Shown here: positions 1-61,184 of the stretch, piece by piece
How positions within the stretch are numbered: the stretch's first letter is position 1
Layout: each line of letters begins with the position of its first letter
Source of the DNA: Spirochaetes bacterium ADurb.BinA120
GTDB taxonomy: Bacteria; Spirochaetota; UBA4802; UBA5368
Assembly: GCA_002069125.1 (NCBI GenBank)
Contig: MVZN01000013.1
Coordinates: forward strand, 1 to 61,184
DNA length: 61,184 bases
Direction: 5' to 3'
Program-made: the position numbers and the translations under genes
The notes under the pieces: model-generated
Seen by the model: only the letters and a program-made list of their open reading frames with translations
Database searches by the model: none
Told to the model about the DNA's origin: nothing

Positions 1-136
1 CCTTTTTTGATTGGTTTTTCTTGAAAATCCGATCGGAAACGATTTTAATCATCGCAAATAAGATCCCATCTACGCCATAAGGGGCCACTAACTCGGCCCC
101 ATCCCCCGGCGAGCCATAAAAGTCGAAGCCGATCAT
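1..136 (-). CDS. Partial unknown protein coupled to DUF488 gene
   Basis: An open frame starts at an ATG whose bases overlap the TGA of the upstream DUF488 gene (ATGA junction) and stays open for 45 codons to the window edge. I do not recognise it; it begins [16 protein letters not shown] and shows no clear motif. The ATGA overlap is the main support, because such junctions usually mark translationally coupled genes. It could still be chance in GC-rich DNA. Confidence 0.4.
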
Positions 137-480
137 CCGCTCGCACTTAAAAACTCCCGAAGCGCGACAGCGTTATTGTGCTCGGTATCCTTCGCCGCAT
201 AAAGAAGGGTCACCGTTCCCTCCTCGATCTTCTTTTGCAGCAGAGCCAGCGCATCTCGATTGCCCTTAAGCTCCTTGAAATAATCCTTTTTGAACTGGGC
301 CCACTTCCCGGCTTCATGGTTAAACCATTTTCTCAAGGTTTCCGAAGGCGCGATATCCTTAAGCCACAGGTCGATCTTCGCGCTCTCCCTGGAAAGGCCC
401 CGCGGCCACAGCCTGTCGACAAGCACACGGGCACCGTCCGATTTTTGCGGAACATCGTATACCCTTTTTATCTGAATCAT
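133..480 (-). CDS. DUF488 / YeaO-family protein
   Basis: Small cytosolic protein of 115 residues of the DUF488 (YeaO-like) family. The N-terminal pattern IKRVYDVPQ followed by [16 protein letters not shown] is the family signature, and the late [20 protein letters not shown] stretch matches the family's end. Family length is about 115-120, so it is complete. The biochemical role of the family is not settled. The ATG at 480 has an AGGAGGG ribosome binding site seven bases upstream. It overlaps the next gene by four bases. Confidence 0.85.
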
Positions 481-766
481 GCCTTAACCCTCCTGATTAT
501 TGGCGTTAGGGCGGCCTTTTCCAAAAAGATACAGCCTCCGTCCTAAAAGGTCCACAATCTCGGCAAACGGAAAGCCTTCGGGGAGCTCTCCAACAAGGGA
601 GATGGCGGCCGGTTAATACCTGTCTTCCGCTCCTCCGCATTCTTCGGATAAGGGTTTTCGGAACTCCCCTCGCCCTGTCGAAGGGCAGGCGGTCCGTGCG
701 GCCGCTCTTCTCACCTGGGGCTAATGGGCGCGCAGCGGCTGTAAGGGCCGCCGCGGCGCCAGCGCG

Positions 767-1507
767 CTATTTATTTAGCTCGGCGAGGCGCTTGGCGAAG
801 TGTCCGTCCCAGTTGGAGCGCCTGAAGTATTTCCGGTAGGCGGCAAGAAAGGCCTTCTGCCGCTCCTTGGAATTAGCCAGCTTTTCGTACTTCGGCGCGA
901 CGTAGACCGTATAATCGGAATCCAGCGTTCGCAGCAGCATCTCCTTGTACGCACCCGTCCTTTTCTCGTTGCCCGAGAACAGGGTGTAATAATACATCTG
1001 AACGTCGTCCGCGCCCTTCATTGTCGAAACGGTTTCCATGCGAAGCTCGCCGATATAGCCTATCGTTCCGGGCGATACCGCGGTCCTGGCCTTCTCCAAT
1101 ACGACCCTTGGAAAAAAGACAATTACCTTTTTGGCCTTCTCCGGTGTGGAGTCAGCCTCGTATTCCTTCATGCGTCCTTCGGCCGCTACGGGGGCGTATT
1201 CGCCGGGCGGCAGGTTGAGCGCAAAGACCGTCCCGTCCTCGGCGCCGGGGCCTGCGTATTTGTAATTGGACGCCAAAAGCACCGGATTCTTGTAGGTTTT
1301 ATCCGAGGCGTTCTCCAGGCGTATAAAGAACACCGTTTCCGGAATGAAGTCCCCGCCAAGGTTCAGAGAGGTACGCACCTTCTGGTCCAGTGACAGGGCT
1401 ATCCCCACATTGGTCGGGTCCGCCGCCATTGGCGGCGGGGCGACAGAGGTGCTGGCGCACGCGAGGCATAGGGCAACAGGGACAGCAAGGATCATCAAGC
1501 GTCGCAT
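767..1507 (-). CDS. Predicted lipoprotein of unknown function
   Basis: Protein of 246 residues with a lipoprotein signal peptide: MRR, a hydrophobic core, then the lipobox LCLAC, so Cys17 is probably lipidated and the protein anchored in an envelope membrane. The body has a beta-rich, extracytoplasmic look with no motif I can name. An ATG lies 42 bases further upstream, but the ATG at 1507 has a GGAGG site six bases before it and makes the signal peptide start naturally, so I prefer it. The gene is flanked by intergenic DNA on both sides and looks monocistronic. Confidence 0.7.
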   Translation of the reverse strand: MRRLMILAVPVALCLACASTSVAPPPMAADPTNVGIALSLDQKVRTSLNLGGDFIPETVFFIRLENASDKTYKNPVLLASNYKYAGPGAEDGTVFALNLPPGEYAPVAAEGRMKEYEADSTPEKAKKVIVFFPRVVLEKARTAVSPGTIGYIGELRMETVSTMKGADDVQMYYYTLFSGNEKRTGAYKEMLLRTLDSDYTVYVAPKYEKLANSKERQKAFLAAYRKYFRRSNWDGHFAKRLAELNK

Positions 1508-1948
1508 ATAGTCCTCCAACATGCTTTTTATCCATTTGGTGAAACACATGTACGCCCTATCATTTCAGCGCGCGTTACGCAAGAAAGATTCGACTTTAGA
1601 TAAAAGCGATAAAAAAAGAGGGCGCCCTCCCCGGCGCGCGCTTGCGCCGGAGTCCGGAGGGATGATGAGCGGCGGACAAAGCGGCCCGATGAGAAAAGCC
1701 GCCGGGGCTTGCGTACCTTCGAAAGCGGGAACGGCTTTCGCTCGAAGCTGTAAGCATTGCGCCACGTGCGGCCGTTCGTTACAAAGAATGCCTCGCCGCC
1801 GGCGGGACCGTCGGCCCGAAAGCGATTTTAGGGCTTGCGCCATTTCCGGGGGGCCGGGAAGACCGTCGGTCGAGCGAGCTCAGGCGAATACGAACTGCCC
1901 GGCGGGAGAGGTAAAATATACCGCATGAGCCTTAAACCCCCACGCATC
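1508..1948. other. 440-base stretch without a convincing gene
   Basis: Open frames here are short and of low-complexity basic composition, typical of GC-rich shadows. The stretch lies downstream of the minus-strand membrane-protein gene. It contains a hairpin CGAAAGC/GCTTTCG near 1719-1740 and a terminator-like structure at 1610-1661. A minus-strand untranslated RNA or long 3' UTR is possible, but I recognise no known RNA family. Confidence 0.4.
1610..1661 (-). terminator. Candidate rho-independent terminator
   Basis: Read on the minus strand, a GC-rich hairpin (CCGGCGC pairing with GCGCCGG, closed outside by CCCTCC/GGAGGG) is followed by a short GC spacer and a run of seven T. A smaller palindrome GAGGGCGCCCTC abuts the T run directly. 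It would end transcription coming from the minus-strand gene at 1949-2431. Confidence 0.45.
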
Positions 1949-2431
1949 CTACTTTATGTGGCGCGCCCCTTCCTGCAGTGCGGGAGTGATGAATTTCGCG
2001 ATGAGCGCCGGGTCGAGCGTATAGAAGAGCGCGACCGCAGATCCAAGGAGCACGACGGCCAGCCACTTCGTATAGATCCCCGCAGTGCGGCGTACCAGCA
2101 TTATCGCAAGGAGCGCGATTACGACCGGCCCCGCAAGCTTAGCATCGACTACCGGCATGGAGCCCGTGTACTTCGCCACGAAACGCGCTATGTTGATCTC
2201 GATCTTTCCGACGACAAGCACGATCTCGGCGACGAGTACGGCGAGCACCCCGGCCGAAGCGAGCCTGGTCGAAAAGCCCTCGGTGCGGTAGAGCTCGTAG
2301 GCGGCCGCCGGAAGCGCCGCGATAATAACCGCGAGTGGCTGTGTCCAGTAAATGGAGGCTGCGGCGCCGAGCGCGGCGATCACTGTAAGAATGCCGCAGA
2401 TAAGCGCCGCGTTCCGGGTGGGTTTGGCCAT
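1949..2431 (-). CDS. Small integral membrane protein, unknown
   Basis: Protein of 160 residues with about five hydrophobic segments (roughly 10-30, 33-47, 60-80, 103-122 and 128-148), so an inner-membrane protein. No family recognised. The ATG at 2431 (MAKPTRNA) has an AGGAGGG site eight bases upstream; the longer frame upstream has no such site and a composition unlike protein. It lies alone between trpB2 and a gene-free stretch. Confidence 0.65.
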   Translation of the reverse strand: MAKPTRNAALICGILTVIAALGAAASIYWTQPLAVIIAALPAAAYELYRTEGFSTRLASAGVLAVLVAEIVLVVGKIEINIARFVAKYTGSMPVVDAKLAGPVVIALLAIMLVRRTAGIYTKWLAVVLLGSAVALFYTLDPALIAKFITPALQEGARHIK

Positions 2432-2538
2432 TGGGACCCTCCTGAGTGGAATGAAAAGAGGATTATGGCGTGATGAGAGCCGGAAACGTGAAAAATTACA
2501 AGAAATATTTAAAACGAAGCGTAACAACTCATCCCCCC

Positions 2539-2600
2539 GGCCCGTTCCGGCAACCGGGCCAGCGCCCGGAACCCCCATCTCTTTCGCTTAAAGAGAGGGG
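2539..2600. repeat. Pair of adjacent intergenic hairpins, REP-like
   Basis: Two palindromes sit side by side between genes: GGCCCG (2539-2544) with CGGGCC (2555-2560), and CCCC-TCTCTTT (2573-2584) with AAAGAGA-GGGG (2590-2600), the latter an 11-base-pair stem with one bulge. No T tract follows on either strand, so they are not simple terminators. Paired GC-rich hairpins between genes resemble dispersed extragenic palindromes; only one copy is seen in this window. Confidence 0.45.
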
Positions 2601-2650
2601 ACGGGGGGTGAGTTCAAGCAGCCTTTCGTCGGACCGCCTTCCTTCCCGGC

Positions 2651-4015
2651 TTACAACTGCACCTTCGGCAGGTCGGTAAGCGCCTCCTCGATGAGCTTGG
2701 CCGGGTATTCGTAGTCGTCGAGCTGCCCGGAGAAATACCTTTCGTAGGAGGCCATGTCGAAGTGGCCATGGCCGCTCAGATTGAAGACGATCGTTTTACG
2801 CTTCCCCTCCTCCTTGGCCTTTATGGCCTCGTCTATCGCCGCGCGGATGGCGTGCGAAGACTCGGGGGCCGGAATGATGCCCTCGGTGCGGGCAAAGAGC
2901 ACCGCCGCCTCGAAACAGCCCGTCTGGCCTACGGCCACGGCGTCGATCACATTTTCGTGATACAGAAGGCTTAAAAGCGGCGCCATGCCGTGATACCGCA
3001 GCCCGCCCGCGTGAATGGAGGGCGGCATAAAGGTATGGCCCAGCGTGTACATCTCGACTATGGGCGCCATCTTGGCCTCGTCGCCGTAGTCGTAAACGAA
3101 GCGCCCCTTGGTGAGCGTGGGACACGCCGTCGGCTCGACCGCGAGGATTTTAACCTCCCTGCCATTGATCTTGTCGCGGACAAAGGGAAAGGCCATCCCC
3201 GAGAAATTCGAGCCTCCGCCCACACAGCCTATCACCACGTCGGGATAGTCGCCGACCAGCTCGAGCTGTTTACGCGTCTCAAGGCCTATTACAGTCTGGT
3301 GCATGCAGACGTGATTGAGCACGCTTCCCAGCGCATAGTTGGTGTCCTTGTTGGTCGCCGCCTCCTCCACCGCCTCGCTTATGGCGATCCCGAGGTTTCC
3401 CAGGTTATCGGGATCTTTGGCGAGTATCTCCCGGCCCACGCTGGTAAGGGGGCTGGGGCTCGGCGTTACGGATCCGCCCCAGGTCTCCATCATAAGCTTA
3501 CGGTAGGGCTTCTGGTCGTAGCTTACGCGCACCATGTACACATGGACTTTCATGCCGAAGTAATTGCAGGCCAGCGAGAGCGCGCTGCCCCACTGCCCGG
3601 CGCCCGTCTCGGTGGAGAGCTTGGTTATGCCCTCCTTCTTGTTATAGTAGGCCTGGGCCACGGCCGTATTGAGCTTATGGCTTCCGGCGGGGGATACGCT
3701 CTCGTTTTTAAAATAGATCTTCGCCGGCGTGCCGATGGCCTCCTCGAGCCTGCGCGCTCGCACAAGGGGCGAGGGCCTCCACAGTCGGTAGATATCGAGG
3801 ATCTCCCCGGGGATATCTATGTAGCTCTCCTGGCTCACCTCCTGCAGAATCAGCCCCATGGGGAATATGGCCCCAAGCTCCTCCGGGGTGATGGCCTTCC
3901 CTGTAGCGGGGCTTACGGGTGGGCTTAGTGGTCGGGGCAGGTCGGGAATGATATTATACCATTGCCGGGGCATCTCTTTTTCGGGAAGAAGTATTTTTGT
4001 CGATTCGTGTGGCAT
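2651..4015 (-). CDS. trpB: Tryptophan synthase beta chain, TrpB2 type
   Basis: PLP enzyme of 454 residues that joins indole (or a related acceptor) with serine to make tryptophan. It is the longer TrpB2 subfamily, marked by the extended N-terminus ([12 protein letters not shown]) and the length near 450. The PLP lysine is Lys114 in GSHKLNTA; the phosphate-binding loop is [10 protein letters not shown], and SGHGHFD near the end matches the subfamily. The ATG has an AAGGAGG site. No trpA lies beside it, which is common for TrpB2. A trp attenuator directly upstream (4054-4258) indicates control by charged tRNA-Trp and supports a real role in tryptophan synthesis. Confidence 0.93.
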
Positions 4016-4053
4016 GGTAGCCTCCTTCTATTGTATTTCGGCACGCCTGGCAC

Positions 4054-4090
4054 AAAAAAAGGGCTGCGGTTCTTTCGATATCCGCAGCCC
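4054..4090 (-). terminator. Attenuator terminator of trpB2 leader
   Basis: A perfect nine-base-pair stem (GGGCTGCGG with CCGCAGCCC) is followed on the minus strand by seven T, 39 bases before the trpB2 start codon. Because it lies between promoter and gene, it must be conditional. The sequence CGGATATC (minus strand, plus coordinates 4077-4084) overlaps its 5' arm and loop and is exactly complementary to GATATCCG at 4135-4142 in the leader gene; ACAGG next to the 5' arm pairs with CCTGT at the leader stop. Forming that antiterminator would break the terminator. Confidence 0.85.
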
Positions 4091-4113
4091 CTGTTTTCTC
4101 GTTGTCTGTTATT

Positions 4114-4176
4114 CTACAGGCACGCCAAAGCGCCCGGATATCTATGTCCGGTTGAACGCCACCAAGCCCAGTTCAT
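4114..4176 (-). CDS. trpL: trp leader peptide
   Basis: A 20-residue frame starting MNWAWWRST carries three tryptophans at positions 3, 5 and 6 and ends at a TAG 23 bases before the terminator stem. An in-frame ATG at 4206 would give a 30-residue version; neither start has a strong ribosome site. Downstream of the Trp codons, CCGGA can pair with TCCGG (1:2 stem), an alternative to the GATATCCG/CGGATATC antiterminator (2:3). This is the standard layout of ribosome-mediated attenuation: stalling at Trp codons frees segment 2 and lets trpB2 be read. Confidence 0.8.
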   Translation of the reverse strand: MNWAWWRSTGHRYPGALACL

Positions 4177-4228
4177 GGTGTATGCGCTGTTCGATCTCGT
4201 GCCCATCGGTCCGTGCCGTATGGGCGTG

Positions 4229-4258
4229 ACACTAAGGCTAAACGGGTAAAGCTGTCAA
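4229..4258 (-). promoter_or_regulatory. Candidate sigma-70 promoter of trpL-trpB2
   Basis: A perfect -35 box TTGACA (plus coordinates 4253-4258) lies upstream of the leader peptide. The best -10 candidates are weak (TAGTGT with 18-base spacing, CTTAGT with 16). Transcription would begin near 4222, about 45 bases before the leader ATG. Confidence 0.45.
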
Positions 4259-4540
4259 GTTTTTTTTTGGGGGGTGATGTTCCCTGCGGCAAAAATTTGT
4301 TCCAATCGCCTGGACATCCATCACCCGGCATTAGCGGGCGTTCGACCTTTTAGCAAATGCCGGTTTTTGGGCCAGGCCGAAGGGGCCCGCCTTCGCCTCT
4401 CCACATTTTATTTGACTGTATCGATAGGTAGGCGTAGGATAAGGGCATGTACGGCGAGGCCGGGCCCCGACTCCTCCGACGAGGGAGCGGACGAAGAAAA
4501 GCCTTCCCGATAAAAACTGATATTTCTGAGAAGCGGAATC

Positions 4541-7099
4541 ATGAGTGGAAAAACCGGAATCCTCGTGGTCAATGACGACCGGCAGGTGCTGGAGTTGACC
4601 CGCGCCATGCTGTCCCGCTCAGGCTTCGCGGTTCGGACCGCCACGGGCGTAGCCGCCGCCATGAAGGACCTCTCGGAGCACGGAGCGCCGGAGCTCGTCA
4701 TCACCGATATTTACATGCCCGACATCGACGGCTGGAGCTTCTGCCGGCTTCTGCGCATGCCCGAGTACGCGGAGTTCAACGAGGTCCCGGCGCTGGTGGT
4801 TTCGGCCACGTTTTTAAGCGACGAGATCCGCCGCATCAGCCTGGAAAACGGCGGCAGCGATTACCTTCCCATACCATTCTCTGCGGCGGAGCTCATCGAC
4901 AGGGTAAACGGCCTTTTATCCGGCGTAAAGGCGCCGGCCCGGAGCGACGCCCTGATAGCTGTGCCGGAGGCCGGGCGCAGGAACGCCATCGCCGCAGCCT
5001 TCGCGGCAAGGGGCATGAACGTAATCGGACGGGAGAGGCTTAATATCGACGAGTGCCTGGGCAAGGGCGCGCCGTCCATGATCGTTTACAGCGCGTCATC
5101 CGATGGGACCTCGTCGACCTCAAAGGTCCGGCAAATCCGCGAGGCGCGTCCGGACGCGGTGCTGATCGTACTGTCCGACAGGACCTCCACGGCTCCACGG
5201 GCGAGCTTTCTATACGCGGGCGCGGCGGGCGTGTATAACACGGATACGGACCCGGGCGCTCTCGCCGACGCCGCGGTTTCGGCCTCGAGACAATCGGCCT
5301 TTCTCCAGGCCGGCGCGCTCCTGAAGGAGAAGATAAACCGGCTCAAAGAGGAAGAGGAACGCTATCGCTTCCTCGTGGAGAACATCCCCGGCGCCATAGT
5401 CCGGCTGGATTCGGAGCAGCGCGTTCTGTACGCAAGCCCCGTCATAGAGCGGCTTACCGGGTACTCGCCGAAGGAGATGACCGGAAAGTTTATAAGAAAC
5501 TTCGTGCCGCGGGACGAGCTTGCCGGATTATTGGAACGCTACCAGGCGGCCCTCGCCGGGGTGAGGGGGCCGTTTGAATTAAGGATAGTGGACCGTGACG
5601 GAGGCGTACATCATATCCGAGCCTCCATACAGCCCCTCTTTACAGACGGAGCGTTTTCGGGCTCCACGGTTCTTCTGGACGACGTTACCGCCGAGAAAAA
5701 GGCGCGAAAGTCGCTCGAGTGGGAGCGGCACTTGCTGAACACGTTTATGGACAACTCGCCCGATTACATCTATTTCAAGGACCAGGAAAGCCTTTTTATC
5801 ATGGTAAATAGGGCCAAGGCGGCGCGCCACGGATTTGCCGATCCGGCCGAAATGTTCGGCACAAGCGATTTCGATTACTTTTCCCGGGAGCACGCCGCAA
5901 AGGCCCGCGCGGACGAGCTTCGGATTATGGAAACGCTGACGCCCATGGTTGACGTCCACGAAAGGCTAACATGGCCGGATGGGCATATATCGTGGGCCTC
6001 CACAACCAAGCTCCCCCTCCTCGATCTCGAAGGCGCCGTGATGGGCACATTCGGCGTCTCCCGGAGCATTACGGAACAAAAAAGGGCCGAGGAGGCCCTT
6101 CGAGAGGCGGAGCATACATACCGGGCGCTGGTGGACCACAGCCAGAGCATCATCTACACCATCGGCGCTGACGGCACGCTGGTCTTCGTCTCTCCGAGCT
6201 GGAAGACCATTTTGGGCCACGAGCCCTCTGAGATCATGGGCCGCGACTTCTGCTCCCTTGTGCATCCGGAGGACGTTCCGGCGTGCGAGGACTTTCTCAA
6301 AAGAACGGCCGAGACCGGCACCGTCCAGCCAGGGGTCGAATACCGCGTTTTCCATAGGAACGGAAGCCTGCGATGGCACCGCTCGGTGCTCACCCCGTTC
6401 CACGACGAGGAGAAGAACCTTACGCTTTTTATTGGCAACGCGATAGACCTTACCGAACGCAGACTGGCCGAAGACGAGGTAAAGTCCCTGCTCAAAGAGA
6501 AGGACCTGTTGCTGCGGGAGGTGCATCACCGCATAAAGAACAACATGGTCACCATCTCGAGCCTCCTTGCCCTGCAGGCGCGGAGCTCCGGGGACAACAG
6601 ATCGGCCGGAATTCTCTCCGAAGCGCAGGGGCGGGTGCGCGGCATGATGATGATCTACGACAGGCTGTACCGCTCCAAAGACTTCCGGAGCATCTCGGCG
6701 GCGGACTACCTGTGCGAGCTCGTTCGGGACGTTTCCGCCGTTTTCGCGGAATCATCTCGTATAACGACCGAGCTCCACATAGAGGATGTAGACATGGATT
6801 CCAAGATACTCTTTCCGCTCGGAATCATCGTAAACGAGCTCCTTACCAACGCCTACAAGTACGCCTTTCCGGACGGGCGCGGGGGGAAAATCGACATCGC
6901 CTTCAGAAGGCTCGAGGATGAAACCATGGAGCTCGTCTTTAGCGACGACGGCGTCGGGATGGACAAAGGGACCGCACCCGGCGCCCCCGACGGCTTCGGG
7001 CTGAACCTTGTGGACCTTTTGACAAAGCAGATAAAGGGCTCCCTCGAATGGAGCGTGAACAAAGGGACTCGATTCAGGATAGTTTTCAAGGAGGCCTGA
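4541..7099 (+). CDS. Hybrid PAS sensor histidine kinase (HisKA_2 type)
   Basis: Cytosolic signalling protein of 852 residues with no membrane segment. Order: receiver domain 5-120 with acidic pocket Asp12/Asp13 and phospho-acceptor Asp56 (TDIYMP); a second receiver-like fold about 138-250 lacking the acceptor Asp; three PAS domains (about 272-390, 395-515, 520-640); then a HisKA_2 dimerisation/phosphorylation helix with HHRIKNN (His662/His663) and an ATPase domain with N box at Asn765 (NELLTNAYKY) and DDGVGMD. The conserved receiver Lys-Pro is replaced by Ile111-Pro112, which would weaken the normal phospho-switch. No partner regulator lies adjacent. Confidence 0.9.
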   Translation: MSGKTGILVVNDDRQVLELTRAMLSRSGFAVRTATGVAAAMKDLSEHGAPELVITDIYMPDIDGWSFCRLLRMPEYAEFNEVPALVVSATFLSDEIRRISLENGGSDYLPIPFSAAELIDRVNGLLSGVKAPARSDALIAVPEAGRRNAIAAAFAARGMNVIGRERLNIDECLGKGAPSMIVYSASSDGTSSTSKVRQIREARPDAVLIVLSDRTSTAPRASFLYAGAAGVYNTDTDPGALADAAVSASRQSAFLQAGALLKEKINRLKEEEERYRFLVENIPGAIVRLDSEQRVLYASPVIERLTGYSPKEMTGKFIRNFVPRDELAGLLERYQAALAGVRGPFELRIVDRDGGVHHIRASIQPLFTDGAFSGSTVLLDDVTAEKKARKSLEWERHLLNTFMDNSPDYIYFKDQESLFIMVNRAKAARHGFADPAEMFGTSDFDYFSREHAAKARADELRIMETLTPMVDVHERLTWPDGHISWASTTKLPLLDLEGAVMGTFGVSRSITEQKRAEEALREAEHTYRALVDHSQSIIYTIGADGTLVFVSPSWKTILGHEPSEIMGRDFCSLVHPEDVPACEDFLKRTAETGTVQPGVEYRVFHRNGSLRWHRSVLTPFHDEEKNLTLFIGNAIDLTERRLAEDEVKSLLKEKDLLLREVHHRIKNNMVTISSLLALQARSSGDNRSAGILSEAQGRVRGMMMIYDRLYRSKDFRSISAADYLCELVRDVSAVFAESSRITTELHIEDVDMDSKILFPLGIIVNELLTNAYKYAFPDGRGGKIDIAFRRLEDETMELVFSDDGVGMDKGTAPGAPDGFGLNLVDLLTKQIKGSLEWSVNKGTRFRIVFKEA

Positions 7100-7132
7100 T
7101 TTCTCGATGGGTCGTTCGCTAGTTTACATCTC

Positions 7133-7154
7133 TTCGCCCGATGTTACGGGCGAA
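7133..7154 (+). terminator. Hairpin after the histidine kinase
   Basis: An eight-base-pair perfect stem (TTCGCCCG with CGGGCGAA, loop of six) lies 33 bases after the kinase stop codon. No T run follows, so it may be a 3'-end stabilising hairpin or a weak terminator. Confidence 0.35.
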
Positions 7155-7179
7155 GGCGCGGCGTCGGCCCGAAGCGGAC

Positions 7180-7203
7180 AAAAAAAGGAACCGCGCGGTT
7201 CCC
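7180..7203 (-). terminator. Rho-independent terminator of tRNA-Phe
   Basis: On the minus strand the palindrome GGAACCGCGCGGTTCC is followed immediately by seven T. It lies 16 bases beyond the 3' end of the minus-strand tRNA-Phe and is the natural end of its transcript. Confidence 0.8.
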
Positions 7204-7218
7204 TTGTTCGATACGATG

Positions 7219-7291
<73 letters not shown>

Positions 7292-7320
7292 ACTTTGAAG
7301 CGAGTACACTTATAAAATTC

Positions 7321-8268
7321 ATGTTCGAAAAGTCAATGATAAATTACGCCCTGGCGGCAATTATTTCCCTGGCCGCGACGAATGGCGCGTTTGCCGCGGG
7401 GTGGGAGTATTATTACCGCAAGGGGACCATCCAGTTCGAGGGCGGGCTTAACCGGAGCGCCACGGAAAACCTGGAGCGCTCGCTCGAGCTCAACCCGGCG
7501 CTATACGACGCCGCCAACAAAATAGCCGCCATCCTTATCGCCGGGAATAAAAAACGTCGGGCGCTCGATTACCTGGAGCGCTCGCTCGAGATCAAACCCG
7601 ACCAGGCCGAAATTCATGTAAGCGCGGGCGATATACGCGATTTCTTCGGTTACCGCGAAAAGGCCTTCGAGCATTACCAAAGCGCCGTCCGCGCCGATCC
7701 GTCGAACGTCGAAGCGCACTTCCGGCTGGTCCGTTATTACGCGGAACGAAGGGACACGGCAAACGCCGACCGGCATTTCGCCGCGGCATACGCCATAGGC
7801 GGCAGGGACGCCGAACGCATCCTGTCCGAAGCGCTCGAGGAGGAGCGCAGGAACAACGCGGCGGGGGCGCTGGCGCTGTATAAACGGGCCCTGGGGAAAA
7901 ACCCGGCCTTTCTGGAGGCCTATTTCCGCCTCGCCGAACTGCACCGACGGCTGGGGCGTTCCGACGAGGCCATTTCGGCGCTGGAAGAGGTAAAGAGAAT
8001 TAGGCCCGACAACGAAAAGGCCCATGTATATCTTGGCCATCTGTATTACGCGGCGCGGTACGGCTCCCGACGCAAATACCTGATTACTCAGGCCATACGC
8101 AATTTCGAGCGGGCCCTCGAAATTAACCCATCGAATCCCGAAACCCTCTTCGGCCTCTCCGAGGCGTACCGCCTTATGGGCGACCGCGACAGGGCCGACG
8201 AGCTGCGCGAAAGGGCGCTTTCGCTGGAGGGCGAACGAAAACCGGAGGCCGGGATCGGGCCCCGATAA
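7321..8268 (+). CDS. Exported TPR-repeat protein
   Basis: Protein of 315 residues with an N-terminal signal peptide (hydrophobic INYALAAIISLAATNGAFA) followed by tandem tetratricopeptide repeats; helical pairs with the ERSLEL/ERALEINP spacing are visible through residue 300. It should act as a periplasmic or envelope scaffold. The open frame extends to 7141 but crosses the tRNA-Phe gene, so the start is 7321 or the ATG at 7336, which begins the signal peptide more cleanly. It converges with another TPR gene whose stop is 26 bases away. Confidence 0.75.
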   Translation: MFEKSMINYALAAIISLAATNGAFAAGWEYYYRKGTIQFEGGLNRSATENLERSLELNPALYDAANKIAAILIAGNKKRRALDYLERSLEIKPDQAEIHVSAGDIRDFFGYREKAFEHYQSAVRADPSNVEAHFRLVRYYAERRDTANADRHFAAAYAIGGRDAERILSEALEEERRNNAAGALALYKRALGKNPAFLEAYFRLAELHRRLGRSDEAISALEEVKRIRPDNEKAHVYLGHLYYAARYGSRRKYLITQAIRNFERALEINPSNPETLFGLSEAYRLMGDRDRADELRERALSLEGERKPEAGIGPR

Positions 8269-8293
8269 AACGCCTCGGCGCGCGCCCTGGCGG

Positions 8294-10315
8294 CTACTTT
8301 AAAAGCCTGGCCCTGCGCTTCTTCTCGGGATACACCGCCTCGCCCTCATCGATCAGCCTGAGGTCGTTCGCCACAACGGGCTTCGCGGAGGCCACGAGCG
8401 CGTCGGCCTCGGCGACCGCGAAGACGAGCTTGCGCCTGGATGCGATTTTATTCGCCGAAAAAGACTTCTCGTATCTGTACGACACCAACAGATCGCCCGG
8501 GGCGAGACCGTCGAAGCTTCCCATGTTTACGACGATAGCGTCGTCACTCACGGAAAGCACCCTGCCGCGATAAGGAACTGCCGAATATATGCGGCGCGCG
8601 GCACGCAGCGCGAGCCTCGACAGGTTGTCCTTGCCCGATTCCGCCAGGTCGAACTCGTCGATAATGACCCCCCTGGATAGATCCATCATCTTGAAATTCG
8701 CGGACAGGTGGCCGTTGGCGTCTCTATACGAACCGTATACGATGATGCGAGCGCGGTCCGGGTCTTCATCTTTGAACACCCGTGCCAGTTTTTCGATGTT
8801 GTCGCCCAGAAAGGCTTCGCCGTCCTTCATTCCTTTTACGATCTCCAGGCGCTTCCCGGGCTTTACGGACTCCTGCCGGCCGAACTGCCCCAGCGCGAAG
8901 CTCAAATACCGCGCCAGAACCGCTCCGGCATCGTGGTACGCGGCGATCCCCGCGGCGGGCCAGAGATTCAGCACAACAATGCCCGGAACGTCGCGCGGCG
9001 GCGGCTCCTCGTAAAAACCGGCCTTAAAATACAGCCGGTCGCGCCTCTTTATCACCGCGGCGGCGAGCTGGTCCTGGAGGCGCTCGCCCGGGTACATGCG
9101 CAGAAGCGCCTTCTGTTCGTCGAGATAGAACTCGAAGTAATCGAGCGTGGTGTAATAATCGCGAAGCGCCTCCCGCGCCTCCCTGTGCATGGGATTTAGG
9201 TAGAGCGCTCGGCGCAGGTGCAGCATGACCTCGTCGGCCAGATTGTCCCTGGATTTTTTCCTTGCGCGAGCGTAGTGTTCGTTGGCGTATCCCACGCGCA
9301 GGGGATGGCCTATCTTCACATCTCCGAGCGCCAGCACATCCTCTATCTTCGACTGGACCACGTCGTCGGACGGCGAGTATTTCAGCGCCCTTGCGTATTC
9401 GTCAACCGCCTGCAAGATATCGCCGGAGAGCTCGCGGGCCAGACCCACATGGTATAGCGTTACCGGATTGTGCGGGAACACGGCAAGCGACTTCCGGAAA
9501 TATTCAAGCGCGTCATCGCTGCGCCCCCCGGCCAAGGACACGTAGCCCATGGCGCGGTTGGCCTGGTAATTCTCGGGCTGAATGGCGAGCGCGCGGCCGA
9601 ACTCCTCCCTCGCCTCCGCCAGATAATCCGCGTCGTCGGTGCGAAGGAAATTGCGGTAATATATCTCACCGGCCTTGACGTAAGCGTCCGGAAGCTCGCG
9701 GTCGGATTCCATGGCCTTCTCGACAAAGCCCCTCGCCTCGGACGGCCTGCCTTCGTCCATCTTGATATCGGCCATGAGAAGGAGCGACCGGTAATGATAC
9801 GGATTGACGCGCAGGATCCCCTCCAGCTTGCGAAGCGCCCACGAGCGTTTGTTCATCAGGTAATAGATGGAGGCCGTGCCGAAGCGCGCCTCCAGGTCCT
9901 CCTCCGAGACGCGCTCCACGCCCTCGAATATCTTGAGCGCCTCATCGTAGCGCCCCAGACCCATCAGCGCGAAGGCCATGCCGGTCATCGCTTTGTGGTT
10001 GTCCCTGTCGACATTCAAGACGTCCGCAAAAAGCTTTAGGGACTCCTCGTAGGCCTCGTTCTCCAGATAGGCCCTTCCCAGGCCCGCCATGGCCTCGCGG
10101 TAGCGCGGGTTCTGCTTGAGGGCGTTCCTGAAGCTCAGAATGGCGCGAAAACGATCGCCCTTTTCAAGGAACTCCCAGCCATGCTTGTTATAGTAGATGG
10201 CGTTTTTTTCGGCCGCCCCTGCCGGCGCAATGCCTTGGGAGCCGATTGCCAGCGCAAAAACGAGCGCCGCACACGCCGGCACGCCTCTTGACTGGATATT
10301 TCTTCGGTCGCTCAT
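8294..10315 (-). CDS. Large exported TPR-repeat protein
   Basis: Protein of 673 residues. A signal peptide (PACAALVFALAIGSQGIAPAGA) is followed by about ten tetratricopeptide repeats (roughly 35-420), then a C-terminal half with alternating beta strands ending in a small domain containing GRVLSVSDDAIVVNMGSFDGLAPGD, which resembles the C-terminal module of surface or flagellar assembly proteins of FlgT type. Start at 10315 is chosen because a GGAAAGG site precedes it and the signal peptide begins there; upstream sequence in frame lacks protein character. A multi-protein envelope scaffold is the likely role; partner unknown. Confidence 0.75.
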   Translation of the reverse strand: MSDRRNIQSRGVPACAALVFALAIGSQGIAPAGAAEKNAIYYNKHGWEFLEKGDRFRAILSFRNALKQNPRYREAMAGLGRAYLENEAYEESLKLFADVLNVDRDNHKAMTGMAFALMGLGRYDEALKIFEGVERVSEEDLEARFGTASIYYLMNKRSWALRKLEGILRVNPYHYRSLLLMADIKMDEGRPSEARGFVEKAMESDRELPDAYVKAGEIYYRNFLRTDDADYLAEAREEFGRALAIQPENYQANRAMGYVSLAGGRSDDALEYFRKSLAVFPHNPVTLYHVGLARELSGDILQAVDEYARALKYSPSDDVVQSKIEDVLALGDVKIGHPLRVGYANEHYARARKKSRDNLADEVMLHLRRALYLNPMHREAREALRDYYTTLDYFEFYLDEQKALLRMYPGERLQDQLAAAVIKRRDRLYFKAGFYEEPPPRDVPGIVVLNLWPAAGIAAYHDAGAVLARYLSFALGQFGRQESVKPGKRLEIVKGMKDGEAFLGDNIEKLARVFKDEDPDRARIIVYGSYRDANGHLSANFKMMDLSRGVIIDEFDLAESGKDNLSRLALRAARRIYSAVPYRGRVLSVSDDAIVVNMGSFDGLAPGDLLVSYRYEKSFSANKIASRRKLVFAVAEADALVASAKPVVANDLRLIDEGEAVYPEKKRRARLLK

Positions 10316-10491
10316 CAAGGAACCTTTCCATCCTATGAGGGTTGGGTTCATTGGGCGGCATTTTTTCTTTTCAGTCAACAAAATTAAGCGTCGGGCGTTA
10401 TTTTCAATTGACCCCTGAAGGCCCCGGCCTAAAATACGAGCCCCACGCGGCAAGCCGCGGACGGACCCATTTCGGAATCGGTTGAAGGAAA

Positions 10492-11511
10492 ATGATAGGC
10501 CTGAAAAAACGCATTGCTTTAATCACCGCGCTCGCCGCGTGCGCGCTGGGCCTTGCCGTGCTCAATTCGCCCCCCTCCATGATGGTAAGCGAGGACTTCA
10601 TCATCCGGGAAGGCGATTCGGTACGAGGCGTGGCCCGCAGACTTAGGGGCCGAAACCTCATCACCAGCGCCGCCTTTTTCAATTTTACGGGCCGCGTCGC
10701 CGTTAAAATCACTGGAAGCGGAATACGGAAGGGCAAATACCGCATTGCCGCGGGCTCCTCGTCGTTTCGTATACTCTACTCCCTTATGCGGGGGGATGTG
10801 CTGACGGCGCGCGTTACCGTCCCCGAGGGCTTCAATCTGTATCAGATCGCGGCCCGTCTCGAGGCGAGCGGCGTGACCGGCGAGGGGGAATTCCTGTACC
10901 ACGCGTTCAATCCGTCCCATGCGCGCGCCCTGGGCATAGACGCGCCGTCCGTGGAGGGATATCTGTTCCCCGATACCTACATCATTCCGGAGGCTTCCGA
11001 CGCCCGCGACGTTATCGCGCTTATGTACCGCCGGACCAAAACGGTGCTCTCGCGGCTCGATTCCGGGCTCCTTCGCGAGCGCTCCCTTTCCGTGCACTCC
11101 CTCCTCACCCTCGCCTCGCTTATCGAGAAGGAGACGGCCGTGGGCTCCGAGCGCGCGAAGGTGGCATCGGTCTTTCAAAACAGGCTGGAGAGAAACATGA
11201 AACTCGACTGCGACCCGACCGTGCGCTACGCCACGAGGAAATTTACCGGCAGGATCGGCTACCGCGACCTCGCCAACGGTTCGCCCTTTAACACCTATCT
11301 GTACCAGGGTCTGCCGCCCACGCCCATCTGCTCCCCCGGGCTTTCGTCGATCGAGGCCGCCCTTTCGCCTGCAAAAACGGATTACCTTTACTTCGTCTCA
11401 CGAAACGACGGCTCCCATTATTTCTCGAAAAGCTTGAAGGAGCACAACAGGGCGGTAAATTATTATCAAAAGGGCATTGGCGGAGGATTCGGGGATGAGC
11501 GCAAGCCTTAG
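10492..11511 (+). CDS. mltG: Endolytic murein transglycosylase MltG
   Basis: Inner-membrane lytic transglycosylase of 339 residues that cuts nascent peptidoglycan and sets glycan strand length. One N-terminal membrane helix (about 8-25), a LysM-like region near 35-100, then the YceG catalytic domain. The motif LASLIEKETAV holds the catalytic Glu212, and the later LDCDPTVRYA and PTPICSPG segments are family signatures. AAGGA lies three bases before the ATG. It is the first gene of the operon running to 15844; the next gene overlaps it by 17 bases. Confidence 0.93.
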   Translation: MIGLKKRIALITALAACALGLAVLNSPPSMMVSEDFIIREGDSVRGVARRLRGRNLITSAAFFNFTGRVAVKITGSGIRKGKYRIAAGSSSFRILYSLMRGDVLTARVTVPEGFNLYQIAARLEASGVTGEGEFLYHAFNPSHARALGIDAPSVEGYLFPDTYIIPEASDARDVIALMYRRTKTVLSRLDSGLLRERSLSVHSLLTLASLIEKETAVGSERAKVASVFQNRLERNMKLDCDPTVRYATRKFTGRIGYRDLANGSPFNTYLYQGLPPTPICSPGLSSIEAALSPAKTDYLYFVSRNDGSHYFSKSLKEHNRAVNYYQKGIGGGFGDERKP

Positions 11512-12745
11512 GCCGGCCATTGTCTCGCCCGGGGGCACGCTGGAAAAGCTGGAGGCGGCCGTGCGCTTCGGCGCCGACGAGGTGTACTTCGGCGGGAAGA
11601 CGCACAACCTGCGCAGCCAGTCGGGGAACCTATCCCTCGAAGAGATCGACCGCGCATGCGCCTTCTGCCGCGAACGGGGCGTAAAGACCATCTTCCTCCT
11701 CAACTCCTTCCTCCACGAGAAGGACATAGACGGCGCGCGCGCCTGCATAGACGAGGTGCGCTCCTTTCCTTTCGACGCCTACATGGTGTCCGACCCGGGC
11801 ATGCTCGTTCTGCTGCGCGAATGCGGCGTCGAAACGCCGGTGCACCTGTCCACCCAGATGTCCACCCTTAACCGCCTGGCGGCGCGCTTCTGGGAACGCC
11901 AGGGGGTATCGCGAATCGTACTCGCGCGGGAGGTGACGCTCGAAGAGATACGCTCCATACGGGAGCATACGGAAGCCGAGCTCGAGGTGTTCGTCCACGG
12001 CGCGCTTTGCGTTTCGTACTCGGGAAGATGTCTTCTTAGCCGGTTCCTCTCGGGACGCGACGCCAACGCCGGCTCCTGCGCCCATCCCTGCAGGTGGCGC
12101 TACGCGCTGGTCGAGGAGAAGCGCCCTGGCCACCATCTGGAGATCATCGAGCACGCACGCGGCACGGAGATACTCTCGTCGAAGGACCTTTGCCTTATCG
12201 AACGCCTTCCGGAGTACATAAAGGCCGGCGTCGACGCCTTCAAGATAGAGGGGCGGATGAAGTCGCTCTATTACGCGGCCAATGTAACGCGCGTCTACAG
12301 GCAAGCGGTCGAGGTCGCCGCGTCCGGAGGCGACTACGGCGCGCATCTTCCCCGCTGGATGGAGGAGCTCGAGCTGCTAAGCCACAGGCCGTACACCGCG
12401 GACCTGTGGAACGAGTTCGAGGGAATGAAGTTCGAAGGCGTGCCCTACATCCGCTCCGCGCTTTTCCTGGGGTACTCGCTGGGGCAAGGCCGCGACGGAA
12501 CGGAGGTGCGCGTAAAGACCCACAACCCGGTCCGCACAGGGGAAACCATAGAGGCCATATACCCGCCGGACGGAAACGCCCCCGGCGGAGGTTTTTTCAG
12601 GGTGCTCGAAATAAACGAAGACGAAAAAAGTGTTGCCATGGCACAACCCGGAAGGGTATATCTATTTAAATTGGATAAAGCGGTGCGGCCCGATGCGGTA
12701 TTCCGGAAAAGGGCCGATATCGAAATGGAGAGGGACGAATGCTGA
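11495..12745 (+). CDS. Peptidase U32 family protein, TrhP-like
   Basis: Protein of 416 residues of the U32 family. The family signature is visible as ELEVFVHGALCVSYSGRCLLS, followed by the cysteines of NAGSCAHPCRWRY that, with the earlier Cys residues, are expected to bind an iron-sulfur cluster. Known relatives with this C-terminal extension (TrhP/YegQ) take part in prephenate-dependent hydroxylation of tRNA uridine-34; this role is by family only. The ATG at 11495 has GGAGG eight bases upstream. It overlaps mltG and hisS, and the neighbouring hisS fits a tRNA-related role. Confidence 0.85.
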   Translation: MSASLRPAIVSPGGTLEKLEAAVRFGADEVYFGGKTHNLRSQSGNLSLEEIDRACAFCRERGVKTIFLLNSFLHEKDIDGARACIDEVRSFPFDAYMVSDPGMLVLLRECGVETPVHLSTQMSTLNRLAARFWERQGVSRIVLAREVTLEEIRSIREHTEAELEVFVHGALCVSYSGRCLLSRFLSGRDANAGSCAHPCRWRYALVEEKRPGHHLEIIEHARGTEILSSKDLCLIERLPEYIKAGVDAFKIEGRMKSLYYAANVTRVYRQAVEVAASGGDYGAHLPRWMEELELLSHRPYTADLWNEFEGMKFEGVPYIRSALFLGYSLGQGRDGTEVRVKTHNPVRTGETIEAIYPPDGNAPGGGFFRVLEINEDEKSVAMAQPGRVYLFKLDKAVRPDAVFRKRADIEMERDEC

Positions 12746-14022
12746 CTAATCCGCCCGGAATCGAGGACATATTTCCGGACAGGATGGATGCGTGGAGCCG
12801 CGTGATCGGCGCGGCGCGCGAGGTCTTCCGACTGAGCAACTACAGGGAGATCATCATTCCGGTCATGGAGTATACGGAGGTGTTTGCCCGTGGACTTGGC
12901 GACGAAACGGATATCGTCACGAAGGAGATGTTTACCTTCGAGGACCGCGGCGGCCGCAGCCTTACCCTGAGACCCGAAGGTACCGCGTCTGTGGTGCGCG
13001 CCTACGTGTCCAACGGCGATTACAACCGCCTCTCGAGCGCGAAGTTCTACTACTGCGGGCCGATGTTCCGCGCCGAACGCCCCCAGAAGGGGCGCCTCAG
13101 GCAATTCAACCAGTTTGGGGCCGAATTCTTCGGAAGCCCGGACCCATACTACGATTATGAAATCATAGCGATGATGCACGCGATTTCCCGCCGCGTGGGA
13201 ATAGAGGATTTTGCGCTGCTTTTAAACTCCATCGGCTGCGGCTCCCCGGACTGCAGGGGCGGATACGTCGTGCGTCTTAAAAGCTATTTCGAGGAACGCC
13301 GCGGCGAGCTGTGCGAGGACTGCAGGCGCCGGCTCGAAAAAAACCCGCTGCGCATACTCGACTGCAAGCAGGAGGGCTGCGCCTCGCTTAAAAAAGGGGC
13401 CCCGTCGATTGCGGACCACCTCTGCGCCGCGTGCCGCGGGCATTACGCGGGCGTGAAGGAACACCTAAACGCCGCGTCGATTCAATACAGGGAAGACCCC
13501 TTCCTGGTGCGCGGGCTCGATTACTACACCAGGACCACCTTCGAGTTCGTCACCGACAGGCTCGGAGGGCAGAACGCTTTCGCCGCGGGAGGGCGGTACG
13601 ACTCGCTGGTCGAGAGCTTTGGAGGCAGGCCAACCCCCGCGGTCGGTTTTGCGGCCGGAGTGGAGCGGATGCTGCTTGTCGCCGGGGCCGCGGACGCTCC
13701 GGGATCGGGGCTCGACGTCTATCTGGTTCATGCGGGCGGAGAGGCGCTTAGACAGGCCCTGGAGCTTGCGCGCACGCTGAGAGAGGCGGGAATATCGGCG
13801 GACCTGGACCCACAGGGGAAGAGCTTTAAAAACCAGCTAAAAAAGGCCGACCGCGAATCGGCGCGCTTTACGGTCATCATAGGAGAGGACGAGGCCGCCG
13901 GGCGCGCCTGCAGCCTTAAGAACATGGCGACGGGCGAACAGGAAAAAATACCCGCGCAGATGTGCGCGGCGATGATACGTAAAGCGCTTCCGGATTATGG
14001 TAAAGGCCATGGAAGCGATTGA
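12739..14022 (+). CDS. hisS: Histidyl-tRNA synthetase
   Basis: Class II aminoacyl-tRNA synthetase of 427 residues that charges tRNA-His. Motif 2 appears as FYYCGPMFRAERPQKGRLRQ, the His-A region as LVRGLDYYTRTTFE, and motif 3 as AVGFAAGVERML; a C-terminal anticodon-binding domain follows from about 330. Length matches the family. Its ATG overlaps the previous gene's stop by seven bases, so translation is coupled within the mltG operon. Confidence 0.95.
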   Translation: MLTNPPGIEDIFPDRMDAWSRVIGAAREVFRLSNYREIIIPVMEYTEVFARGLGDETDIVTKEMFTFEDRGGRSLTLRPEGTASVVRAYVSNGDYNRLSSAKFYYCGPMFRAERPQKGRLRQFNQFGAEFFGSPDPYYDYEIIAMMHAISRRVGIEDFALLLNSIGCGSPDCRGGYVVRLKSYFEERRGELCEDCRRRLEKNPLRILDCKQEGCASLKKGAPSIADHLCAACRGHYAGVKEHLNAASIQYREDPFLVRGLDYYTRTTFEFVTDRLGGQNAFAAGGRYDSLVESFGGRPTPAVGFAAGVERMLLVAGAADAPGSGLDVYLVHAGGEALRQALELARTLREAGISADLDPQGKSFKNQLKKADRESARFTVIIGEDEAAGRACSLKNMATGEQEKIPAQMCAAMIRKALPDYGKGHGSD

Positions 14023-15844
14023 CCGATTCACTTTCCTCGACGAAACGAGCCTCCGTGAGCCCTACATCCTGGAGGTGCTCAACGAGATCTACTCGCTCCA
14101 GGGGCAATCACTTCCCTCGGGCATTAAGTCCCTTGCCACCCTCGAAACCTTAAAAAAATCCCGAAACGTCAAGATTCCGATATCGCCAAAAAGGGACAAG
14201 ACCGTCGAGTACCTGGTGGAGTACCTCGCCTCGCGCTTCCCCGAGCATGTGCGGCAGCTCATCACCTTCGATTTCCAGGTGGACGAATCCACAAAAAGGC
14301 TTTCCGTGAACGAGGCGGTCGAATTCGCCGTGATGCTGAACACGCACGATTACGAACGCCTCTGCTCGATACGCGACGAGCGTTCAATGGAAAACCTCCT
14401 GGCCATTCTACAAAAATACAGGTTCTTCAACCTGTCCAAGCTGCTTAAGGTGGCCAGAAGCAAAAAAGACCTCTCGCGCGTGATAGCGAAAGAAGAGGGA
14501 AGGCAGTATTTTGTCTTCAAGAGCTCGAGCCTGGACCGCAACAAGGCCGAGGTCGAGGAGGATTACTGCTTCCACGCCAGGAACTATCCCGCCGCCCGCG
14601 ACTCGATCAATCTTAACAGGCTGAAGGAGATCACCGGACGCTACAGCGAGCTCGTAATGCGCAGGCTGAAGCGCTTCGGCATACTCAGCGACTACGTGAG
14701 CGATTATCGCGACCCCAAGCTGGACTACATCTTCAACATCCTTATAGGCGACATAGCCTCGTCGCTCGACGAAAACGACCGTATCGACGCCAAGAACATC
14801 CATTCCCTGCGCGCCTGCGTAATGAGCGCCGAGAAAAGTCTGGACCCGTCCAAAACGCTCGAAAGGGACATCGCCCGCTTCATAGGCGAACAGCGCGTAT
14901 GCGCGTCATCCGACATCGTCGGATCGATACTCGAGCTGACCGACGAGGTGCTGGAAAAATGGAGCACACCCGAAAACATGCGGGCTAATTCCGTTCTTTC
15001 ATACGTGAGCGACGACGGCACCGTCTATTATGTCGACGGCGCCGGCTTAATGACAAACCTGGCCGAACTCGCGGAGCTGGTTCTGCGCAGCCCCGAGAAG
15101 TTCGCCGAATACGCCTATTCCGAACGACAGCGTCATTCCAAGCACCTCGAGATTCTCTGTCGGACGGCGCGGACCGTCCTCTCGTCTCTCGACAAGAAGG
15201 CCGATCTCAGGCTTTCCGCCGACGATATCGAAAAGCTGAAGGCCATCATAGCCGAATACGAGGAACATCTTAAAAAGCTCCGCCAGAGGGAGGAGGCCGC
15301 GCGGCGCTCCCCCATCTCCGCGCAAAAACCGTCGCTTTGGGTCCGAATCGTCAATTTCTTCAAAAGGCTTTTCGGCGGTCATGGGAGCGAGCGCGTAAAA
15401 TCGGAAACCGCTCCGGGAGAGCCCCCCGTCGCCGCCCCTCCGAGGGAGGCCCGTCAGGTTTACAAAAAGATCGCCGCGCAAAAGGGGCCCATCTTCGCGC
15501 TTTCGGACTTCATCGAGCTCGTTCCCGAAAACGACGCTCTGGTCGACCACCTCATACAGGACATGCGCGAGAACGGCCTTCGCATCGTTATCCCGATTTA
15601 CAACGCGCGCGAGGTGCTCTATCCCAAGAGAAGCCAGAAACTCCTCATGCCGGACACCGAATATCTGCTCTCGCCGGCCGAGTCGGCGCGCACCCCGGAG
15701 AGCATACGCAGATACACCGACACCCTGGTAGGATTCAAAATAAAGGACGAGGTCATGCCCGCACGGGCGATAATGGCGGTGGAGAAGTACCTCCTCACCC
15801 ATTACCGCCAGAAGAGGGCGCAGATGCTGAAAAGGGAATTGTAG
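13997..15844 (+). CDS. Large conserved-looking protein of unknown function
   Basis: Protein of 615 residues I do not recognise. Residues 1-440 are mostly helical, with charged heptad-like stretches; around 440-460 an aromatic-basic segment (LWVRIVNFFKRLFGG) could be an amphipathic membrane-binding helix, followed by a proline-rich linker and a C-terminal domain of about 130 residues. No signal peptide. It overlaps hisS by 26 bases, so it is cotranscribed and coupled. An internal ATG at 14009 is an alternative start. Good codon usage and length make it a real gene. Confidence 0.75.
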   Translation: MVKAMEAIDRFTFLDETSLREPYILEVLNEIYSLQGQSLPSGIKSLATLETLKKSRNVKIPISPKRDKTVEYLVEYLASRFPEHVRQLITFDFQVDESTKRLSVNEAVEFAVMLNTHDYERLCSIRDERSMENLLAILQKYRFFNLSKLLKVARSKKDLSRVIAKEEGRQYFVFKSSSLDRNKAEVEEDYCFHARNYPAARDSINLNRLKEITGRYSELVMRRLKRFGILSDYVSDYRDPKLDYIFNILIGDIASSLDENDRIDAKNIHSLRACVMSAEKSLDPSKTLERDIARFIGEQRVCASSDIVGSILELTDEVLEKWSTPENMRANSVLSYVSDDGTVYYVDGAGLMTNLAELAELVLRSPEKFAEYAYSERQRHSKHLEILCRTARTVLSSLDKKADLRLSADDIEKLKAIIAEYEEHLKKLRQREEAARRSPISAQKPSLWVRIVNFFKRLFGGHGSERVKSETAPGEPPVAAPPREARQVYKKIAAQKGPIFALSDFIELVPENDALVDHLIQDMRENGLRIVIPIYNAREVLYPKRSQKLLMPDTEYLLSPAESARTPESIRRYTDTLVGFKIKDEVMPARAIMAVEKYLLTHYRQKRAQMLKREL

Positions 15845-15850
15845 ACGGCG

Positions 15851-16123
15851 TCAGGAGCAGGCGTCGCTCTTTGCGCAGGAATCGCACGACGATCCGGAGG
15901 CCGAGGCGCCGCCGTCCGATGAGGAAGCGCAGGGCGCGCCGCCCTTTTTGTAATCGTTTACGTAAAAGCCCGAACCCTTGAATATGATCCCGGCGCCCGA
16001 ACCGATCAGCCTTTTGACCTCCGAACCGCATTTTACGCACTTTTTTACCGGCTCATCCTTGATCGACTGGAACAGCTCGAAGCGATGGGCGCATTCCATG
16101 CATTCATACTCATAGGTCGGCAT
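15851..16123 (-). CDS. FmdB-family zinc-ribbon protein
   Basis: Protein of 90 residues starting MPTYEYECMECAHRFELFQS, the hallmark of the FmdB/zinc-ribbon family, with CMEC and CVKCG forming the metal site. The tail is rich in Ser, Gly and Cys (CDSCAKSDACS) and could bind more metal. The family's role is poorly known; it has been called a regulatory protein. The ATG at 16123 follows a GGAGG site. It converges with the preceding unknown gene, six bases apart. Confidence 0.88.
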   Translation of the reverse strand: MPTYEYECMECAHRFELFQSIKDEPVKKCVKCGSEVKRLIGSGAGIIFKGSGFYVNDYKKGGAPCASSSDGGASASGSSCDSCAKSDACS

Positions 16124-16423
16124 TGTATACCTCCACAAGATCCGGTTTCGTCATTTGTACCGCCATCCATAAGCAGTTAGGCGGCTGAAAAAATTTAGCT
16201 AAATCACACCGTTTCGACCAGCCAAATTTGACTGAGTGCGCGGTTTCGTCAAGAAAATATCGGCCGGTTCCGGGTATAAAAGCGGAGTTTCGATCATCAT
16301 TCACTTTGTCACGAATGCGCGGCATAAGCAGTCCGCCTCGAAACGAAGGTTCATCATGGGCGCCGCCACGAGCCTGGACCGAACCCCATCGCCCCGACAT
16401 CATCGGGAGAGCCCGAGTTGGGG
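16124..16423. other. 300-base intergenic region
   Basis: Lies between the stop of the chemoreceptor gene and the start of the FmdB gene, both minus strand. It holds a short hairpin CCCGA/TCGGG near 16394-16410 that could end the chemoreceptor transcript, and an AT palindrome ATTTAGCTAAAT followed by T near 16190-16205. A promoter for FmdB should be here but none stands out. No gene seen. Confidence 0.4.
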
Positions 16424-18109
16424 CTATGTTGAAAAATATTCCACCCTCCCCTTGAGCGTTTCGGCCATTCCCGCCATCTCTTCGGAGTTACCGCTCATCT
16501 CCTCGGAGCCGGAGGCTATGGCCTGGGTGAGTTCGTTTATGCTGGAGATCGATTTTACGATCTCGGTTATGGCAATCTTCTGCTCGCCCGTGGCGTTGGT
16601 AATCTCCTCCGAGCGGCCCCTTACCGTGTCCGCCTCGATATTCACCTTTTCATTTACGCCGAGCTGCCTCTCCGTGGATTCCTGGATGGAGGCCATCACC
16701 CCGGCGATCGAGGACACGCCTTCGATAATGGTTCCTATCACCCCTACCGTCTCGCTTACGCTTGTCATACCCCGCTCGATTTCCCTCTCATTGACCGAGA
16801 TGAGAGAGTCGATCTCCTTGATGCTCGACGCGGTCTGGTCCGCCAGCTTGGAGATTTCGTCCGCGACCACCGCGAAACCTCTGCCCGCGTCACCCGCCCG
16901 CGCGGCCTCAATGGCGGCATTGAGCGAGAGAAGGTTTATCCTGTCGGAGATGTCGTTGATGATCTGTATGATGCCCGTCATCTCGCGCGAGCTCGAGCCG
17001 ATCTTGTTCATGCTCTCGTGCATCTGCCTTAGCGACTCCTCTCCGGTGCGCGCCTTTTCCGAGATGTCGGCCGACAGCCGCATCGAATCTCGAACTCGGG
17101 CACCCATCTCCTGGATGGCGTTCGAGAGCTCGCGCATCCTTTCCATAAGCACCGTCATGCTCGAATGCTGATCGGTAGCCCCGGCGGCGACGCTGTCCAT
17201 CCCCGCGGAGATCTCCTCTATCGAGGCAGTCATCTCTTCAGTGGCGGCCGCCTGGTTCTGCGCGCTGTCGGCGAACGACAGAGACGAGGCCGAAAGCTCC
17301 TCCGACGATGCCGCCAACTGGTTCGCCATGTCCTTTACATCGACAATCACAGCCCTGATTTTCGCCGCAAATTCGTTGAAGGCCGCCGCCAGGTCTCCGC
17401 ACTCGTCGGAGGTGCCGGTCTCCACGAGGGATCTCAGATCTCCGCCGGCCACGCGCGCGAAACCCTCGTTGAATTTCCCGAAAGAGCCGACTATGCTCTG
17501 TATGATCCGCCAGCTCAATGCGCCTACGATCAGGATGATGGCCAGAAGCACCACGAGGTTCATCACGTTTATCATGCGCATGTCCATTTCAACAAGCTTT
17601 TCGTATTTCTCCTCGAGGCGCACGTTGAAATCCGTGTATTGCTTCAAGAGCTCCCTAAAGGCGCCAACGTTTTTCTCGGTCTCGTTTTCGTAAATTCGGA
17701 GGGCCGCCCCCTGGCCGGCGGCATTTCGGATTGCGCGCGCCGAGGAATGAAATCGGGCGTGAAAATCCTCCATTTTATTGAAAATATCCGCCTGCTCGGG
17801 CTCGATTTTAGCGAACTCCGGCGACTCCCTGAAGGCATAATACCATGTACCGAACTTGCATTTGGTATGATTTAGCTCTCCGGCGAACTCCGTGCCGAGC
17901 ATAATCGATTTCAGGAGCCCGTTCATCCATGACAGGTGGTCCGCAATCTTCTCCTGGAGAAAAAGCCTGTTGTCGTGGAGGGCAAGGATCCGCTCCGTGT
18001 GGCCGTATTGGCGCCTCTGAAGCACGAAGGCGAACAGCGATTGCACTATTACCAGAACGGCGATTACGACGAACGCGATGATGAGTCTGTTCCTGATGGT
18101 CCAGCGCAT
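16424..18109 (-). CDS. Methyl-accepting chemotaxis protein with N-terminal CZB-like sensor
   Basis: Chemoreceptor of 561 residues. Membrane helix 1 about 8-28; extracytoplasmic domain 30-180; membrane helix 2 about 184-205; HAMP about 205-260; long cytoplasmic coiled coil whose tip reads RINLLSLNAAIEAARAGDAGRGFAVVADEI, the CheA/CheW contact. The sensor contains HLSW and HTKCKFGTWYY, the pattern of the CZB zinc-binding domain, here outside the cytoplasm rather than at the usual C-terminal end. Zinc or an oxidant acting on the Cys is the likely signal. AGGAG precedes the ATG. It probably feeds the periplasmic flagella implied by flaA. Confidence 0.9.
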   Translation of the reverse strand: MRWTIRNRLIIAFVVIAVLVIVQSLFAFVLQRRQYGHTERILALHDNRLFLQEKIADHLSWMNGLLKSIMLGTEFAGELNHTKCKFGTWYYAFRESPEFAKIEPEQADIFNKMEDFHARFHSSARAIRNAAGQGAALRIYENETEKNVGAFRELLKQYTDFNVRLEEKYEKLVEMDMRMINVMNLVVLLAIILIVGALSWRIIQSIVGSFGKFNEGFARVAGGDLRSLVETGTSDECGDLAAAFNEFAAKIRAVIVDVKDMANQLAASSEELSASSLSFADSAQNQAAATEEMTASIEEISAGMDSVAAGATDQHSSMTVLMERMRELSNAIQEMGARVRDSMRLSADISEKARTGEESLRQMHESMNKIGSSSREMTGIIQIINDISDRINLLSLNAAIEAARAGDAGRGFAVVADEISKLADQTASSIKEIDSLISVNEREIERGMTSVSETVGVIGTIIEGVSSIAGVMASIQESTERQLGVNEKVNIEADTVRGRSEEITNATGEQKIAITEIVKSISSINELTQAIASGSEEMSGNSEEMAGMAETLKGRVEYFST

Positions 18110-18219
18110 ATTTTCAACTCCTGAATTCAGATCGCACCCAAAATTTCGATTTCACCCGATCGCAAGGCATCGAATGGACGGACGATGATAAATAATAAGT
18201 CGCCCGAAGAATTTGGGAA

Positions 18220-18250
18220 TTGACAGAGCATTAAGCGGCAGGAATACTAT
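18220..18250 (+). promoter_or_regulatory. Candidate sigma-70 promoter
   Basis: TTGACA (18220-18225) and TACTAT (18245-18250) lie upstream of the radical SAM gene; spacing is 19, longer than ideal. Transcription would start near 18257, about 47 bases before the ATG. Confidence 0.4.
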
Positions 18251-18303
18251 AGCGCACAAATTTCGGGGTTGCAATTAAAATTTTTATTGAAAGGATATGC
18301 GCG

Positions 18304-19335
18304 ATGCGAGGCCGCATGATGACCATACCTATTTTCGTGCCCCACCTGGGGTGCCCGCATCGATGCGTCTTCTGCAACCAGTGGGAGACGAGCTCCGTTC
18401 GAACCCCTCCGGATGCCGGCTTCGTTCGCACGAAAATTCTCGCCCATCTCGGGATCAGGGCCCCGTCGATAGAACATGTGGAAGCCGCGTTCTTCGGCGG
18501 GAGCTTCACGGCGATCGATATGGACCTGCAGCGGGACCTTCTGTGCGCGGCGTACGACTTCGTTCGGGAGGGGGCGCTTCGAGGCATCCGTGTCTCGACG
18601 CGGCCCGACTGTATCGACGGCGCGCGCCTTGCCCTTCTCCGCGATTACGGCGTTAGGACGGTCGAGATCGGGGCCCAGTCATTCGACGACAGGGTGCTCT
18701 CGGAGGCGGGGCGCGGTCATTGCGCGCGGGACATCGCCCGGGCCTCGGCCGCGGTAAAGGGACTGGGCTTCGGCCTGGTAATACAGCTCATGCCGGGGCT
18801 TCCAGGCGGCGATAGGGCCGAAGCGCTCCGCTCCGCGGAGGAGGCCGCCGCGTGCGGGCCGAACGCCGTGCGCATCTATCCCACGGTGGTGCTCGAGCGT
18901 ACGCGCCTGGCGGACCTCTGGCGCGAGGGCCGCTACGCGCCCTTAATGCTCGATGAGGCCGTGGAATTGACGGCCGATATGCGCGAGCTGTTCGCGGAAA
19001 GGGGGATAACTGTAATACGCTCGGGGCTCCATCCCCTGTCCCCGGGCGAAGAAGCTTCCGTGCTTGCGGGGCCTTATCATCCAGCATTCGGCTTTCTTGT
19101 AAAGGCGCGGCTTAAAAGGAGAAGCATGGAGAGGGCGATCGAAGGCGCGCTTGGGACCTCCCGAAACGCTCCGGGTTCGCTCCTTCTTCGCATACCGCGC
19201 CGCGGGAAGGAGGAGTACATAGGGCACCGCTCCGAAAACCTGGATTACCTGAGAAGGCGTTTCCCGGAGATTCGAATAGCGCACGCCTTCGCCGATTTCG
19301 ATCGTATGGAAATAGTCATTGAAAACTCTACCTGA
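18304..19335 (+). CDS. Radical SAM protein, Elp3/HemN-like
   Basis: Protein of 343 residues whose N-terminus has PHLGCPHRCVFCNQ, the CX3CX2C motif that binds a 4Fe-4S cluster and S-adenosylmethionine. The FFGGSFTAI stretch is the next radical SAM motif, and the Elp3/coproporphyrinogen-oxidase-like arrangement is seen in VSTRPDCID and TVEIGAQSFDD. There is no acetyltransferase domain, so it is a short Elp3-like relative of unknown substrate. AAGGA precedes the ATG. Not obviously coupled to its neighbours. Confidence 0.82.
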   Translation: MRGRMMTIPIFVPHLGCPHRCVFCNQWETSSVRTPPDAGFVRTKILAHLGIRAPSIEHVEAAFFGGSFTAIDMDLQRDLLCAAYDFVREGALRGIRVSTRPDCIDGARLALLRDYGVRTVEIGAQSFDDRVLSEAGRGHCARDIARASAAVKGLGFGLVIQLMPGLPGGDRAEALRSAEEAAACGPNAVRIYPTVVLERTRLADLWREGRYAPLMLDEAVELTADMRELFAERGITVIRSGLHPLSPGEEASVLAGPYHPAFGFLVKARLKRRSMERAIEGALGTSRNAPGSLLLRIPRRGKEEYIGHRSENLDYLRRRFPEIRIAHAFADFDRMEIVIENST

Positions 19336-19398
19336 CAGCGATACATTCGGCTCGAGCGTCCCATCCCAATCCATTGTCATCGTGCGTTAGGAGGCGCC

Positions 19399-21273
19399 AT
19401 GGAAAATTATCTGAGGGTGTTGCACGTCGACTGTTCCTCGGGATTCTACCGCATGGAGCGTTTCGGCATTGGCGCGTTTTTCGGGCCCGTCGACGTGGGC
19501 CTTAACATCGCCAAGCGCCACAACAGTCTGAATATAGGCACGGGACTCCTCGCCGGCTCCATCTTTCCGGGATCGAACCGGCTCGTGGTAAACGGCTTCT
19601 CGCCCAACTGGGGAAGCTTTTACATCTCCACCATGGGCGGCGCGGGACTCGTCTTCGACAACCTCGGAATCAACATGCTGTCTCTCAAGGGCCGCGCATC
19701 CGCGTTTTCCATTATGTACTTAAACCGCGTCCACGGCGAGGAGGTGGAGGTCGAGCTGCATCCGATCGACGTATGGAGCGTATGGAAGTCCGGCAAGACC
19801 GGCGTATACGCGCTTATGGATTTTGCCCTCGAGCGCTTTGGCCACCGCTATATCTCGGAACCGCGCGTACTCGCTACCGGCCCGGCTTCTCTTGTTACGG
19901 ATTTCGGAGCGATCGCATCAGCCCCTGTTAAAAACGGCAAGCCGACCGCGGCCGACACCTGGGCCGGACGGGGCGGGTTCGGAACCAAGCTTTTAAAAGA
20001 GCATGGGGTGGCGGCGATTATATACGGCGGCACCTACGTGGACGAGGACTTCCGCGACCGCAAGGTGGCCGACGAGTGGTTCAGCGAAAGGTATATGAAG
20101 CGCCTTGCGGCGAAGGACATGGAGGCCACAACGAAGTACCGGTTTGACCCCAACTTCGACACCGGGGGCACATTCGGCGTAAACTACGCGCAGATCGGCG
20201 GAAGGATAATCGCCTTCAACTATCGGAGCGTCCGCATGCGCGAGGACGAGCGCCTCCACATCCATCAGAAATTCATTGTGGACCACTACCTGCGCCAGTT
20301 CAACGAGGAGATCATCCGTCCCAAGAGCATGCGCACCTGCGGCGAGCCCTGCTCGGCGGTGTGCAAAAAGATATACGGCGAATATAAAAAGGATTACGAA
20401 CCCTACCAGACCATGGGGCCGCTGTGCGGCATTTTCGACCAGCGCGCCGCCGAACTCTTGAACCGCCGCGCGGACAGCCTGGGCTTCGACGCCATCTCCG
20501 TGGGCGGCGTACTCTCGTGGCTTATGGAATGCCTGCACGAGGGGCTGTTGTCTCCGGAGGAGCTCGGCGCAACAGGGCGCCCGGTCTTTTCCATCGAGGG
20601 TTTCAGTGTCGAGGAGGACTCCATGCACAACGCCAGGCTTGGCGTCGAGCTCCTCGATTCGATCATTGAGAAGCGCGGCATTCTTAACCTCGAGGAAGGC
20701 GCCCGCGACTTCGCCCGGGACCTTGCCCGAAGCCGCGGCAAGAAATTGCTCGACCTCTTCGTCTATAACGCGAACGCGCGCAAGGGATGGGTGGTGCCCA
20801 ACCAGTACTGGACCGCGGGCGCGCTTTCGCCAATGCCTATAATGGGCAAGTACTACATGTATTACGGGAACGAATTCCGTGAGCCCCGAAGGCTCGGCAG
20901 GGAGAACGCCGACCGGTTCAAGAAGGAGCTTATAATGGACAACATGGGGTTCTGCAGATTTCACAGAAACTGGGCGGAGGAAATGATTCCCGACATCATA
21001 GGCTCCCTGTACGACAAAAAGGCCGAGTACCTGGCCTCGGTCTCCATCACCGCGAGCCGAATAAACAGCCGCAACAGCTCAATCTTCTGGGAGTCCGAAC
21101 GCAACATCGATTTCGTGTCCGGCTGGCTTACGCGCCTTCGCGAGGTGGAGAACGACGGGTCCAAGGAGCTAACCGCCTGGATCGACCGATTCAGGAAGGA
21201 CAAAAACGAGGCTGCGCTGGAATTCTGGTTCGAGATATCCAAGGGCGTGCACGAATCGCTACGGGAGTTCTGA
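19399..21273 (+). CDS. Aldehyde:ferredoxin oxidoreductase family enzyme
   Basis: Protein of 624 residues of the tungsten/molybdenum bis-pterin AOR family, which oxidises aldehydes to acids with ferredoxin as acceptor. Visible features: N-terminal fold with STMGGAGLVFDNLG and WAGRGGFGTKL for pterin binding, and the cluster-binding cysteines CGEPCSAVC with a fourth in MDNMGFCRFHRNW. The spacing here is CX3CX3C; the classical enzyme has CX2CX3C. GGAGG precedes the ATG. It overlaps hslO. MoaD and MoaE genes at 44.3-45 kb could serve its cofactor. The substrate cannot be read from sequence. Confidence 0.88.
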   Translation: MENYLRVLHVDCSSGFYRMERFGIGAFFGPVDVGLNIAKRHNSLNIGTGLLAGSIFPGSNRLVVNGFSPNWGSFYISTMGGAGLVFDNLGINMLSLKGRASAFSIMYLNRVHGEEVEVELHPIDVWSVWKSGKTGVYALMDFALERFGHRYISEPRVLATGPASLVTDFGAIASAPVKNGKPTAADTWAGRGGFGTKLLKEHGVAAIIYGGTYVDEDFRDRKVADEWFSERYMKRLAAKDMEATTKYRFDPNFDTGGTFGVNYAQIGGRIIAFNYRSVRMREDERLHIHQKFIVDHYLRQFNEEIIRPKSMRTCGEPCSAVCKKIYGEYKKDYEPYQTMGPLCGIFDQRAAELLNRRADSLGFDAISVGGVLSWLMECLHEGLLSPEELGATGRPVFSIEGFSVEEDSMHNARLGVELLDSIIEKRGILNLEEGARDFARDLARSRGKKLLDLFVYNANARKGWVVPNQYWTAGALSPMPIMGKYYMYYGNEFREPRRLGRENADRFKKELIMDNMGFCRFHRNWAEEMIPDIIGSLYDKKAEYLASVSITASRINSRNSSIFWESERNIDFVSGWLTRLREVENDGSKELTAWIDRFRKDKNEAALEFWFEISKGVHESLREF

Positions 21274-22154
21274 TGATGGACGAAGACCGCATATCGCGCA
21301 TAATCTGCGAGCATTACAATCTGCGCGTGTACACCGCCGTAACCACCGGGCCAGCGGCAACCATCGCCTCGCAGCACGGGGCCTCGCCCGCCGCCACCCT
21401 TGCGCTGGGAAGGGCCATCTCCGCGACGGCGCTTTTAAGCGCAACCCTCAAACCCGAATCGGCGCAGAACGTAACGCTCCGCATCTCCGGCACGGGCCCC
21501 GTGCGCGAGATCCACGTGCAGGCCGACGCCCTGGGTAACATCCGTGGCTATGTCGCAAACCCCTCCGTGGAAACGATTGTGCGTAACGGCCGGGTAGACG
21601 TACCCGCCATAATTGGCGCGGGCTTCCTCACCGTCGTAAAGGACCTGGGACTCAAGGAGCCGTACAACAGCGTAATACCGCTACGCACCGGCGAGATCGC
21701 GCGCGACTGCGCCTATTACCTCACGGAATCGGAGCAGGTACCCTCCGCCATGATAATAGGCCTTGCGCAGAATGCCGACGGGAGCATTGCGGCCTCGGGC
21801 GGGATACTCATCCAGCGCTTTCCGGACACCCCCGACGACGCCCTCGAGCGGGTGGAGGCCAACATCGCCGGCATGAAGACCCCGCTCGGCGAATCGCTCC
21901 GCCGTAGAGAGGACATCATCTCGGTCGTTTCGGGCATTATGGACGATCACGCCCTTAGCCTCCTCGGCACCACGCCGTTAAAGGCGGCCTGTCGCTGCAA
22001 CAGGGATATGATCGAGGGAATACTGAAGGGCATCGACAGGAATGAGATCGAGGACATGTTAAAAAAAGACCACAGAATTGAACTGCGCTGCTCATTCTGC
22101 ACAAAGAGCTACAGGTATGAAGAGGCGGAGGTGCGCTCCCTTCTGGAGAATTGA
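21273..22154 (+). CDS. hslO: Redox-regulated chaperone Hsp33
   Basis: Chaperonin of 293 residues activated by oxidation. The zinc-binding cysteines are at the C-terminus as CRC and, about 30 residues on, CSFC; the oxidised form loses zinc and binds unfolding proteins. The body has the family's GPVREIHVQADALGNIRGYV and VVKDLGLKEPYN stretches. The ATG overlaps the AOR stop (TGATG), and a second ATG follows directly. Coupling to an oxygen-sensitive oxidoreductase suggests a joint response to oxidants. Confidence 0.93.
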   Translation: MMDEDRISRIICEHYNLRVYTAVTTGPAATIASQHGASPAATLALGRAISATALLSATLKPESAQNVTLRISGTGPVREIHVQADALGNIRGYVANPSVETIVRNGRVDVPAIIGAGFLTVVKDLGLKEPYNSVIPLRTGEIARDCAYYLTESEQVPSAMIIGLAQNADGSIAASGGILIQRFPDTPDDALERVEANIAGMKTPLGESLRRREDIISVVSGIMDDHALSLLGTTPLKAACRCNRDMIEGILKGIDRNEIEDMLKKDHRIELRCSFCTKSYRYEEAEVRSLLEN

Positions 22155-22528
22155 TGCCTCCAACTACGCTTGCAAACGCAGCTAACCACCCGGCCCCCGT
22201 TTCGTCCACCCCGAAAAAAAGCGCCGGCGAACACCACGCGGATCGAGTGAATTTTATTTCGGGATTAGATACTGTAATTGCGAGCCCCGGCCTTATCGGG
22301 GCGCGGCACTCTCTTTATGCTAAACTCCATGGGCTGATTTCTTGCCTTTTTTTAAGATCGCACGTCGCTACGCTCCTATCGATGGCAGTATGTTCTCCCG
22401 GTTTTTAATTCACACCACCTGCCGGGCAAAGAGCAATAGTGCTTGAAATAACGCGGAGGATGTTCATACTGCGTAATTGGGCCGGCATAAGCCGTGCGCC
22501 CGATCTTATGACAAGAAGGTAGAACACC
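22155..22528. other. 374-base intergenic region upstream of P83/100
   Basis: No gene seen. A CCCG/CGGG hairpin near 22283-22297 could end the AOR-hslO transcript but lacks a T run. The second half is AT-richer than the surroundings and holds the candidate promoter at 22443-22470. Confidence 0.4.
22443..22470 (+). promoter_or_regulatory. Candidate promoter of P83/100 gene
   Basis: TTGAAA (22443-22448) and CATACT (22465-22470), spaced by 16, lie about 55 bases before the P83/100 start codon. Each box has one or two departures from consensus. Confidence 0.35.
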
Positions 22529-24271
22529 ATGCGAAAGCACTTCGCGTCAGCGCTTCTCGTAATACTCGCGGCTGTTCCCGCCGCCGGACTGGAAGTCGAC
22601 ATAGACGAGCTTAAAAAGGCCGGGAAAATCGAGTTTATCAACTATACCGGCCCGTGGCGGGCCCAGGACAGCGTTTCCGAGGTTAAGTCGATCGGCGCAC
22701 GGCTTGCCGCCGCGGCCGAGAAGCGCGGCGAAAACGAGCGGATCAATTATTATATGAAGTATTCGCTCATCCGGGCAATTTCGAAAGATGAACCAGGGAA
22801 GCTTTCGGCCGACATCATCTCCATCGACAAAGAGGCCAGGGTAACGCATATACAGTACATCCGCCGGATACTTTCGGGATATTTCGAGCGAATGTACGGA
22901 TACTCCGAAAAGAACGCCTATACGCTCGCGGTGTTCACCACCTATTACAACGCCGTATATCGCGGTGACATGGATTACTTCGGCAAGGCGTACAAAAAGG
23001 TGGTCGCTAAAAACCTCACCGCGGCGAACGCCGGCCTCGCCACGCGATACGATAAGTGGCCCGGAGCGACCCGTATGGTCATTCCGCTTACCGAGGAGGC
23101 CAAGCGCGGCGCGATCGACTCGATCGACCCGGACATCATCTCCGATAAAAAGGTGCGGACCGCCGTCCGGAAGGAGGACGAAAACCTGGAGCAGCGCAAA
23201 GACCTGGCGGACATTAAAGAAAAAATAATAGAAAAAGAAAAAAAGGAGACCGCTGAAAAAAAAGCGGACCTCGCCGACAAGTCGCGTGACGCCGAGAAGG
23301 AAAAAAAGCGCGTGGAGGCGGAGAGGGCGGACGTCGAGCGAAAAAAACTTGAACAGGCGCGGGAAGAGCGAAAACTGAAGGACGAAAAGGAAAAGGCGAA
23401 GAGCATAGCGGACCCGGAGCAGAAAAAGAAAAAGGAGGAGGAAATAGCCTCCCGCGAGGAAAAGCAGAAGGAAGAAAAACGGAAAACCGCCGAAAAGGAA
23501 AAGACCGTCGCCAGTGAAGAGAAGAGGGTCGCCCAAAAACAGGAGGAAATAAGGAAGGAGGAGAAAAAACTCGCCGAGAAGGAATCGAAGACGGCGAAGA
23601 AAGAGGAGGCCCTGAAGGAGGAGAAGAAAGAGATAGCGAAAGACGAGCTTAAAAAAGAGATAAAAGAGAGCCCCGAGCGCGCCAAGGCCAAGCTCGAGGA
23701 GAAGGAGAAGGAGCTCGACAAGCGCGAGGACGAGCTCCGCAGCAAGGAGCTCGACAGGAGCGTATTCGCGGAAAAACTCTACTATCTCAAAATCAAGGAA
23801 TACCTCGAGGCGGGCCATTACAACAACGAGATGTACATGATAAACGCGGCCACAAGGAAGGTGATGTTCAAGTCGCCTGTCGAGAACATCTGCGGCTCCC
23901 GCTATGACGTTTTCTCCGGCGGGGTCGCGGTCATCGTCCACCAGGGCGACCACAGGACGGGACACAGGCTCGTCCTCCTGGACCGGGAGACTCTTAAGGA
24001 ATCGAAGCGTGGAAAGGACGATATTTTCTGGCGCAGTTTCGTCGAGATACGGGACGGCTTCATCTACGCCGTAATGGTGGATAAGGGGAAATACTACCTG
24101 GGACGCTATGACGGCGCTCTGGAGCGCACGGCCCTCTCGCAGGAGGCGGTAAGCGAGAACACCTTTATAAGCTTCTACGGCGAGTACGTATACATCAACC
24201 GGCACGACAAGAAGATACTGGTGCTTAAAAAGGACGACCTCTCGCTCGTCGAGGTGATAGAGCCCAGGTAG
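22529..24271 (+). CDS. P83/100 family protein (spirochaete antigen homologue)
   Basis: Exported protein of 580 residues. Signal peptide 1-19; N-terminal domain 20-215 with INYTGP, IRRILSGY, YNAVYRGD, NAGLATRYDKWPG and VIPL, which line up with Borrelia P83/100; then a long charged coiled coil rich in Glu and Lys about 215-410; then a beta-rich C-terminal domain with repeated short strands. The Borrelia protein is a periplasmic or membrane-associated antigen without known enzymatic activity. This gene is the strongest taxonomic marker in the window. Only three bases separate its stop from the stop of the convergent Xer gene. Confidence 0.9.
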   Translation: MRKHFASALLVILAAVPAAGLEVDIDELKKAGKIEFINYTGPWRAQDSVSEVKSIGARLAAAAEKRGENERINYYMKYSLIRAISKDEPGKLSADIISIDKEARVTHIQYIRRILSGYFERMYGYSEKNAYTLAVFTTYYNAVYRGDMDYFGKAYKKVVAKNLTAANAGLATRYDKWPGATRMVIPLTEEAKRGAIDSIDPDIISDKKVRTAVRKEDENLEQRKDLADIKEKIIEKEKKETAEKKADLADKSRDAEKEKKRVEAERADVERKKLEQAREERKLKDEKEKAKSIADPEQKKKKEEEIASREEKQKEEKRKTAEKEKTVASEEKRVAQKQEEIRKEEKKLAEKESKTAKKEEALKEEKKEIAKDELKKEIKESPERAKAKLEEKEKELDKREDELRSKELDRSVFAEKLYYLKIKEYLEAGHYNNEMYMINAATRKVMFKSPVENICGSRYDVFSGGVAVIVHQGDHRTGHRLVLLDRETLKESKRGKDDIFWRSFVEIRDGFIYAVMVDKGKYYLGRYDGALERTALSQEAVSENTFISFYGEYVYINRHDKKILVLKKDDLSLVEVIEPR

Positions 24272-24274
24272 AGT

Positions 24275-25213
24275 CTAGGCCTGCTCGCAGCCGTCTTTAC
24301 GGCCGGAATGGGGATGGCACCGGCGGTAGACATCCCTGAGGCGCGCCTTCGTGGTGTGCGTGTACACCTGGGTGGTCGAGATGTCGCTATGGCCCAGCAT
24401 CTCCTGGACCGCGCGTATGTCCGCTCCGTTGTTAAGAAGCTCCGTCGCGAAGCTGTGCCTGAAGGTGTGCGGGCCAACGCGGGCCAGAATCCCAGCCGCC
24501 TTCGCGCGGCCTTCGACGATGTTGAAGATTCCGCGCGCGCCGAGCCTCCCGCCTCGCGCGTTTACGAAGAGCGGCCCCTCGATCGAACCGAAACGCTTTC
24601 CCCTTTCGATGAGATACGCCCGTATCCAACTTGCGGCGTCCGCCGTGAGGAATACAATCCTCTCCCTCGAGCCCTTTCCGAAAACGCGAAGGCCGCCTCC
24701 GTCTAAATCGAGGTCATTGTATCCGGACGACGCGATCTCCGATACGCGGGCGCCCGTGGCGTAGAACGTCTCCAGCAGGGCCCTGTCGCGAAAATCTATG
24801 AAGGACTCAACGCTAAAATCGAGAACGCGCTCCACCTCGCGATTGTAGAGGAAGCGCGGCAGGGGCCGTTCCGTCCGCGGAAAGGATACCGCCCGGGCCG
24901 GATTGGAATCTATATGTCCCTCCCTGTACAGGTAGCCGAAGAAGGACTTGAGACAGGCTATTTTTCGCGATATGGAGGATTTCTTAAGCGAGCGGTCGTA
25001 ACAGGATTCCACGAAGGAACGAATGAGGTCGGGGGTGACGTCGCCAGCGGGGATGTCGGCGCCCGACGGGACAGGCCCTCCGTCGTCCACGCCGAGGCCG
25101 GCGAGAAAGTCGGCGAATTGGACGAGATCGTCGTTATACGATTTTATGGTGGTCTCCGGGGCGTTGCGCTCGGAGTCCAGGTGATCCATGAAACGATCGA
25201 TCTCGGCGTACAT
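24275..25213 (-). CDS. Tyrosine recombinase XerC/XerD
   Basis: Site-specific recombinase of 312 residues that resolves chromosome dimers at dif with its partner. N-terminal SAM-like core-binding domain 1-100; catalytic domain with Arg in ATGARVSEI, the [12 protein letters not shown] box with its His and Arg, [14 protein letters not shown] with the nucleophilic Tyr. XerC and XerD cannot be told apart by eye; the neighbouring topA and dprA favour the chromosomal XerC type. It lies 35 bases after topA, the last gene of that unit. Confidence 0.9.
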
Positions 25214-25248
25214 ATCCGCTCACTCCCCGTACCACACGCACCCGGGGC

Positions 25249-27396
25249 TCATTCGCCGTTTTCCGGACGTTTTCCCTCCTCCTCGTCGAGGATCTCGAGC
25301 CTGTATCCGCACGATTCCCTCAGGCACATCAGCATCTGGCCGCGGTGTTTCAACCTGCGAGAGAAGAGCAGGCTTCCGCACTTCGGGCATGGCCTCGTCG
25401 AAGGCGCCTCGCGCGTCATGAAGGTGCAGTCCGGATACCGGCTGCACGCGTAAAACGGCCGCCCCTTCTTCGCCTGGCGCTTCACCACGTCGCCCCGACA
25501 GTCCTCCACCGGACATTTTCCCAGCGGCAGCGACTTGGCGTTCCGGCACTCCGGAAATCCGGAACAGGCCAGAAAAAAGCCGTATTTGCCGAGTTTTTTG
25601 AGCATCTTCCTGCCGCATTTTTCGCAAACCTCGTCGGTCTCCTCGTCGAGGATGTTTTTCATCTCCTCTATCTTATGTTCGGCCTCGTCCACCGTAATCT
25701 TGAAGGGACCGTAAAACTCCTTGAGCATGTCCACCCAGTCGGCCCTGGACTCTTCAACAAGGTCGAGCCGCTCCTCCATGTTCGCGGTAAAGTCCGTCGA
25801 GACCAGGGGGCCGAAATGAGTCATCATGATATCGTTAACAAGCCGTCCGAGCACCGTAGGGACGAGCTGTCGCCCCGACCGGACCACGTAATAGCGTGCG
25901 ATAAGGGTGTTTATAGTCGGAGCATAGGTCGAGGGCCTTCCTATGCCGGACTCCTCAAGAAACTTGACGAGAGAAGCGTCGTTATAGCGCGGGGGCGGCG
26001 TGGTGTAGTGCTGTTCCGGAAGATACTCGATCACCGAAACCTGGTCCCCCTCCGCAAGCTTCGGCAGGTCCATCTTCTTCGTTTTGTCTTCGGCCTCCAC
26101 AGCGGTGAATCCGTCGAAAAGCACCCGGCTGCCGCTCGCCCTGAAGGCGACGTCACCCCGCTCGAGAACTACGGTCGAAACCTCGGAAAGCTCCGGCGTC
26201 ATCTGGGAGGACACGAAGCGCCGCCAGATAAGGCTGTAGAGCCGGTACTGGTCGCGGTTTAGGTCCGCCTTCAGCGACTCCGGCGTGCGGAAGACGTCAG
26301 TGGGCCGGATGGCCTCGTGCGCGTCCTGGGCGTTCTTCTTGTTGGCGTAGGCGTTTGGCTTTTGGGGCAGATAATCCCCGGCAAAGGTCTCGCCGATATA
26401 GCGCCTTACGGCGGAGATGGCGCTTTCGGATACGCGGGTGGAGTCGGTCCTCATGTAGGTTATGAGACCCACGGGCCCCTCGCCTTTAAGGTCGATCCCC
26501 TCGTAGAGCTGCTGGGCTATCATCATGATCTTCCCGGAGGTAAAGCCCAGCCTGTTTGCCGCGTCCTGCTGCATCTTGCTCGTTATATAGGGCGGCATGG
26601 GGTTCCGCCGGCGCTCCTTGCGCTGCACGCTCTTTACGATATACGGCCCTTCGCCCGCCGCCTCCAGAACGGCGTCCACCTCGGTCCTGGACTTAAGCCT
26701 TATCTTCTCCCCGCCGAGGGAATGGAACGAGCCGGTAAACTTCTTTCCTTTCAGTTCGAAACGCGCGTCGAGCGACCAGTACTCCTCCGGAGTGAAGGAC
26801 TCTATCTCCTTCTCGCGTTCGCAGATAACGCGAAGCGCCACCGACTGCACCCTCCCCGCGGAAAGGCCCTTTTTGACCTTTCTCCACAGTATGGGGCTGA
26901 TGTTGTATCCCACTATGCGGTCCAGAATGCGCCTGGCCTGCTGCGCGTTGACCAGGCTCATGTCGATTTCCCGCGGGTGCTTGACCGCCTCCAGTATGGC
27001 CGGTTCGGTGATCTCGTTGAACTCGATGCGGCGGATGTTGCCGTTCTTGGGGGCCAGCGCGTTAGCCAGGTGCCAGGAGATGGCCTCTCCCTCGCGGTCC
27101 GGATCGGTCGCGAGCAGCACGCCCGCGGCCTGGGAGGCTTTTTTCTTCAGATCGTTCAGTATCTTCGCCTTTCCGCGAATGGTGATGTATTCCGGGGTGA
27201 AATTATCGTCCACGTTCACCGCCAGCCTCGACTTGGGCAGGTCGATGATGTGGCCCATCGACGAGGAGATGATGTATTTCTTTCCGAGGTACTTGGTTAT
27301 TGTCCTGGCCTTCGAGGGCGATTCGACGATGATGAGCGTTTTGCCGTCTTTCTCCATGCGAGCGATGACATTTCCTTTTTTACGCCTTACAGCCAT
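25249..27396 (-). CDS. topA: DNA topoisomerase I
   Basis: Type IA topoisomerase of 715 residues that relaxes negative supercoils. Toprim domain at the N-terminus (TLIIVESPSKARTI, LLATDPDREGEAI), catalytic Tyr314 in GLITYMRTDSTR, and three C-terminal four-cysteine zinc ribbons (starting near CEKCGRKM, CPVEDCRG and CPKCGSLL). An internal ATG at residue 14 would match the usual family start; the first ATG has a reasonable ribosome site. It sits between a haem protein gene and the Xer gene. Confidence 0.95.
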   Translation of the reverse strand: MAVRRKKGNVIARMEKDGKTLIIVESPSKARTITKYLGKKYIISSSMGHIIDLPKSRLAVNVDDNFTPEYITIRGKAKILNDLKKKASQAAGVLLATDPDREGEAISWHLANALAPKNGNIRRIEFNEITEPAILEAVKHPREIDMSLVNAQQARRILDRIVGYNISPILWRKVKKGLSAGRVQSVALRVICEREKEIESFTPEEYWSLDARFELKGKKFTGSFHSLGGEKIRLKSRTEVDAVLEAAGEGPYIVKSVQRKERRRNPMPPYITSKMQQDAANRLGFTSGKIMMIAQQLYEGIDLKGEGPVGLITYMRTDSTRVSESAISAVRRYIGETFAGDYLPQKPNAYANKKNAQDAHEAIRPTDVFRTPESLKADLNRDQYRLYSLIWRRFVSSQMTPELSEVSTVVLERGDVAFRASGSRVLFDGFTAVEAEDKTKKMDLPKLAEGDQVSVIEYLPEQHYTTPPPRYNDASLVKFLEESGIGRPSTYAPTINTLIARYYVVRSGRQLVPTVLGRLVNDIMMTHFGPLVSTDFTANMEERLDLVEESRADWVDMLKEFYGPFKITVDEAEHKIEEMKNILDEETDEVCEKCGRKMLKKLGKYGFFLACSGFPECRNAKSLPLGKCPVEDCRGDVVKRQAKKGRPFYACSRYPDCTFMTREAPSTRPCPKCGSLLFSRRLKHRGQMLMCLRESCGYRLEILDEEEGKRPENGE

Positions 27397-27538
27397 ATTC
27401 CGTCCCCGGCTGTTGCAGCGGCTGCGTACGTGACCGGGAACCGCCTCCCGTCGGGGCCGGGCGCAACTCCCTTCCCCCGTATGGGCCGCGCCGCCTTTAC
27501 ACTACGGCGCGACTTAGAGCAGGCACACAGACAATCGA

Positions 27539-28150
27539 TTATTTGTCAAACAGTTCTTTCACTCTTCTTCCGGGCTCCCAGCGAAGGGTTAGGAAGAACA
27601 GAAGGCACAGGGCCGCCGAAAGCATGCCGAAGATAACGACCCTCTCCGCCCCGTAATACACCCTCGCGTCGAAGTCCCTTTCGAAGCTGATTACTCCGGC
27701 AAGCCTGGAGGCGCCGCGCGAATCGTGGCAGAAGCGGCACCGGTCCTCCATGAAGACCGGCACGGCGGAGTAGTATCTGCCGCCCCTTATCTCCGAATAT
27801 GCGGACGGCTCCGAATCGCTTAGCACCCTCATGACGCGCGAATCCGCCGCCTCGCCCGTCTCGCCCGGGGCCCTCACCCTGAGGCCCGAGGTATTGTATA
27901 CCCTTATATCCATTCCATGCCGCGCCCCTATGTCGTCGAGGAGGATCCACGCCGAAACGGGCCGGCCGAACATCTTGGTCTCGACGAACGCGTCCCTTAT
28001 GACGCCGAAGCCTCTTTCGAGTTCCACGAAATAGCCGGAACGATACAGGGCGTAAATATCGCCCGCATACGGCGGCAGGGCGAACATCTGCGCCACCGAG
28101 ACCAGAAGCGCGAGTCCCAACACCGTTAGAAAAGCGTATTTTATTTTCAT
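27539..28150 (-). CDS. Membrane-anchored monohaem sensor-like protein (DUF3365/Tll0287-like)
   Basis: Protein of 203 residues: membrane helix 5-25, extracytoplasmic domain 30-170, second membrane helix about 170-190 and a short cytosolic tail. The outer domain contains CRFCH (138-142), a CXXCH c-type haem site, set in a PAS-like fold (GRYYSAVPVFMEDRCRFCH) that resembles the Tll0287/DUF3365 sensor domains. There is no kinase or other output domain. The ATG overlaps the dprA stop (ATGA). Its position between dprA and topA is unusual. Confidence 0.7.
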   Translation of the reverse strand: MKIKYAFLTVLGLALLVSVAQMFALPPYAGDIYALYRSGYFVELERGFGVIRDAFVETKMFGRPVSAWILLDDIGARHGMDIRVYNTSGLRVRAPGETGEAADSRVMRVLSDSEPSAYSEIRGGRYYSAVPVFMEDRCRFCHDSRGASRLAGVISFERDFDARVYYGAERVVIFGMLSAALCLLFFLTLRWEPGRRVKELFDK

Positions 28151-29265
28151 GCGGCGCCCCCGGCCCCGGTCCGTTCCACGCGTGTTCCGGTCCTCGAAAT
28201 TTTTCCCGAAAGTTCCAGCATCACAAGCGCCTCGTTCACCGATCCCGCGTCGCGGCCCGATCGGCGCACCAGCTCGTCGATATCGGCCGTCTTCCCAGCG
28301 AGGATTGTTAGGAGCTCGCGTTCGAGCGGTCCCATGGAAGGCCCGAAATCTTCATTTGCCGGAGGCACGGCCAAGGCCGGCCGCTCCCTTCCCGCCGCCG
28401 AGGCAAACTGATCGATGATGTCCCCGGTCGTCGAGACGATCTGGGCGCCCTCCCGGATAAGCCCGTGGCACCCGAAGTATCCCTCGTCGAAGGCGGCGCC
28501 GGGGCAGGCGAATACCTCGCGGTTTTGCTCTAGCGCATAACTGGCCGTTATGAGCGCGCCGCTTTTAACGCCGGCCTTTACCACGACGGTGCCGAGGGAC
28601 AGCCCGCTTATGATCCGGTTCCTTCTTGCAAACGTCCATTTGCCCGCCATAATGCCGGGAGGATATTCGGATACCAGCGTTGAGCGCCCGTCGGCAAGTA
28701 TCGTTCTATAGAGATCGGCGTTCACCGCCGGGTAGAATATGTCGATGCCGTTGGCGAGCACTCCCACGGTCGGCCCTCCGGCCGAGAGCGCCCCCTCGTG
28801 CGACGCCCTGTCCACGCCTACGGCCATTCCGCTTACGACCGTAAACCCGCTCCCGGCCAGTTCGCCCGCCAGCCGGCGCGCCGTATCCAGGGCGGACCGG
28901 TCGGCCTTCCTGGTCCCGACGATCGCCATGCTCCTTCCGGAGATCTCCGCGCCACGCGCGTAAAGGACCAGCGGTGGCCTGGATATCTCGCCGAGCAGCC
29001 CGGGGTATCCCGATTCCCAGCAGGTGTCCACCCTGATGGACCTTTCCCGGCAGACTTTAAGGATCTGTTCGGCGGCCTTAAATGGATTCGGCGAATAACG
29101 CGCGGTTATATAGGCCTGGGTGGCAAGCCGGCCGGTTGCGGAGAGGGTTTCCCAGGCGGCCGCCGCGTCGGGAAAGGAGGGCGCTTCCCACAGATCGTTA
29201 CCCGCGGGGGAGGCGGAGACCGAGAGGGCTATGGCGCACAGGATATCGTGTTCGGAGGAGCTCAA
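28147..29265 (-). CDS. dprA: DNA-processing protein DprA
   Basis: Single-strand DNA binding protein of 372 residues that loads RecA onto incoming DNA in natural transformation. The Rossmann-like DprA domain shows IVGTRKADRSALDTARRLA, VVSGMAVGVDRASHEGAL and FARRNRIISGLS; the C-terminal winged-helix domain is at about 305-355. Start chosen at TTG 29265, because it overlaps the previous TGA (TTGA) and has AAGGAG eight bases upstream; a longer GTG frame runs into the upstream gene. It is translationally coupled to genes on both sides. Confidence 0.92.
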   Translation of the reverse strand: MSSSEHDILCAIALSVSASPAGNDLWEAPSFPDAAAAWETLSATGRLATQAYITARYSPNPFKAAEQILKVCRERSIRVDTCWESGYPGLLGEISRPPLVLYARGAEISGRSMAIVGTRKADRSALDTARRLAGELAGSGFTVVSGMAVGVDRASHEGALSAGGPTVGVLANGIDIFYPAVNADLYRTILADGRSTLVSEYPPGIMAGKWTFARRNRIISGLSLGTVVVKAGVKSGALITASYALEQNREVFACPGAAFDEGYFGCHGLIREGAQIVSTTGDIIDQFASAAGRERPALAVPPANEDFGPSMGPLERELLTILAGKTADIDELVRRSGRDAGSVNEALVMLELSGKISRTGTRVERTGAGGAA

Positions 29266-29963
29266 TTTCCGGAGAGCTCCTTCATGAGCTGCCTGATGTT
29301 TTCCGCGCACTGCTCGCGGTATTCCTTGAGGAGGGCCGAGTCGCCGGTTTTTTTCTCGAGCTCCGAATGCAGGCTTTCATATACCGACAGGGCCTTTTCG
29401 GGCCTGCCTTGCTCGTAATAGAATTTTCCAAGGGCGAATTGCGCCCGGTAATACGTGCGGCTGCGCGCCACGATCCGCTCCATCATTCCGGTCCCGGTCG
29501 CGGTGTCGCCCTTTTCGTAGTAGACGAGAATGGCGAGGCCGTAATGGGCGTCGAGGTAATCCGGGTTTATGGCCGTTGCCTGGCGATAATGGTACTCGGC
29601 CCTCCGGATGTCCTCCTCCCTTTCCAGCTCTTTGCCCCTGTTGGCGTAAGAAACGGCCGCGTAATAATGAACGGCGGCCGACTTTTTGCCGTATTCCATG
29701 GACTTCTCGAAAGATGCGACAGCCTGGTCCCAATTGCCGTCTTCGAGATATTTCATGCCGAGATCGTAATAGATCTGTCCCAGGCGGGCTGTCCGGTCTC
29801 CCGCCGCCGGACGCGACTCGTATTCCGCGGCCTTCTTCTTTAAATCGGCTATGGCGTTGGACCTGGATGAACGCAGAGGGTTCGAACCGGGGCATGATAG
29901 GTCCCCGCACCCGGAAAGCGCGACAATCGCGGCGATAAAACAGGCTGTAGAAAGTCGTCCCAT
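29262..29963 (-). CDS. TPR-repeat lipoprotein
   Basis: Protein of 233 residues with a lipoprotein signal peptide ending LSGC, so Cys19 is probably lipidated. Four or so tetratricopeptide repeats fill 50-220 (LGMKYLEDGNWDQAVASFEKS, YRQATAINPDYLDAHYGLA). It resembles envelope assembly lipoproteins but no family can be named. The ATG at 29963 follows GGAGG; a GTG two codons earlier lies within that site. It starts the unit with dprA. Confidence 0.8.
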   Translation of the reverse strand: MGRLSTACFIAAIVALSGCGDLSCPGSNPLRSSRSNAIADLKKKAAEYESRPAAGDRTARLGQIYYDLGMKYLEDGNWDQAVASFEKSMEYGKKSAAVHYYAAVSYANRGKELEREEDIRRAEYHYRQATAINPDYLDAHYGLAILVYYEKGDTATGTGMMERIVARSRTYYRAQFALGKFYYEQGRPEKALSVYESLHSELEKKTGDSALLKEYREQCAENIRQLMKELSGN

Positions 29964-30047
29964 GGTCACCTCCGCGGCACCTCTTTCATATTATAAACGA
30001 ATCCGGAAGCTGAAAAGATAAAAAAAAACAGCGGGTATCGATTTTTT

Positions 30048-30545
30048 TCACGCACGGCCGCGTATTTCCTCCACCCTCGCCCTAAGGCGCTCGAGGGCCT
30101 GGCGCGGATCCACGACAATCACCCTGGCGCCGGCAAGCACATCGAGAAATCCGAGCTCGTTTTCGTACCGGGGGACGACATGCAGGTGCAGGTGCGATAT
30201 GCTCGCTCCGCCCGCCTTCCCAAGGTTCCACCCGGCGTTGAAACCGGCGGGGGAGAACTCCTCTCTTATCGCGGCGATCATGAGGGCTGTCAGCCGGTGC
30301 GTCTCGAGGACCTCCTCCTCGCTTAAGTCTACGTAATCCTCGACATGCCTCATGGGAAATATCATGATATGGCCCGTGTTGAACGGATAGAGATTCATGG
30401 AAACCATGCAGAGCCCGCCGCGGTAAACCTCCAGTAATTCAAGGCGGGGGTCGCGCTCAACCAGGGAGCAGAGGATACAGGGAACGTCGGGCTTTTTGCC
30501 CCGTATATATTCGATCTTTCCGGTATTGAAAAGATGTTCACGCAT
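30048..30545 (-). CDS. HIT-family nucleotide hydrolase
   Basis: Protein of 165 residues of the histidine triad family, which hydrolyses or transfers nucleotidyl groups (for example Ap4A). The triad is HLHLHVVP, with a zinc CX2C (CILC) near the N-terminus as in the branch with a C4/C2H2-type site. FNTGHIMIFPMRHVEDY is the conserved substrate loop. The GTG at 30557 overlaps the previous stop and is an alternative start; the ATG at 30545 fits the usual family start better. Confidence 0.88.
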   Translation of the reverse strand: MREHLFNTGKIEYIRGKKPDVPCILCSLVERDPRLELLEVYRGGLCMVSMNLYPFNTGHIMIFPMRHVEDYVDLSEEEVLETHRLTALMIAAIREEFSPAGFNAGWNLGKAGGASISHLHLHVVPRYENELGFLDVLAGARVIVVDPRQALERLRARVEEIRGRA

Positions 30546-30553
30546 GTCCCGGC

Positions 30554-31426
30554 TCACTCTTTCCGCCGGCGGGACAGCATCCAGAACACATAGAAAGCGA
30601 GTCCGAAAACGATGATGAAGGACACGGCAATCGTCGTAATGTAGATGATGTCCATTCGCCTGGACACGTCAACCTTCATCATCACGCCATTTTTCAGGGA
30701 AGCGATCTCCAGGTCGACGATCCTCCTGGAAAACTGGATCTCCTCCCTGGAGAATACGTGCACTATCTGGTGGAACAGACTTTTCAGCTTTTCCATCTGC
30801 AAGAGCTCGTTTTTCACGTCGGCCTTCTTCGATTCGAGCAAGCTGATGCCGGCCTCTATGGACTCGATGTCCTTCTCGATTGAAAAAATCGACGATATTA
30901 TCTCCCGGGAATACTCCACAGGATGGCAGGCGGAGCATGTCCTGTCGCTTATTATATCGATCGAGGAACGCTGAACGTTATGATCGCCATGGCAGCTTAC
31001 GCATGAGGGCGCGCCCTTTTTTAAGACGGAATCGTAGTGAGGGCTCCTTTTAAACTGCTGGAAGGCGAGATCGTGGCATTCCGCGCGGCCGCAAAAGGCG
31101 AGGCTCTCTCTGGGGGAGGGTTTTCCGATGAATCCCGCGTCCCGGCTCTTTGCCCGCTTCATGTCCCCGGTCGTGTCGTCTCCTTTATGGCACAGATTAC
31201 ATCTCGCGCCTTCTTTCGAATGGACGCTCGCCGCCCACTGGTCGGCGATTTCGGCATGCCTGCCGCCGAGTGACTTATGGCAGTCCAGGCAATGGTCGGC
31301 GGAGACTGCCTCCGGGGCTTTCGCCGGCGTCGCGGCCTTCGTGTTCACTGCGGCTACCGACGCGGAGCACAAAAGCGCCGCCGGGAACAGCATGACCGCG
31401 CAACGCGCCACAAATCCGCTTTTCAT
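30554..31426 (-). CDS. Membrane-anchored pentahaem c-type cytochrome
   Basis: Protein of 290 residues: signal peptide 1-26; haem domain 40-175 with CXXCH at 46-50, 76-80, 142-146 and 164-168 and one CX4CH at 112-118; helical coiled-coil stalk about 175-255; membrane helix about 258-282 and a basic cytosolic tail. An extracytoplasmic electron carrier or reductase subunit anchored by its C-terminus. No partner catalytic subunit lies near. AGTGAGG precedes the ATG at 31426. It overlaps the upstream end of the HIT gene. Confidence 0.82.
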   Translation of the reverse strand: MKSGFVARCAVMLFPAALLCSASVAAVNTKAATPAKAPEAVSADHCLDCHKSLGGRHAEIADQWAASVHSKEGARCNLCHKGDDTTGDMKRAKSRDAGFIGKPSPRESLAFCGRAECHDLAFQQFKRSPHYDSVLKKGAPSCVSCHGDHNVQRSSIDIISDRTCSACHPVEYSREIISSIFSIEKDIESIEAGISLLESKKADVKNELLQMEKLKSLFHQIVHVFSREEIQFSRRIVDLEIASLKNGVMMKVDVSRRMDIIYITTIAVSFIIVFGLAFYVFWMLSRRRKE

Positions 31427-31483
31427 ATCCTCACTCTCCACTCGGAATATGCCGCAACCCCGCGCCCGGGGCGCCGGGTTGGC

Positions 31484-31963
31484 CTACGGTACGACGAGGC
31501 CGAAGGCCGTCATGGCCGACCTGATCCCAAACACTATGACGCTCGTATAGGCTCCCGCGACCCAGTCGTCTATCATGACGCCCAGCCCTCCATCGATCGA
31601 CTGCAGCCTCCTGGTCGGCCATGGCTTAAGAATATCCGTTATGCGAAAAATAAAGAACGCCAAAACGGCGGTCGTCCAGCTGAACGGATGGAAGAGCACG
31701 GCGATCATGTAACCCAGCACCTCGTCCAGCACGATCTGCGGCGGGTCCTTTTTTCCGAAAAACCGCTCGCCGCTGTCGCCGAGCCTGACCCCCGGATACA
31801 GCATTATGCCCACGACGAGGGCGTTGATCCAGACGATCGACTCGCCGAAAACGCAGTATCCAATCATGTACAGAAGCATCGCGAAAAGGCTCGCGGCCGT
31901 CCCGGGCATGCGCGGGAAATACCCCGTATACAGCGCCGTAAAAAGGAGTTCCTTCCACCACAT
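31484..31963 (-). CDS. pgpA: Phosphatidylglycerophosphatase A
   Basis: Membrane enzyme of 159 residues that removes phosphate from phosphatidylglycerophosphate to give phosphatidylglycerol. Family motifs: GYFPRMPGTAAS, LDEVLGYMI, FRITDILKPWP and GGLGVMIDDWVAG. It makes the step after pgsA, whose TGA overlaps this ATG (TGATG), so the two steps are coupled. The open frame continues upstream inside pgsA, which is not the start. Confidence 0.92.
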   Translation of the reverse strand: MWWKELLFTALYTGYFPRMPGTAASLFAMLLYMIGYCVFGESIVWINALVVGIMLYPGVRLGDSGERFFGKKDPPQIVLDEVLGYMIAVLFHPFSWTTAVLAFFIFRITDILKPWPTRRLQSIDGGLGVMIDDWVAGAYTSVIVFGIRSAMTAFGLVVP

Positions 31964-32628
31964 CAGGAGGCACTGTCTCTTTTCGAATACGGCGGAAAAA
32001 AAAGCCGCCAGTTGGTCATCATGTACCGGATCCCGGAGAGGGCCGTAAGGAGCGTCACGACAAACATGAGGCAATAAGGCCCGATGATGAGCCACTTGTC
32101 CGGGATGGAGGATGTCATTATCTCGTACACGCGGACGATCTTTATGAATTCGTCGGTCGCGTATCTGCTCACGCCGGCGCGCCTGAAAACGAACACCATG
32201 ATGATCACCATTATCGATATCATCTGAAAGGCCGTCTTCACCTTGCCGAAACCGCTCGTTACGAGAGCCGCCCCCTTCCGGATGGCGAGGTAGCGCATGA
32301 GCGTTATCAGTACATCGCGCCCCACGATGATGACAATCATCCAGAGCGGGATGAAGGGATCGAGGATGAGGAAGGCCGTAAGTGCGCCGATTACGAGCAC
32401 CTTGTCGGCCAGCGGATCGAGAAACCGGCCCAGATCGGACTCCTGGTGGAGTTTACGCGCGCTCCAGCCGTCGAGAAAATCCGTGACTGACGCGATGATG
32501 AAGATGACGAGCGCCCACAGGCGGTGCTCCATCGTGGGGATGAAGATAAAATACAGGAAAACTGGGATGAGCACAATCCTCAGAAGCGAAAGGAGATTGG
32601 GAACCTCCAGGAGACCGCGAACATTCAC
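31963..32628 (-). CDS. pgsA: Phosphatidylglycerophosphate synthase
   Basis: Integral membrane CDP-alcohol phosphotransferase of 221 residues making phosphatidylglycerophosphate from CDP-diacylglycerol and glycerol-3-phosphate. The catalytic signature DG-x2-AR-x8-G-x3-D-x3-D is present as DGWSARKLHQESDLGRFLD, followed by PLADK. Several membrane helices surround it. The ATG overlaps the rimO stop (ATGA). Confidence 0.93.
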   Translation of the reverse strand: MNVRGLLEVPNLLSLLRIVLIPVFLYFIFIPTMEHRLWALVIFIIASVTDFLDGWSARKLHQESDLGRFLDPLADKVLVIGALTAFLILDPFIPLWMIVIIVGRDVLITLMRYLAIRKGAALVTSGFGKVKTAFQMISIMVIIMVFVFRRAGVSRYATDEFIKIVRVYEIMTSSIPDKWLIIGPYCLMFVVTLLTALSGIRYMMTNWRLFFPPYSKRDSAS

Positions 32629-33938
32629 GCCGGAACCCCACTTGCGTCGTATTCGGTACTGTCCATGACCCGGGCTTTCACAATCGAGTTAATCGAAAGG
32701 CCGGCGCCGGTCAAGTAAAAAATGCCGTCCACCTCGGGGGCGTCGTACTCGGTCCTGCCCGCCCATGTTTTTTCGTCGATGCGTTCCTCCAGCAGAACCC
32801 GCACGGTTTCACCGACCATACGCCCCAACCGTTCGGCCGAAATTCTCCTCTGCAGTTTCATGAGGCTGGAATGGCGCCGCCGCGCCACCGATAGCGCGAC
32901 CATAGGCCCCAGATCCGCCGCGCGGGTCCCCTCCTCCGGAGAGAAGATAAAGGCCCCCACGCGGTCAAGTGCGGCCTTTTCGAGAAAGCGCCTGAGATTG
33001 GCGAATTCCGCGCCGGTCTCGCCCGGGTAGCCCACCATGAAGGTGGAACGTATGCGGATGCCGTCCACGCGCTCGCGCAGCCTATCAACCAGGGCCAGAT
33101 ATGAGGCGGGCCCGCCACTCCGGCCCATGGACGACAGTATGGCCGGGCTTGCGTGTTGAAACGGGATGTCGATGTATTTTACAACACGGTCGTTGTTTCG
33201 GAGCAGGTCGATTATCGCCTCGTCGATATGATCGGGGTGGCAGTACATCAGCCTTATCCATTCCACTCCGGGAATCTCCGCGATACGATCTACGAGTCCG
33301 GCGAGACCGGTGCGGCCGTAACGGTAGGATGCGATGTCCTGCGCGACGATGACGAGCTCCCTGGCGCCGTCGTCAATGGCGCGGCGCGCGTCCTCCAGTA
33401 CGCTCCGCGGATCGAACGAAACCAGAGGGCCGCGGATCAGCGGTATCGCGCAATAGCTGCAGTTGTTGGAACAGCCCTCGGCGATCTTGATGTAACGGTA
33501 TGCCATCCCCTCCACCAGCGGCAGCTTCCGAAAACGCCCCCGGCCGCGCGGCCCGGCCTCTATCCCCAGCGCGGCGCAGAGTCCGGGGACGAAACCATCG
33601 TCTATGACGCCGTAAACGAAATCGATCTCCGGAATTTCCGCGGCTATTTCCCGCTCGTAGCGCCCGGACAGGCAGCCCGCAACCGCAAGCCGGCGCCCGA
33701 AACCGGGCGGCTGGTTCTCCAAAAGGCCGGCCGCGTCCAGGATGGCCCCTATGGACTCCCTTTTGGCGTCCTCTATAAAGCCGCAGGTGTTGATTATGAG
33801 GATACCCGCCTCCTCGGGCGAGGCGGCCGGTTGAAATCCGAGGAAACGCATCTCGCCGTTTACGCGCTCTGAATCGACAAGGTTCTTCGAGCAGCCCAGC
33901 GAGACGATATGGAAGGATATATCCCGAGCGTGGAACAC
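32625..33938 (-). CDS. rimO: Ribosomal protein S12 methylthiotransferase RimO
   Basis: Radical SAM methylthiotransferase of 437 residues that modifies an aspartate of ribosomal protein S12. N-terminal UPF0004 domain with LGCSKNLVDSE and NTCGFI, radical SAM motif EGCSNNCSYCAIP (CX3CX2C), and C-terminal TRAM domain. The start is a GTG directly after the rodZ stop. It is coupled to pgsA downstream; a rodZ-rimO-pgsA order is common in bacteria. Confidence 0.95.
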   Translation of the reverse strand: MFHARDISFHIVSLGCSKNLVDSERVNGEMRFLGFQPAASPEEAGILIINTCGFIEDAKRESIGAILDAAGLLENQPPGFGRRLAVAGCLSGRYEREIAAEIPEIDFVYGVIDDGFVPGLCAALGIEAGPRGRGRFRKLPLVEGMAYRYIKIAEGCSNNCSYCAIPLIRGPLVSFDPRSVLEDARRAIDDGARELVIVAQDIASYRYGRTGLAGLVDRIAEIPGVEWIRLMYCHPDHIDEAIIDLLRNNDRVVKYIDIPFQHASPAILSSMGRSGGPASYLALVDRLRERVDGIRIRSTFMVGYPGETGAEFANLRRFLEKAALDRVGAFIFSPEEGTRAADLGPMVALSVARRRHSSLMKLQRRISAERLGRMVGETVRVLLEERIDEKTWAGRTEYDAPEVDGIFYLTGAGLSINSIVKARVMDSTEYDASGVPA

Positions 33939-35072
33939 TTACCAGTCTTTGATCGTGATCTCGTAAACGTTGGGATTGCTCGCGTCCTTCTTCCAGGTGA
34001 TTACCTTGTTCGCCACCTGCCCCGGCTGGCCGAAATTATAATCCCTGCCGTTGATGCGAGCCTTAAGCCCCCCGGCGTTGCCGATCTTTACCTGTATGAA
34101 CTCGGTCGCCTCCCAACGCTCGTGGGTGCCGGCCGCTATGAACCCCCGGCGCTTCTCGGCGCCGTCGAGGTAAAGCTCCAGATAGCTCTTCTGGATAAAT
34201 TCCGCCTCGAAGACTATTTTCAGGTTCTTTTCGTTCTGCGCCACCACGCGCGTGTTGTCGACATTGACGTCCGCGCCCTTTTCGACCGCAATGTCCTTCT
34301 CCTCGGCTTCGGGCTTCCGGCCCAGGGCTATCTGAATTTTGGCCCTGTTCTCCGTAAGCCCTTTCAGTGTAAATACCACCTCGCGCGCGAACTCAGGCAG
34401 TTTCAGGGTGAGCGGCTTTTCCATTTCAAGCGTTTCGGTCTTCTCTCCCGGCAGGAGCTCGACCTGCACCGAGTCCTTGCGTATCTCCTTGAGAAGAAGG
34501 AGCGCCTCTTTGTTGTCCACCATGAACTGCACGGCCTCGTTTCCGTAAAGCAGGGTAAAACCGCTGTCGTTGGCGAGCTGAAGATTGCGTATATTTTCTA
34601 TGCCGATGTTCTGCTTCGACTTGTTGTACTCGTCCTGAATGCTCGTTATGGAGTCGCCGCCCCCTGTGTCGATGCTCGACGAGAAAAGCGAAACGAACAT
34701 CCAGATGATGAGCATGATCCCAAGCGCGGCTCCGACGAAGAAGGCCATGTTCTTATACTGGCGGTACATGGTCATCAGGTTGGAGAACACCGGGGTCCGC
34801 GTTGGCCTTGTAAGCTCCTCGAGCGGGGTGGCGCTCTCGCCGATCTTGAAGGCCTTGTAATGCTGAATGATCTCGTCCGCGTCCAGTTTCAGGTATTCGG
34901 CGTAACTCCTCATAAAACCGGTAACATAGGTCTCGCCAGGAAATCGGTCGAACTCCTCGTTTTCCAGCGCCTCTATATATAAAACCGATATGTTTGTGTC
35001 CTTGGCGACGTCCTTGAGGCTGAGCTTTCTGGCCTCCCGCGTGCTTCTCAGTTTCTCGCCTATCGTATCCAC
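33939..35072 (-). CDS. rodZ: Cell-shape protein RodZ
   Basis: Membrane protein of 377 residues linking MreB filaments to wall synthesis. N-terminal helix-turn-helix domain (about 3-75; GEKLRSTREARKLSLKDVA), a basic linker, one membrane helix about 110-132, a long extracytoplasmic region and a C-terminal DUF4115-type beta domain about 300-377. Start is GTG at 35072, with GAGGAG eight bases upstream inside the lolA end. It lies four bases after lolA and directly before rimO. Confidence 0.88.
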   Translation of the reverse strand: MDTIGEKLRSTREARKLSLKDVAKDTNISVLYIEALENEEFDRFPGETYVTGFMRSYAEYLKLDADEIIQHYKAFKIGESATPLEELTRPTRTPVFSNLMTMYRQYKNMAFFVGAALGIMLIIWMFVSLFSSSIDTGGGDSITSIQDEYNKSKQNIGIENIRNLQLANDSGFTLLYGNEAVQFMVDNKEALLLLKEIRKDSVQVELLPGEKTETLEMEKPLTLKLPEFAREVVFTLKGLTENRAKIQIALGRKPEAEEKDIAVEKGADVNVDNTRVVAQNEKNLKIVFEAEFIQKSYLELYLDGAEKRRGFIAAGTHERWEATEFIQVKIGNAGGLKARINGRDYNFGQPGQVANKVITWKKDASNPNVYEITIKDW

Positions 35073-35076
35073 TTGC

Positions 35077-35778
35077 TCACTCCTCGGATATCATTGGATT
35101 CTTTATGACTCTGACCCTCGACGGCGGCTCGAATTTGAATATGCCGTTCGGCAGGTCGACGTCCGTCCGTATATTGGAAAAATCGATCTCGACCTTTTTC
35201 CCGGTGGAGGTCTCCCCCTCCGCGCGCGTGATCATGTAGTCCTCGGACACCCAAAGCCGCAGTGTCCTAAAACCGCTCCTCGTCTCCTTCATCTGGAGGA
35301 ATAAAGTATACCTTTTCGAGCCGTCCTTCTGGGGCTCCGGCTGCTCGCGCGACGCGAATTTATAATGATACAAGGTGAAAAGGCGCTGGAGGCCGCTCCT
35401 GCTGCCGGCGCTGAAAATCGACCCGGACTGCGACTTTAAGTCCTGTTCCGCCACAACGTTCATCGACGGGATGTAAACCCACATGGTCGATCCGGTGGTG
35501 ATGATCTTCTGTCCGGGAGGCTGGTCGAACTCCACGAGCATCCTGTCGGGCGATTTGTAGCGCACCGTGCCGCTCTGCTGGGACTTCTTACCCGCCTTTT
35601 CGGAAACGATACGGAAGGAGGCCTGATAAGAGCCCACCTCTCCGAAGCGCTGGCGTATTTTCTTCACTACGTCGCTTACGGTGGTGAACTCGAATTTGTA
35701 CGCGACGGCGTTTTGCGACGGCAGCGCAAGGAGCGCAAAGAGCAGGAAAACCGCCGGCAGCGTTCTGCTTGATTTCAT
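35077..35778 (-). CDS. lolA: Outer membrane lipoprotein carrier LolA-like
   Basis: Periplasmic protein of 233 residues with a signal peptide (LPAVFLLFALLALPSQNAVA) and the LolA half-barrel, seen in the strand pattern SYQASFRIVSE, SGTVRYKSPDRMLVEFDQPPGQKI and GSTMWVYIPSMN. It would carry lipoproteins across the periplasm. The first in-frame start is further upstream, but the signal peptide begins at 35778. It lies between the mla genes and rodZ, all envelope functions. Confidence 0.85.
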   Translation of the reverse strand: MKSSRTLPAVFLLFALLALPSQNAVAYKFEFTTVSDVVKKIRQRFGEVGSYQASFRIVSEKAGKKSQQSGTVRYKSPDRMLVEFDQPPGQKIITTGSTMWVYIPSMNVVAEQDLKSQSGSIFSAGSRSGLQRLFTLYHYKFASREQPEPQKDGSKRYTLFLQMKETRSGFRTLRLWVSEDYMITRAEGETSTGKKVEIDFSNIRTDVDLPNGIFKFEPPSRVRVIKNPMISEE

Positions 35779-35905
35779 GACAGAGCATCCAGATAAACCG
35801 AATTTAACGGGCGCGGACGTAGCGTGCTCGGGGACGCGCTTCCCGGCGCCCCGGCAAATCGTATAAAAGAGGGGCAAAAAGTCAATAGCAAAAACTCACC
35901 CGGCC

Positions 35906-36562
35906 CTAGAAGGCCGTGAGCGCGGCGCGAATAAAGCTCGTAATGGGGGCCTGCTCGCGCGCGTCCTCCATGGTATCCCTTAGTTCCCGCACCAGGTCGT
36001 TCGCGTTCTCGTGCACCCTGTTGTCGTTGATAAGCTGCCCCAGGGTCCCCTGTCCCGAATTGAGCTTTGCTGTGATCTGTTGGAGATTGCGAATGGTGGA
36101 GTGTATGTTCTCCCTGTTCTCGTTAACAAGGTCGGAGATGAGCGCTATGGGGTCGTCGCCGGAGATGCCCTTCATGTTCGTCCGGTAATCTATCTCCTTG
36201 AAAGACCGCCCTCCCCTCTCCCTCTCGCCCGGATATATGGCGATATATTTGCCGCCCAGGGCGGATTCGCTCGCGATCTTTATTCGGTAGTTCTCGAACA
36301 TACTGAAACGGTTGTACATCTTCATGTACACCGAGATATACTCCTCCTCGAGCACGATCCTGTCGACCACTCCGGCGCGCACGCCGCTCACCTTTACGTC
36401 GTCCTTCACCTCGAGCCCCTCTACGTTCGAAAAGACCGCGTGCAAAACATAGTAGTCCTTGGGTTCGAGAATTTCATCCTTCACCATTATGGTGTAATAG
36501 CCCAGCACGATCATGGCGACCATGAATAGCAGGCCCACCGCGACCTCGTTTTTTATCCTCAT
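35906..36562 (-). CDS. mlaD: MCE-domain lipid transport protein MlaD-like
   Basis: Protein of 218 residues: one N-terminal membrane helix (8-28), an MCE domain about 40-120 (FSNVEGLEVKDDVKVSGVRAGVV), then a helical region. It forms the periplasmic ring of a phospholipid transporter that works with MlaE and MlaF. A strong GAGGAGG site precedes the ATG. It is downstream of mlaF by 42 bases. No MlaA or MlaC homologue is seen here. Confidence 0.88.
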   Translation of the reverse strand: MRIKNEVAVGLLFMVAMIVLGYYTIMVKDEILEPKDYYVLHAVFSNVEGLEVKDDVKVSGVRAGVVDRIVLEEEYISVYMKMYNRFSMFENYRIKIASESALGGKYIAIYPGERERGGRSFKEIDYRTNMKGISGDDPIALISDLVNENRENIHSTIRNLQQITAKLNSGQGTLGQLINDNRVHENANDLVRELRDTMEDAREQAPITSFIRAALTAF

Positions 36563-36604
36563 TGCACCTACCTCCTCGAAATCGGCGCTTGCCCCGCCGC
36601 GGGC

Positions 36605-37357
36605 TCACTGCGCACGGATGGGGCCCTCCAATTCCCCGTTTATAAACTGCCTTACCACCAGATTATCGGAATTCATTATCTCGTCCGGCGTGCCGACCTG
36701 CACAAGCTCGCCGCCGTAGAGCATGCCGATCCGGTCGCCCACATGAAAGGCGCTTTTCATATCGTGCGTAACCACCAGGGATGTTACGCCGAAATCCCGC
36801 TGCATCTGCCGTATAAGCTCGCTTATCACCATGGACATGACCGGGTCGAGGCCGGTGGTGGGCTCGTCGTAGAGGATGATATCCGGGTTGCTCATCAGCA
36901 CCCGGGCGAGCGCCACCCGTTTTTTCATCCCGCCGCTTATCTCCGACGGCGTCTTGAATTTCGCGTCCGAGAGCTCCAGGAGTTCGAGCTTTTCGTCCAC
37001 ACGCCGCTCGATCTCCCTCCTGGGGAAACGCCTGTGCTCGGAAAGCGGCAGGGCCACGTTTTCGGCCACCGTCATCCAGTTTATTAGCGCTCCCGACTGG
37101 AAGAGCACGCCCATCCTCTCCCTGAGCTTTCGCAATGCCGCCGGTCTGGCGCCGTTCACCTGTATGCCCTCCACCAGCACCCTGCCGGAATCGGGGCTAA
37201 GAAGCCCCGCGACATGGCGCAGGGCCACGGTCTTTCCTATGCCGGACTGGCCGATGATGACAAAGCTCTCCCCCTTCTCTATTTTAAGGTTGAATCCCGC
37301 AAGCACCCGCTTTGGGCCGAAGGATTTGTGGATGTCGATAAACTCTATCACGGTCAC
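36605..37357 (-). CDS. mlaF: ABC transporter ATPase MlaF-like
   Basis: ATPase of 250 residues. Walker A GQSGIGKT, signature ISGGMKKRVALARVL (an ISGGM form, typical of MlaF), Walker B ILYDEPTTGLDP, and the H-loop VVTHDM. It drives the MlaE permease in phospholipid transport. The start is a GTG overlapping the mlaE stop (GTGA). Confidence 0.92.
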   Translation of the reverse strand: MTVIEFIDIHKSFGPKRVLAGFNLKIEKGESFVIIGQSGIGKTVALRHVAGLLSPDSGRVLVEGIQVNGARPAALRKLRERMGVLFQSGALINWMTVAENVALPLSEHRRFPRREIERRVDEKLELLELSDAKFKTPSEISGGMKKRVALARVLMSNPDIILYDEPTTGLDPVMSMVISELIRQMQRDFGVTSLVVTHDMKSAFHVGDRIGMLYGGELVQVGTPDEIMNSDNLVVRQFINGELEGPIRAQ

Positions 37358-38160
37358 CCGTAGAACAGCGCCGTTATAAAATAGCCGAAGATGAGCACCA
37401 TTAGAAAGGACGCCACCACCGACGAGCGGGTGGCGTGACCCACTCCAAGCTCCCCGCTCTCCGCCCTCAGGCCGAACGCGCAGCTCACCCCGGAGATGAT
37501 GATGCCGAATATGAAGGCCTTTAAAAGACCCACGTAAATGGCCTTGAAATGGATCCCCTTGTACAGGTGCTTTATGTAAACGTTAAAGGAGACGTGGAGG
37601 ATGGAATTGGCAACCACCGCGCCGCCCAGGCAGGCCAGCACGATGATGTACACCGAAACCACCGGCATAATGGCCGCAAGCGCCGTCACCCTGGGCATTA
37701 CCAGAAACTTCACCGGGCTTATGGACATCATTTCGAGCGCGTCGATCTCGTCGTAGACCTTCATGGTCCCTATCTCCGCGGCCATGGCCGAGCCCACCGA
37801 CGCCGTGAGGATGATGGCCGCCATAAAGGGGCCCATCTCCCGCGTCATTGAGGCTATGATGAGGCGCCCGGTCTGGTATTGCATTCCGAAGTTCTGAAGC
37901 TCTATGCCGGTTTGGAGGGCCAGTATCATCCCCGTGAACACCCCGACGAGGGAACAAACGGTGAGCGTTTTCACTCCCGCGAAGTACATCTGCGTAACGA
38001 TCTCGCGCGCCTTGGAGGGCGCGTCTTTGAGGTAATAGAATGAGCGGGCGAGGAGAAGCATGGTATAACCGGCCTGGTCGAGAAACTCGATCAGGCCCGC
38101 TCCGATCATCTCAAGCATGGCCGAGAACCTGTTGCCCGCGCCTGCGCCCTTTTCGTTCAT
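37354..38160 (-). CDS. mlaE: Lipid transporter permease MlaE-like
   Basis: Inner-membrane permease of 268 residues of the MlaE family, with about five or six hydrophobic segments and the signature stretch EIGTMKVYDEIDALEMMSI followed by PVKFLVMPR. It forms the membrane core of the phospholipid transporter. Start taken at ATG 38160 (MNEKGAG); the upstream part of the frame is rich in Arg and Pro and overlaps the preceding gene, so it is not credible. Confidence 0.92.
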   Translation of the reverse strand: MNEKGAGAGNRFSAMLEMIGAGLIEFLDQAGYTMLLLARSFYYLKDAPSKAREIVTQMYFAGVKTLTVCSLVGVFTGMILALQTGIELQNFGMQYQTGRLIIASMTREMGPFMAAIILTASVGSAMAAEIGTMKVYDEIDALEMMSISPVKFLVMPRVTALAAIMPVVSVYIIVLACLGGAVVANSILHVSFNVYIKHLYKGIHFKAIYVGLLKAFIFGIIISGVSCAFGLRAESGELGVGHATRSSVVASFLMVLIFGYFITALFYG

Positions 38161-38179
38161 CGCCGGTTTTTCCGCCCCA

Positions 38180-39820
38180 TCAGAATACCGCCTTCGAATA
38201 TTCAATAAAGTCAGTCCGCGCCGGGCAGCCCATCGGCCATTGGCCTGGGGGTGCGACCATGGCGGACGTTTTAGGTGAAAGGATCGGTCCCCCGGCCTCA
38301 TCGCCCGCAAGGGCCGAATCCGCGCTCTTTGCGCCTCCTCCGGAAACGGGAACCGGTATCCAGAAGATATTGACGGTCACGCCGCCTCCACCGCGCGTAT
38401 AGCCGAACATGGAACACAAAATGGACCATTTCGTCAATTCATCTTTGGAGCTCCGGTAGCTGAACAATATTGGCACGCGCATGTCGAAAAAATCCGGGCC
38501 CCAGGCCTGGTAATAGGTGCGCAGGAGAAGGCCGAAACGCCTCTCGCCCGACTGGAACTTTCGGTATTCGAACAGCGTCCAGAACGGCTGGTACATGAGC
38601 TCGTATCCATCGGGGTCCCGAAACGGGAGGAGCGAGAGGGAGGAAAGGGACATGTTGCCTCGATCGTCATGCTCGTACTGAAACAGCGGCCATATCTTGA
38701 AGTAGCGCCAGGAGCTTCCGTATACAGGGTCGGGCTTCCCGTGATAATCGCGCCCGAAACGCCATACGATAAACGCGCTTACGGTATAGTCGCTTTCCAT
38801 GTATTCGGTCTTTTTCCTCAGCCGGAAATAGAGCGGTGTAACGAACGACATCTCGCTGTTTCTGAACACGTACCTGCCATAAAAGGGGAAAAAGATGCGC
38901 TTGTATATGAACGGGCTCGCACAGTCCTGTATCATCACCAGCGGCCAGGGGAAATTGAGCTCGCGGTCTCCCGTTTTCATGTTATAGCCCCAGGAGAAAA
39001 ACGGCCAGAAAAGCGTCGAGGCGTCGGCCTTACCGGAGCTGTTCCATCGCCGGCCGTAAATTGGAAACACGAACAGCGTTTTCTGCGTATCTTCCTTCAA
39101 GAATACATTCTGGTAATTGCCTATCAAAAGGATGGAATAATTATCATAGGTGTCGCGTTTGTAATTATGGGCGTAAAGCGGAAGTATCCGGAAATCGTCC
39201 CTGTCGGGGCTTTTCCCGCGCTGGATGAGCGGCCAGAATATTCCAAACGCGCTGTAATCACGCGATTCGTACTCGACATAAACCGGTATAAACGAGGCCG
39301 CCAGGTACAGGAGCGCCTGCCAGGTGTTCACCGGAGGGTATAGAAAGAACAGCAGAAAGCCGGGGAACACCCACGGCGAAATGCGGTCCTGCCCTAACTT
39401 TCCTTTTACGGCGCCGCCGATGGGAAGGAGCATGAAGTATCGGTCGCGCACGTCCGGCGAGTCGCCGTAATATAAAAGCGGAAAAATGCCGAAATCGTAG
39501 TCGGGCCTGCCGTCGGCATGAGTATAATCCACCGAATGCACGAGCCCGAAAAGCGATTTCCATTCGGTATTATTCGGCCGCGCGTACTCCCAGAACACCA
39601 CAGGCATAAGAGAGGCCCGGTAAGTTCTGCCTTCGCCGTAGGAATTCCTCAGATAGAACGGCCTGTAGACTATGCTGGTGTACGGATGGGCCGCGTCTTT
39701 TTCATAAAAAACCCAGAACCATTCATAGCCCGAATCGGCCCCGCGCGCCTCAACCGGCTCCGCCAGGGGCGCGAGTCCCGCTAGCGCGAACAGAACGGAG
39801 ATATTTAGCAATCTTCTCAT
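38180..39820 (-). CDS. Exported FWP-motif repeat protein, probable outer-membrane barrel
   Basis: Protein of 546 residues with a signal peptide (LNISVLFALAGLAPLAEPVEA). The mature part has at least a dozen short aromatic strands of the form F-x-P-L/F (FGIFPLLYYG, FGIFWPLIQRG, FRILPLYAHNY, TLFWPFFSWG, KIWPLFQYEH), spaced about 30-45 residues apart, alternating with charged turns. That suggests a beta-barrel or beta-solenoid. It sits 19 bases upstream of mlaE in the same direction, so it may be the outer-membrane end of this lipid transport system. No named family recognised. Confidence 0.75.
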   Translation of the reverse strand: MRRLLNISVLFALAGLAPLAEPVEARGADSGYEWFWVFYEKDAAHPYTSIVYRPFYLRNSYGEGRTYRASLMPVVFWEYARPNNTEWKSLFGLVHSVDYTHADGRPDYDFGIFPLLYYGDSPDVRDRYFMLLPIGGAVKGKLGQDRISPWVFPGFLLFFLYPPVNTWQALLYLAASFIPVYVEYESRDYSAFGIFWPLIQRGKSPDRDDFRILPLYAHNYKRDTYDNYSILLIGNYQNVFLKEDTQKTLFVFPIYGRRWNSSGKADASTLFWPFFSWGYNMKTGDRELNFPWPLVMIQDCASPFIYKRIFFPFYGRYVFRNSEMSFVTPLYFRLRKKTEYMESDYTVSAFIVWRFGRDYHGKPDPVYGSSWRYFKIWPLFQYEHDDRGNMSLSSLSLLPFRDPDGYELMYQPFWTLFEYRKFQSGERRFGLLLRTYYQAWGPDFFDMRVPILFSYRSSKDELTKWSILCSMFGYTRGGGGVTVNIFWIPVPVSGGGAKSADSALAGDEAGGPILSPKTSAMVAPPGQWPMGCPARTDFIEYSKAVF

Positions 39821-40312
39821 CAGGCGGTTCCGGCGAAATCATTCATCCAAGTGAACAGTGTCCAGGATGTTGGGGTTCAATGCAACCATTAGATACATCC
39901 CTCTGATTAATAATCGGTAAAGCCGGCCGCCAGTAGTCGCCGATTAGTGATTGACATACGCCGGTGGGGGGAGTATGCTCCACGCGTGTCGGTTTAAGCG
40001 ATCGCTTCCTGATATCAGGCGTGTCGCCGGCCCCGGAGGCGTTCCTTTTCTCCGGCCGCGCCGGGAGGGGCGTGGCCCACGGAGTGCGCAAGGCCCCGCG
40101 CTTATTAAAGCGGTCTCGCGGGAGGAATATTCAAGTATTTTTCCGGCACGCGGGACAAATGGGGCAAAATGGCCGCGGCCGGCCCACGGCGGGACCTTGG
40201 AATGGAATTTCCGCGCCGTCGCGGCACGGCTCTCCGTCGGTTCCGGCGGGTACGAGCCCGACATACAGGCGGGGGCGGCTTATCCAATCAATTCACTGGA
40301 GGGATGCATTAC
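39821..40312. other. Intergenic region with the long flaA leader
   Basis: About 490 bases between the divergent FWP-motif gene and flaA. The plus-strand promoter at 39951-39979 would leave a 5' leader of about 325 bases before flaA, with several GC-rich palindromes (for example AAGCGATCGCTT near 39998). No known riboswitch family is recognised and no gene is credible inside. Confidence 0.45.
39951..39979 (+). promoter_or_regulatory. Sigma-70 promoter upstream of flaA
   Basis: TTGACA (39951-39956) and TATGCT (39974-39979) are spaced by exactly 17. This is the best-formed promoter in the window. Transcription would start near 39986. Confidence 0.6.
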
Positions 40313-40975
40313 ATGAAACGAATCGTGCTCTTTTCACTTGTTCTTTCAATGGCGCTTCTGCCCGTATTCGCGCAGGAAAAAGCGGCCGAAAAACCCGCCG
40401 ACACGGGCAGGGTGGTTGCGGGCGACCAGCTCTATTCCGAAATCGCGGTCGAGGATTTCGAGACCACGGTTTATACGGACAAGGATATGAGCTTTATTAA
40501 GTCCGGAGAACAGCAGGCCGGGCTATCCATAAGGGACCAGTTCCCTGCGCCTATCGGCAATTCCAAGAAATACCTCGGCGTGAAGATATTCGGAAAACAG
40601 GGCGACGCCCTTACCATCACCCCGCCGAAACCCCTTGCCATAGAGAAATTCTGCAAGTCCATTTCCATCTGGGTTTACGGAAAAAATTTCTCCGGTGAGC
40701 TCTCCATGTTCCTTAAGGACGCCGATGGCAAGGTACACCGTCTTCCGGTGGGCAAGCTCAACTTTCTCGGCTGGCGAAAGCTCTCCGTTACACTGACGGA
40801 CAGCGTAGCGCAGGAGGACAAGTTCCTCACCCAGAAGCGCGAGCTCCAGATCATGAAGTTTTTGTATAAGCCCGGGAATATAGGGCGCCTTCCCCAGTGG
40901 AACTACTTTTACATGGACGACATCACGGCGACGGTGCGCGAAAAATACACCGACCGCCAGAGCGACGAGTGGTAA
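40313..40975 (+). CDS. flaA: Flagellar filament outer layer protein FlaA
   Basis: Exported protein of 220 residues that forms the sheath of spirochaete periplasmic flagella. Signal peptide about 1-20 (MKRIVLFSLVLSMALLPVFA); FlaA domain with AVEDFETTVYT, SKKYLGVKIFGKQGDALTIT, SISIWVYGKNFSG, FLGWRKLSVTL and QWNYFYMDDI, all family features. GGAGGG lies nine bases before the ATG at 40313; the ATG at 40304 is too close to that site. No other flagellar gene is adjacent, so it is a lone transcription unit ended by the hairpin at 40995. Confidence 0.92.
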   Translation: MKRIVLFSLVLSMALLPVFAQEKAAEKPADTGRVVAGDQLYSEIAVEDFETTVYTDKDMSFIKSGEQQAGLSIRDQFPAPIGNSKKYLGVKIFGKQGDALTITPPKPLAIEKFCKSISIWVYGKNFSGELSMFLKDADGKVHRLPVGKLNFLGWRKLSVTLTDSVAQEDKFLTQKRELQIMKFLYKPGNIGRLPQWNYFYMDDITATVREKYTDRQSDEW

Positions 40976-40994
40976 AAGCCCCCTATGCTCATTT

Positions 40995-41024
40995 GAAGAA
41001 CGGCGCCTACCGGCGCCGTTCTTC
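40995..41024. terminator. Strong hairpin after flaA
   Basis: A perfect 13-base-pair stem (GAAGAACGGCGCC with GGCGCCGTTCTTC) and four-base loop lies 20 bases after the flaA stop and just beyond the stop of the convergent minus-strand gene. The T tract is poor, but position and symmetry suit a two-way terminator. Confidence 0.65.
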
Positions 41025-41026
41025 GT

Positions 41027-42499
41027 TCAGCGCATCCTTATATATTCCACCTCGACCAGCGCCGCCTCGTTTTCCCCGGTACAGAGGCAGTAGAGCCCCC
41101 TGCCGGTGAATATACCCGCGTCGGCGGGTGGAATTCTGCTCAGCACCGGCTCGCTGTCAACCAGCAGCCGGGCGAATCCGCCATCGGTGCTTTCCAGCGT
41201 ATAATTGTGCCAGTCCGCCGTGTGCAGGGGAATCCTCCGTCCGGAGAGCTCCAGCTCCTCGCCGCGGACCGAGAGCGCGTAAGCCCTGCCGCCGCCCATC
41301 CCCTTTGCGATGAGAACCACCGAATCGCCCGCAATCATGCGCGCGCGTATGCTAACTGCGAATCGTCCCCCGGACTCGAAACGCCGGAAGAGTCCCGTCG
41401 TCCCGCCCCTTAGCGCGTTTAGCCGCAGTATCCGCGCCCCGCCCGAACCGGCAAACGAGACCGACGAGCGCTCCGCGTTTTCCATGTGCATCCAGTTCTT
41501 CGGCGTGTATGAATCGTCCCACTCGCCAAAGCGGTCGTCTATGGCCCACGACCCCTCCCCGTCCGATTCTTCGCGGGGGGACACTTCGATGGGTTTGAGG
41601 AATTTGCCGAATATCCATCCACGCAGCCCGCTCATCGCGGCTATACGGTACCAGTAATCGCGCACCTCGCCCACCTGGGCCATGTCCATGGACTTCTCGA
41701 GCTGCAGGAGGATATCGCCTCGCGCTATCTTGCCCACAAGCTGCCCTTCTACGCCGGGCGAATTGCGCAGGTTTACGTCGTCGCCGGTGCAGGCGAAAAG
41801 GCGCTGCACCTCGGCGCTGGTGGGGTATCGCCGAGCGTAGTCCATCACCAGCTCCATCGCCATGCCCTCCCTGCCCTTTACGGTCACGCTGCCCTCCTCG
41901 AGAACGGTGAATATCATGCGGACGATCGGCCCCAGATGGATGGTATGAGGGTAGCGCGCATAGAACCCGGATATGGCGTTTAAAAGCCTCCCCGGATCCG
42001 CGCGCTGGATCTTTTTAAGCTCCTCGTAGTCGAGGTCCTCTATATATCGGCTCCCCTTGTATCGCGCGGCGAACTCATCGTAGAATTTACCGCGCGAGAT
42101 GATGCGGCCTCGCCGGCCTTCCATGACGAGGCTCAGATCGGCGCCGATATCGGCGTTGATTCCGGCGAGCTTCTTCCCTATATAGGAGCGCGCCCTTTCC
42201 CGGCCGCGCTCGTCGGCGTTCTCGGCGGCCGCCGCGCGCAGTTCATCCTCGTATCTACGCTCGAGGTCCTCTGCGAGGCCGTTCAGCGCCCTGCACCGAT
42301 AGTAGTATATCTTCTCCCCCGCCTCGTAATCGGCGGTCCGCTGGAGCCTCGCGAGTATCTCGATGGCCGCGAGATATCCGCCGCTTTCGTACCGGTCGAT
42401 GGCGTCATCCAGGTCGTAGCCCCTTAGGAGGGCCCACGCCGCCAGCGCGATCAGCGCGGCGGCTATGATGATGATTCCTATTATGGTCGATCGTTTCAT
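41027..42499 (-). CDS. Membrane-anchored SH3-domain protein, unknown
   Basis: Protein of 490 residues. One N-terminal membrane helix (4-26), then helical repeats that look TPR-like (30-230), an SH3b-type domain about 238-310 (DDVNLRNSPGVEGQLVGKI, WYRIAAMSGLRGWIFGKFL), and a C-terminal beta-sandwich resembling LamG or sugar-binding folds (about 325-490). Bacterial SH3 domains often bind cell wall. It follows the phosphoglycerate mutase gene by three bases, so it is cotranscribed. Confidence 0.7.
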   Translation of the reverse strand: MKRSTIIGIIIIAAALIALAAWALLRGYDLDDAIDRYESGGYLAAIEILARLQRTADYEAGEKIYYYRCRALNGLAEDLERRYEDELRAAAAENADERGRERARSYIGKKLAGINADIGADLSLVMEGRRGRIISRGKFYDEFAARYKGSRYIEDLDYEELKKIQRADPGRLLNAISGFYARYPHTIHLGPIVRMIFTVLEEGSVTVKGREGMAMELVMDYARRYPTSAEVQRLFACTGDDVNLRNSPGVEGQLVGKIARGDILLQLEKSMDMAQVGEVRDYWYRIAAMSGLRGWIFGKFLKPIEVSPREESDGEGSWAIDDRFGEWDDSYTPKNWMHMENAERSSVSFAGSGGARILRLNALRGGTTGLFRRFESGGRFAVSIRARMIAGDSVVLIAKGMGGGRAYALSVRGEELELSGRRIPLHTADWHNYTLESTDGGFARLLVDSEPVLSRIPPADAGIFTGRGLYCLCTGENEAALVEVEYIRMR

Positions 42500-42502
42500 G
42501 GC

Positions 42503-43732
42503 CTACCGTTTGAAGCTTTTATTCATCATGATTTCGATGAGGCGGTGCGCCTCTTCGACGAAAAGTCCGGTGGCGAAGGCCGATTTTTCGTTGAAACCCC
42601 GCACAGCCTCACGGCGGTAGCCGTCCACGGCGAAACCCGAAGACGGGTACACGCAGAATGGAACCGGATCGGCGGTGTGGGTGCGGAGGCTTAAGGGAGT
42701 GGGATGGTCCGGCATGACCAGGAGCGTGTAATCGTCGTAGCGCCGCATCCCCTCCATAACCCTTCCCACCACCAGCGAGTCGAAATCCTCTATGGCTCGC
42801 AGCTTGTGTTCGAGCTTGCCCTCGTGCCCGGATTCGTCCGGCGACTCCACATGCAGGAATACGAAGTTCGCCCTTTCCATGGCGGAAAGGAGGGCCTCGG
42901 CCTTGCCGCTGTAATTGGTGTCAAGGTAGCCGGTCGCCCCATCGACGCGGATAGGCGAGAGACCCACGGCGCGGCCGATTCCGTGTATCAGGTCGACCGC
43001 TGAAATGGTGTGCCCGTGCAGGCCGAAACGCTCTATGAGCGAGGGCATGGCGGGCCTCCTTCCGGCGCCCCACAGCCAGGCCGAAACGGGACGCCCGCGG
43101 TAGCGCGCCGTCGCCGATCGAATGGACTCCGACGACGCGATCACGCGCACCGACTCGTCCATAAGGCGGCACAGCGTTTCGGCCCCCGCACCTCGTGGCC
43201 GGTAATCGCCCGCCGGCCGCCCCTGTATGTCGTGTGGAGGGGTAGTATCCGCAAGCTCCTCGTGCGGATAATCCTTCCAAATGAGTATGTGCCGGTAGGA
43301 CACGCCCGGATGAAACACGAGGGAATCCGTGCCCAGCCTTAAGGCGAGCTCGCGGACTACCAGATGCGCGAATTCCGTCTCGATATGGCGCGCGCTGAAA
43401 TCGACGAGCACGCCGTCGTCAATAGTCACCAGGTTGCAGCGAAAGGCCACATCCCGGGGACCCATCTCGATCCCCATGTTGAGCGCCTCGAGCGGCGCAC
43501 GTCCGGTGTAGACCTCCTTCGGATTATATCCGAACACCGAGATGTTCGCGGTATCGCTTCCCGGGACCATGCCCTCGGGTACGGTCCTGGCAAGGCCCAG
43601 CAGTCCATGTGCTGCAAGATAATCCATGTTCGGCGTGCCGGCGGCCTCGAGCGGCGTTTTCCCGCCAAGCGAGTCCACCGGATAATCCGCCATGCCGTCG
43701 CCGAGGAGAACGGCGATCCTGTGGTCGTTCAT
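42503..43732 (-). CDS. apgM: Cofactor-independent phosphoglycerate mutase, archaeal type
   Basis: Enzyme of 409 residues of the alkaline-phosphatase superfamily that interconverts 3- and 2-phosphoglycerate. Metal-site and nucleophile motifs: VLLGDGMADYP near the start, VPGSDTANISVFGYNP with the nucleophilic Ser, HVESPDESGHEG and MPDHPTP. It is the archaeal-type iPGM (COG3635 family), not the GpmI type. The start at 43732 fits the family; the upstream extension does not. Confidence 0.9.
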   Translation of the reverse strand: MNDHRIAVLLGDGMADYPVDSLGGKTPLEAAGTPNMDYLAAHGLLGLARTVPEGMVPGSDTANISVFGYNPKEVYTGRAPLEALNMGIEMGPRDVAFRCNLVTIDDGVLVDFSARHIETEFAHLVVRELALRLGTDSLVFHPGVSYRHILIWKDYPHEELADTTPPHDIQGRPAGDYRPRGAGAETLCRLMDESVRVIASSESIRSATARYRGRPVSAWLWGAGRRPAMPSLIERFGLHGHTISAVDLIHGIGRAVGLSPIRVDGATGYLDTNYSGKAEALLSAMERANFVFLHVESPDESGHEGKLEHKLRAIEDFDSLVVGRVMEGMRRYDDYTLLVMPDHPTPLSLRTHTADPVPFCVYPSSGFAVDGYRREAVRGFNEKSAFATGLFVEEAHRLIEIMMNKSFKR

Positions 43733-43920
43733 AGTGTCGTTACCTGCCCTTAGCGGCCGCGCCGCCATAATAACGGAAGCGCGCCGACCGGTGAGTTTCG
43801 AATCTGGAGAATGACGCCATACCGCGGGATATGTCAATTATTTATGCGAATCCGCCGCCGCGGGAGAAAGCGGCCGGAAAAAGGCTTGCTATAGAAAGGC
43901 GGGCGTCGAACACTGAGCGC

Positions 43921-44304
43921 ATGAAAAGCGAGGCCGGACACGCGCACGGATTCAGGCTGGGCAAGAGCAGGGAGAAACTGGAGCTTGCCGCCATCATGCT
44001 CCGAAAGGGGCGCTACGCCGAGGCGGTTCGCTGCTCCTATCTTTCCATGTTCTATGCGGTGCGCATGCTCCTTGTGGATAGCGGGACCGATTCGGACAAC
44101 CCCAAGCGGATAATAGAACTTGCCGAGCGCTACTTCGAACCAGCCGGTTGGAGCGCCCTGGATCTGGGCGCGCTTCTCGCCGAACCGGAAGGCCCCGCCC
44201 ACCGGGAAATGCCGATATCGCGCTCAAAGGCCGAGATGTTCTACGGGAAGGCGCGCGAAACGCTCAACCGCATCGAGGAGGACGGCCCGCCGCCGGTCGC
44301 CTAA
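43921..44304 (+). CDS. Orphan HEPN-domain protein
   Basis: Helical protein of 127 residues whose SREKLELAAIMLRKGRYAEAVRCSYLSMFYAVRMLL is typical of HEPN domains, small helical bundles often acting as RNases or toxins paired with nucleotidyltransferases. No RX4-6H active-site pair is evident, and no partner MNT gene lies next to it. The start is uncertain: an ATG at 43831 extends it by 30 residues. It converges with moaE, their stop codons overlapping by three bases. Confidence 0.55.
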   Translation: MKSEAGHAHGFRLGKSREKLELAAIMLRKGRYAEAVRCSYLSMFYAVRMLLVDSGTDSDNPKRIIELAERYFEPAGWSALDLGALLAEPEGPAHREMPISRSKAEMFYGKARETLNRIEEDGPPPVA

Positions 44305-44717
44305 ACCCGGTCGGACACCCACTCCGACCCGTCCGCGTACACCTCCTTCTTCCAGATGGGGACCGTTTTCTTGATGGTATCGATAATGAAACGCAGCGCC
44401 GCGAAGCCCTCCTCCCGATGGCGCGACGAAACCGCCACAAGTATGCTCGCCTTGTCGGGATCGACCCTCCCCATGCGATGAACGATCAGGCAATCGGTGA
44501 TCGGCCAGGCCGCCATCGCCTCATCCGCAATCCGGTCCATCTCCTTTAGCGCCATCGACTCGTAGGCTTCGTAGAAGATATGCTCGACGGTCCGCCCTCC
44601 GGAATCGCGCCTCGGCGTTCCGATAAAGGCGAGAACCGCCCCGTCCTCGACAGTCCCGGTCGCCGCCAGGGCCGAGGTGTAATCGATCGGTTCGTTCTGC
44701 AGTCTGAGTGTCTTCAT
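44301..44717 (-). CDS. moaE: Molybdopterin synthase catalytic subunit
   Basis: Large subunit of 138 residues that puts sulfur into precursor Z to make molybdopterin. Family features: VEHIFYEAYESMALKEM, IVHRMGRVDPDKASILVAVSS and the terminal IDTIKKTVPIWKKEVYADGSEWV, which includes the catalytic Lys. It follows moaD by 27 bases, giving the complete synthase. Its likely clients here are the AOR-family enzyme and others outside the window. Confidence 0.93.
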   Translation of the reverse strand: MKTLRLQNEPIDYTSALAATGTVEDGAVLAFIGTPRRDSGGRTVEHIFYEAYESMALKEMDRIADEAMAAWPITDCLIVHRMGRVDPDKASILVAVSSRHREEGFAALRFIIDTIKKTVPIWKKEVYADGSEWVSDRV

Positions 44718-44744
44718 GACGATGGCCTCCCCCGGCGGTCGTGA

Positions 44745-44990
44745 TCAGCCCCCGCTAACCGGCGGGAACAGCGCCAGCACGTCGTTTTCCCGCAATACAC
44801 GGTCGCGCCGGCAGTACTCCTCGTTGACGGCGAAGAGGAGCGAATCGAAGTCCGGAATCCCAACGCCAAGCTCCCGTTCGACGGCCCGAACCGCGCCCTC
44901 CGCAGTCGTGCCACTACTAAGATCCAGGCGCCGCTCGGAAAATCCAAGAGAGTCCTTCACGCTGGCAAACGCCTTTATGGTAATTCTCAT
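44745..44990 (-). CDS. moaD: Molybdopterin synthase sulfur-carrier subunit
   Basis: Ubiquitin-fold sulfur carrier of 81 residues ending in the diglycine VSGG that is thiocarboxylated. The FASVKDSLGF start and LALFPPVSGG end are family marks. Its ATG overlaps the stop of the O-antigen ligase gene (ATGA), an unusual partner, and moaE follows directly. Confidence 0.92.
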   Translation of the reverse strand: MRITIKAFASVKDSLGFSERRLDLSSGTTAEGAVRAVERELGVGIPDFDSLLFAVNEEYCRRDRVLRENDVLALFPPVSGG

Positions 44991-46744
44991 TTTTCATCAT
45001 CCCCGTCGATAATTTCGCGGTATTCCTCGCGCGCCTTTCGAATATCGGGCCGCACGAAGAGCAAATAACGATACCATAGCGCCGCCTCCTCCATCCGCCC
45101 GTGGTCCCTGGCGCCGCGCGCAAGATACAGATATGTGGTCGAACTGTCGAGGTACTTCATGGATTCCTCAAGGAAGTCCGTCCCTTCGCGCCGTCCGCGG
45201 TTTAGGAGCAGCGCCCCCGTGGAGAAATAATTATACCCATTGTATGGATAGCATTCAACCCCTCTTTTGAAATGTTCGAGCGATTTTTCGAAATCCCGCG
45301 AAAAATAGGAGAGTCCCCTGCCGTAATGCCATACGGAGAGCGCATATCGCGCATCCACGATCATGAAGGCCGCAAGCAGGATCGCAATAAGCGGTGCCAC
45401 CGCGCGGAGCCGTACGGCGCCCGTATGTAGGCCGCGGGAGCGCGAGGCTATGAAGGCCAGAGAAAGCAGCAGTATCATCCTGCCGAAAGGCAGATGAAAG
45501 GGAAACGACCAGAGGCAGAAGGGGATGAATACGATCGGCACGAGCGAAAGCCCCCCCCGAAGGTCCTCCTCCCGCGGCCGCGCGAGAGAGCGCGCCCCGA
45601 AAGCGGCCCCCGCTCCGATCATTATAATGAAGACGGCCATGGCGATGTGCCCCAGCTCGACGCCCGTTTCGATGATATCGTTATGCGCATGATCGAGATC
45701 CACCGGAAGGCCTCCGGCTAAAATGGCCGCGTCCGCACGGAGAGCGCGCCCCTGGTAGTCCAGATAGCGGTATCCGAACATGCCCGGCCCCATGCCGAAC
45801 GCTCCGGCGTCGCCTAACATGGCAAGGCCGGCCCTGTATATAATTCGGCGCTCCGAAAGGGGGTTTTTACCGGAAAGATCGAAGCTTTGCATTACCCTGT
45901 TCGAGCGGGTGGATCCGGTATGCTCGTGATAGGCGAAGAAGGCCCCGGTGACGAGTGCCGTTACGACGATGGCCGCGGCGAAGCGCCGGCGCGCATCCCC
46001 TCTGCGGGCCGCCAGCATGAGGAACAGAACGAGCGCCATGGCGAACCATGATAGGCGCGAATAGGTCAGAAATACCGCAAGCGCCATGATGAGCGCGCCG
46101 GCGACAAGCGGTATGGGGCTTCTTTTTGACGACAAAAAGCAGAGGGCTGGAGGCGAGAAAAGCACGATATATTCGGCAAGAAAATTCGGGTTCCCCATGG
46201 ATGCCACCACGGGAAAGTGGTGCGTTTTGAATAGGAGCTTAAGCCCCCGCGGTACGTCGAACTCCAGGAAGTACTGCGCAAGCCCCCACAGCGAAAGGCC
46301 CAAGACCGCCAGGGCCGCGAAGAAGGACAGCCTCGCTATAAACTCTCCGCCGGACGGTTCCTCCATAATCATTCTGAAATAAACGTACAGCGCCATCGTG
46401 AACACGCCTGCGGAGAGCTCGATGAACGAGAGCTCCCGGTTGTCCGAGAGGGCGGAGGCGATGATGTAGAGCGCGTAGAAAGCGGCCGTGAGAATATCGA
46501 CCGCGGTAATGCGGAGGCGGGCCGAACCGCCCCTCCACGCAAGAACGAACAGGGCCGGCAGGCAGGCCGCGAATACGACACAATTCAGGAAAAAGCGTGT
46601 TCCGCTGAATGCGGGGATGGCGCTTATTCTCCATAAGGGAAGGACCAGGAACAGCATAAAGGCCACAATAACGCGGCCTTTTGCGTACATCGCCGCCCTT
46701 TGCGCGATTATGGTCGAAACCGAACCGGGGAACCTGCGTACCAT
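44987..46744 (-). CDS. O-antigen ligase/polymerase-like membrane protein with TPR tail
   Basis: Protein of 585 residues with about ten to twelve membrane helices and a large loop containing DHAHNDIIETGVELG, matching the Wzy_C/O-antigen ligase domain with its conserved Arg and His. The last 130 residues form tetratricopeptide-like repeats (GLSYFSRDFEKSLEHFKRGVECYP). It would join or polymerise surface glycans in the periplasm. An internal ATG at 46690 (MYAKGRV) has a better ribosome site (AAAGGG) and may be the true start. Confidence 0.82.
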   Translation of the reverse strand: MVRRFPGSVSTIIAQRAAMYAKGRVIVAFMLFLVLPLWRISAIPAFSGTRFFLNCVVFAACLPALFVLAWRGGSARLRITAVDILTAAFYALYIIASALSDNRELSFIELSAGVFTMALYVYFRMIMEEPSGGEFIARLSFFAALAVLGLSLWGLAQYFLEFDVPRGLKLLFKTHHFPVVASMGNPNFLAEYIVLFSPPALCFLSSKRSPIPLVAGALIMALAVFLTYSRLSWFAMALVLFLMLAARRGDARRRFAAAIVVTALVTGAFFAYHEHTGSTRSNRVMQSFDLSGKNPLSERRIIYRAGLAMLGDAGAFGMGPGMFGYRYLDYQGRALRADAAILAGGLPVDLDHAHNDIIETGVELGHIAMAVFIIMIGAGAAFGARSLARPREEDLRGGLSLVPIVFIPFCLWSFPFHLPFGRMILLLSLAFIASRSRGLHTGAVRLRAVAPLIAILLAAFMIVDARYALSVWHYGRGLSYFSRDFEKSLEHFKRGVECYPYNGYNYFSTGALLLNRGRREGTDFLEESMKYLDSSTTYLYLARGARDHGRMEEAALWYRYLLFVRPDIRKAREEYREIIDGDDEK

Positions 46745-46774
46745 AGCGATGCGGAGCCCTCCCCTTCGCCCGGT

Positions 46775-47107
46775 TTACTTCGAGTTCCTCTTGGCCATGA
46801 AAATATAATGCTTTAAGTACGGCTGGATGCTTTCGTGAAAACTTCCTACCTCGACATCGCCCGGGTTTTTAAGTATGGCGTCGAGGCTCGCCTTGGTAAT
46901 TTCATCGGCGCTGGTGTCGATAAGCGTCTTGAAGCGCTTGACCACTTCCTTGTCGACCGCGTCGATGACGAGCCTGTTCATCTCGGAGCAGAGCTTGAGA
47001 AGATTGTTCTTCCTGCGCGCCTTGCCCGACTTTGCCTTCGGTTTTGCCTTGTCCCTGTCCGCGGCCTGTGTCGACCTTGCGGTCGCGGATTTCTTTTTCT
47101 GAGCCAT
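46775..47107 (-). CDS. Small basic protein, unknown
   Basis: Protein of 110 residues beginning MAQKKKSATARSTQ, with a Lys/Arg-rich low-complexity tail to residue 38 (histone-H1-like) and then a helical domain of about 70 residues (LLKLCSEMNRLVIDAVDKEVV). Nucleic-acid binding is plausible from composition only. Start at 47107 is preceded by a GGGGG stretch. No family recognised. Confidence 0.6.
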   Translation of the reverse strand: MAQKKKSATARSTQAADRDKAKPKAKSGKARRKNNLLKLCSEMNRLVIDAVDKEVVKRFKTLIDTSADEITKASLDAILKNPGDVEVGSFHESIQPYLKHYIFMAKRNSK

Positions 47108-47570
47108 TCGCAGGCATCCCCCAAAAATCGAATATTCGGCCGATACTAAAATCGGCGCCGGTTGTTGTAAACACAAATTTTATGTCGCAATAGCGGGCTT
47201 GTTGTCCGCTTTTGCGCCCATAAGAATCCGGTTGTCGCTTTAAAAAATGACGCGCCCAGCGGGATGCGCCTCTTTCGCCCTGTCCGCCGTCGCTTTACCG
47301 CACGGAAAGGCCCTGTATACAAACCATGATAGCATATTTGCGGGAATAGTCAACACCGGATTGTAAATTTTATGCCGTGGATAACGCCGTTTTCATCATG
47401 AGAACCGTCCTCGCCGTGGAATGACGGCCTGTCTTCGCTTCAATGGCCTTAAACGCCCCCCCGGGACTTTACGGGCGAGGGCGCTCCACGATCGTATTTT
47501 TCTCATTAAAATTCTTGAAAGCTCCGAAATTACAAGAAGGAGTATTCAAGATTCAGTCGGGGGATTGGTC
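47108..47570. other. 460-base intergenic region
   Basis: Between divergent small genes. It contains a hairpin GCGGGC/GTCCGC followed by TTTT (about 47193-47214) that looks like a plus-strand terminator although no plus-strand gene precedes it, and AT-rich DNA near 47320-47380 where promoters could lie. No gene seen. Confidence 0.35.
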
Positions 47571-47702
47571 ATGAAATGCTGTAAATGCGGCGCCGATATC
47601 AACCAGCTCAATCATTATTACGTCCCGTGCGGCAACGGTTCCGAGGGAAAACGCTACTGCATACGCTGCGCTCGCGAGGAACGGATAATCACCCTTGTCT
47701 GA
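47571..47702 (+). CDS. Small zinc-ribbon protein
   Basis: Protein of 43 residues with two CX2C pairs (CCKCGADI and CIRCAREE), a complete zinc ribbon. A GGGGGATTGG stretch sits before the ATG. Such mini-ribbons are often DNA- or protein-binding accessories; no family can be named. The open frame extends upstream, but without protein character. Confidence 0.6.
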   Translation: MKCCKCGADINQLNHYYVPCGNGSEGKRYCIRCAREERIITLV

Positions 47703-47715
47703 GGCCCCCCCGGGC

Positions 47716-48675
47716 TCAGCCGAACGCGTCCGCGAGGAGTTTGGCGGTTTCGCCCGCGCCGGCGGGCAGGGGGCTTCCCGACAGCGCCGAGTACGGCAGG
47801 ATTTCCCGCGCCGCCTCGGGCGGCGGAGCCCCGTTCTCCTTCAGCCGGGCGCACAGTGACGCAAGAGAACGCGCGGTTTCTTCCGCCCTCTCCTCATTGA
47901 AAATATATTCCCCATCCGCGTCGTATACCGGGCTTACCGCCTGGAGCACCATCGACCGCCCATCGCATTCCGCATAGGCCTGGACGCAATTGCCCGGGCC
48001 GTCGGCGTCGAGCACCTCGACGATGCCTATGGAAGATTCCGGCAGGCCGCAGAGCCCGGAAAGCGTTCCTCGCTGCATGAGCGCGATGTCGGTCGGGAGC
48101 CGGGCAATGTATACGCGCGCGCCCCTCATGATGACATCCCGAAAGACGAGGCCGGGCATCGTTCCGCCGGCCTCCCCCGGATAGGCCCGCGCCTCGATGA
48201 GCCCTCCGCCCGAGCCGTAAAACCCGAAGCGCCTGAGCGAGAGGTGCAGATAAAACCCCATGCGCTCGAGAATGTCGAATAGCGTTAGGTTTACGAAGTC
48301 GGTGGTGTACGAAAGGTCCGAATGAGTCACTCCGCGCACCGAAAGCGCTGTGCGGTAATCCAGCCTGGTGAGGGGCGGAAGCATCAGGAGTACAAGCTCC
48401 AGGGCCGAGGAGAAGGGCCCGGTTTGCAGCGTGTAAGTCCCGTGCCGGAGCGTACCCGGCCGGAATAACAGGTCCTCGCCATCCGCCAGAAAAGAGCCGG
48501 CGGAAAGCGAGGCAAGCGCGTTTTCCCAGTCCGAAAGGCAGGCCGCGAACGCCGGGTCTTGCCGCGCCAACCCGAAGCCTCCTGAAAGCCTGAAGGATTT
48601 TCCGGTAGCGAGTGAAAGCGATATGGCCTGACGCGCGGCGACCCTGTCCAGGCCCGGCAGCCTGAGCTCTATCAT
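47716..48675 (-). CDS. Degenerate RNA 3'-phosphate cyclase (RtcA)-like protein
   Basis: Protein of 319 residues recognisable as RtcA-like by LLFRPGTLRHGTYTLQTG, SVRGVTHSDLSYTTDFV, GFYGSGGGLIEARAYPG and DADGPGNCVQAYAE. Active RtcA makes 2',3'-cyclic phosphate ends via a covalent His-AMP. Here the N-terminal glycine-rich EGGGQ loop is replaced (LDRVAARQ), and the C-terminal segment that carries the catalytic His in E. coli RtcA is missing; the protein ends soon after the point where the family motif GEYLADQL would be. It resembles eukaryotic Rcl1, an inactive relative. The ATG overlaps the serS stop (ATGA), so translation is coupled. Confidence 0.75.
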   Translation of the reverse strand: MIELRLPGLDRVAARQAISLSLATGKSFRLSGGFGLARQDPAFAACLSDWENALASLSAGSFLADGEDLLFRPGTLRHGTYTLQTGPFSSALELVLLMLPPLTRLDYRTALSVRGVTHSDLSYTTDFVNLTLFDILERMGFYLHLSLRRFGFYGSGGGLIEARAYPGEAGGTMPGLVFRDVIMRGARVYIARLPTDIALMQRGTLSGLCGLPESSIGIVEVLDADGPGNCVQAYAECDGRSMVLQAVSPVYDADGEYIFNEERAEETARSLASLCARLKENGAPPPEAAREILPYSALSGSPLPAGAGETAKLLADAFG

Positions 48676-49931
48676 TTGATATAAGGCTTCAGGACCTCCG
48701 GAACCTCTATGCGTCCGTCGGAGGTCTGGTAGTTCTCCATTACGGCCGCGAGCGTTCTTCCCGCGGCAAGGCCGGAGCCGTTCAGCGTGTGGAGAAAGGC
48801 CGGTTTTTCGCCCTTCGCCCGGCGGTAGCGGATGCGGGCGCGCCGCGCCTGGTAGTCCAGGAAGTTGGAGCACGACGAGATCTCCACGTAACGGTCGAGG
48901 CCGGGCATCCATACCTCGAGGTCGTAGGTCTTGGTGGAGGCGGCCGATGTATCGGCGGAGCAAAGCAGCATTACGCGATAATGGAGTTTGAGCCTTTTCA
49001 ACACCTCCTCGGCGTTGGCGGTCAGCTTTTCCAGTTCGTCGAATGATGTTTCCGGTTCCACGAACTTGACCAGCTCCACCTTCTGGAACTGGTGCACGCG
49101 GATGAGGCCGCGCGTGTCCCTGCCGGCGCTCCCGGCTTCGCGGCGGAAGCAGGCCGACTGCATGGTGACGTACACCGGGAGCCGCTCCCTATCGAGGATC
49201 TCGTCGCGATAGAGGTTTGTAAGCGGGACCTCCGCCGTCGGGATAAGCGAGAGGCCGTCGCGCTCTATGCGATAGTATTCGTCTCTGAATTTGGGATACT
49301 GCCCGGTGCCGATCATGCTGTCGTCGTTGACGACAAAAGGCGCGAAAGTTTCGCTGTAGCCGTGCTCCGTGGTGTGCAGGTCGAGCATGAAGTTGATGAT
49401 GGCGCGCTCCAGCTTGGCCGCAAGGTCGCGGTAAACGTAGAAGCGCGCGCCGGAGAGCTTCACCCCGCGCTCGAAATCGAGGATGCCCAGTTCCGTCCCG
49501 AGGTCGTAATGAGGTTTCGGCTTGAAATCGAACACGGGCTTTTCGCCCCATGTGCGAATCTCCAGGTTGTCGCTCTCGTCGCGCCCCTCGGGGACGGTAT
49601 CCGACAGCATGTTCGGAAGCGAAAGCATGAGCTCGTTGAAGTCCGCGTCGAGCCGCTCCACCTCGGCCTCGAGCTCCTTGATGCCGTCGTTCACCCCGCT
49701 CATCTCGGCCATAAGCGCCGAGGCGTCGCCCCCGCCGGATTTGAGCTTTCCTATCTCCTTCGAAACCCGATTGCGTTTTTCACGCAGATCGTCCGTTTTC
49801 GCTATTACGGCGCGGCGCTCTTCGTCAATGCGCCTCAGCCCGTCCAGATCGACCGCCGATTCCATGTTTCGTTTTTTAAGCATCGCGCGAACGCCTTCCA
49901 GGTCATCGCGCACCAGTCTGGGATCTATCAT
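48672..49931 (-). CDS. serS: Seryl-tRNA synthetase
   Basis: Class II synthetase of 419 residues that charges tRNA-Ser. N-terminal coiled-coil arm about 30-100 (tRNA-Ser long-arm binding), motif 2 as FRREAGSAGRDTRGLIRVHQF, and motif 3 as LNGSGLAAGRTLAAVMENYQ. GGAG precedes the ATG. A promoter lies just upstream. Followed without gap by the RtcA-like gene. Confidence 0.95.
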   Translation of the reverse strand: MIDPRLVRDDLEGVRAMLKKRNMESAVDLDGLRRIDEERRAVIAKTDDLREKRNRVSKEIGKLKSGGGDASALMAEMSGVNDGIKELEAEVERLDADFNELMLSLPNMLSDTVPEGRDESDNLEIRTWGEKPVFDFKPKPHYDLGTELGILDFERGVKLSGARFYVYRDLAAKLERAIINFMLDLHTTEHGYSETFAPFVVNDDSMIGTGQYPKFRDEYYRIERDGLSLIPTAEVPLTNLYRDEILDRERLPVYVTMQSACFRREAGSAGRDTRGLIRVHQFQKVELVKFVEPETSFDELEKLTANAEEVLKRLKLHYRVMLLCSADTSAASTKTYDLEVWMPGLDRYVEISSCSNFLDYQARRARIRYRRAKGEKPAFLHTLNGSGLAAGRTLAAVMENYQTSDGRIEVPEVLKPYIK

Positions 49932-49971
49932 CAGGGGTGCTCCATTTTAAAGAAGGATATTCAGGATGGGT

Positions 49972-49999
49972 AGGATAAACACATCTCCCGGATTGTCAA
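49972..49999 (-). promoter_or_regulatory. Sigma-70 promoter of serS
   Basis: On the minus strand TTGACA (plus coordinates 49994-49999) and TATCCT (49972-49977) are spaced by 16; transcription would begin about 35 bases before the serS ATG. Confidence 0.55.
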
Positions 50000-50634
50000 G
50001 GAAGATGCGAATTAAAAACCCCAAGTCCCATGTGAACACTCGTCCATTAAGCAGCGGCACAGGAGGCGCCGCGGGCGAAGACAATAAACAGTTCAAAGTT
50101 CAAAGAAATGCCATCGGCATTAGCAAAACCCCCTCCGGGGGTGGCGCAACGCGCCGGGGGCGCTAGTTTCCGCAGCCCTGGAGTAGGCTAAAGGGAAAAC
50201 CTACAGACAAGCCAAGCGGGCGCTGAGTAGGGCGCAGCCCGTATCGAAGCGCGGCGCCCCAGCGATGCTTTTTTCTTTGCTTACTACCTCTCGCTCCATG
50301 AACTAAAGCAACGAAGGCCGTTATATCTTTCACCGACTGAAGCGAAGGGCTCTCAAAAAGTAACTTTTAAACAGCCTCAAAAAAACTGATTTTTAGAATT
50401 TGCTTAAAGTTATTGTTAAGCGAAACATTATGCGCTTAACTCTTACATAATGAGATCGGCCCTGCGAAAAAGATCTGAAAGGGCTTTTATCGATAAACCG
50501 ATAAGACAGGATTCTCAAACCGGGCGGCGATAAATTAAGGTAGCCTTTAATAATTAATTCTTCCGCCTCCCTAAGGCGGGCGTGAAAACCTGATTTTTAT
50601 GACTGCCCTAAATTCTTAAACGAGGACGGCTGAC
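50000..50634. other. AT-rich regulatory island with inverted repeats
   Basis: Gene-free DNA between divergent serS and the flavoprotein gene. The first half (50060-50280) is GC-rich and full of hairpins (CCCCC/GGGGG at about 50131-50143, GTAGG/CCTAC near 50182-50203). The second half (50330-50600) is distinctly AT-rich. It holds GCTTAA, TTAAGC and GCTTAA in alternating orientation between about 50402 and 50437, an overlapping CATTATG/CATAATG inverted repeat, and TTATCGATAA near 50488. These look like operators, but no regulator is adjacent. Confidence 0.45.
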
Positions 50635-51603
50635 ATGGAAAACGCGAACGGAAAACCGATACACGACGAACCGTATGACATCGTTATAATCGGAGGGGGA
50701 CCGGGCGGCCTTTCGGCCGCGCTCTATGCGGCGCGCGGGAGGATGAAGACCCTGGTGCTCGACAAGAACCCGGCCGCAGGGGCGCTTGGCTCCGCCGACC
50801 GCATCGCCAATTACCCGGGCATCCCGGAGGCCATAAGCGGCGCCGAACTCCTGGATCGAATTCGCGCGCAGGCCGAATCCTTCGGCGCGGAGCTTCGGCA
50901 GGAGCAGGTGTACGGCGTGGACTTTACGGCGAGGCCCTTTCAGGTGTTCACATCGGGCGCGACCGTCATGTCGAAAACCGTAATTCTCGCCACGGGCTCC
51001 ATGGGGCGATCGGTGACGCTTCCGGGCGAGACCGAGTTTACGGGCCGCGGCGTGAGCTACTGCGCCACCTGCGACGCGGCCTTTTATCAGGACAGGGACG
51101 TGGCCATAGCCGGGGCCACGGCGGAGATAATGGACGAGCTCGGGGCGCTTGCGCGCTTCGCGCGCCGTATTTATCTCATCACCCGCGAGAAGGAGATTCC
51201 GCCCGAGCACGCGGACTTCATCTCCACGAACCCGGCCATCGTCGTAAAGACCGGGGGGCGGATTACGGCCATCAGGGGCGGGGAGCACGTCGACGAGATC
51301 ACCGTGGCCGCAGGCGGCGCGGACGAGGACCTGCGCGTCGATGGAGTGTTCCTGTACCTGCACGGCAACAAACCCATCGTGGACTACCTGTACGGGGCGA
51401 TAGAAACCACGGAGGAGGGATGTATAGCCGTGAACAGGGAGACGATGGCCACCTCGGTAGAAGGGGTCTATGCCATAGGCGACGTCACCTGCAAAAAGGT
51501 GCGGCAGGTCGTGCTTGCGGCCGCCGAGGGATGTGTCGCGGCGCTCTCCGCCGAGCAGCATGTAAGCAAACGCGACCGGGCCGTTTCGCAGTGGTCGCAC
51601 TGA
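50635..51603 (+). CDS. Thioredoxin reductase-like flavoprotein without NADPH motifs
   Basis: Protein of 322 residues with the low-molecular-weight thioredoxin reductase fold: FAD-binding IIGGGPGGLSAALYAARG, redox-active disulfide CATC (about 144-147), and the closing GVYAIGDVTCKKVRQVVLAAAEG. In the nucleotide domain the usual GxGxxA motif is changed (VAIAGATAEIMDEL) and the HRRxxxR phosphate-binding motif of NADPH enzymes is absent (ITREKEIP). That pattern matches flavin-dependent ferredoxin-thioredoxin reductases. No thioredoxin gene is adjacent. It starts at ATG 50635 after an AT-rich leader. Confidence 0.85.
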   Translation: MENANGKPIHDEPYDIVIIGGGPGGLSAALYAARGRMKTLVLDKNPAAGALGSADRIANYPGIPEAISGAELLDRIRAQAESFGAELRQEQVYGVDFTARPFQVFTSGATVMSKTVILATGSMGRSVTLPGETEFTGRGVSYCATCDAAFYQDRDVAIAGATAEIMDELGALARFARRIYLITREKEIPPEHADFISTNPAIVVKTGGRITAIRGGEHVDEITVAAGGADEDLRVDGVFLYLHGNKPIVDYLYGAIETTEEGCIAVNRETMATSVEGVYAIGDVTCKKVRQVVLAAAEGCVAALSAEQHVSKRDRAVSQWSH

Positions 51604-51617
51604 GCGGTCCGTCGGCC

Positions 51618-53051
51618 CTATTCGCGCGCGGCATCCATCGAGTATAAGGCGTCCGCGCCGCGGCGCACCAGGTCGTAGATGCCGTCGAAGCCGCCGTTGG
51701 ACATTATGATAACCACGTTGTCCTCGCTGCGGTCGAGGCCGTCGAAGAGGGCCTGTACGATCATGCGCGTGTCGCCGAAAAGGCGCGCGCTCCCGCCCCG
51801 CAAGTTTATCCCGCCGACCACGAGATCCATATCTATCCGGTCCTTCTCCGGTATGGCGTCGATTTTGTACGGCGTCTTGATGAGCACCCTGTCGGCGCCG
51901 GCAAAGGCGCCCGGCAGCTCCTCCTGAAACACCCTGCGCCTGCTGGTGGCGCTGCGCGGTTCGTAGACCGCCCACAGGCGCGAGGAGGGAAAACGCTCGC
52001 GCACCGCGGCGATCATCCCCGCTATCGCGGTTGGGTGATGGGCGAAGTCCTCGTAAACCCTGAATCCCTTTCGGGAATAGATGAGTTCTTGCCTGCGCCG
52101 AACTCCCATGAAGCTCTCCACCCCGCGCCCAAGGGCCTCGGGCGATACGCCAAGCCGAAGCGCCATGGCCGCGGCCGCCGCTATGTTGGCGCGGTTGAAC
52201 CCTCCGAAAATCCGCGTACGAAGCCTAACGCCCTCCCCTCCGGGCACATTGAGCAGGAGGTTCGACCATTCGCCGTCGACCCCCATTTCCTCGCAGTAAA
52301 AATCGGCCCCCGGGCCGCCGAAGCTGTTACGAGGCGCGAGGGAATGCCGAACGGCCTCCTCCAGCGCCGGGTATCCGCTCGAATAAATCACGTTGCCGTT
52401 GGAAGGTACCACGTTGACGAGCCTGCGAAACCACAGCGCTATCTCGTTCAGATCGCGGTAGATGTCCGCATGGTCGAACTCGAGCGAGGTGAGCACCAGA
52501 CGGTGAGGCCTGTAAACGGCGAACTTGGGTATCTTTTCGAAAAAAGCCGAATCGTATTCGTCCCCCTCTATTACGAAATGCCCGCCTTCGCCCAGACGGA
52601 AGTTGGAGCCGTAATTACAGGGCACGCCCCCGACAAAAAAAGAAGGCTCCAGCCCCGCCTCCACCAGTATATGTGCGAGAAGCGCCGTGGTGGTGGTCTT
52701 GCCGTGCGTTCCGGCAACGGCGATGACCTCCTTCCCCCGGAGGAAAAAATCCCTTAGCGCCTCGGCCATGGAGCAGTACGGCATACGACGCTCCAGCACG
52801 TGCTCCACTTCGGCGTTGCCCCGGCTAACGGCATTGCCTATGACAACGAGGTCGGCCCCGGCCGTGTTTTCCGGGCGGTATCCTTGCCGGACCTCTATTT
52901 CCCATTCGGCGAGCATGTCGCTCATCGGCGGATACACGGAGTCGTCCGAGCCGCTCACCCTGTAGCCCCTCTCCTTAAGCATGCCGGCGAGGCTTCCCAT
53001 CGCCACTCCGCACACTCCTGTGAGGTGAATGCTTTTTATCGAACCGTTCAT
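51618..53051 (-). CDS. mpl: Murein tripeptide ligase Mpl
   Basis: Mur-family ligase of 477 residues that attaches recycled murein tripeptide to UDP-N-acetylmuramic acid. N-terminal nucleotide domain HLTGVCGVAMGSLAGML, ATP loop AVAGTHGKTTTTALLAH, and EGDEYDSAFFEKIPKF, all typical of Mpl rather than MurC. It indicates peptidoglycan recycling and a tripeptide with diaminopimelate or a variant. Start at 53051 is the family-like start. It converges with the flavoprotein gene, 14 bases apart. Confidence 0.9.
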   Translation of the reverse strand: MNGSIKSIHLTGVCGVAMGSLAGMLKERGYRVSGSDDSVYPPMSDMLAEWEIEVRQGYRPENTAGADLVVIGNAVSRGNAEVEHVLERRMPYCSMAEALRDFFLRGKEVIAVAGTHGKTTTTALLAHILVEAGLEPSFFVGGVPCNYGSNFRLGEGGHFVIEGDEYDSAFFEKIPKFAVYRPHRLVLTSLEFDHADIYRDLNEIALWFRRLVNVVPSNGNVIYSSGYPALEEAVRHSLAPRNSFGGPGADFYCEEMGVDGEWSNLLLNVPGGEGVRLRTRIFGGFNRANIAAAAAMALRLGVSPEALGRGVESFMGVRRRQELIYSRKGFRVYEDFAHHPTAIAGMIAAVRERFPSSRLWAVYEPRSATSRRRVFQEELPGAFAGADRVLIKTPYKIDAIPEKDRIDMDLVVGGINLRGGSARLFGDTRMIVQALFDGLDRSEDNVVIIMSNGGFDGIYDLVRRGADALYSMDAARE

Positions 53052-53096
53052 TGATATACCGTCCAGCCCGTCAGCCCTTGCCTCCAGACGCGGCAA

Positions 53097-53117
53097 GGCG
53101 CGGCATTGCGCCGCGCC
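53097..53117. other. Intergenic GC hairpin
   Basis: GGCGCGGC and GCCGCGCC form an eight-base-pair stem with five-base loop just upstream of mpl. There is no T run; function unclear. Confidence 0.35.
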
Positions 53118-53209
53118 TCACTCAAGGCTAAACGGGATGTTTCGTCAATGACAATACCGCCGTCAATGCCTAATTCCCCTCAGGCTTGACAGGGCAACCC
53201 GGACCGCCT

Positions 53210-53545
53210 CTATTTACGGCAATTCCCTTCCCCAACCACCGAGAGGCTTAAAAGCTCCCTCGCGCCGCCCGCGGAACGATAGACCGCCCTCACCGTCTGA
53301 CAAAGCTCGATTGCGCTTCGGTCGGCCTCCGCGCCGGATATATCGAATATCCTCGTGGCGTCGGTATACGCGAGCCGAAGTTCCTTCGACCCCCTCTTCA
53401 ACTCGACATGGTTTTCGCCGAGATAGATCACCCTTCCCGTAAATTCGGCGTCAGTTCCCTTTCCGCCCCCCGCATACGACACGCCGGCGAACGCCGCAAG
53501 CATGAGCAGGGCAAGCGCAACCGGAAAAATACGATTTCGTTTCAA
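53210..53545 (-). CDS. Small exported protein, unknown
   Basis: Protein of 111 residues with a signal peptide (RIFPVALALLMLAAFAGVSYA) and a small beta-rich domain (FTGRVIYLGENHVELKRG). A TTG at 53545 is chosen because GGGGAGG lies eight bases upstream; the GTG three codons earlier sits on top of that site. Not recognised. Confidence 0.6.
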   Translation of the reverse strand: MKRNRIFPVALALLMLAAFAGVSYAGGGKGTDAEFTGRVIYLGENHVELKRGSKELRLAYTDATRIFDISGAEADRSAIELCQTVRAVYRSAGGARELLSLSVVGEGNCRK

Positions 53546-53930
53546 CCGCGTCACCTCCCCTCGTTCGTGTGGTCCAGCCGGCAGGGCTCCCGCCGCCGTG
53601 GGATAGGGAATCCCCCGCATGTGGACCGAATCGAGCCTTCGGCCTGAAGCACTATCGACCTTGTCTGACCGAACACCTGTATACTATCAAAACGATTAAA
53701 AAATTACAACACCTTTCCAGTTTTTTTGCGGAGAGACCCCGATGGACCGGCTTTTTGTCGCCATTACGATAAATCCATGAATATTTTGAATAAACAGCCG
53801 TAATTCCGCCATTACGCGGGGGATTTAATAATGGTTTGACAGCAGGCCCTTCATCGGTCAATTTTATTCCGTCGGATGATGGTGATATTGGGACCGCCGA
53901 CGACGGCGACATTTGCATCCCGGAGAAATT
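53546..53930. other. 385-base intergenic region
   Basis: Between two divergent small exported-protein genes. A plus-strand TTGACA at 53836-53841 is present but lacks a good -10 box at proper spacing (CAATTT at 17). The middle is AT-rich. No gene seen. Confidence 0.35.
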
Positions 53931-54479
53931 ATGACCCATGCCGCACACGTCCTGACGTTATATTCCCTGCTGTTTCTATTTCTTTACAGCGGACCTGCCG
54001 GCGGGGCGTCGGTATTTTCGCCCTCCTTCGCCTCCTGGGGAATCGCCAGGGAGGCCGTCCTCGGCCGGATGATACCGTCCGGAACAACGGTATCGGAGCT
54101 GTCACCGCGGGCCAATCCCCGCTACGAGAATAAGATACTGAGCTACCTCACTTCCATAAATGGCGAGCTTGCCGACCGCATAACGATCGTACAGGCCTCC
54201 TCGTCCCCCAGGAGGGACTATCTGTTCATACGGAACCGGCTCATGGCGGTGATGGAGCTTTACGGCCCCGTAAAAAGCGCCGCCTTCGCCGAAACCCTCC
54301 GCTCCGTAACGAACGTGTACGGCAGCCCTCACGTCCAGCACGAGGGCACCACGACCACCTATTCGTTCTCCGGCGAAAAGACCTTGGTGCTGGTGCAGCT
54401 TTCCAGGGTCGGGGAGCATTACGACTGCACGGTGCACTACTACGCCCGCTCCCTTTTCAAGATATTGTTGACCGAATGA
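53931..54479 (+). CDS. Exported protein, unknown
   Basis: Protein of 182 residues with a hydrophobic N-terminus (VLTLYSLLFLFLYSGPAGG) serving as signal peptide or anchor, then an alpha/beta domain of about 140 residues. Not recognised. GGAGA lies four bases before the ATG; a TTG six codons earlier is less likely. It precedes rpsT by 86 bases, with its own promoter between. Confidence 0.6.
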   Translation: MTHAAHVLTLYSLLFLFLYSGPAGGASVFSPSFASWGIAREAVLGRMIPSGTTVSELSPRANPRYENKILSYLTSINGELADRITIVQASSSPRRDYLFIRNRLMAVMELYGPVKSAAFAETLRSVTNVYGSPHVQHEGTTTTYSFSGEKTLVLVQLSRVGEHYDCTVHYYARSLFKILLTE

Positions 54480-54492
54480 CGGATTTTTATTC

Positions 54493-54521
54493 TTGACACA
54501 AAAAGGCCCGCGCGACATAGT
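54493..54521 (+). promoter_or_regulatory. Sigma-70 promoter of rpsT
   Basis: TTGACA (54493-54498) and CATAGT (54516-54521), spaced by exactly 17; transcription would start near 54528, 38 bases before the rpsT start. Confidence 0.6.
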
Positions 54522-54565
54522 TGCGCTTCGATTTTCGAATTAAGTCTAATCGTAAAGGTGGCACA

Positions 54566-54850
54566 GTGGCGAACATCAAATCCGCGAAAAAACGCATGAA
54601 GACCAACGAAAAGCGCCGTCGGACGAACACGCAGGCGAAGTCTGCGGTAAGGACCGAGGCCAAAAAGGTGCAAAAGTCCCTCGATTCCAAGGAGGCCAAG
54701 GACCCTGCTGTCCTCTCGTCGGTTTTCGCCGGTTTCGTAAAAAAAATTGACAAGGCCGCGGCGAAGGGGGTCTTTCACTGGAAGACCGCCGCGCGCAGAA
54801 AATCACGCCTTGCCAGGAAGGTCAACGCGGCGGCGGGCCCCCAGGCCTGA
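54566..54850 (+). CDS. rpsT: Ribosomal protein S20
   Basis: Small-subunit protein of 94 residues, very basic: ANIKSAKKRMKTNEKRR at the start and KGVFHWKTAARRKSRLARKVN near the end are diagnostic. Start is GTG at 54566 with AAAGG eight or so bases upstream; non-ATG starts are common for rpsT. It is followed by the HU gene 15 bases later. Confidence 0.95.
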   Translation: MANIKSAKKRMKTNEKRRRTNTQAKSAVRTEAKKVQKSLDSKEAKDPAVLSSVFAGFVKKIDKAAAKGVFHWKTAARRKSRLARKVNAAAGPQA

Positions 54851-54865
54851 CGACCGGGGTCCGGC

Positions 54866-55135
54866 TTGACCAAACACGAGATCATCGACCAGCTCACCCT
54901 CCGGAGCGGCCTGAAGCGCCGGGAGGTGGGGTACATAGTGGACAATTTTCTCGAGCTGATTCTTAAAAATCTTGACACGGAAAGCAGAATAGACATAAGG
55001 GGGTTCGGCACGTTCACCAGGGTGCTGCGCAAGGAGCGAAGGGTATACTCCCCCATTGCGGGAAGAAGCCTCGACGTTCCGGCCCGCTCCGTGCTGTCGT
55101 TTAAACCCAGCAAGTCGACCGAAAAGGAAGTATAG
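54866..55135 (+). CDS. HU/IHF-family DNA-binding protein
   Basis: DNA-bending protein of 89 residues. The beta-arm region RIDIRGFGTFTRVLRKERRVYSPIAGRSLDVPARSVLSFKPS is the HU/IHF hallmark; the usual RNP at the arm tip is replaced by SPIAG. The start is a TTG at 54866. HU or IHF-alpha cannot be separated. Nucleoid structuring and integrase assistance are plausible roles. Confidence 0.9.
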   Translation: MTKHEIIDQLTLRSGLKRREVGYIVDNFLELILKNLDTESRIDIRGFGTFTRVLRKERRVYSPIAGRSLDVPARSVLSFKPSKSTEKEV

Positions 55136-55138
55136 CAA

Positions 55139-55211
55139 GGGCGCTTAGCTCAGCCGGGAGAGCATCTGCCTTACAAGCAGAGGGTCGCAGGTTCGATCCC
55201 TGCAGCGCCCA
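55139..55211 (+). tRNA. tRNA-Val (UAC)
   Basis: A 73-base cloverleaf: acceptor GGGCGCT/AGCGCCC plus discriminator A; anticodon stem TCTGC/GCAGA around CTTACAA, giving anticodon TAC; T arm GCAGG/CCTGC with TTCGATC. CCA is not encoded. An integrase gene starts 111 bases downstream, so its 3' end is the probable attachment site. Confidence 0.95.
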
Positions 55212-55321
55212 AAGACGAAAGGCCTGGAAAGTTCAGGCATTTCAGAAAAGTCTAAAATAGATAGGGGCACCAAAAAAAGGCATGTAGCATCCGTTTGTAG
55301 CACCGGCGTCAAGGGGCACAA

Positions 55322-56503
55322 ATGAAGAAGCGAACAAAGGGATTTAATCTTTACCGTCGTGGCGACACCTGGTACTGCCGTGTATGGGATCAGGACGGTG
55401 GACGGTACACGTCGGCAAAATCCACCGGGGAGCAGGACCGCGACAGAGCATCAATGCGGGCCGCCGAAATGATCCGGAACGGCGAGTTTCGGCTCCATGA
55501 AGAGGATCCCCTATTCCACCAGCTTTATATTGAGTACTGGACGAACCGCAACGACCTTTCCCCGAAATACAAACGCGACGTTTTCAGGTTTTACGAAAAA
55601 TACCTGCGGGACGCGCCCGAACTACAATGCCGGACTTCCCGCCTCGCCGCCTATCAATTCAACCGACTGATCGACCGCCTCGAGCGGTCCGGCACCACCC
55701 CGCGAATGATGAACCGGGTTTTACAGAACGCGAAAACCTTCATTGCATGGGCGAAGCGCCGCGGGTACATCGCGCAAAACTTCAGCGATGAAATCGACCG
55801 CAAAAAAGAGGGGCTACAAGAACGAGGATTTTTTACACTTCAAGAAGTATTTTCGTTTGCCCGCGTGGAGTTTCCAGATATTCGCGTAAAATGCGCGGTG
55901 CTCCTGGGCTGCCTAGGAGGGTTACGACGCGGCGAAATCATGGCCTTAAGATGGGAGGACGTTGATTTTGAACAGGGTGTTATTCACATCAGGCGAAACT
56001 ATACCGGTGACCGCGACCATGCCGGGAACCCTGTTTTCCGTCAACCGAAGATGGGATCGACCGGGACAATTCCAGTACTCCACATCCCAGAATTGCGGCG
56101 AGTGCTCGCGGACGTGCTCGCTGAAACCCCATTTAAAGAACCGCGGCACCTGGTTTTACAGAACACCTGGGAGCGGCGGCGGTCGAACGCGGCCACATCC
56201 GACGGTGAAACACCCCTTAGTGACAGCACCCTAAAGCGTGGCTTCGCCGAAATCTGTATGGCCATCGGGATTTCACCCGACCAGATTCAAGAGCGGCGGC
56301 TCACGTTTCACAGCACACGACATGCGTTTATAACTCACATGAGCGCACACGCCCGCGCCGGGATCGTCCGGCAATTCTCAAGGCAATCATCCGAAAAGAT
56401 GGTTGAGCACTATCAGCACCGCGACGGCGAGGCGATGCTCGACGCCGTGGACAGCTTTAACCGCGGGCTCGACGTGTACCGGGAGCGGCCGGCCCTTAAC
56501 TGA
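55322..56503 (+). CDS. Tyrosine integrase
   Basis: Site-specific recombinase of 393 residues. N-terminal arm-binding region (about 5-55), core-binding SAM-like domain 60-165, catalytic domain with Arg in LGGLRRGEIMALRWEDVDF, Lys in the beta hairpin, HSTRHAFITHM with His and Arg, and the Tyr in MVEHYQHRD. The role is integration at, and excision from, the tRNA-Val 3' end. AAGGGG precedes the ATG. It is the first gene of the element. Confidence 0.9.
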   Translation: MKKRTKGFNLYRRGDTWYCRVWDQDGGRYTSAKSTGEQDRDRASMRAAEMIRNGEFRLHEEDPLFHQLYIEYWTNRNDLSPKYKRDVFRFYEKYLRDAPELQCRTSRLAAYQFNRLIDRLERSGTTPRMMNRVLQNAKTFIAWAKRRGYIAQNFSDEIDRKKEGLQERGFFTLQEVFSFARVEFPDIRVKCAVLLGCLGGLRRGEIMALRWEDVDFEQGVIHIRRNYTGDRDHAGNPVFRQPKMGSTGTIPVLHIPELRRVLADVLAETPFKEPRHLVLQNTWERRRSNAATSDGETPLSDSTLKRGFAEICMAIGISPDQIQERRLTFHSTRHAFITHMSAHARAGIVRQFSRQSSEKMVEHYQHRDGEAMLDAVDSFNRGLDVYRERPALN

Positions 56504-56545
56504 GCGTACACTCCCGGGGATAGCGCGACGGTGCGAAAAGCGGCG

Positions 56546-56573
56546 ATCCTGGCCGCCGGCCCCGGGATTTTTA
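56546..56573 (+). terminator. Candidate terminator after the integrase
   Basis: An imperfect GC-rich hairpin (ATCC-GGCC with GGCC-GGAT) followed by five T lies 43 bases after the integrase stop. Confidence 0.4.
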
Positions 56574-56605
56574 TAACAGGAACCCGTAAAAGGAGGCGGG
56601 GAAGG

Positions 56606-57388
56606 ATGAAAAGCATACTTGAACAGATGGAAGAAGGGCGACGCCTACGGCGGTTCGAGAGTATAGAATCCGACAGGCGTAAAGAAAACGAAAAAGAGGA
56701 CCTCCGGGACAGGCTGGTATACATAAGGCAGATTATTCAAGGGAAGCCCGAAAAAGAGGCGCGAATAATATTAGAGCGGTTCGTTGAGGTCGAAGAAATA
56801 GTCGATGAGCTTATATATTTTATAGACCACGATACAAGCCTTTATCCGCGAGGATCGGGGCCCAAAATACGGCAAGATTTAATCGAGAAGGGCGGGGCAA
56901 TCCCATTTTTTAAGGCTAATCGCGAATTCCTTGGTTTATTCGTGATAGACGGGCACGGCTGGCTTTTACAGGAAATCGTCAAGCTCTACGATCTACTTTC
57001 GACAGACGCCGCGCCGCCACAAACCGAAACCCGGGAGGAGCGCCGGGCGCTTATCGATAAAAAAGGAGAATCGGCACCGAAGGCGGTTGACCATGCAGAA
57101 CTTTTGAAGAAAAAGGGCGTAGAACCAACCGGAAGCCTCATAAAATGTCTCGAACATTTAAACGAAAATGGATGGATTGAGGCAAACCCTAATTTCCCCG
57201 ACCGAGAAGAAAGCCCTTATCGGATACCGTCAAGCGAGGCGGCGTACAATGTCGCCCGTTACCAGAAAGAGCAAAAGCCCGCAGGGATGAAGGCTTCCGA
57301 ATTTGGGGGCCTCTTCTATTACGACGGAAAGCCCTTCGATATTGAAAGCCGCCGAAGTAATCTCGGCAAAAAGAAAACGAAACCATAA
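56606..57388 (+). CDS. Element protein of unknown function
   Basis: Protein of 260 residues, highly charged and helical in the first 120 residues; around 165-225 a helical segment (DHAELLKKKGVEPTGSLIKCLEHLNENGWI) resembles a winged-helix DNA-binding domain. The ATG at 56606 has AGGAGG nine bases upstream; the frame's earlier GTG has none. Ended by a clear terminator at 57416. Confidence 0.65.
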   Translation: MKSILEQMEEGRRLRRFESIESDRRKENEKEDLRDRLVYIRQIIQGKPEKEARIILERFVEVEEIVDELIYFIDHDTSLYPRGSGPKIRQDLIEKGGAIPFFKANREFLGLFVIDGHGWLLQEIVKLYDLLSTDAAPPQTETREERRALIDKKGESAPKAVDHAELLKKKGVEPTGSLIKCLEHLNENGWIEANPNFPDREESPYRIPSSEAAYNVARYQKEQKPAGMKASEFGGLFYYDGKPFDIESRRSNLGKKKTKP

Positions 57389-57415
57389 ACCGGTAAAGGA
57401 ATACCGCAAAAACAG

Positions 57416-57443
57416 AATCCGCGTAAATTACGCGGATTTTTTT
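57416..57443 (+). terminator. Rho-independent terminator
   Basis: A perfect nine-base-pair stem (AATCCGCGT with ACGCGGATT, loop aaatt) followed by five more T, 27 bases after the preceding stop codon. Confidence 0.85.
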
Positions 57444-57486
57444 ATTTCTACGCGAAAAATATTTGTGCGGGCGCGTAGAATACGCG
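57421..57486 (+). promoter_or_regulatory. Cluster of ACGCG motifs before the excisionase gene
   Basis: ACGCG or its complement occurs five times in 66 bases, including an inverted repeat CTACGCG (57448-57454)/CGCGTAG (57472-57478) around an AT-rich core and a final ACGCGG. Two copies are in the terminator stem; the rest could be operator sites for the HTH protein at 57553. Confidence 0.4.
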
Positions 57487-57552
57487 GACAAAAAGCGTGA
57501 GTCATGCGAAATTATGAGTGTTGTTAATCGCGAATCGTACGGGAGGCGTGAA

Positions 57553-57738
57553 ATGACTAGTCTTACAAATAACGAGCGACCGTGGCTCACGCCGAAAGAG
57601 GTTGCGGCGCTCACTGCGCAATCAGAGCCGACAATCCGGCGACAGTGCTATTCGGGAATTCTACCCTCGCGCAAATTCGGAAGGGCGCTTCGCATACCGC
57701 GCGCAGCGGTTGAACCGAAACGGAGCGGCGAGGCATAA
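57553..57738 (+). CDS. Excisionase-like HTH protein
   Basis: Protein of 61 residues with WLTPKEVAALTAQSEPTIRRQCYSGILPSRKFGRALRIPRAAV, the winged HTH_17/excisionase pattern (helix, helix, arginine-rich wing). It probably directs excision by the integrase or controls early element genes. GGGAGG precedes the ATG. It is the first gene of the replication operon. Confidence 0.82.
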   Translation: MTSLTNNERPWLTPKEVAALTAQSEPTIRRQCYSGILPSRKFGRALRIPRAAVEPKRSGEA

Positions 57739-57748
57739 AAAATGCAAA

Positions 57749-57774
57749 CGCCCCGGCGAGGCAGGCCGGGGCGC
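57749..57774 (+). other. GC-rich hairpin between xis-like gene and next gene
   Basis: CGCCCCGGC and GCCGGGGCG form a nine-base-pair stem with a seven-base loop, without a T run, 12 bases after the HTH gene. It may lower read-through or protect the message. Confidence 0.4.
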
Positions 57775-57795
57775 GAGGATGAAACCGAGGAGACA

Positions 57796-58062
57796 ATGGA
57801 CAAATCAAAATTTAAGACGCTGAGCCGTCCGCGTCAAGTCAAAAACAGAATGCCGGAACAATATTTTGAGTTCTACCGGGGCGGACGTTTTTTCTACGCC
57901 GACCGGCGGGGGAATTTGAATTCAAACCCGGATAAATGGTTGCTCGACGACGGGCACATCAACGAGGTGTTCGTCGGTCGTGAGCTCGCAGAAATAGAGC
58001 ACGAAATTTTGAAATATTTTTACCCGAAAACCGCGGCGGCGCGTTCGAAGGTCCAGCGATGA
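57796..58062 (+). CDS. Small element protein, unknown
   Basis: Protein of 88 residues with a basic start and an aromatic core (YFEFYRGGRFFYADRRG). Not recognised. GAGGAG precedes the ATG. Its TGA overlaps the primase ATG (ATGA), so the two are translated together. Confidence 0.65.
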   Translation: MDKSKFKTLSRPRQVKNRMPEQYFEFYRGGRFFYADRRGNLNSNPDKWLLDDGHINEVFVGRELAEIEHEILKYFYPKTAAARSKVQR

Positions 58063-58808
58063 CCCCGTCTGATCTGATTTTCTCGCGCAGCGGCTACACT
58101 CTCCCGGCTCATCCCGACGGTCGCCCGCGGTGCAAGGACCTCGACGAAAACCGCATCCGATCCCGTGGCCAGCTCGCCGAGGCATACAGGCGCGGCACAC
58201 GTCGTTTCGTATTCCCGCCGACGTCGGCGCGGATGGTGGGTGTTGACCTCGATATGAAATCCGGCAAGGATGGAATCGCCGCTTATCGTGAAATCACCGG
58301 CATCGATCCGCGCGACGGGTTTCACACATCCACGCCGAGCGGCGGTGTGCACGTTTATTTTTTTACCGACGGAACGGATTATGTCTCGTGCGAAATCCGC
58401 CCGGGCGTTGAAATAAAATCGCGCGCATTTATTACCTTACCCGGCAGCCGTTCAGATCGTGGAGTGTACATCCCACACGGAGACCCCGCCGAAATTGGAG
58501 ACATTCCGGCCGCGCTCGCGGCGATCCTTCCGGTCCGGCGTACCGAGCCCGAACCCTTGCCGGCGAGGCCCGCAAATGCGGAGGTGCTCCCGCTCGCTCG
58601 TATTTTCGAGACCGTCGTTTCCCAGGGCACCGCGCCGCTCGCAGGCTCGCGGAATCAATTCATATTCTCGTTCGCTCGTTTCGCACGGCGCAAGGGACAC
58701 AATCTCGAATCCGTCGTGCACTACCTTTCGTCCTTCGCGAGTGCCGATTTTTCCACCCGGGAGATATGGTCCACCGTTCGGAGTGCGTGGCGCGGGGGCT
58801 CGCGATGA
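58059..58808 (+). CDS. Prim-Pol family primase/polymerase
   Basis: Protein of 249 residues with the archaeo-eukaryotic primase (Prim-Pol) domain: metal ligands Asp63/Asp65 in GVDLDMKSG, His98 in TPSGGVHVYFF, and EIKSRAFITLPGS for nucleotide binding. A C-terminal helical PriCT-like segment follows (NQFIFSFARFARRKG). Such domains prime and extend DNA for phages and plasmids. It overlaps the helicase gene (ATGA), so the replication module is split into two coupled proteins. Confidence 0.85.
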   Translation: MTPSDLIFSRSGYTLPAHPDGRPRCKDLDENRIRSRGQLAEAYRRGTRRFVFPPTSARMVGVDLDMKSGKDGIAAYREITGIDPRDGFHTSTPSGGVHVYFFTDGTDYVSCEIRPGVEIKSRAFITLPGSRSDRGVYIPHGDPAEIGDIPAALAAILPVRRTEPEPLPARPANAEVLPLARIFETVVSQGTAPLAGSRNQFIFSFARFARRKGHNLESVVHYLSSFASADFSTREIWSTVRSAWRGGSR

Positions 58809-60241
58809 TAGTTGAAATTAAGCGCGAAGCCGTCCCGACGCTACCTTCTGTTTCACGTGGCACAATTACTATGCCCGCGGACTGGACGTTTCGGCCCTCT
58901 GATCTGTCAAATTCGCAGATATTCGCGGCGCTCGCTCGCGGGCGCATCCTGTATGTGCCGGAACTTAAAAGCTGGATTAAATATGACGGCACTCGGTGGG
59001 TAAAGGATTCTCAGCGCGTGGCGGTCGAAAATATCTGTATCGAGGCAATACAGGCTGTTTATGCACTGAGCGCTGCCGCTGAAAATGAGCAGGCCCGCAA
59101 AACCTATGCCGCATGGGCCCTCCGTTCTGAGGACGAAAGCCGGCGGCGCGCGATGGTGGCCGGGGCCGAACGTGTGCAAGCGCTCATCAAGCCCCTTTCT
59201 CATTTTGACCGCGACATATATTTATACAATTGCGAAAACGGAACACTCAATCTTAAAACCGGCGATCTCCAACCGCATCGAGAGGACGATTATCTCATGC
59301 ACATCGGCGGGACTTATTACGATCCAAATGCAGAGTGTCCATTATGGATGGATACAATACAAAAGGCGTTCCGGGGCGATGCAGAAACCATCGAATTCTA
59401 TCAGCGATTTTCCGGGTACACCCTGACCGGGCATGTTATGGAAAAAGTAATTGCTTTTCTTTATGGGGCCCGGGGGGACAACGGAAAATCAACCATCACG
59501 AACGCCGAAGGTGAAATTCTCGGTGACTATCACATGAAAATGTCGGCCTCAACGCTTCTTGCAGGCAGCCGTCGCGATCCCGGGGGGCCGAGCGAAGACC
59601 TTGCACGCATCGCAGGCAAGCGGCGCATCACAGCCTCCGAGCTGCCGGAGGGCGCGCGATGGAATGATTCACTATTAAAAGACCTTTCCGGCGGCGATAG
59701 TATCAACGCGCGACACCTTCACGCCGAGTCGTTCGACTTCATCCCACAAGCGAAGCTCGTTATTTTCGGGAATCACAAGCCCGCCGTACGTGGCGGAGAT
59801 AATGCAGTTCGGAATCGAATACGAATGATTCCGTTCAACCACGTATTCAAGCCGAAAGATCGAGATATGCCAGAAAAGCTCCGCGCAGAGTATCCCGGAA
59901 TCCTTCGATGGATGGTTGAAGGCTGTATGAAATGGCAGTCCGCCGACAGCCTGGGAGAGCCCGGCACGGTCACAAGAGAAACGGACGCTTATTTTCTCGA
60001 AAACAACCCCTTGAAACAATTCATGGATGACCGGTTCGAGCTCTCTGAAAACGAGAAGGTGCCCTTCAAAAATGTGTACGAGGATTTTCGCGAATTCACC
60101 GGATCGACGAAGCTGTCAAAGGTCAAATTTTCGATGATAATGCAGGATCAATACCCCGTCCACGTCGCAGCGGGACACGGAAATGAGCGCTTTATTTATG
60201 GACTTCGGCCAAAAAATGACGCGCGGCGGGATTTATTATGA
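58805..60241 (+). CDS. D5/P4-type superfamily 3 replicative helicase
   Basis: Protein of 478 residues: an N-terminal D5_N-like domain (about 25-190), then an SF3 helicase with Walker A GARGDNGKST (Lys228), Walker B-like ITASELPEG, motif C in LVIFGNHKP, and an arginine-finger region RNRIRMIPF. It unwinds the element's origin and works with the Prim-Pol. The ATG at 58805 overlaps the primase stop. The large inverted repeat begins six bases after its stop. Confidence 0.88.
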   Translation: MIVEIKREAVPTLPSVSRGTITMPADWTFRPSDLSNSQIFAALARGRILYVPELKSWIKYDGTRWVKDSQRVAVENICIEAIQAVYALSAAAENEQARKTYAAWALRSEDESRRRAMVAGAERVQALIKPLSHFDRDIYLYNCENGTLNLKTGDLQPHREDDYLMHIGGTYYDPNAECPLWMDTIQKAFRGDAETIEFYQRFSGYTLTGHVMEKVIAFLYGARGDNGKSTITNAEGEILGDYHMKMSASTLLAGSRRDPGGPSEDLARIAGKRRITASELPEGARWNDSLLKDLSGGDSINARHLHAESFDFIPQAKLVIFGNHKPAVRGGDNAVRNRIRMIPFNHVFKPKDRDMPEKLRAEYPGILRWMVEGCMKWQSADSLGEPGTVTRETDAYFLENNPLKQFMDDRFELSENEKVPFKNVYEDFREFTGSTKLSKVKFSMIMQDQYPVHVAAGHGNERFIYGLRPKNDARRDLL

Positions 60242-60246
60242 AGAGC

Positions 60247-60356
60247 CGGGTTAACGGGTTAACCATGTTAACTGAAAATACCTGTTTTTTTAACTCACAG
60301 CTCTCGTGAAGAAAAACCAGGGGTTTCAGTTAACCACGTTAACCCGTTAACCCGGA
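60247..60356. repeat. Large inverted repeat of three plus three GTTAAC units
   Basis: Arms 60247-60278 and 60325-60356 match at 29 of 32 positions (18 identical pairs, three mismatches, 11 identical pairs). Each arm holds three GTTAAC (251-256, 259-264, 268-273 and 330-335, 339-344, 347-352, offsets from 60000), spaced eight to nine bases. Pairing extends inward through CCTG/CAGG and T5/A5, so nearly the whole 110 bases can fold as one hairpin. It fills the gap between the helicase stop and the next gene's ribosome site. Confidence 0.9.
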
Positions 60357-60372
60357 AAAAGGAGGATAGGAC

Positions 60373-60747
60373 ATGGAAAAGTACATAATTATCACAACAC
60401 CCGATCCAGAGTACCGTAAATCGAACCGGTGGTTCGACCAGTGCGAACGAGAACACCGCCCATTCGTAAAAATCGTCAAGAAAACGCGATACTATGAGCT
60501 CCACTGGGATTATATCAGCCTGTGCGCGAAGGGCCGATTTGAGATGACAAAGGAAGGGCTCGAACAGTCTCACGCCTTCATGTGCAGGCATTGGCCACTC
60601 AAAAGGCCCTTTTGGTATTACGGACCGGTGGGATCGATCCCCAAACTTACCCTTGAACAAGCTCGAAAAGCGGCGGTCGAGATATACGACCTTCTCGCCT
60701 CGCAGCCCGTCTTCACATATCCCGGAGGGGGCGACAATGGACGCTAG
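60373..60747 (+). CDS. Element protein of unknown function
   Basis: Protein of 124 residues, aromatic and charged (MEKYIIITTPDPEYRKSNRWFD), with no recognised motif. A strong AAGGAGG site precedes the ATG, right after the inverted repeat. It overlaps the next small gene by 11 bases. Confidence 0.7.
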   Translation: MEKYIIITTPDPEYRKSNRWFDQCEREHRPFVKIVKKTRYYELHWDYISLCAKGRFEMTKEGLEQSHAFMCRHWPLKRPFWYYGPVGSIPKLTLEQARKAAVEIYDLLASQPVFTYPGGGDNGR

Positions 60748-60838
60748 AAAAGAATACGTTCTCTTGTGGCTCCGAATGGCGGACCTTTACGCACGGATGC
60801 GGCGGATGCGGAGGAATTACTGTGAAAGTGGTGCATAA
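60737..60838 (+). CDS. Small basic protein of 33 residues
   Basis: MDARKEYVLLWLRMADLYARMRRMRRNYCESGA: a short helical, Arg-rich peptide. GGAGG lies six to ten bases before the ATG, inside the previous gene's end. Its last codons and TAA form the first copy of the GGTGCATAA repeat. Not recognised; too short for a firm call. Confidence 0.5.
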   Translation: MDARKEYVLLWLRMADLYARMRRMRRNYCESGA

Positions 60839-60975
60839 GGTGCATAAGGTGCATAACTCACCCCTACGGGGAATTTTCACGAATGGGGGTATAAACCTTA
60901 TATATAGCAATATGTATAGAAAAGCAAAAAATACAGGGAGGGTCAACTGTGCACTTTATACACCTTATGCACCAC
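60828..60975. repeat. Inverted iteron cassette of GGTGCATAA units
   Basis: Three perfect tandem copies of GGTGCATAA (60830-60838, 60839-60847, 60848-60856) face inverted copies at 60965-60973 (perfect), 60956-60964 (one change) and 60947-60955 (6 of 9). The arms enclose about 90 bases: a CCCC/GGGG hairpin near 60861-60871 and an AT-rich core with TATATATA near 60900. The layout is that of the first cassette with a different motif. Confidence 0.85.
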
Positions 60976-60996
60976 TCAAAGCAATGGAGGCATGAT

Positions 60997-61068
60997 ATGA
61001 TTTTTACGGAATCGATTCTCGCGCTGTTCGCGCTCATTATCTTGGTTGCCGGGGGCCGGGGATGGTAA
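60997..61068 (+). CDS. Single-pass membrane microprotein of 23 residues
   Basis: Frame beginning MIFTESILALFALIILVAGG and ending RGW; almost all of it is one hydrophobic helix, so a membrane peptide. GGAGG lies six bases before the ATG. It directly follows the GGTGCATAA cassette and overlaps the next frame by seven bases. Unknown; it could be a holin-like or regulatory peptide. Confidence 0.5.
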   Translation: MIFTESILALFALIILVAGGRGW

Positions 61069-61175
61069 GGGGGGCATCAAGGTACTGGGACGCGATCGAG
61101 CGCTTCGACGCGCATCAAACCGCGACCTCCCTTTTTCTCACGTGCGACAAGTTTTATAAAATACTAAAATGGTAA
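61062..61175 (+). CDS. Small unknown protein of 37 residues
   Basis: Frame begins MVRGASRYWDAIERFD and ends FYKILKW. It overlaps the microprotein. A GGGG stretch is directly upstream. Its stop codon lies inside the ATGGTAAT tandem repeat, as seen for the gene before the GGTGCATAA cassette. Not recognised. Confidence 0.45.
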   Translation: MVRGASRYWDAIERFDAHQTATSLFLTCDKFYKILKW

Positions 61176-61184
61176 TATGGTAAT
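61169..61184 (+). repeat. ATGGTAAT tandem repeat cut by window end
   Basis: Two perfect tandem copies of the octamer ATGGTAAT (61169-61176 and 61177-61184) end exactly at the window border. The array may continue. Confidence 0.5.

Follow-up and report, generated by a model that had tools for sequence, protein, structure and literature searches.

The trpL attenuator of Escherichia coli combines a Trp-rich leader peptide, alternative 1:2, 2:3 and 3:4 pairings of the leader RNA, and an intrinsic terminator with its U tract. Trp T-boxes (RF00230) relieve termination when tRNA-Trp is uncharged. Outside the Proteobacteria, Trp attenuators have been predicted in Actinobacteria (Corynebacterium and Streptomyces), and one of these stands ahead of 'trpB2A' in Corynebacterium diphtheriae (PMC1262725, in the passages concerned), where the gene so called shares a biosynthetic operon with trpA. 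The physiological role of TrpB2 is usually argued from enzymology, as indole salvage (relevant parts of PMC11085991), and the enzyme of Thermococcus kodakarensis has been studied for both Trp synthesis and indole salvage (Hiyama 2014, as cited in the same parts of PMC11085991). On the genetic side, the sections bearing on the gene place trpB2 within the trp operon of G. metallireducens (PMC2700814) and report a trpB-like T-box in Dehalococcoides (PMC2494555). Searches of the open-licence literature of PubMed Central turned up no description of Trp attenuation in Spirochaetota, and the passages concerned of PMC4833913, PMC2965389 and PMC1854888 do not describe a Trp attenuator in spirochaetes.

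The element described here lies in a window of 61,184 nt, the whole stretch of DNA analysed, from Spirochaetes bacterium ADurb.BinA120. Direct reading of the sequence places a Trp-rich leader ORF, an antiterminator segment and a terminator all on the minus strand at 4258-4016, ahead of a stand-alone gene for a TrpB2-type tryptophan synthase beta chain (2651..4015, minus strand, 454 aa). We consider it very probable, judging from sequence and its conservation, that this is a classical ribosome-mediated transcription attenuator which makes trpB2 inducible by Trp starvation. Like E. coli trpL, it has a Trp-rich leader, 2:3 and 3:4 pairings, a candidate 1:2 pairing and a terminator with a U tract. 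Unlike trpL, it has no Rfam match and would govern a single trpB2 rather than a trp operon or, as in C. diphtheriae, a gene named with trpA; in addition, its stop codon is placed 3' of segment 2, and segment 1 comes just 3' of the Trp codons. It differs from a T-box too, in which the RNA binds the tRNA directly and no leader peptide takes part. The mechanism is classical, and the new part is the target gene, trpB2, together with the phylum. The gene is TrpB2-type and not canonical trpB, with 655.8 bits against TIGR01415 (cut-off 518.85) and 743.5 bits, again over the cut-off, against NF009057, while the canonical trpB model gives 164.9 bits, under its cut-off of 392.45. Its divergent neighbour (4541-7099, plus strand) encodes a large PAS-domain sensor histidine kinase with an N-terminal receiver domain.

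Transcription would start from a presumed promoter made up of the -35 hexamer TTGACA (4253..4258, minus strand) and, 18 nt from it, a presumed -10 element TAGTGT (4229..4234) that matches the consensus weakly; both are kept in the five genomes of the genus (G000, the window's own assembly, to G004). The pair is not consensus sigma-70, and a promoter scan of the leader found no consensus promoter. The leader peptide with Trp at residues 3, 5 and 6 that the preliminary description had read is present as a short form of 20 aa, MNWAWWRSTGHRYPGALACL (4176-4114), ending in the stop codon TAG at 4116-4114. An in-frame ATG at 4206 gives a long form of 30 aa, MGTRSNSAYTMNWAWWRSTGHRYPGALACL (4114..4206 with its stop codon), and this upstream ATG is probably the start of the peptide because G002 lacks the internal one at 4176. 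Inspection by eye found no clear Shine-Dalgarno sequence for the leader ORF.

Downstream of the Trp codons, segment 1 (CCGGA, 4147..4151) pairs with TCCGG at 4138-4134 in the 1:2 hairpin. Segment 2 (GATATCCGGGCGCTT, 4128..4142) forms the 5' strand of the antiterminator, and segment 3 (AGGGGCTGCGGATATC, 4077..4092) serves both as its 3' strand and as the 5' arm of the terminator. The eight-base complement reported earlier is exact, GATATCCG at 4142-4135 matching CGGATATC at 4084-4077. So is the terminator as first described, a 3:4 hairpin at 4061..4090 in which GGGCTGCGG (4090-4082) forms nine base pairs with CCGCAGCCC (4069-4061) around a 12-nt loop, followed by seven T at 4054..4060. A generic terminator scan did not list this hairpin, because it accepts loops of 3-8 nt. 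The Shine-Dalgarno sequence of trpB2, AAGGAGG (4021..4027), is conserved in the five genomes of the genus. None of 200 dinucleotide shuffles folds as well as the leader itself (z -3.9); 4227 Rfam models run on 3900-4500 gave just two chance matches far under the gathering score, and the T-box model RF00230 had no match in the leader.

Conservation was assessed in 59 related genomes, in which 46 TrpB2-type genes were examined for what lies upstream, one of them (G055) being cut at a contig end and left with no upstream sequence. A Trp-rich leader ORF with a terminator precedes trpB2 in 14 of the 45 regions that remain, and 13 of these, the window and 12 relatives, share one alignable design; they are uncultured spirochaetes of three families, with five genomes in the window's genus and three more elsewhere in its family, four in a second family and a single one in the third. 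In G048, the fourteenth, the leader reads WWWW and the hairpin is not the same, and the other 31 orthologues with upstream sequence show no such element. One of the genes surveyed, the trpB2 of G051, carries an internal TGA in its TrpB2 match. The earlier proposal that a stand-alone trpB2 is under attenuation in a spirochaete is thus supported by this conservation, by the TIGR01415 score and by the spirochaete affiliation of the relatives.

Within the 13 aligned genomes the arrangement is closely kept. Every leader ORF has its TGG codons, the Trp run of the relatives being TGGTGGTGG in most, with the third Trp codon of that run replaced in the window. The last TGG stands 16 nt from AUCCG in 12 genomes and 19 nt in the window, and the stop codon follows the start of AUCCG by 23 nt in eight genomes or by 11 nt in five, the latter from the two other families. 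Both the Trp codons and the antiterminator pairing, on whose survival in homologues the preliminary description had staked its reading, are kept in all 13. The AUCCG/CGGAU core of the antiterminator is invariant, and the pair next to it varies on both sides (UA, CG, GU).

The same alignment bears on the idea that a functional small protein is made from the leader ORF, with attenuation only secondary. A trans-acting role is reported for one such leader peptide, peTrpL of Sinorhizobium meliloti (PMC7298713, in the part concerned), and a GH-x-x-P pattern is indeed kept within one of our families; across the alignment, however, the peptide varies outside the Trp run (GHRYP, GHKDP, QDNIYP, GGSHHP) and reads YP, DP or HP at AUCCG, which is fixed as nucleotides. 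Because the amino acids differ where the bases do not, the constraint there acts on the RNA, and RNA pairing is the simpler explanation; we regard a primary role for the peptide as very unlikely. The five additional pairs between CCTGT and ACAGG that had been proposed for the antiterminator fared less well. Both sequences exist in the window (4120-4116 and 4094-4090), but ACAGG occurs only in G000 and G004, with ACAAG in G001, G002 and G003, and since just two of the five genomes of the genus have it we reject this pairing as an arm of the conserved antiterminator.

Pairing was scored across the 13 genomes. The terminator has 99.1% of its 117 cells paired and three pairs changed on both sides; none of 500 shuffles was as good on either the pairing or the covariation score, and sliding the partner strand lowers the pairing to at most 63%. 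The 2:3 antiterminator has 90.9% of 99 cells paired, again with three pairs changed on both sides, and was equalled on pairing by nine of 500 shuffles, its slid versions reaching at most 59%. As its core is invariant, the covariation here rests on few pairs. Extended to 14 pairs by the helices GGC/GCU and CUU/AAG, which take the place of CCTGT/ACAGG as its inner part, the antiterminator spans the terminator's 5' arm. This longer form is 88.7% paired, only modestly above shuffles, of which 26 in 500 equalled its pairing and 57 in 500 its covariation score. The 1:2 stem, which the preliminary description gave as CCGGA/TCCGG, is present, and in the relatives reads, by eye, CGGA/TCCG or GGRU/AUCC; it shows little covariation, and its 75.4% of cells paired is a count lowered by one family in which the stem is shifted by one base.

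These parts suggest the following sequence of events. RNA polymerase would start about 50 nt upstream of the leader's Trp codons. If charged tRNA-Trp runs low, a ribosome translating the leader would stall at these codons (residues 13, 15 and 16 in the long form) and cover segment 1. This would leave segment 2 (AUCCGGGCGCUU) to pair with segment 3 (in the relatives AAGGGCUGCGGAU); the antiterminator would take up all of the terminator's 5' arm, and transcription would continue into trpB2. With ample Trp, the ribosome would run on to the stop codon and block segment 2, or the 1:2 hairpin would catch that segment; the 3:4 terminator would then form and transcription would stop before trpB2.

When the nascent RNA is folded with a stalled ribosome occupying the last Trp codon, its minimum-energy structure contains the 2:3 core (four or five of its five pairs) in all 13 genomes; the helices GGC/GCU and CUU/AAG were seen in these stalled-ribosome folds. 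With segment 1 left free, the minimum-energy fold is still 2:3 in 11 genomes, and the 1:2 stem is chosen in two. Termination at Trp excess would therefore not follow from thermodynamics alone; most likely it depends on the ribosome reaching the stop codon, or else on the 1:2 stem folding earlier than 2:3. The footprint of a ribosome extends about 15 nt upstream of its P site, and a ribosome of ordinary footprint at the stop codon would cover segment 2 completely in the genomes with the 11-nt distance, and the inner part of that segment in those with 23 nt. The alternative structures might also act on translation of trpB2 rather than on transcription, and part of the region near AAGGAGG is indeed paired in the full-length minimum-energy fold. 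This we consider very unlikely, given that a T tract lies directly 3' of the hairpin and is conserved across the alignment, and that the Shine-Dalgarno sequence at 4027-4021 falls outside the conserved pairings.

Terminator-like hairpins are common, and the hairpin might be a plain or constitutive premature terminator behind a Trp-rich ORF that is only a chance reading frame. A filter for a short ORF with W-x(0-2)-W followed by a hairpin and a T run was passed by three of 4000 random 450-nt windows drawn from 80 trpB2 loci, as against 13 of the 46 spirochaete trpB2 upstream regions (a total that includes G055, which has no upstream sequence); it misses one true case, G006, which is found by a covariance model. 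Together with the conservation in 13 genomes of the Trp codons, the spacing of segment 2 and of the stop codon, and the 2:3 complementarity, this rarity makes a chance ORF very improbable. The covariance model, R1, was built from the 13 aligned sequences. On the window's own genome its matches were the leader at E 1e-26, the antisense image of the leader, and a weak one at E 4. In 392 genomes of the phylum it gave 13 strong matches, each of them upstream of trpB2, at E 2e-31 to 2e-19, the next being at 3e-5. These 13 are the sequences from which R1 was built, so that no further member was added, and within the 392-genome sample the design is confined to these 13 genomes. The weak matches (E 3e-5 to 0.01) are mostly ordinary terminators at gene ends among those read, a reading that left out L051, L064, L072 and L073, which have irregular flanks, and four matches without a locus. 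At one locus with a weak match (G041 C297:4393-4511, E 1e-4) a terminator hairpin stands directly ahead of an anthranilate-synthase-like gene, with no clear Trp run.

Probable control of trpB2 by Trp supply is not unique to this group. A cross-phylum survey listed the best 80 of at least 529 trpB2 matches, nine of which passed the filter: L168, which is really a T-box, four judged to come from genomes already counted above (G002, G004, G007 and G028), and L204, L206, L212 and L223. In these last four a Trp leader and a terminator precede the trpB2 of Desulfatibacillum alkenivorans (L204), of a Syntrophaceae MAG (L212) and of Prolixibacteraceae MAGs (L206 and L223). Their possible antiterminators were matched by 245 of 1000 shuffles in L212, 45 in L204 (scored on the second of its two hairpins) and 32 in L206, and in L223 none was better than shuffles (587 of 1000); all four are leads, to be treated as candidate attenuators only. 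Rfam models were run on 33 of the best 80 loci (of at least 529), and six of these, L168, L177, L189, L193, L203 and L208, have a T-box at the gathering score ahead of trpB2. In all six, by alignment for five and by the motif only for L177, the GAA of the specifier loop is followed by UGG, the codon in this position being, as we take it, the T-box specifier. One locus, L189, is labelled Desulfovibrio and the other five Bacillota or Lucifera butyrica. Two further T-box candidates were discarded: a regular-expression match at L174 is spurious, with no Rfam match, and L169 has the motif only, under the gathering score.

TrpB2 thus appears to have been placed repeatedly under Trp-starvation control. 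Whether it is a Trp-starvation gene across bacteria, which several phyla have each made responsive to tRNA-Trp charging (by T-boxes in Firmicutes-like genomes, and by leader-peptide attenuators in Spirochaetota and, it appears, also in Desulfobacterota and Bacteroidota), is in our estimate an evenly balanced question. If it is, TrpB2 would serve mainly to convert free or leaked indole to Trp at times of low charged tRNA-Trp, apart from the trp operon. Regulation by charged tRNA-Trp in the spirochaete group, with its parallels in other phyla, would tie trpB2 to Trp supply, and it would extend leader-peptide attenuation of Trp genes to Spirochaetota.

Within the phylum, 30 trpE loci were fetched, one of them (L088) without upstream sequence. 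In 17 of the 30, trpE is preceded by its own Trp leader and terminator, and these include all nine genomes that have the trpB2 attenuator and whose trpE was fetched; the trpB2 element is therefore not the oddity of one gene. Trp attenuation seems general in this part of Spirochaetota, with trpB2 as a separate second target. The trpE leaders resemble the trpB2 element of the same spirochaetes in having a WWW- or WWWW-type leader peptide and a terminator; they differ from it in a stem of GCCGCGGG type, often as two hairpins in tandem, and in being absent from the strong matches of R1. At L100, L101, L102, L104, L106, L107, L108 and L110 a pair of terminator-like hairpins, separated by about 50 nt, comes after the WWW/WWWW leader ahead of trpE.

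The window's own assembly gave no match to trpE, trpD or trpC. We do not conclude from this that the genes are lost, as the operon's neighbour in G003 and G001 lies in G000 at the very end of contig C69 and is cut on the operon side, so that the missing operon is most simply an assembly gap. The only trpBA of the assembly is on contig C14, where GC content goes from about 45% to 68%; in the segment 22000-41000 of this contig the jump falls near position 8000, and the trpB1-trpA pair is on the GC-rich side. This pair may come from another organism, the contig being chimeric.

Follow-up and report, generated by a model that had tools for sequence, protein, structure and literature searches.

Iteron cassettes with different motifs downstream of a D5-family helicase gene in an integrated element of a spirochaete-related genome

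In the SaPI Rep helicases, it is the C-terminal domain that recognises iterons directly 3' of the helicase's own gene, and the C-terminal domain of Cch2, a D5-type SCCmec helicase, binds repeats that follow its gene (PMC7581432). Origins of related form are annotated in phages. The rep_origin of Lactobacillus phage A2 (AJ251789, 32208-32717) starts at the stop codon of the D5 primase gene and continues with ACGGGAGGAT iterons, an AT-rich core, inverted ATCCTCCCGT, a ribosome site and the next gene. In Streptococcus phage Sfi21, a 302-bp origin annotated as 'phage inhibitory sequence' is located at the primase stop and contains AGTTACTTAGTTAC, an AT-rich core and GTAACTAAGTAACT; this origin is a phage-encoded resistance element, which has decoy activity when cloned (PMC6356513). 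An earlier note on the DNA studied here described a recurring layout of gene end, tandem motif, inverted motif, ribosome site and next gene, and knew of no named feature with this form. The form does have a name, as it is the iteron origin that lies directly 3' of SaPI Rep/D5-type helicase genes (PMC7581432) and of the A2 and Sfi21 primase genes.

All of the DNA analysed here, called the window, makes up an entire contig (61,184 of 61,184 bases; G000:C13) of an assembly of 3.5 Mb in 216 contigs. An integrated element starts at a tRNA-Val gene, its presumed attachment site, and runs off the contig end at 61184. The relevant features of the element are as follows.

55139-55211, + strand: tRNA-Val (tac), with the start of the integrase gene 111 nt beyond
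55322-56503, + strand: tyrosine integrase of the element (Pfam PF00589, E 4e-16; PHROG integrase)
57463-57738, + strand: HTH_17/excisionase-like DNA-binding protein (PF12728; PHROG 66/575)
58059-58808, + strand: Prim-Pol primase with PriCT-1 (PF09250, PF08708)
58802-60241, + strand: D5-family SF3 helicase, SaPI5 Rep-like (PF08706, E 5e-25; structural model; 7ola alignment)
60246-60355, no strand: cassette 1, with three iterons of the GGGTTAAC type and three inverted ones on either side of an AT-rich core
60373-60747, + strand: 124-aa ORF between the cassettes, without confident family
60737-60838, + strand: 33-aa ORF whose stop TAA lies inside the first cassette 2 copy (from sequence)
60827-60976, no strand: cassette 2, with three GGTGCATAA iterons and three inverted copies on either side of an AT-rich core that contains TATATATAG
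60997-61068, + strand: 23-aa hydrophobic ORF, 3' of cassette 2 (from sequence)
61062-61175, + strand: 37-aa ORF whose stop TAA lies inside the first ATGGTAAT copy (from sequence)
61169-61184, no strand: ATGGTAAT twice in tandem as the last bases of the contig, possible beginning of a third cassette

Two further ORFs between integrase and primase (56531-57388 and 57742-58062) have no Pfam or PHROG match, while the 124-aa ORF has a weak Arm-DNA-bind match below the Pfam cut-off and no match in phage records. In addition, the 3' end of the tRNA-Val gene (window 55139-55330) was found twice on contig C84 of the same assembly (763-811 and 2491-2532; 96% and 93%), where the fragments adjoin small mobile-element genes and a TrkH gene and are probably the right attachment ends of this element and of another one. 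Contig C84, which was checked as the other end of the element, contains no cassette. The whole 3.5-Mb assembly holds one D5 gene only.

Cassette 1 starts 5 nt past the D5 stop codon (60239-60241). Its GTTAAC copies at 60250, 60258 and 60267 face an opposed array at 60329, 60338 and 60346; GTTAAC is itself a palindrome, and the orientation of the arrays was read from their flanks (GGGTTAAC and GTTAACCC, respectively). The whole forms an imperfect inverted repeat with arms of 44 nt, 82% complementary, and a loop of 22 nt, followed on the 3' side by AAAGGAGG and the ATG at 60373. Both full cassettes consist of three short repeats, a core of about 55 to 90 nt and inverted repeats, and the GC content of the core is 37.5% in cassette 1 and 39% in cassette 2. 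The site directly 3' of the D5-type gene has the opposed arrays of short iterons and the AT-rich core of an iteron origin. The D5 helicase (58802-60241), which is the presumed initiator, was modelled by AlphaFold with a pLDDT of 91, and the model predicts with high pLDDT a C-terminal winged helix (residues ~422-470; helices 422-433 and 440-450, strands 454-470), as expected of the initiator of such an origin. The alignment with the SaPI5 helicase 7ola (Z 30) covers 393 residues and spans residues 22-474.

To place these structures among related loci, D5 homologues were gathered from the genomes of relatives and from IMG/VR and GTDB contigs, and cassettes were called by a detector requiring at least two tandem plus two inverted copies of an 8-mer. 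On the 61-kb window, the detector finds exactly two places, cassettes 1 and 2, with 10 hits each, while twenty dinucleotide shuffles of the window gave 0.4 clusters per window, mostly one-hit. A cassette at -60..+500 of the D5 stop is present at 65 of 160 non-redundant loci versus 1.2 in shuffles, and cassette density reaches 1.9 per kb at -60..+150 versus 0.00-0.18 per kb in other intervals. The enlarged set of 206 non-redundant D5 loci includes 81 with a cassette at the helicase stop. No cassette was called by this detector at the other 125 of 206 loci, which is attributed to degenerate iterons or to origins sited elsewhere. The motif is mostly locus-specific (TATGACGG, GTGTGACG, GGTTACAC, TTCTGAGG, GTGGAGGG and many others), while the layout and the AT-rich core are constant; core GC is 42% versus 56% for the loci and is lower in 54 of 58, and TATAGA is enriched. 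The suggestion that selection acts on structure with changing sequence is borne out by this comparison of sequences, in which the layout is retained at D5-family loci of different phyla and the motif varies.

The closest relative, L006, which belongs to the same order, carries GTTAAC iterons, the window's own motif, overlapping its D5 stop; the closest relatives have one cassette each and no second one. Single-protein genome scans gave no close D5 relative. The bare GTTAAC triplet was also tried as a marker and is not diagnostic, with more than 120 matches in viral contigs and a D5 gene at one locus only. Some D5 loci place their repeats differently. In L379, opposed GTTACA/TGTAACC arrays form a cassette that lies 5' of the D5 gene and not 3' of it, about 3 kb before the D5 stop. 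In Mycobacterium phage Milly (L354), an iteron cluster of GGACGGAT/ATCTGTCC at +139..+355 of the primase stop lies within gp73, a gene annotated as hypothetical that is perhaps an origin annotated wrongly. Two loci of Candidatus Contendobacter (L278 and L280) contain three successive GATGTTGA cassettes in alternating orientation at -49..+316 of the D5 stop.

Similar D5 C-termini go together with common motifs, and over all pairs the partial Spearman coefficient is 0.14 for the C-terminus versus 0.11 for the helicase core, a slight difference, so the motif correlation is weak on its own. A closer view is given by phage D5s in which the iterons switched as a set from AGTGAATACC (L332/L340) to ATGTATACC (L331/L333/L334/L335/L341). 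Only 8 of 792 D5 residues separate the two groups, and two of these differences, K769R and N771T, lie two residues apart in the C-terminal wing. This single event is consistent with iteron specificity encoded in the wing.

Because of the linkage to D5, the form shared with A2 and Sfi21, the D5 model and the wing-associated iteron switch, cassette 1 is very probably the replication origin of the window D5. The D5 linkage, the layout, the AT-rich core, the D5-tracking divergence of motifs and the A2/Sfi21 form are established by comparison at the level of sequence, while binding, melting and replication in the window element are what we infer from them. Taken jointly, there is good reason to believe that both full cassettes are iteron origins of the D5/SaPI5-Rep type, cassette 1 being read by D5 and cassette 2 being an additional, differently addressed, origin-like site. 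Each would present a self-loading D5/SaPI5-Rep helicase with an AT-rich core between two opposed arrays of iterons. At cassette 1, the D5 helicase encoded just 5' would bind the iterons through its C-terminal winged helix, the opposed arrays would position two D5 hexamers head to head, the AT-rich core would melt, and the Prim-Pol encoded next door would prime bidirectional replication of the excised element.

In cassette 2, GGTGCATAA starts at 60830, 60839 and 60848, and the first copy includes the in-frame TAA of the ORF at 60737-60838. The inverted side contains TTATACACC (60956), TTATGCACC (60965) and a degenerate third copy; one inverted copy is exact and one has a single mismatch. The arms are 37 nt long and 84% complementary, and GGAGG and the ATG at 60997 follow on the 3' side. 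An exact 9-nt tandem, CGGATGCGG x2, also occurs at 60794-60811 within the 33-aa ORF just 5' of cassette 2; it is coding and has no inverted copy. Like cassette 1, cassette 2 has two opposed iteron arrays with an AT-rich core between them, but it lies 3' of the 33-aa ORF, about 590 nt past the D5 stop. Since it does not adjoin the D5 gene, it is termed origin-like and is not counted as a member of the type. Scans of viral contigs and of 393 genomes of the phylum found no D5 protein next to GGTGCATAA iterons, which leaves cassette 2 without a known reader. What these scans did return was one repeat-coding gene, one chance site with two copies, and matches within coding sequence, and none of these adjoins D5. 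Cassette 2 is an extra origin-like site of other specificity and is probably not read by the same D5.

Cassette 3 consists of ATGGTAATATGGTAAT alone, on the last 16 bases, and its first copy includes the TAA of the ORF at 61062-61175. The contig stops right after ATGGTAAT x2, and any inverted ATTACCAT would fall beyond 61184. There is no further copy of ATGGTAATATGGTAAT in the genome. The window contains 11 exact short tandems of this kind, compared with about 4 in shuffled sequence, so cassette 3 is only suggestive, although it is possibly the start of another cassette. The earlier note had counted the layout twice in full and apparently a third time; the two full cassettes are the only such structures in the window, and the third is a suggestion. 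Its observations that the motif is new each time (GTTAAC, GGTGCATAA and ATGGTAAT differ) and that the first copy overlaps the preceding stop codon in the last two hold as described.

Most D5 loci have a single motif, and several repeat one motif. Two cassettes with unrelated motifs occur at about 6 of 206 loci including the window (about 5 of the 205 others), in unrelated hosts. L235 carries GGTGCCTA and then AGTGACTA, with an 18-nt core, GCATATRGGACTTTTGAA, common to both cassettes; L240 carries AACTGAAC and then AAGTGGAC; and L314 carries GATGCATG, followed by AGTGGTTCA at +662. L232 is less typical, with TGTGTATAG at the D5 stop and GGTACACC at +553 on the stop of the next gene, the second core being short and not AT-rich, and L337 has a weaker, less typical pair of cassettes. 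At +350 to +1500 of the D5 stop, the detector finds 6 loci versus 0.6 in shuffles, and three of the 6, namely the window, L314 and L232, were accepted as having true second cassettes. The second hits of L264 and L403 are GC-rich chance or another type of repeat, and L370 has one displaced cassette, not a double. L075 combines a D5-linked GGGACGGTA cassette with a separate tandem GTTAAC triplet (659-681) before an HTH gene, and is possibly another two-motif element. The serial, differently addressed arrangement is therefore real, recurrent and uncommon. A limited search of the literature found no description of a second, differently addressed cassette.

Other accounts of these cassettes have to be weighed. 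Cassette 2, perhaps together with cassette 3, might be an old origin that is no longer read, after a new D5 3' end with its origin was swapped in by recombination. Iteron motifs do change as a group along with D5, repeated swapping of replication modules (RepA plus origin) is described for satellites (PMC8263062), and double-cassette loci are rare; however, the detector hits show equal preservation of cassettes 1 and 2, and the L235 cassettes have their 18-nt core in common, which a random leftover need not have. We regard such a relic as a tenable but minority possibility. Alternatively, cassette 2 might match the initiator of another mobile element in the same host, and either borrow its D5 or titrate it as an anti-phage decoy, in the way of the cloned Sfi21 origin. 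That origin is laid out alike, blocks phages to an extent that depends on copy number, and is activated by infection (PMC6356513), while initiator-origin pairs are specific and origin-directed attack selects module swapping in satellites (PMC8263062); GGTGCA-like iterons also adjoin D5 in other elements (L314, L235). The scans of viral contigs and of the 393 genomes nevertheless revealed no element combining D5 with GGTGCATAA iterons, and a bait or hijacking role is considered unlikely. It is likewise doubtful that cassette 2 is read by a second initiator or DNA-binding domain encoded beyond the contig end, or that D5 reads both motifs. The element is cut at 61184, and in L232 a 142-aa protein just 5' of the second cassette has a C-terminus that looks winged-helix-like by eye only, but the assembly has its single D5 gene, the motifs of the two cassettes are unrelated, and elsewhere a two-residue change in the wing accompanied a full motif switch.

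Roles apart from replication fare worse. The cassettes are placed precisely in the gaps that separate a stop codon from the following ribosome site, and their arms could pair as a hairpin, as would suit transcription operators, attenuators or terminator hairpins between genes. In 59 of 76 D5-linked cassettes, cassette 1 included, the spacing of one arm does not mirror that of the other, which speaks against a hairpin role; moreover, the cassettes are linked specifically to D5 and annotated origins share their form, which leaves this explanation very improbable, with a small probability left for operators at cassette 2. Small genes between the cassettes would be expected of recombination sites, such as integron-like or IS-like junctions, but the motif differs at every site, with no common core site, so one recombinase could not join the cassettes. 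Shuffling of the intervening genes, which the earlier note had proposed to check, is not shown, and phage records contain no homologue of the 124-aa ORF. A recombination role can practically be dismissed. Of the three guesses made earlier, serial origins was the right one, and the palindromic joining of gene cassettes found no support.

Beyond the reading of cassette 2 as an additional, differently addressed origin, it may be speculated, with little confidence, that some D5-type mobile elements carry a battery of origins with varied iteron specificities but encode a single helicase, the extra origins being cognate to the helicases of rivals. If so, an element with extra origins could replicate on, or soak up, the initiator of a rival. 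Provided that the extra, differently addressed origins are functional, replication piracy or decoy defence between mobile elements would leave a trace that can be read in the sequence. In addition, opposed iterons at the D5 stop provide a simple sequence rule for finding origins in many unannotated phages and islands, and natural iteron switches tie specificity to the C-terminal wing of the helicase.

Among known systems, the SaPI5/SaPIbov1 origin resembles cassette 1 in its short iterons directly 3' of the gene for the self-loading Rep helicase, and the SaPI5 helicase is predicted to share its fold with the window D5. In contrast, each SaPI is described as having a single origin and resides in Staphylococcus, whereas the window element has at least two cassettes with different motifs and belongs to a spirochaete-related MAG, whose phylum was assigned from its relatives. 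The A2 rep_origin differs in having a single motif; the Sfi21 origin also has one motif and targets homologous phages, while no partner of cassette 2 is known. The SCCmec Cch2 origin has three direct repeats in a 23-bp stretch, and its inverted repeats are dispensable for binding. Satellite phage P4 has two separate iteron regions, ori1 and crr, for one primase-helicase, but both bear the same iteron, unlike the window cassettes with their differing motifs. The PLE RepA origin is similar in that its initiator-iteron pairs are modular and are swapped under attack by an origin-directed nuclease (PMC8263062), and differs in its RepA_N initiator, its semi-palindromic iterons of about 30 bp and its one origin per element. 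Compared with these systems, cassette 1 is a further member of an already known origin type, and what appears to be new is the combination of a probable D5 origin with a second origin-like cassette of a different motif.

Follow-up and report, generated by a model that had tools for sequence, protein, structure and literature searches.

A putative replication origin of inverted GTTAAC iterons directly 3' of a D5-type helicase gene in an integrated spirochaete element, and its counterparts at other D5 helicase loci

The window analysed here, one entire contig of 61184 bases, contains an inverted repeat with six GTTAAC iterons (IR1) directly behind a gene for a D5-type helicase. On the evidence of sequence comparison, IR1 is very probably the replication origin of the element that carries it, which the adjoining helicase would bind and which would melt at the spacer between the repeat arms. 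IR1 itself is most likely a new example of the origin type known from SaPIs, PICIs and plasmid pRN1, and thus ordinary in kind. The more interesting result is the wider comparison of D5 loci, which shows a sharp peak of strong inverted repeats at the stop codon of the helicase gene.

Table 1 Coordinates of the element's features in the window.
Feature	Positions	Strand	Basis or remark
tRNA-Val (tac), likely attachment site	55139..55211	+	3' part found again on contig 84
Tyrosine integrase	55322..56503	+	Domain search
int-alpA RNA	56513..56580	+	Rfam RF02996, 51.8 bits, gathering 35.8
HTH_17 / excisionase-family protein, AlpA-like position	57463..57738	+	Family profile searches
Prim-Pol primase with PriCT_1, gene overlapping the helicase gene	58059..58808	+	Pfam PF09250, PF08708
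D5-type (SF3) helicase, P4-family primase C-terminal	58766..60241	+	Pfam D5_N, PHROG 1156, TIGR01613
IR1, 110-bp putative replication origin with GTTAAC iterons in inverted clusters	60246..60355	.	Score 23, six GTTAAC, genome-unique
Left iteron arm of IR1	60246..60277	.	GTTAAC at 60250, 60258, 60267
IR1 spacer, candidate melting region	60278..60323	.	59% A+T, inward T7 / A5 tracts
Right iteron arm of IR1	60324..60355	.	GTTAAC at 60329, 60338, 60346
124-aa ORF after IR1, without confident family	60373..60747	+	ORF list, family searches
IR2, another inverted array with an AT-rich core and GGTGCATAA x3	60827..60976	.	Repeat scan

The DNA around IR1 is best read as an integrated element at a tRNA-Val gene (Table 1); as the window spans an entire contig, the element is cut by the contig end. 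On contig 84, part of the tRNA-Val gene (its 3' part) recurred twice (763-811 at 96% and 2491-2532 at 93%), and no complete tRNA gene was found there, which suggests that they mark the right end of the element and an older insertion. The two copies bracket 1.7 kb (763-2532, L317) with HicA-like and HicB-like genes, the HicA-like match being below the Pfam cut-off; this stretch is perhaps a remnant of the older insertion. Two palindromes, CGCGTAAATTACGCG and CGCGTAGAATACGCG, were observed at the 5' end of the HTH_17 gene, ahead of its start and inside it (57408-57488), and are possible autoregulatory sites. For the 124-aa ORF that follows IR1, an Arm-DNA-bind_3 identity was rejected, the hint being under its Pfam cut-off.

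The two arms of IR1 are complementary at 29 of 32 positions, and inner pairing stretches them to 60246-60289 and 60312-60355 (44 nt, 82%). The near-perfect repeat with six GTTAAC sites and the inward continuation of its pairing, both described in an earlier note on this DNA, were thus confirmed, whereas the coordinates given there (60247-60356) proved to be one base off and the distance from the helicase stop codon, given as six bases, is 4. The description of the repeat as ending just before the next ribosome site also held: IR1 is followed by GGAGG and by the ATG at 60373, with 17 bases before the start codon. Only 8 copies of GTTAAC occur in the 61-kb window, six of them inside IR1 with three in each arm, and when the window was simulated 200 times with a first-order Markov model, the count in any 110-bp stretch never exceeded 2. 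The inverted-repeat score compares with a maximum of 10 among 10 dinucleotide shuffles, and the RNA fold of IR1 had an energy of -59.1 kcal/mol (z = -9.8). The DNA just downstream is 48% A+T, against 59% in the spacer. A sequence search revealed no second copy elsewhere in the 3.5-Mb genome; the repeat is therefore not one that is scattered through the host chromosome, which the earlier note had named as evidence for an ordinary repeat.

A long inverted repeat within a mobile element could also be a site of recombination or resolution. This element, however, has its likely attachment site at tRNA-Val, and no recombinase gene was recognised beside IR1 among the ORFs or by domain search, which leaves such a role hardly credible.

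A single-sequence search of the genome_contigs set gave no relative, and relatives were then found with an alignment as the query. The helicase was absent from all four same-genus genomes examined, so that the comparison draws on more distant relatives. Within the same order, the nearest relative that was found is a D5 prophage (L005, in genome G025), whose helicase is 37-39% identical and in which a repeat lies at the same place, where the earlier note had considered that close relatives might have none. Its six sites start at -5, 3, 12, 75, 84, and 92 from the D5 stop, as against 8, 16, 25, 87, 96, and 104 in the window, so that the successive spacings are 8, 9, 63, 9, and 8 there and 8, 9, 62, 9, and 8 here, with a difference of one central base. 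Two of the six sites in the prophage are one base off GTTAAC, and the bases between the sites diverge between the two loci. A prophage with the same six-site origin (L319, G025 contig 82) has an integrase, the D5 helicase, the origin, and the small and large terminase subunits. What the G025 prophage has in common with the window is thus the arrangement of six GTTAAC sites at the D5 stop; it differs in that terminase genes are seen after the origin and in its diverged spacer sequences.

The closeness of IR1 to the start codon at 60373 would also suit an operator, in which the GTTAAC palindromes bind a regulator of that gene. Among the matches listed, 114 of the 120 fetched viral loci with GTTAAC arrays had no D5 gene, so some such arrays may be operators. 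In the relative L005, however, the layout tracks the helicase stop while the next gene is a different one. Moreover, only one promoter-like match touches IR1, with 9/12 on the minus strand, and the region held 4 promoter-like matches against a shuffle mean of 2.7, which is no clear excess. We consider an operator at IR1 improbable.

Comparing GTTAAC cassettes with D5 genes, a check proposed in the earlier note, did not make the motif itself a mark of D5 origins: GTTAAC triples were rejected as such a marker, a D5 gene being present in only 6 of the 120 viral loci among the matches listed. None of these six listed D5-bearing loci had its array at the D5 stop; the arrays were 1.0-2.7 kb from the D5 gene. 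The sequence GGTGCATAAGGTGCATAA was also tried and rejected; it had two viral matches, one of them inside an ORF within a run of similar repeats and neither with a recognisable D5 gene. Long GTTAAC arrays with a 12-bp period were also observed on several viral contigs (L032, L088, L036, and others) whose fetched locus was without a D5 gene.

The survey of D5 helicases comprised 172 loci: 80 from the viral_contigs set, 80 from the genome_contigs set, 8 annotated phages or plasmids, the loci L005, L006, and L008, and the window; L008 and L206 are one viral contig. At each locus, the best ungapped inverted repeat was sought in the 600 bases past the D5 stop, and a score of at least 14 was called strong. 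Nine loci without a stop in the stretch or with fewer than 250 bases after it were dropped, leaving 163 of the 172. Within 600 bp 3' of the stop, strong inverted repeats were found in 70 of these 163 loci; the corresponding counts were 1 of 170 for the gene interior and 1 of 145 for +1500 to +2100. The downstream repeat exceeded all ten shuffles in 92 of the 163. After removal of redundancy, 44 of 114 loci at 90% and 34 of 81 at 70% retained a strong repeat. The other 70 of the 114 were under the threshold; gapped inverted repeats may exist in some sub-threshold loci, and L006 appears to be such a case.

The location of these repeats was resolved with 500-bp tiles across 119 non-redundant loci. 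The tile starting at -200 from the stop gave the peak (54 of 113), its neighbours gave 26 of 117 (start -400) and 43 of 109 (start 0), and tiles elsewhere around the D5 genes gave 0 to 4 of 90-119 loci. Among the 44 strong non-redundant cases, direct repeats inside an arm were present in 37, where shuffling predicted 7.7, and the period was 8, 9, or 10 in 32 of these 37. The median span was 104.5 bp, the spacer was richer in A+T than the downstream DNA in 37 of 42 cases, and of the 44, 31 had T-tracts directed inward and 6 had them directed outward. With its span of 110 bp, its period of 8-9 and its inward T7 and A5 tracts, IR1 is typical of the repeats at D5 stops. The literature searched, which consisted of open-licence papers, yielded no survey in which iterons are compared across D5 helicases.

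IR1 was then compared with known origins. In the account of PICI replication in PMC6092414, the origin comes directly 3' of the rep gene and has an AT-rich region between two sets of iterons; the gene order of Gram-negative PICIs is given there as int, alpA, primase, rep, and ori. IR1 likewise lies immediately 3' of an initiator helicase gene and has two iteron sets flanking an A+T-richer spacer, and the helicase is likewise of the D5/Rep type with a predicted C-terminal DNA-binding domain. The element, read only to the contig end at 61184, shows the same succession of int, an alpA-like gene, primase, helicase, and origin at an att site. It differs from SaPIs and PICIs in that the iteron is GTTAAC and the primase and helicase are on separate genes. 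PICIs also lack structural genes of phages and depend on a helper; the present element may be such a satellite or may be a prophage, as is its relative with the same layout, which has terminase genes. In Lactobacillus phage A2, the annotated rep_origin is at or overlapping the D5 primase stop, the same position as that of IR1, and contains inverted ACGGGAGGAT repeats; unlike IR1, it has another iteron and a TA-rich core. The SCCmec Cch2 origin also involves a D5-type helicase whose C-terminal domain binds downstream direct repeats, but according to PMC7581432 it has three direct AAGTG iterons, and inverted repeats are dispensable for binding.

An archaeal counterpart is the origin of the Sulfolobus plasmid pRN1, a dyad of 100 bp that lies 3' of the plasmid's Prim-Pol/SF3 gene. 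The authors of PMC4234260 regard it as a stem-loop without iterons and argue that the integrity of the stem matters. IR1 is likewise a dyad of about 100 bp 3' of Prim-Pol/SF3 genes with an inward T-tract. In our analysis, each 21-nt arm of pRN1 (L359, 5030-5250) contained TGTCCA twice with a 9-bp period (32 of 2000 shuffled arms were as good), and the arms of pHEN7 (L361) contained TGTCAC twice with the same period (129 of 2000). The arm repeats of pRN2 were weak (449 of 2000), and no 9-bp-period repeats were shown by the arms of pDL10 and pSSVx. Two of the five pRN-family plasmids compared, pRN1 and pHEN7, therefore likely have iterons, as judged from their arm sequences. pRN1 differs from IR1 in being archaeal, in having two repeats per arm in place of three, and in its fused primase.

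These comparisons bear on whether IR1 might work as a folded hairpin or cruciform, whether as a terminator, an attenuator, or an origin recognised by its structure as proposed for pRN1. Its fold is very stable, and for pRN1 the authors argue that an intact stem is important (PMC4234260). Nevertheless, while the iterons are kept, the bases between them differ from one arm to the other, here as well as in L005. As a terminator, IR1 would lack the T-run past the stem, the flanking sequence being GAAAAAGGAGG on the plus strand and CTCTTCATAATAA on the minus strand, and scans for terminators and promoters around IR1 gave nothing clearly above shuffles. Direct repeats in the arms of loci of the IR1 type and of pRN1 favour iterons over recognition of a stem-loop. 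The cruciform-like fold, which the earlier note thought could equally be a regulator or recombination site, is accordingly disfavoured as an alternative, because most arms in such origins (37 of 44) consist of direct repeats, and we regard action through a folded structure as very improbable.

The helicase that would read the iterons matched TIGR01613 with 252.8 bits (cut-off 108.7). Its structure model had a pLDDT of 89.3, and a C-terminal domain at about residues 415-482 is predicted to have a helix and strand pattern that fits a winged helix. Residues 32-486 of the model could be superposed on the SaPI5 primase-helicase (7ola) with a Z of 29.5 and an rmsd of 4.6 over 391 aligned residues, a match that covers the predicted C-terminal domain; other solved D5-type viral primase-helicases matched as closely. 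The isolated C-terminal domain of Cch2 binds the iteron region downstream, according to PMC7581432. A partial Mantel test was applied to the 51 non-redundant D5 loci whose repeat scored 13 or more and exceeded every shuffle. Iteron similarity correlated with the C-terminal domain when the ATPase core was controlled for (r = 0.23, reached by 0 of 2000 permutations), but not with the core given the C-terminal domain (r = -0.02, 1442 of 2000). For pairs whose cores are less than 60% identical, the correlation was gone (r = 0.02), indicating that the signal derives from close relatives. Iteron similarity thus tracks the helicase C-terminal domain and not the ATPase core, in close relatives only.

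A second inverted array, IR2, starts 585 nt past the helicase stop. Its left side consists of three tandem 9-mers, its right side of partly changed copies, and its 76-nt core contains TATATATA and is 66% A+T, richer than the spacer of IR1. The consensus of the DnaA box is TTATNCACA. Five IR2 copies are TTATGCACC or TTATACACC, each with one mismatch to this box, always at the last base. In addition, GTGCATA repeat arrays on viral contigs include dense DnaA-box-like arrays; on four similar contigs (L320, L326, L344, and L351), these comprise TTATCCACA and TTATGCACA in both orientations. IR2 could on these grounds be the true origin, or a site for the host DnaA, with IR1 as an auxiliary or regulatory helicase site. 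Set against this, repeats with a score of at least 15 that start at least 280 nt past the stop occurred in only 6 of 119 non-redundant D5 loci, IR2 scoring highest, and among the 172 D5 loci, the window alone had a cluster of four GTGCAT or TGCATAA between -200 and +1500. The final base of every IR2 copy is C, whereas the host boxes near dnaA include TTATCCACA and TTATCAACA. The doubled 18-mer of IR2, with at most one mismatch, was found in one of 46 genomes of the order, namely this one. A search of the genomes of six relatives with IR2 DNA gave short matches only, the best being 20 bases on G025 contig 26, where no D5 gene was among the ORFs listed for the first 4 kb. We consider it unlikely that IR2 takes the place of IR1 as the origin.

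The reading of IR1 as an origin, put forward in the earlier note, gained support from its position, from the six-site layout in the relative, and from the D5-wide comparison, and we infer binding, melting, a bidirectional start, and use in vivo on this basis. The winged-helix-like C-terminal domain of the D5 helicase would bind the three GTTAAC iterons of each arm, and the inverted arms would seat one helicase ring on either side of the A+T-richer spacer with its inward T-tracts. The duplex would then melt at the spacer, both rings would move apart, and the neighbouring Prim-Pol would prime synthesis at IR1.

A broader proposal, which we put forward tentatively and with more doubt than confidence, is that bacterial and archaeal D5-type origins, pRN1 included, share one design, and that the present element may fire from a composite origin. 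The comparison suggests that this design would consist of inverted iteron clusters with a period of 8-10 bp and inward T-tracts directly 3' of the gene, the iteron sequence being read by the C-terminal domain of the helicase. In the composite origin, the element's own helicase may act at IR1 together with the host DnaA at the DnaA-box-like IR2. Should this rule hold, sequence alone would often reveal the origin and the initiator site of phages, satellites, and plasmids with D5 helicases, and many natural pairs of helicase and iteron would allow the specificity of that C-terminal domain to be studied. The stem-loop origins of archaea would then be joined to the iteron origins of bacteria in one mechanism.

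Follow-up and report, generated by a model that had tools for sequence, protein, structure and literature searches.

The last kilobase of the window (the whole stretch of DNA that was analyzed, 61,184 nucleotides long, which is one entire contig ending at 61184) contains an inverted iteron cassette, C2, that is probably a second, displaced replication-origin-type cassette of a prophage. We favor this reading because of the anatomy of C2, its place downstream of a primase-helicase gene of the P4/D5 family, and the regular architecture found behind that gene in relatives. The architecture itself is already known; what makes this variant unusual is a second cassette that has another specificity and is set apart from the first by genes. 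C2 consists of the following parts.

60827-60976, no strand: whole C2 cassette, whose arms form a 37-nt inverted repeat that is 84% complementary
60830-60856, + strand: left arm, three perfect tandem GGTGCATAA iterons at 60830, 60839, and 60848 (period 9)
60857-60946, no strand: AT-rich core, 61% AT, with TATATATA at 60899-60906; putative melting site
60947-60973, - strand: right arm, three inverted iterons (outer GGTGCATAA, middle GGTGTATAA, inner AGTGCACAG)

An earlier note on this DNA had described three perfect tandem copies facing three inverted copies that decay from 9/9 to 6/9, and this description proved exact to the base. All left-arm copies of GGTGCATAA match at 9/9 positions, and the right-arm copies match at 9/9 (60965), 8/9 (GGTGTATAA, 60956), and 6/9 (AGTGCACAG, 60947). 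The inverted-repeat arms extend over 60827-60863 and 60940-60976, with 31 of the 37 positions matching. Neither a tandem pair facing its inverse (≤1 mismatch) nor a triple tandem 9-mer arose in dinucleotide shuffles of 60201-61184 (0/3000 for each), no exact GGTGCATAA was found outside C2 in the whole 61 kb, and TRF independently detected the array as one of only two in the window. The AT richness of the core was likewise borne out, at 61% compared to 42% for the window, a level reached by only 0.8% of 90-bp windows. The first C2 copy does include the TAA stop codon of a 33-amino-acid (aa) open reading frame (ORF), which is plausibly a gene given the GGAGG upstream of it. The resulting layout, two opposed iteron sets around an AT-rich region, is that of PICI and P4-family-helicase origins.

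C2 lies within an integrated element that occupies the window from 55 kb onward, at tRNA-Val.

55139-55211: tRNA-Val, the integration site, adjoining the integrase gene
55322-56503, + strand: phage integrase, beside tRNA-Val
57553-57738, + strand: excisionase/AlpA-type helix-turn-helix protein (HTH_17, TIGR01764)
58059-58808, + strand: Prim-Pol / PriCT-1 primase partner
58766-60241, + strand: D5_N/DUF5906 SF3-type helicase of the phage/plasmid primase P4 family, with a predicted C-terminal winged helix; proposed initiator
60248-60353, no strand: C1, GGGTTAAC x2 + GTTAAC facing GTTAACC + GTTAACCC x2, core at 60273-60328; primary origin candidate
60373-60747, + strand: 124-aa ORF between C1 and C2, with a sub-threshold Arm-DNA-bind_3 match; possible DNA binder
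60737-60838, + strand: 33-aa ORF, stop codon within the first C2 iteron
60997-61068, + strand: 23-aa hydrophobic ORF right after C2
61065-61175, + strand: 36-aa ORF, ending inside a possible third array
61169-61184, + strand: ATGGTAAT x2, the last bases of the contig, partly shared with the stop codon of the 36-aa ORF

The order after the helicase gene is C1, the 124-aa ORF, the 33-aa ORF, C2, two tiny ORFs, and ATGGTAAT x2. An int-alpA RNA (RF02996, 51.8 bits) was observed at 56513-56580, immediately after the integrase gene. Far from the element, at 22529-24271, a 580-aa ORF encodes a long Lys/Glu-rich coiled-coil middle, with an AT skew of +0.55; it resembles the spirochaete P83/100 family.

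The ORFs around C1 and C2 all share one direction, and no sigma-70-type promoter was found in C2 (60827-60976, core included). These observations bear on the earlier suggestion that an AT-rich core between inverted iterons looks like an origin or a divergent operator. The operator half of that suggestion is not supported, since the flanking genes are all co-oriented and C2 does not lie between divergently transcribed genes with promoters. The origin half held up, given that the same architecture occurs at the helicase 3′ end in relatives, where it has been annotated or published as an origin.

The helicase is the likely initiator. It matches TIGR01613 (phage/plasmid primase, P4 family; 3.2e-75), and profile and fold searches with it reach hexameric primase-helicases, including the SaPI5 primase-helicase 7ola. 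Its predicted model (mean pLDDT, 87) ends in a helix-helix-strand-helix-helix-strand-strand order, and residues about 400-482 are predicted to form a winged helix. On the basis of TIGR01613, the 7ola match, and this C-terminal winged helix, it is a P4-family SF3 helicase with a predicted DNA-binding domain. Spirochaete metagenome-assembled genomes are among the helicase relatives, which, along with the P83/100-like protein, hints that the host may be a spirochaete. No second D5_N gene was found in the host genome. If C2 is an origin, the winged-helix domain of the element's own helicase, or of another phage's, would bind the repeats of both arms in opposite orientation, the bound helicase would assemble rings facing each other, these rings would melt the AT-rich core, and the Prim-Pol partner would prime both strands.

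The earlier note had proposed asking whether motif or only architecture is conserved across relatives, and the answer is that the architecture is conserved and the motif is not. Using a detector that requires only a repeated word facing its own inverse, we compared 160 loci that encode related helicases and come from viral contigs or bacterial genomes. The detector produced 71 matches within 500 bp of the helicase stop and was rarely triggered elsewhere. By a second, independent measure, an inverted-repeat score for which a value of 13 was counted, a long inverted repeat was present at 59% of 153 helicase ends, compared to 0% of control stretches. The words vary between phages (GTTACTT, ATGACGGG, GGTGACG, GGTTAAC, and others), the modal repeat period is 9, and the core mostly spans 49-100 bp; C2 has a period of 9 and a core of 90 bp. 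An EM core profile built from the relatives' origin regions yielded a weak AACCCTT-like element and did not single out the C2 core.

These results also bear on two other ways of explaining the arms. As RNA, C2 folds very stably (-63.8 kcal/mol, z = -7), which would suit a long transcript hairpin between two small genes, whether an attenuator, a processing site, or a small RNA. Such stability is nevertheless expected from any inverted repeat, C2 has neither a terminator tail nor an Rfam match at the cassette, and the relatives' inverted copies are often out of register for a continuous stem; in L014, for example, inverted GGTTACAC-type copies are present, yet the inverted-repeat score is 9 against a control median of 8.5. 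We therefore regard an RNA function as very unlikely, and it is not needed to explain C2. It is extremely improbable that C2 is an invertible segment with the 37-nt arms serving as phase-switch recombination sites: inverted repeats do flank 76 bp, but the arms are imperfect and made of tandem 9-mers, the core has no promoter, and the occurrence of this architecture follows that of the helicase gene.

What sets C2 apart from the relatives is its location. C1 begins 6 bp past the helicase stop, a location shared with the relatives and placing it, like a PICI-type origin, immediately 3′ of the initiator gene. C2, in contrast, starts 588 bp past the helicase stop with two ORFs between, and its position is not conserved. 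Gene-separated second cassettes are not enriched among the relatives (12 matches in 861 bins at +0.5 to +3.5 kb versus 29 in 2508 for the background), and the window provided the only example of a second cassette with genes in between. In the closest helicase relatives (L013 and L014), one cassette follows the helicase gene directly, and nothing comparable lies where C2 would be. Double or triple cassettes whose words differ do occur side by side, as in L023 (GGTTCAGTT + GGTCCACTT) and L114 (GGTTAACG + GGTTATCG). In the archaeal Methanoculleus virus Blf4 (L012, 4371-4680), the primase-helicase gene is followed by three neighboring inverted-repeat cassettes whose words are related without being identical. 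The sole cassette of L157 (10139-10324) comprises seven TATGACA-type copies and is located 2.7 kb past the helicase gene, where it precedes a gene that probably encodes a terminase small subunit. The P4-family helicase, the multicassette origins of L023, L114, and Blf4, the displaced cassette of L157, and the annotated rep_origin of phage A2 (see below) argue for C2 being an origin, whereas its distance of 588 bp and two ORFs from the conserved place argues against it.

C1 and C2 also differ in their words: neither GGGTTAAC of C1 nor GGTGCATAA of C2 has an exact copy in the other cassette, and the two do not form an SPP1-type double origin, in which two origins share one initiator's repeat. 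The ATGGTAAT x2 at the contig end may represent a third cassette's left arm, with a motif unlike the other two. No second arm for it was found in the genome beyond chance level at 3 mismatches, and ATGGTAAT-type matches in the host's order are single sites rather than cassettes.

The lack of a common motif is relevant to whether C2 is instead a regulatory auxiliary array, at which the element's own initiator or a small DNA-binding protein, such as the 124-aa product, controls replication or transcription in a role like that of crr of satellite P4 or oriR of SPP1. We consider this unlikely. The two sites of P4 have one motif in common, as do those of SPP1, and C1 and C2 do not; moreover, no part of the origin layout is missing from C2, the AT-rich core being present too, and this core carries no promoter-like site. 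A regulatory array would be in keeping with the presence of the 124-aa ORF between C1 and C2, the Arm-DNA-bind_3 match of which suggests arm-type DNA binding but is weak and below the cut-off (E = 0.0036). Relatives of this ORF were found neither in IMG/VR nor in 148 genomes, and searches gave no useful family or solved structure. It would also be in keeping with SPP1, which has two similarly built origins and one binding protein and whose second origin is proposed to stall the fork (PMC6316719).

A counterpart of the C2 motif was found in a related host. Among 296 related genomes searched with ≤2 mismatches, an inverted pair of the motif was present in G025, contig 12, where the cassette (L200, 7723-7873) consists of GGTGCATAG x2 facing three inverted copies with a period of 9. 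This cassette immediately follows a 600-aa ORF that belongs to another helicase family (phrog_19930, polymerase/primase), and BLASTP linked this ORF to the window helicase at no more than noise level. Across 46 genomes from the host's order, C2 and this G025 cassette are the only places where the degenerate C2 motif GGTGYATARNGTGYATAR occurs. The C2 motif class, GGTGCATAR, differs from the primary-cassette motif of the same phage, GGGTTAAC. Of all the relatives in which a word could be called, L200 is the only one that C2 pairs with; given that 6% of pairs of relatives share a motif, a base rate that we attribute largely to one common word class in Bacillaceae, this match alone is suggestive only, and the unbiased search of the 46 genomes is the stronger evidence. 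The inverted-cassette pattern of the C2 motif was not found in IMG/VR; exact GGTGCATAAGGTGCATAA matched there twice, in unrelated coding stretches, and was dismissed as chance. Relatives of the C2-class helicase (P0001) were limited to G025 and one distant homologue in the 296 genomes, with none in IMG/VR by the patterns used.

G025 also carries a prophage on contig 82 (L013) with a D5 helicase 39% identical to that of the window and a GGTTAACC cassette of the C1 type. The contig 82 and contig 12 prophages have packaging-side genes in common and unrelated helicase and cassette modules; their likeness includes a 66-bp stretch that is 97% identical and several ORF segments that are 35-68% alike, and terminase genes are on contig 82. 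Common packaging-side genes beside unlike helicases and cassettes suggest that helicase and cassette are swapped together as one module. The C1-type and C2-type words that are split over two prophages in G025 are thus held by the window element in one genome. We infer that the element gained origins with two different specificities by acquiring or exchanging replication modules.

Modules exchanged as units, as contigs 82 and 12 of G025 suggest, could also leave debris, and C2 might then be the inactive leftover of a previous replication module that stayed behind when the helicase and C1 module was exchanged. Although the inner C2 copies deviate from the consensus, as might be expected of a remnant, the inner right copy AGTGCACAG agrees at 8/9 positions with AGTGCATAG of L200, and therefore the inner-copy variation is not plainly decay. 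Furthermore, there is no helicase remnant upstream of C2, where two intact small ORFs are found instead, and the three perfect tandem copies and 31/37 matching arm positions suggest recent selection, making a remnant distinctly unlikely.

If C2 is an origin, it is possible that the element's own helicase recognizes the words of both C1 and C2. There is also some chance, albeit a rather low one, that C2 (and perhaps the third array too) is a foreign-specificity origin, recognized by the replication protein of phages that compete with the element or reside alongside it, and would either titrate the rival's initiator as a PER-like decoy or let the rival machinery replicate the element. Two cassettes that differ in specificity within one element raise the question of how narrow iteron recognition by these helicases is and whether phages exploit one another's origins in competition or for hitch-hiking. 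More broadly, a signal that is conserved in architecture rather than sequence lies 3′ of P4-family phage helicase genes, and it finds candidate origins in many prophages.

Several known systems resemble C2 in part. The stem-loop origin of pRN1, like origins of the C2 type, is conserved in structure and not in sequence and lies 3′ of a Prim-Pol/SF3/winged-helix protein gene, but unlike C2 it has no iterons; a model has been proposed in which the protein binds just downstream of its own gene, and the origin works when displaced (PMC4234260). PER of phage Sfi21 is a phage origin of which extra copies interfere with the replication of incoming phage, and the same paper describes no case of a phage naturally containing a second origin with another specificity (PMC6356513). 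In Lactobacillus phage A2, the annotated rep_origin consists of inverted GGGAGGAT around an AT-rich core, directly 3′ of a homologous primase-helicase gene, and phi105 has the same layout in the same region; A2, however, has one motif only and by position matches C1 rather than C2. The contig 12 cassette of G025 shares with C2 a similar motif, the period of 9, the architecture, and a host of the same order, but it differs in lying directly behind the phrog_19930-type helicase gene and in its unrelated core sequence. In phage-inducible islands, the published origin consists of two opposed iteron sets flanking an AT-rich region immediately 3′ of rep. C2 resembles these PICI origins (SaPI, EcCICFT073) in its opposed iterons and AT core, and the window helicase resembles that of SaPI5 (7ola), whereas C2 lies 588 bp further along, behind another such cassette of a different motif. 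A 2018 paper considered this layout unique to phage-inducible islands, with no other known bacterial replicon having it; contrary to that claim, our results suggest that the inverted-iteron layout is common among prophages with P4-family helicases.
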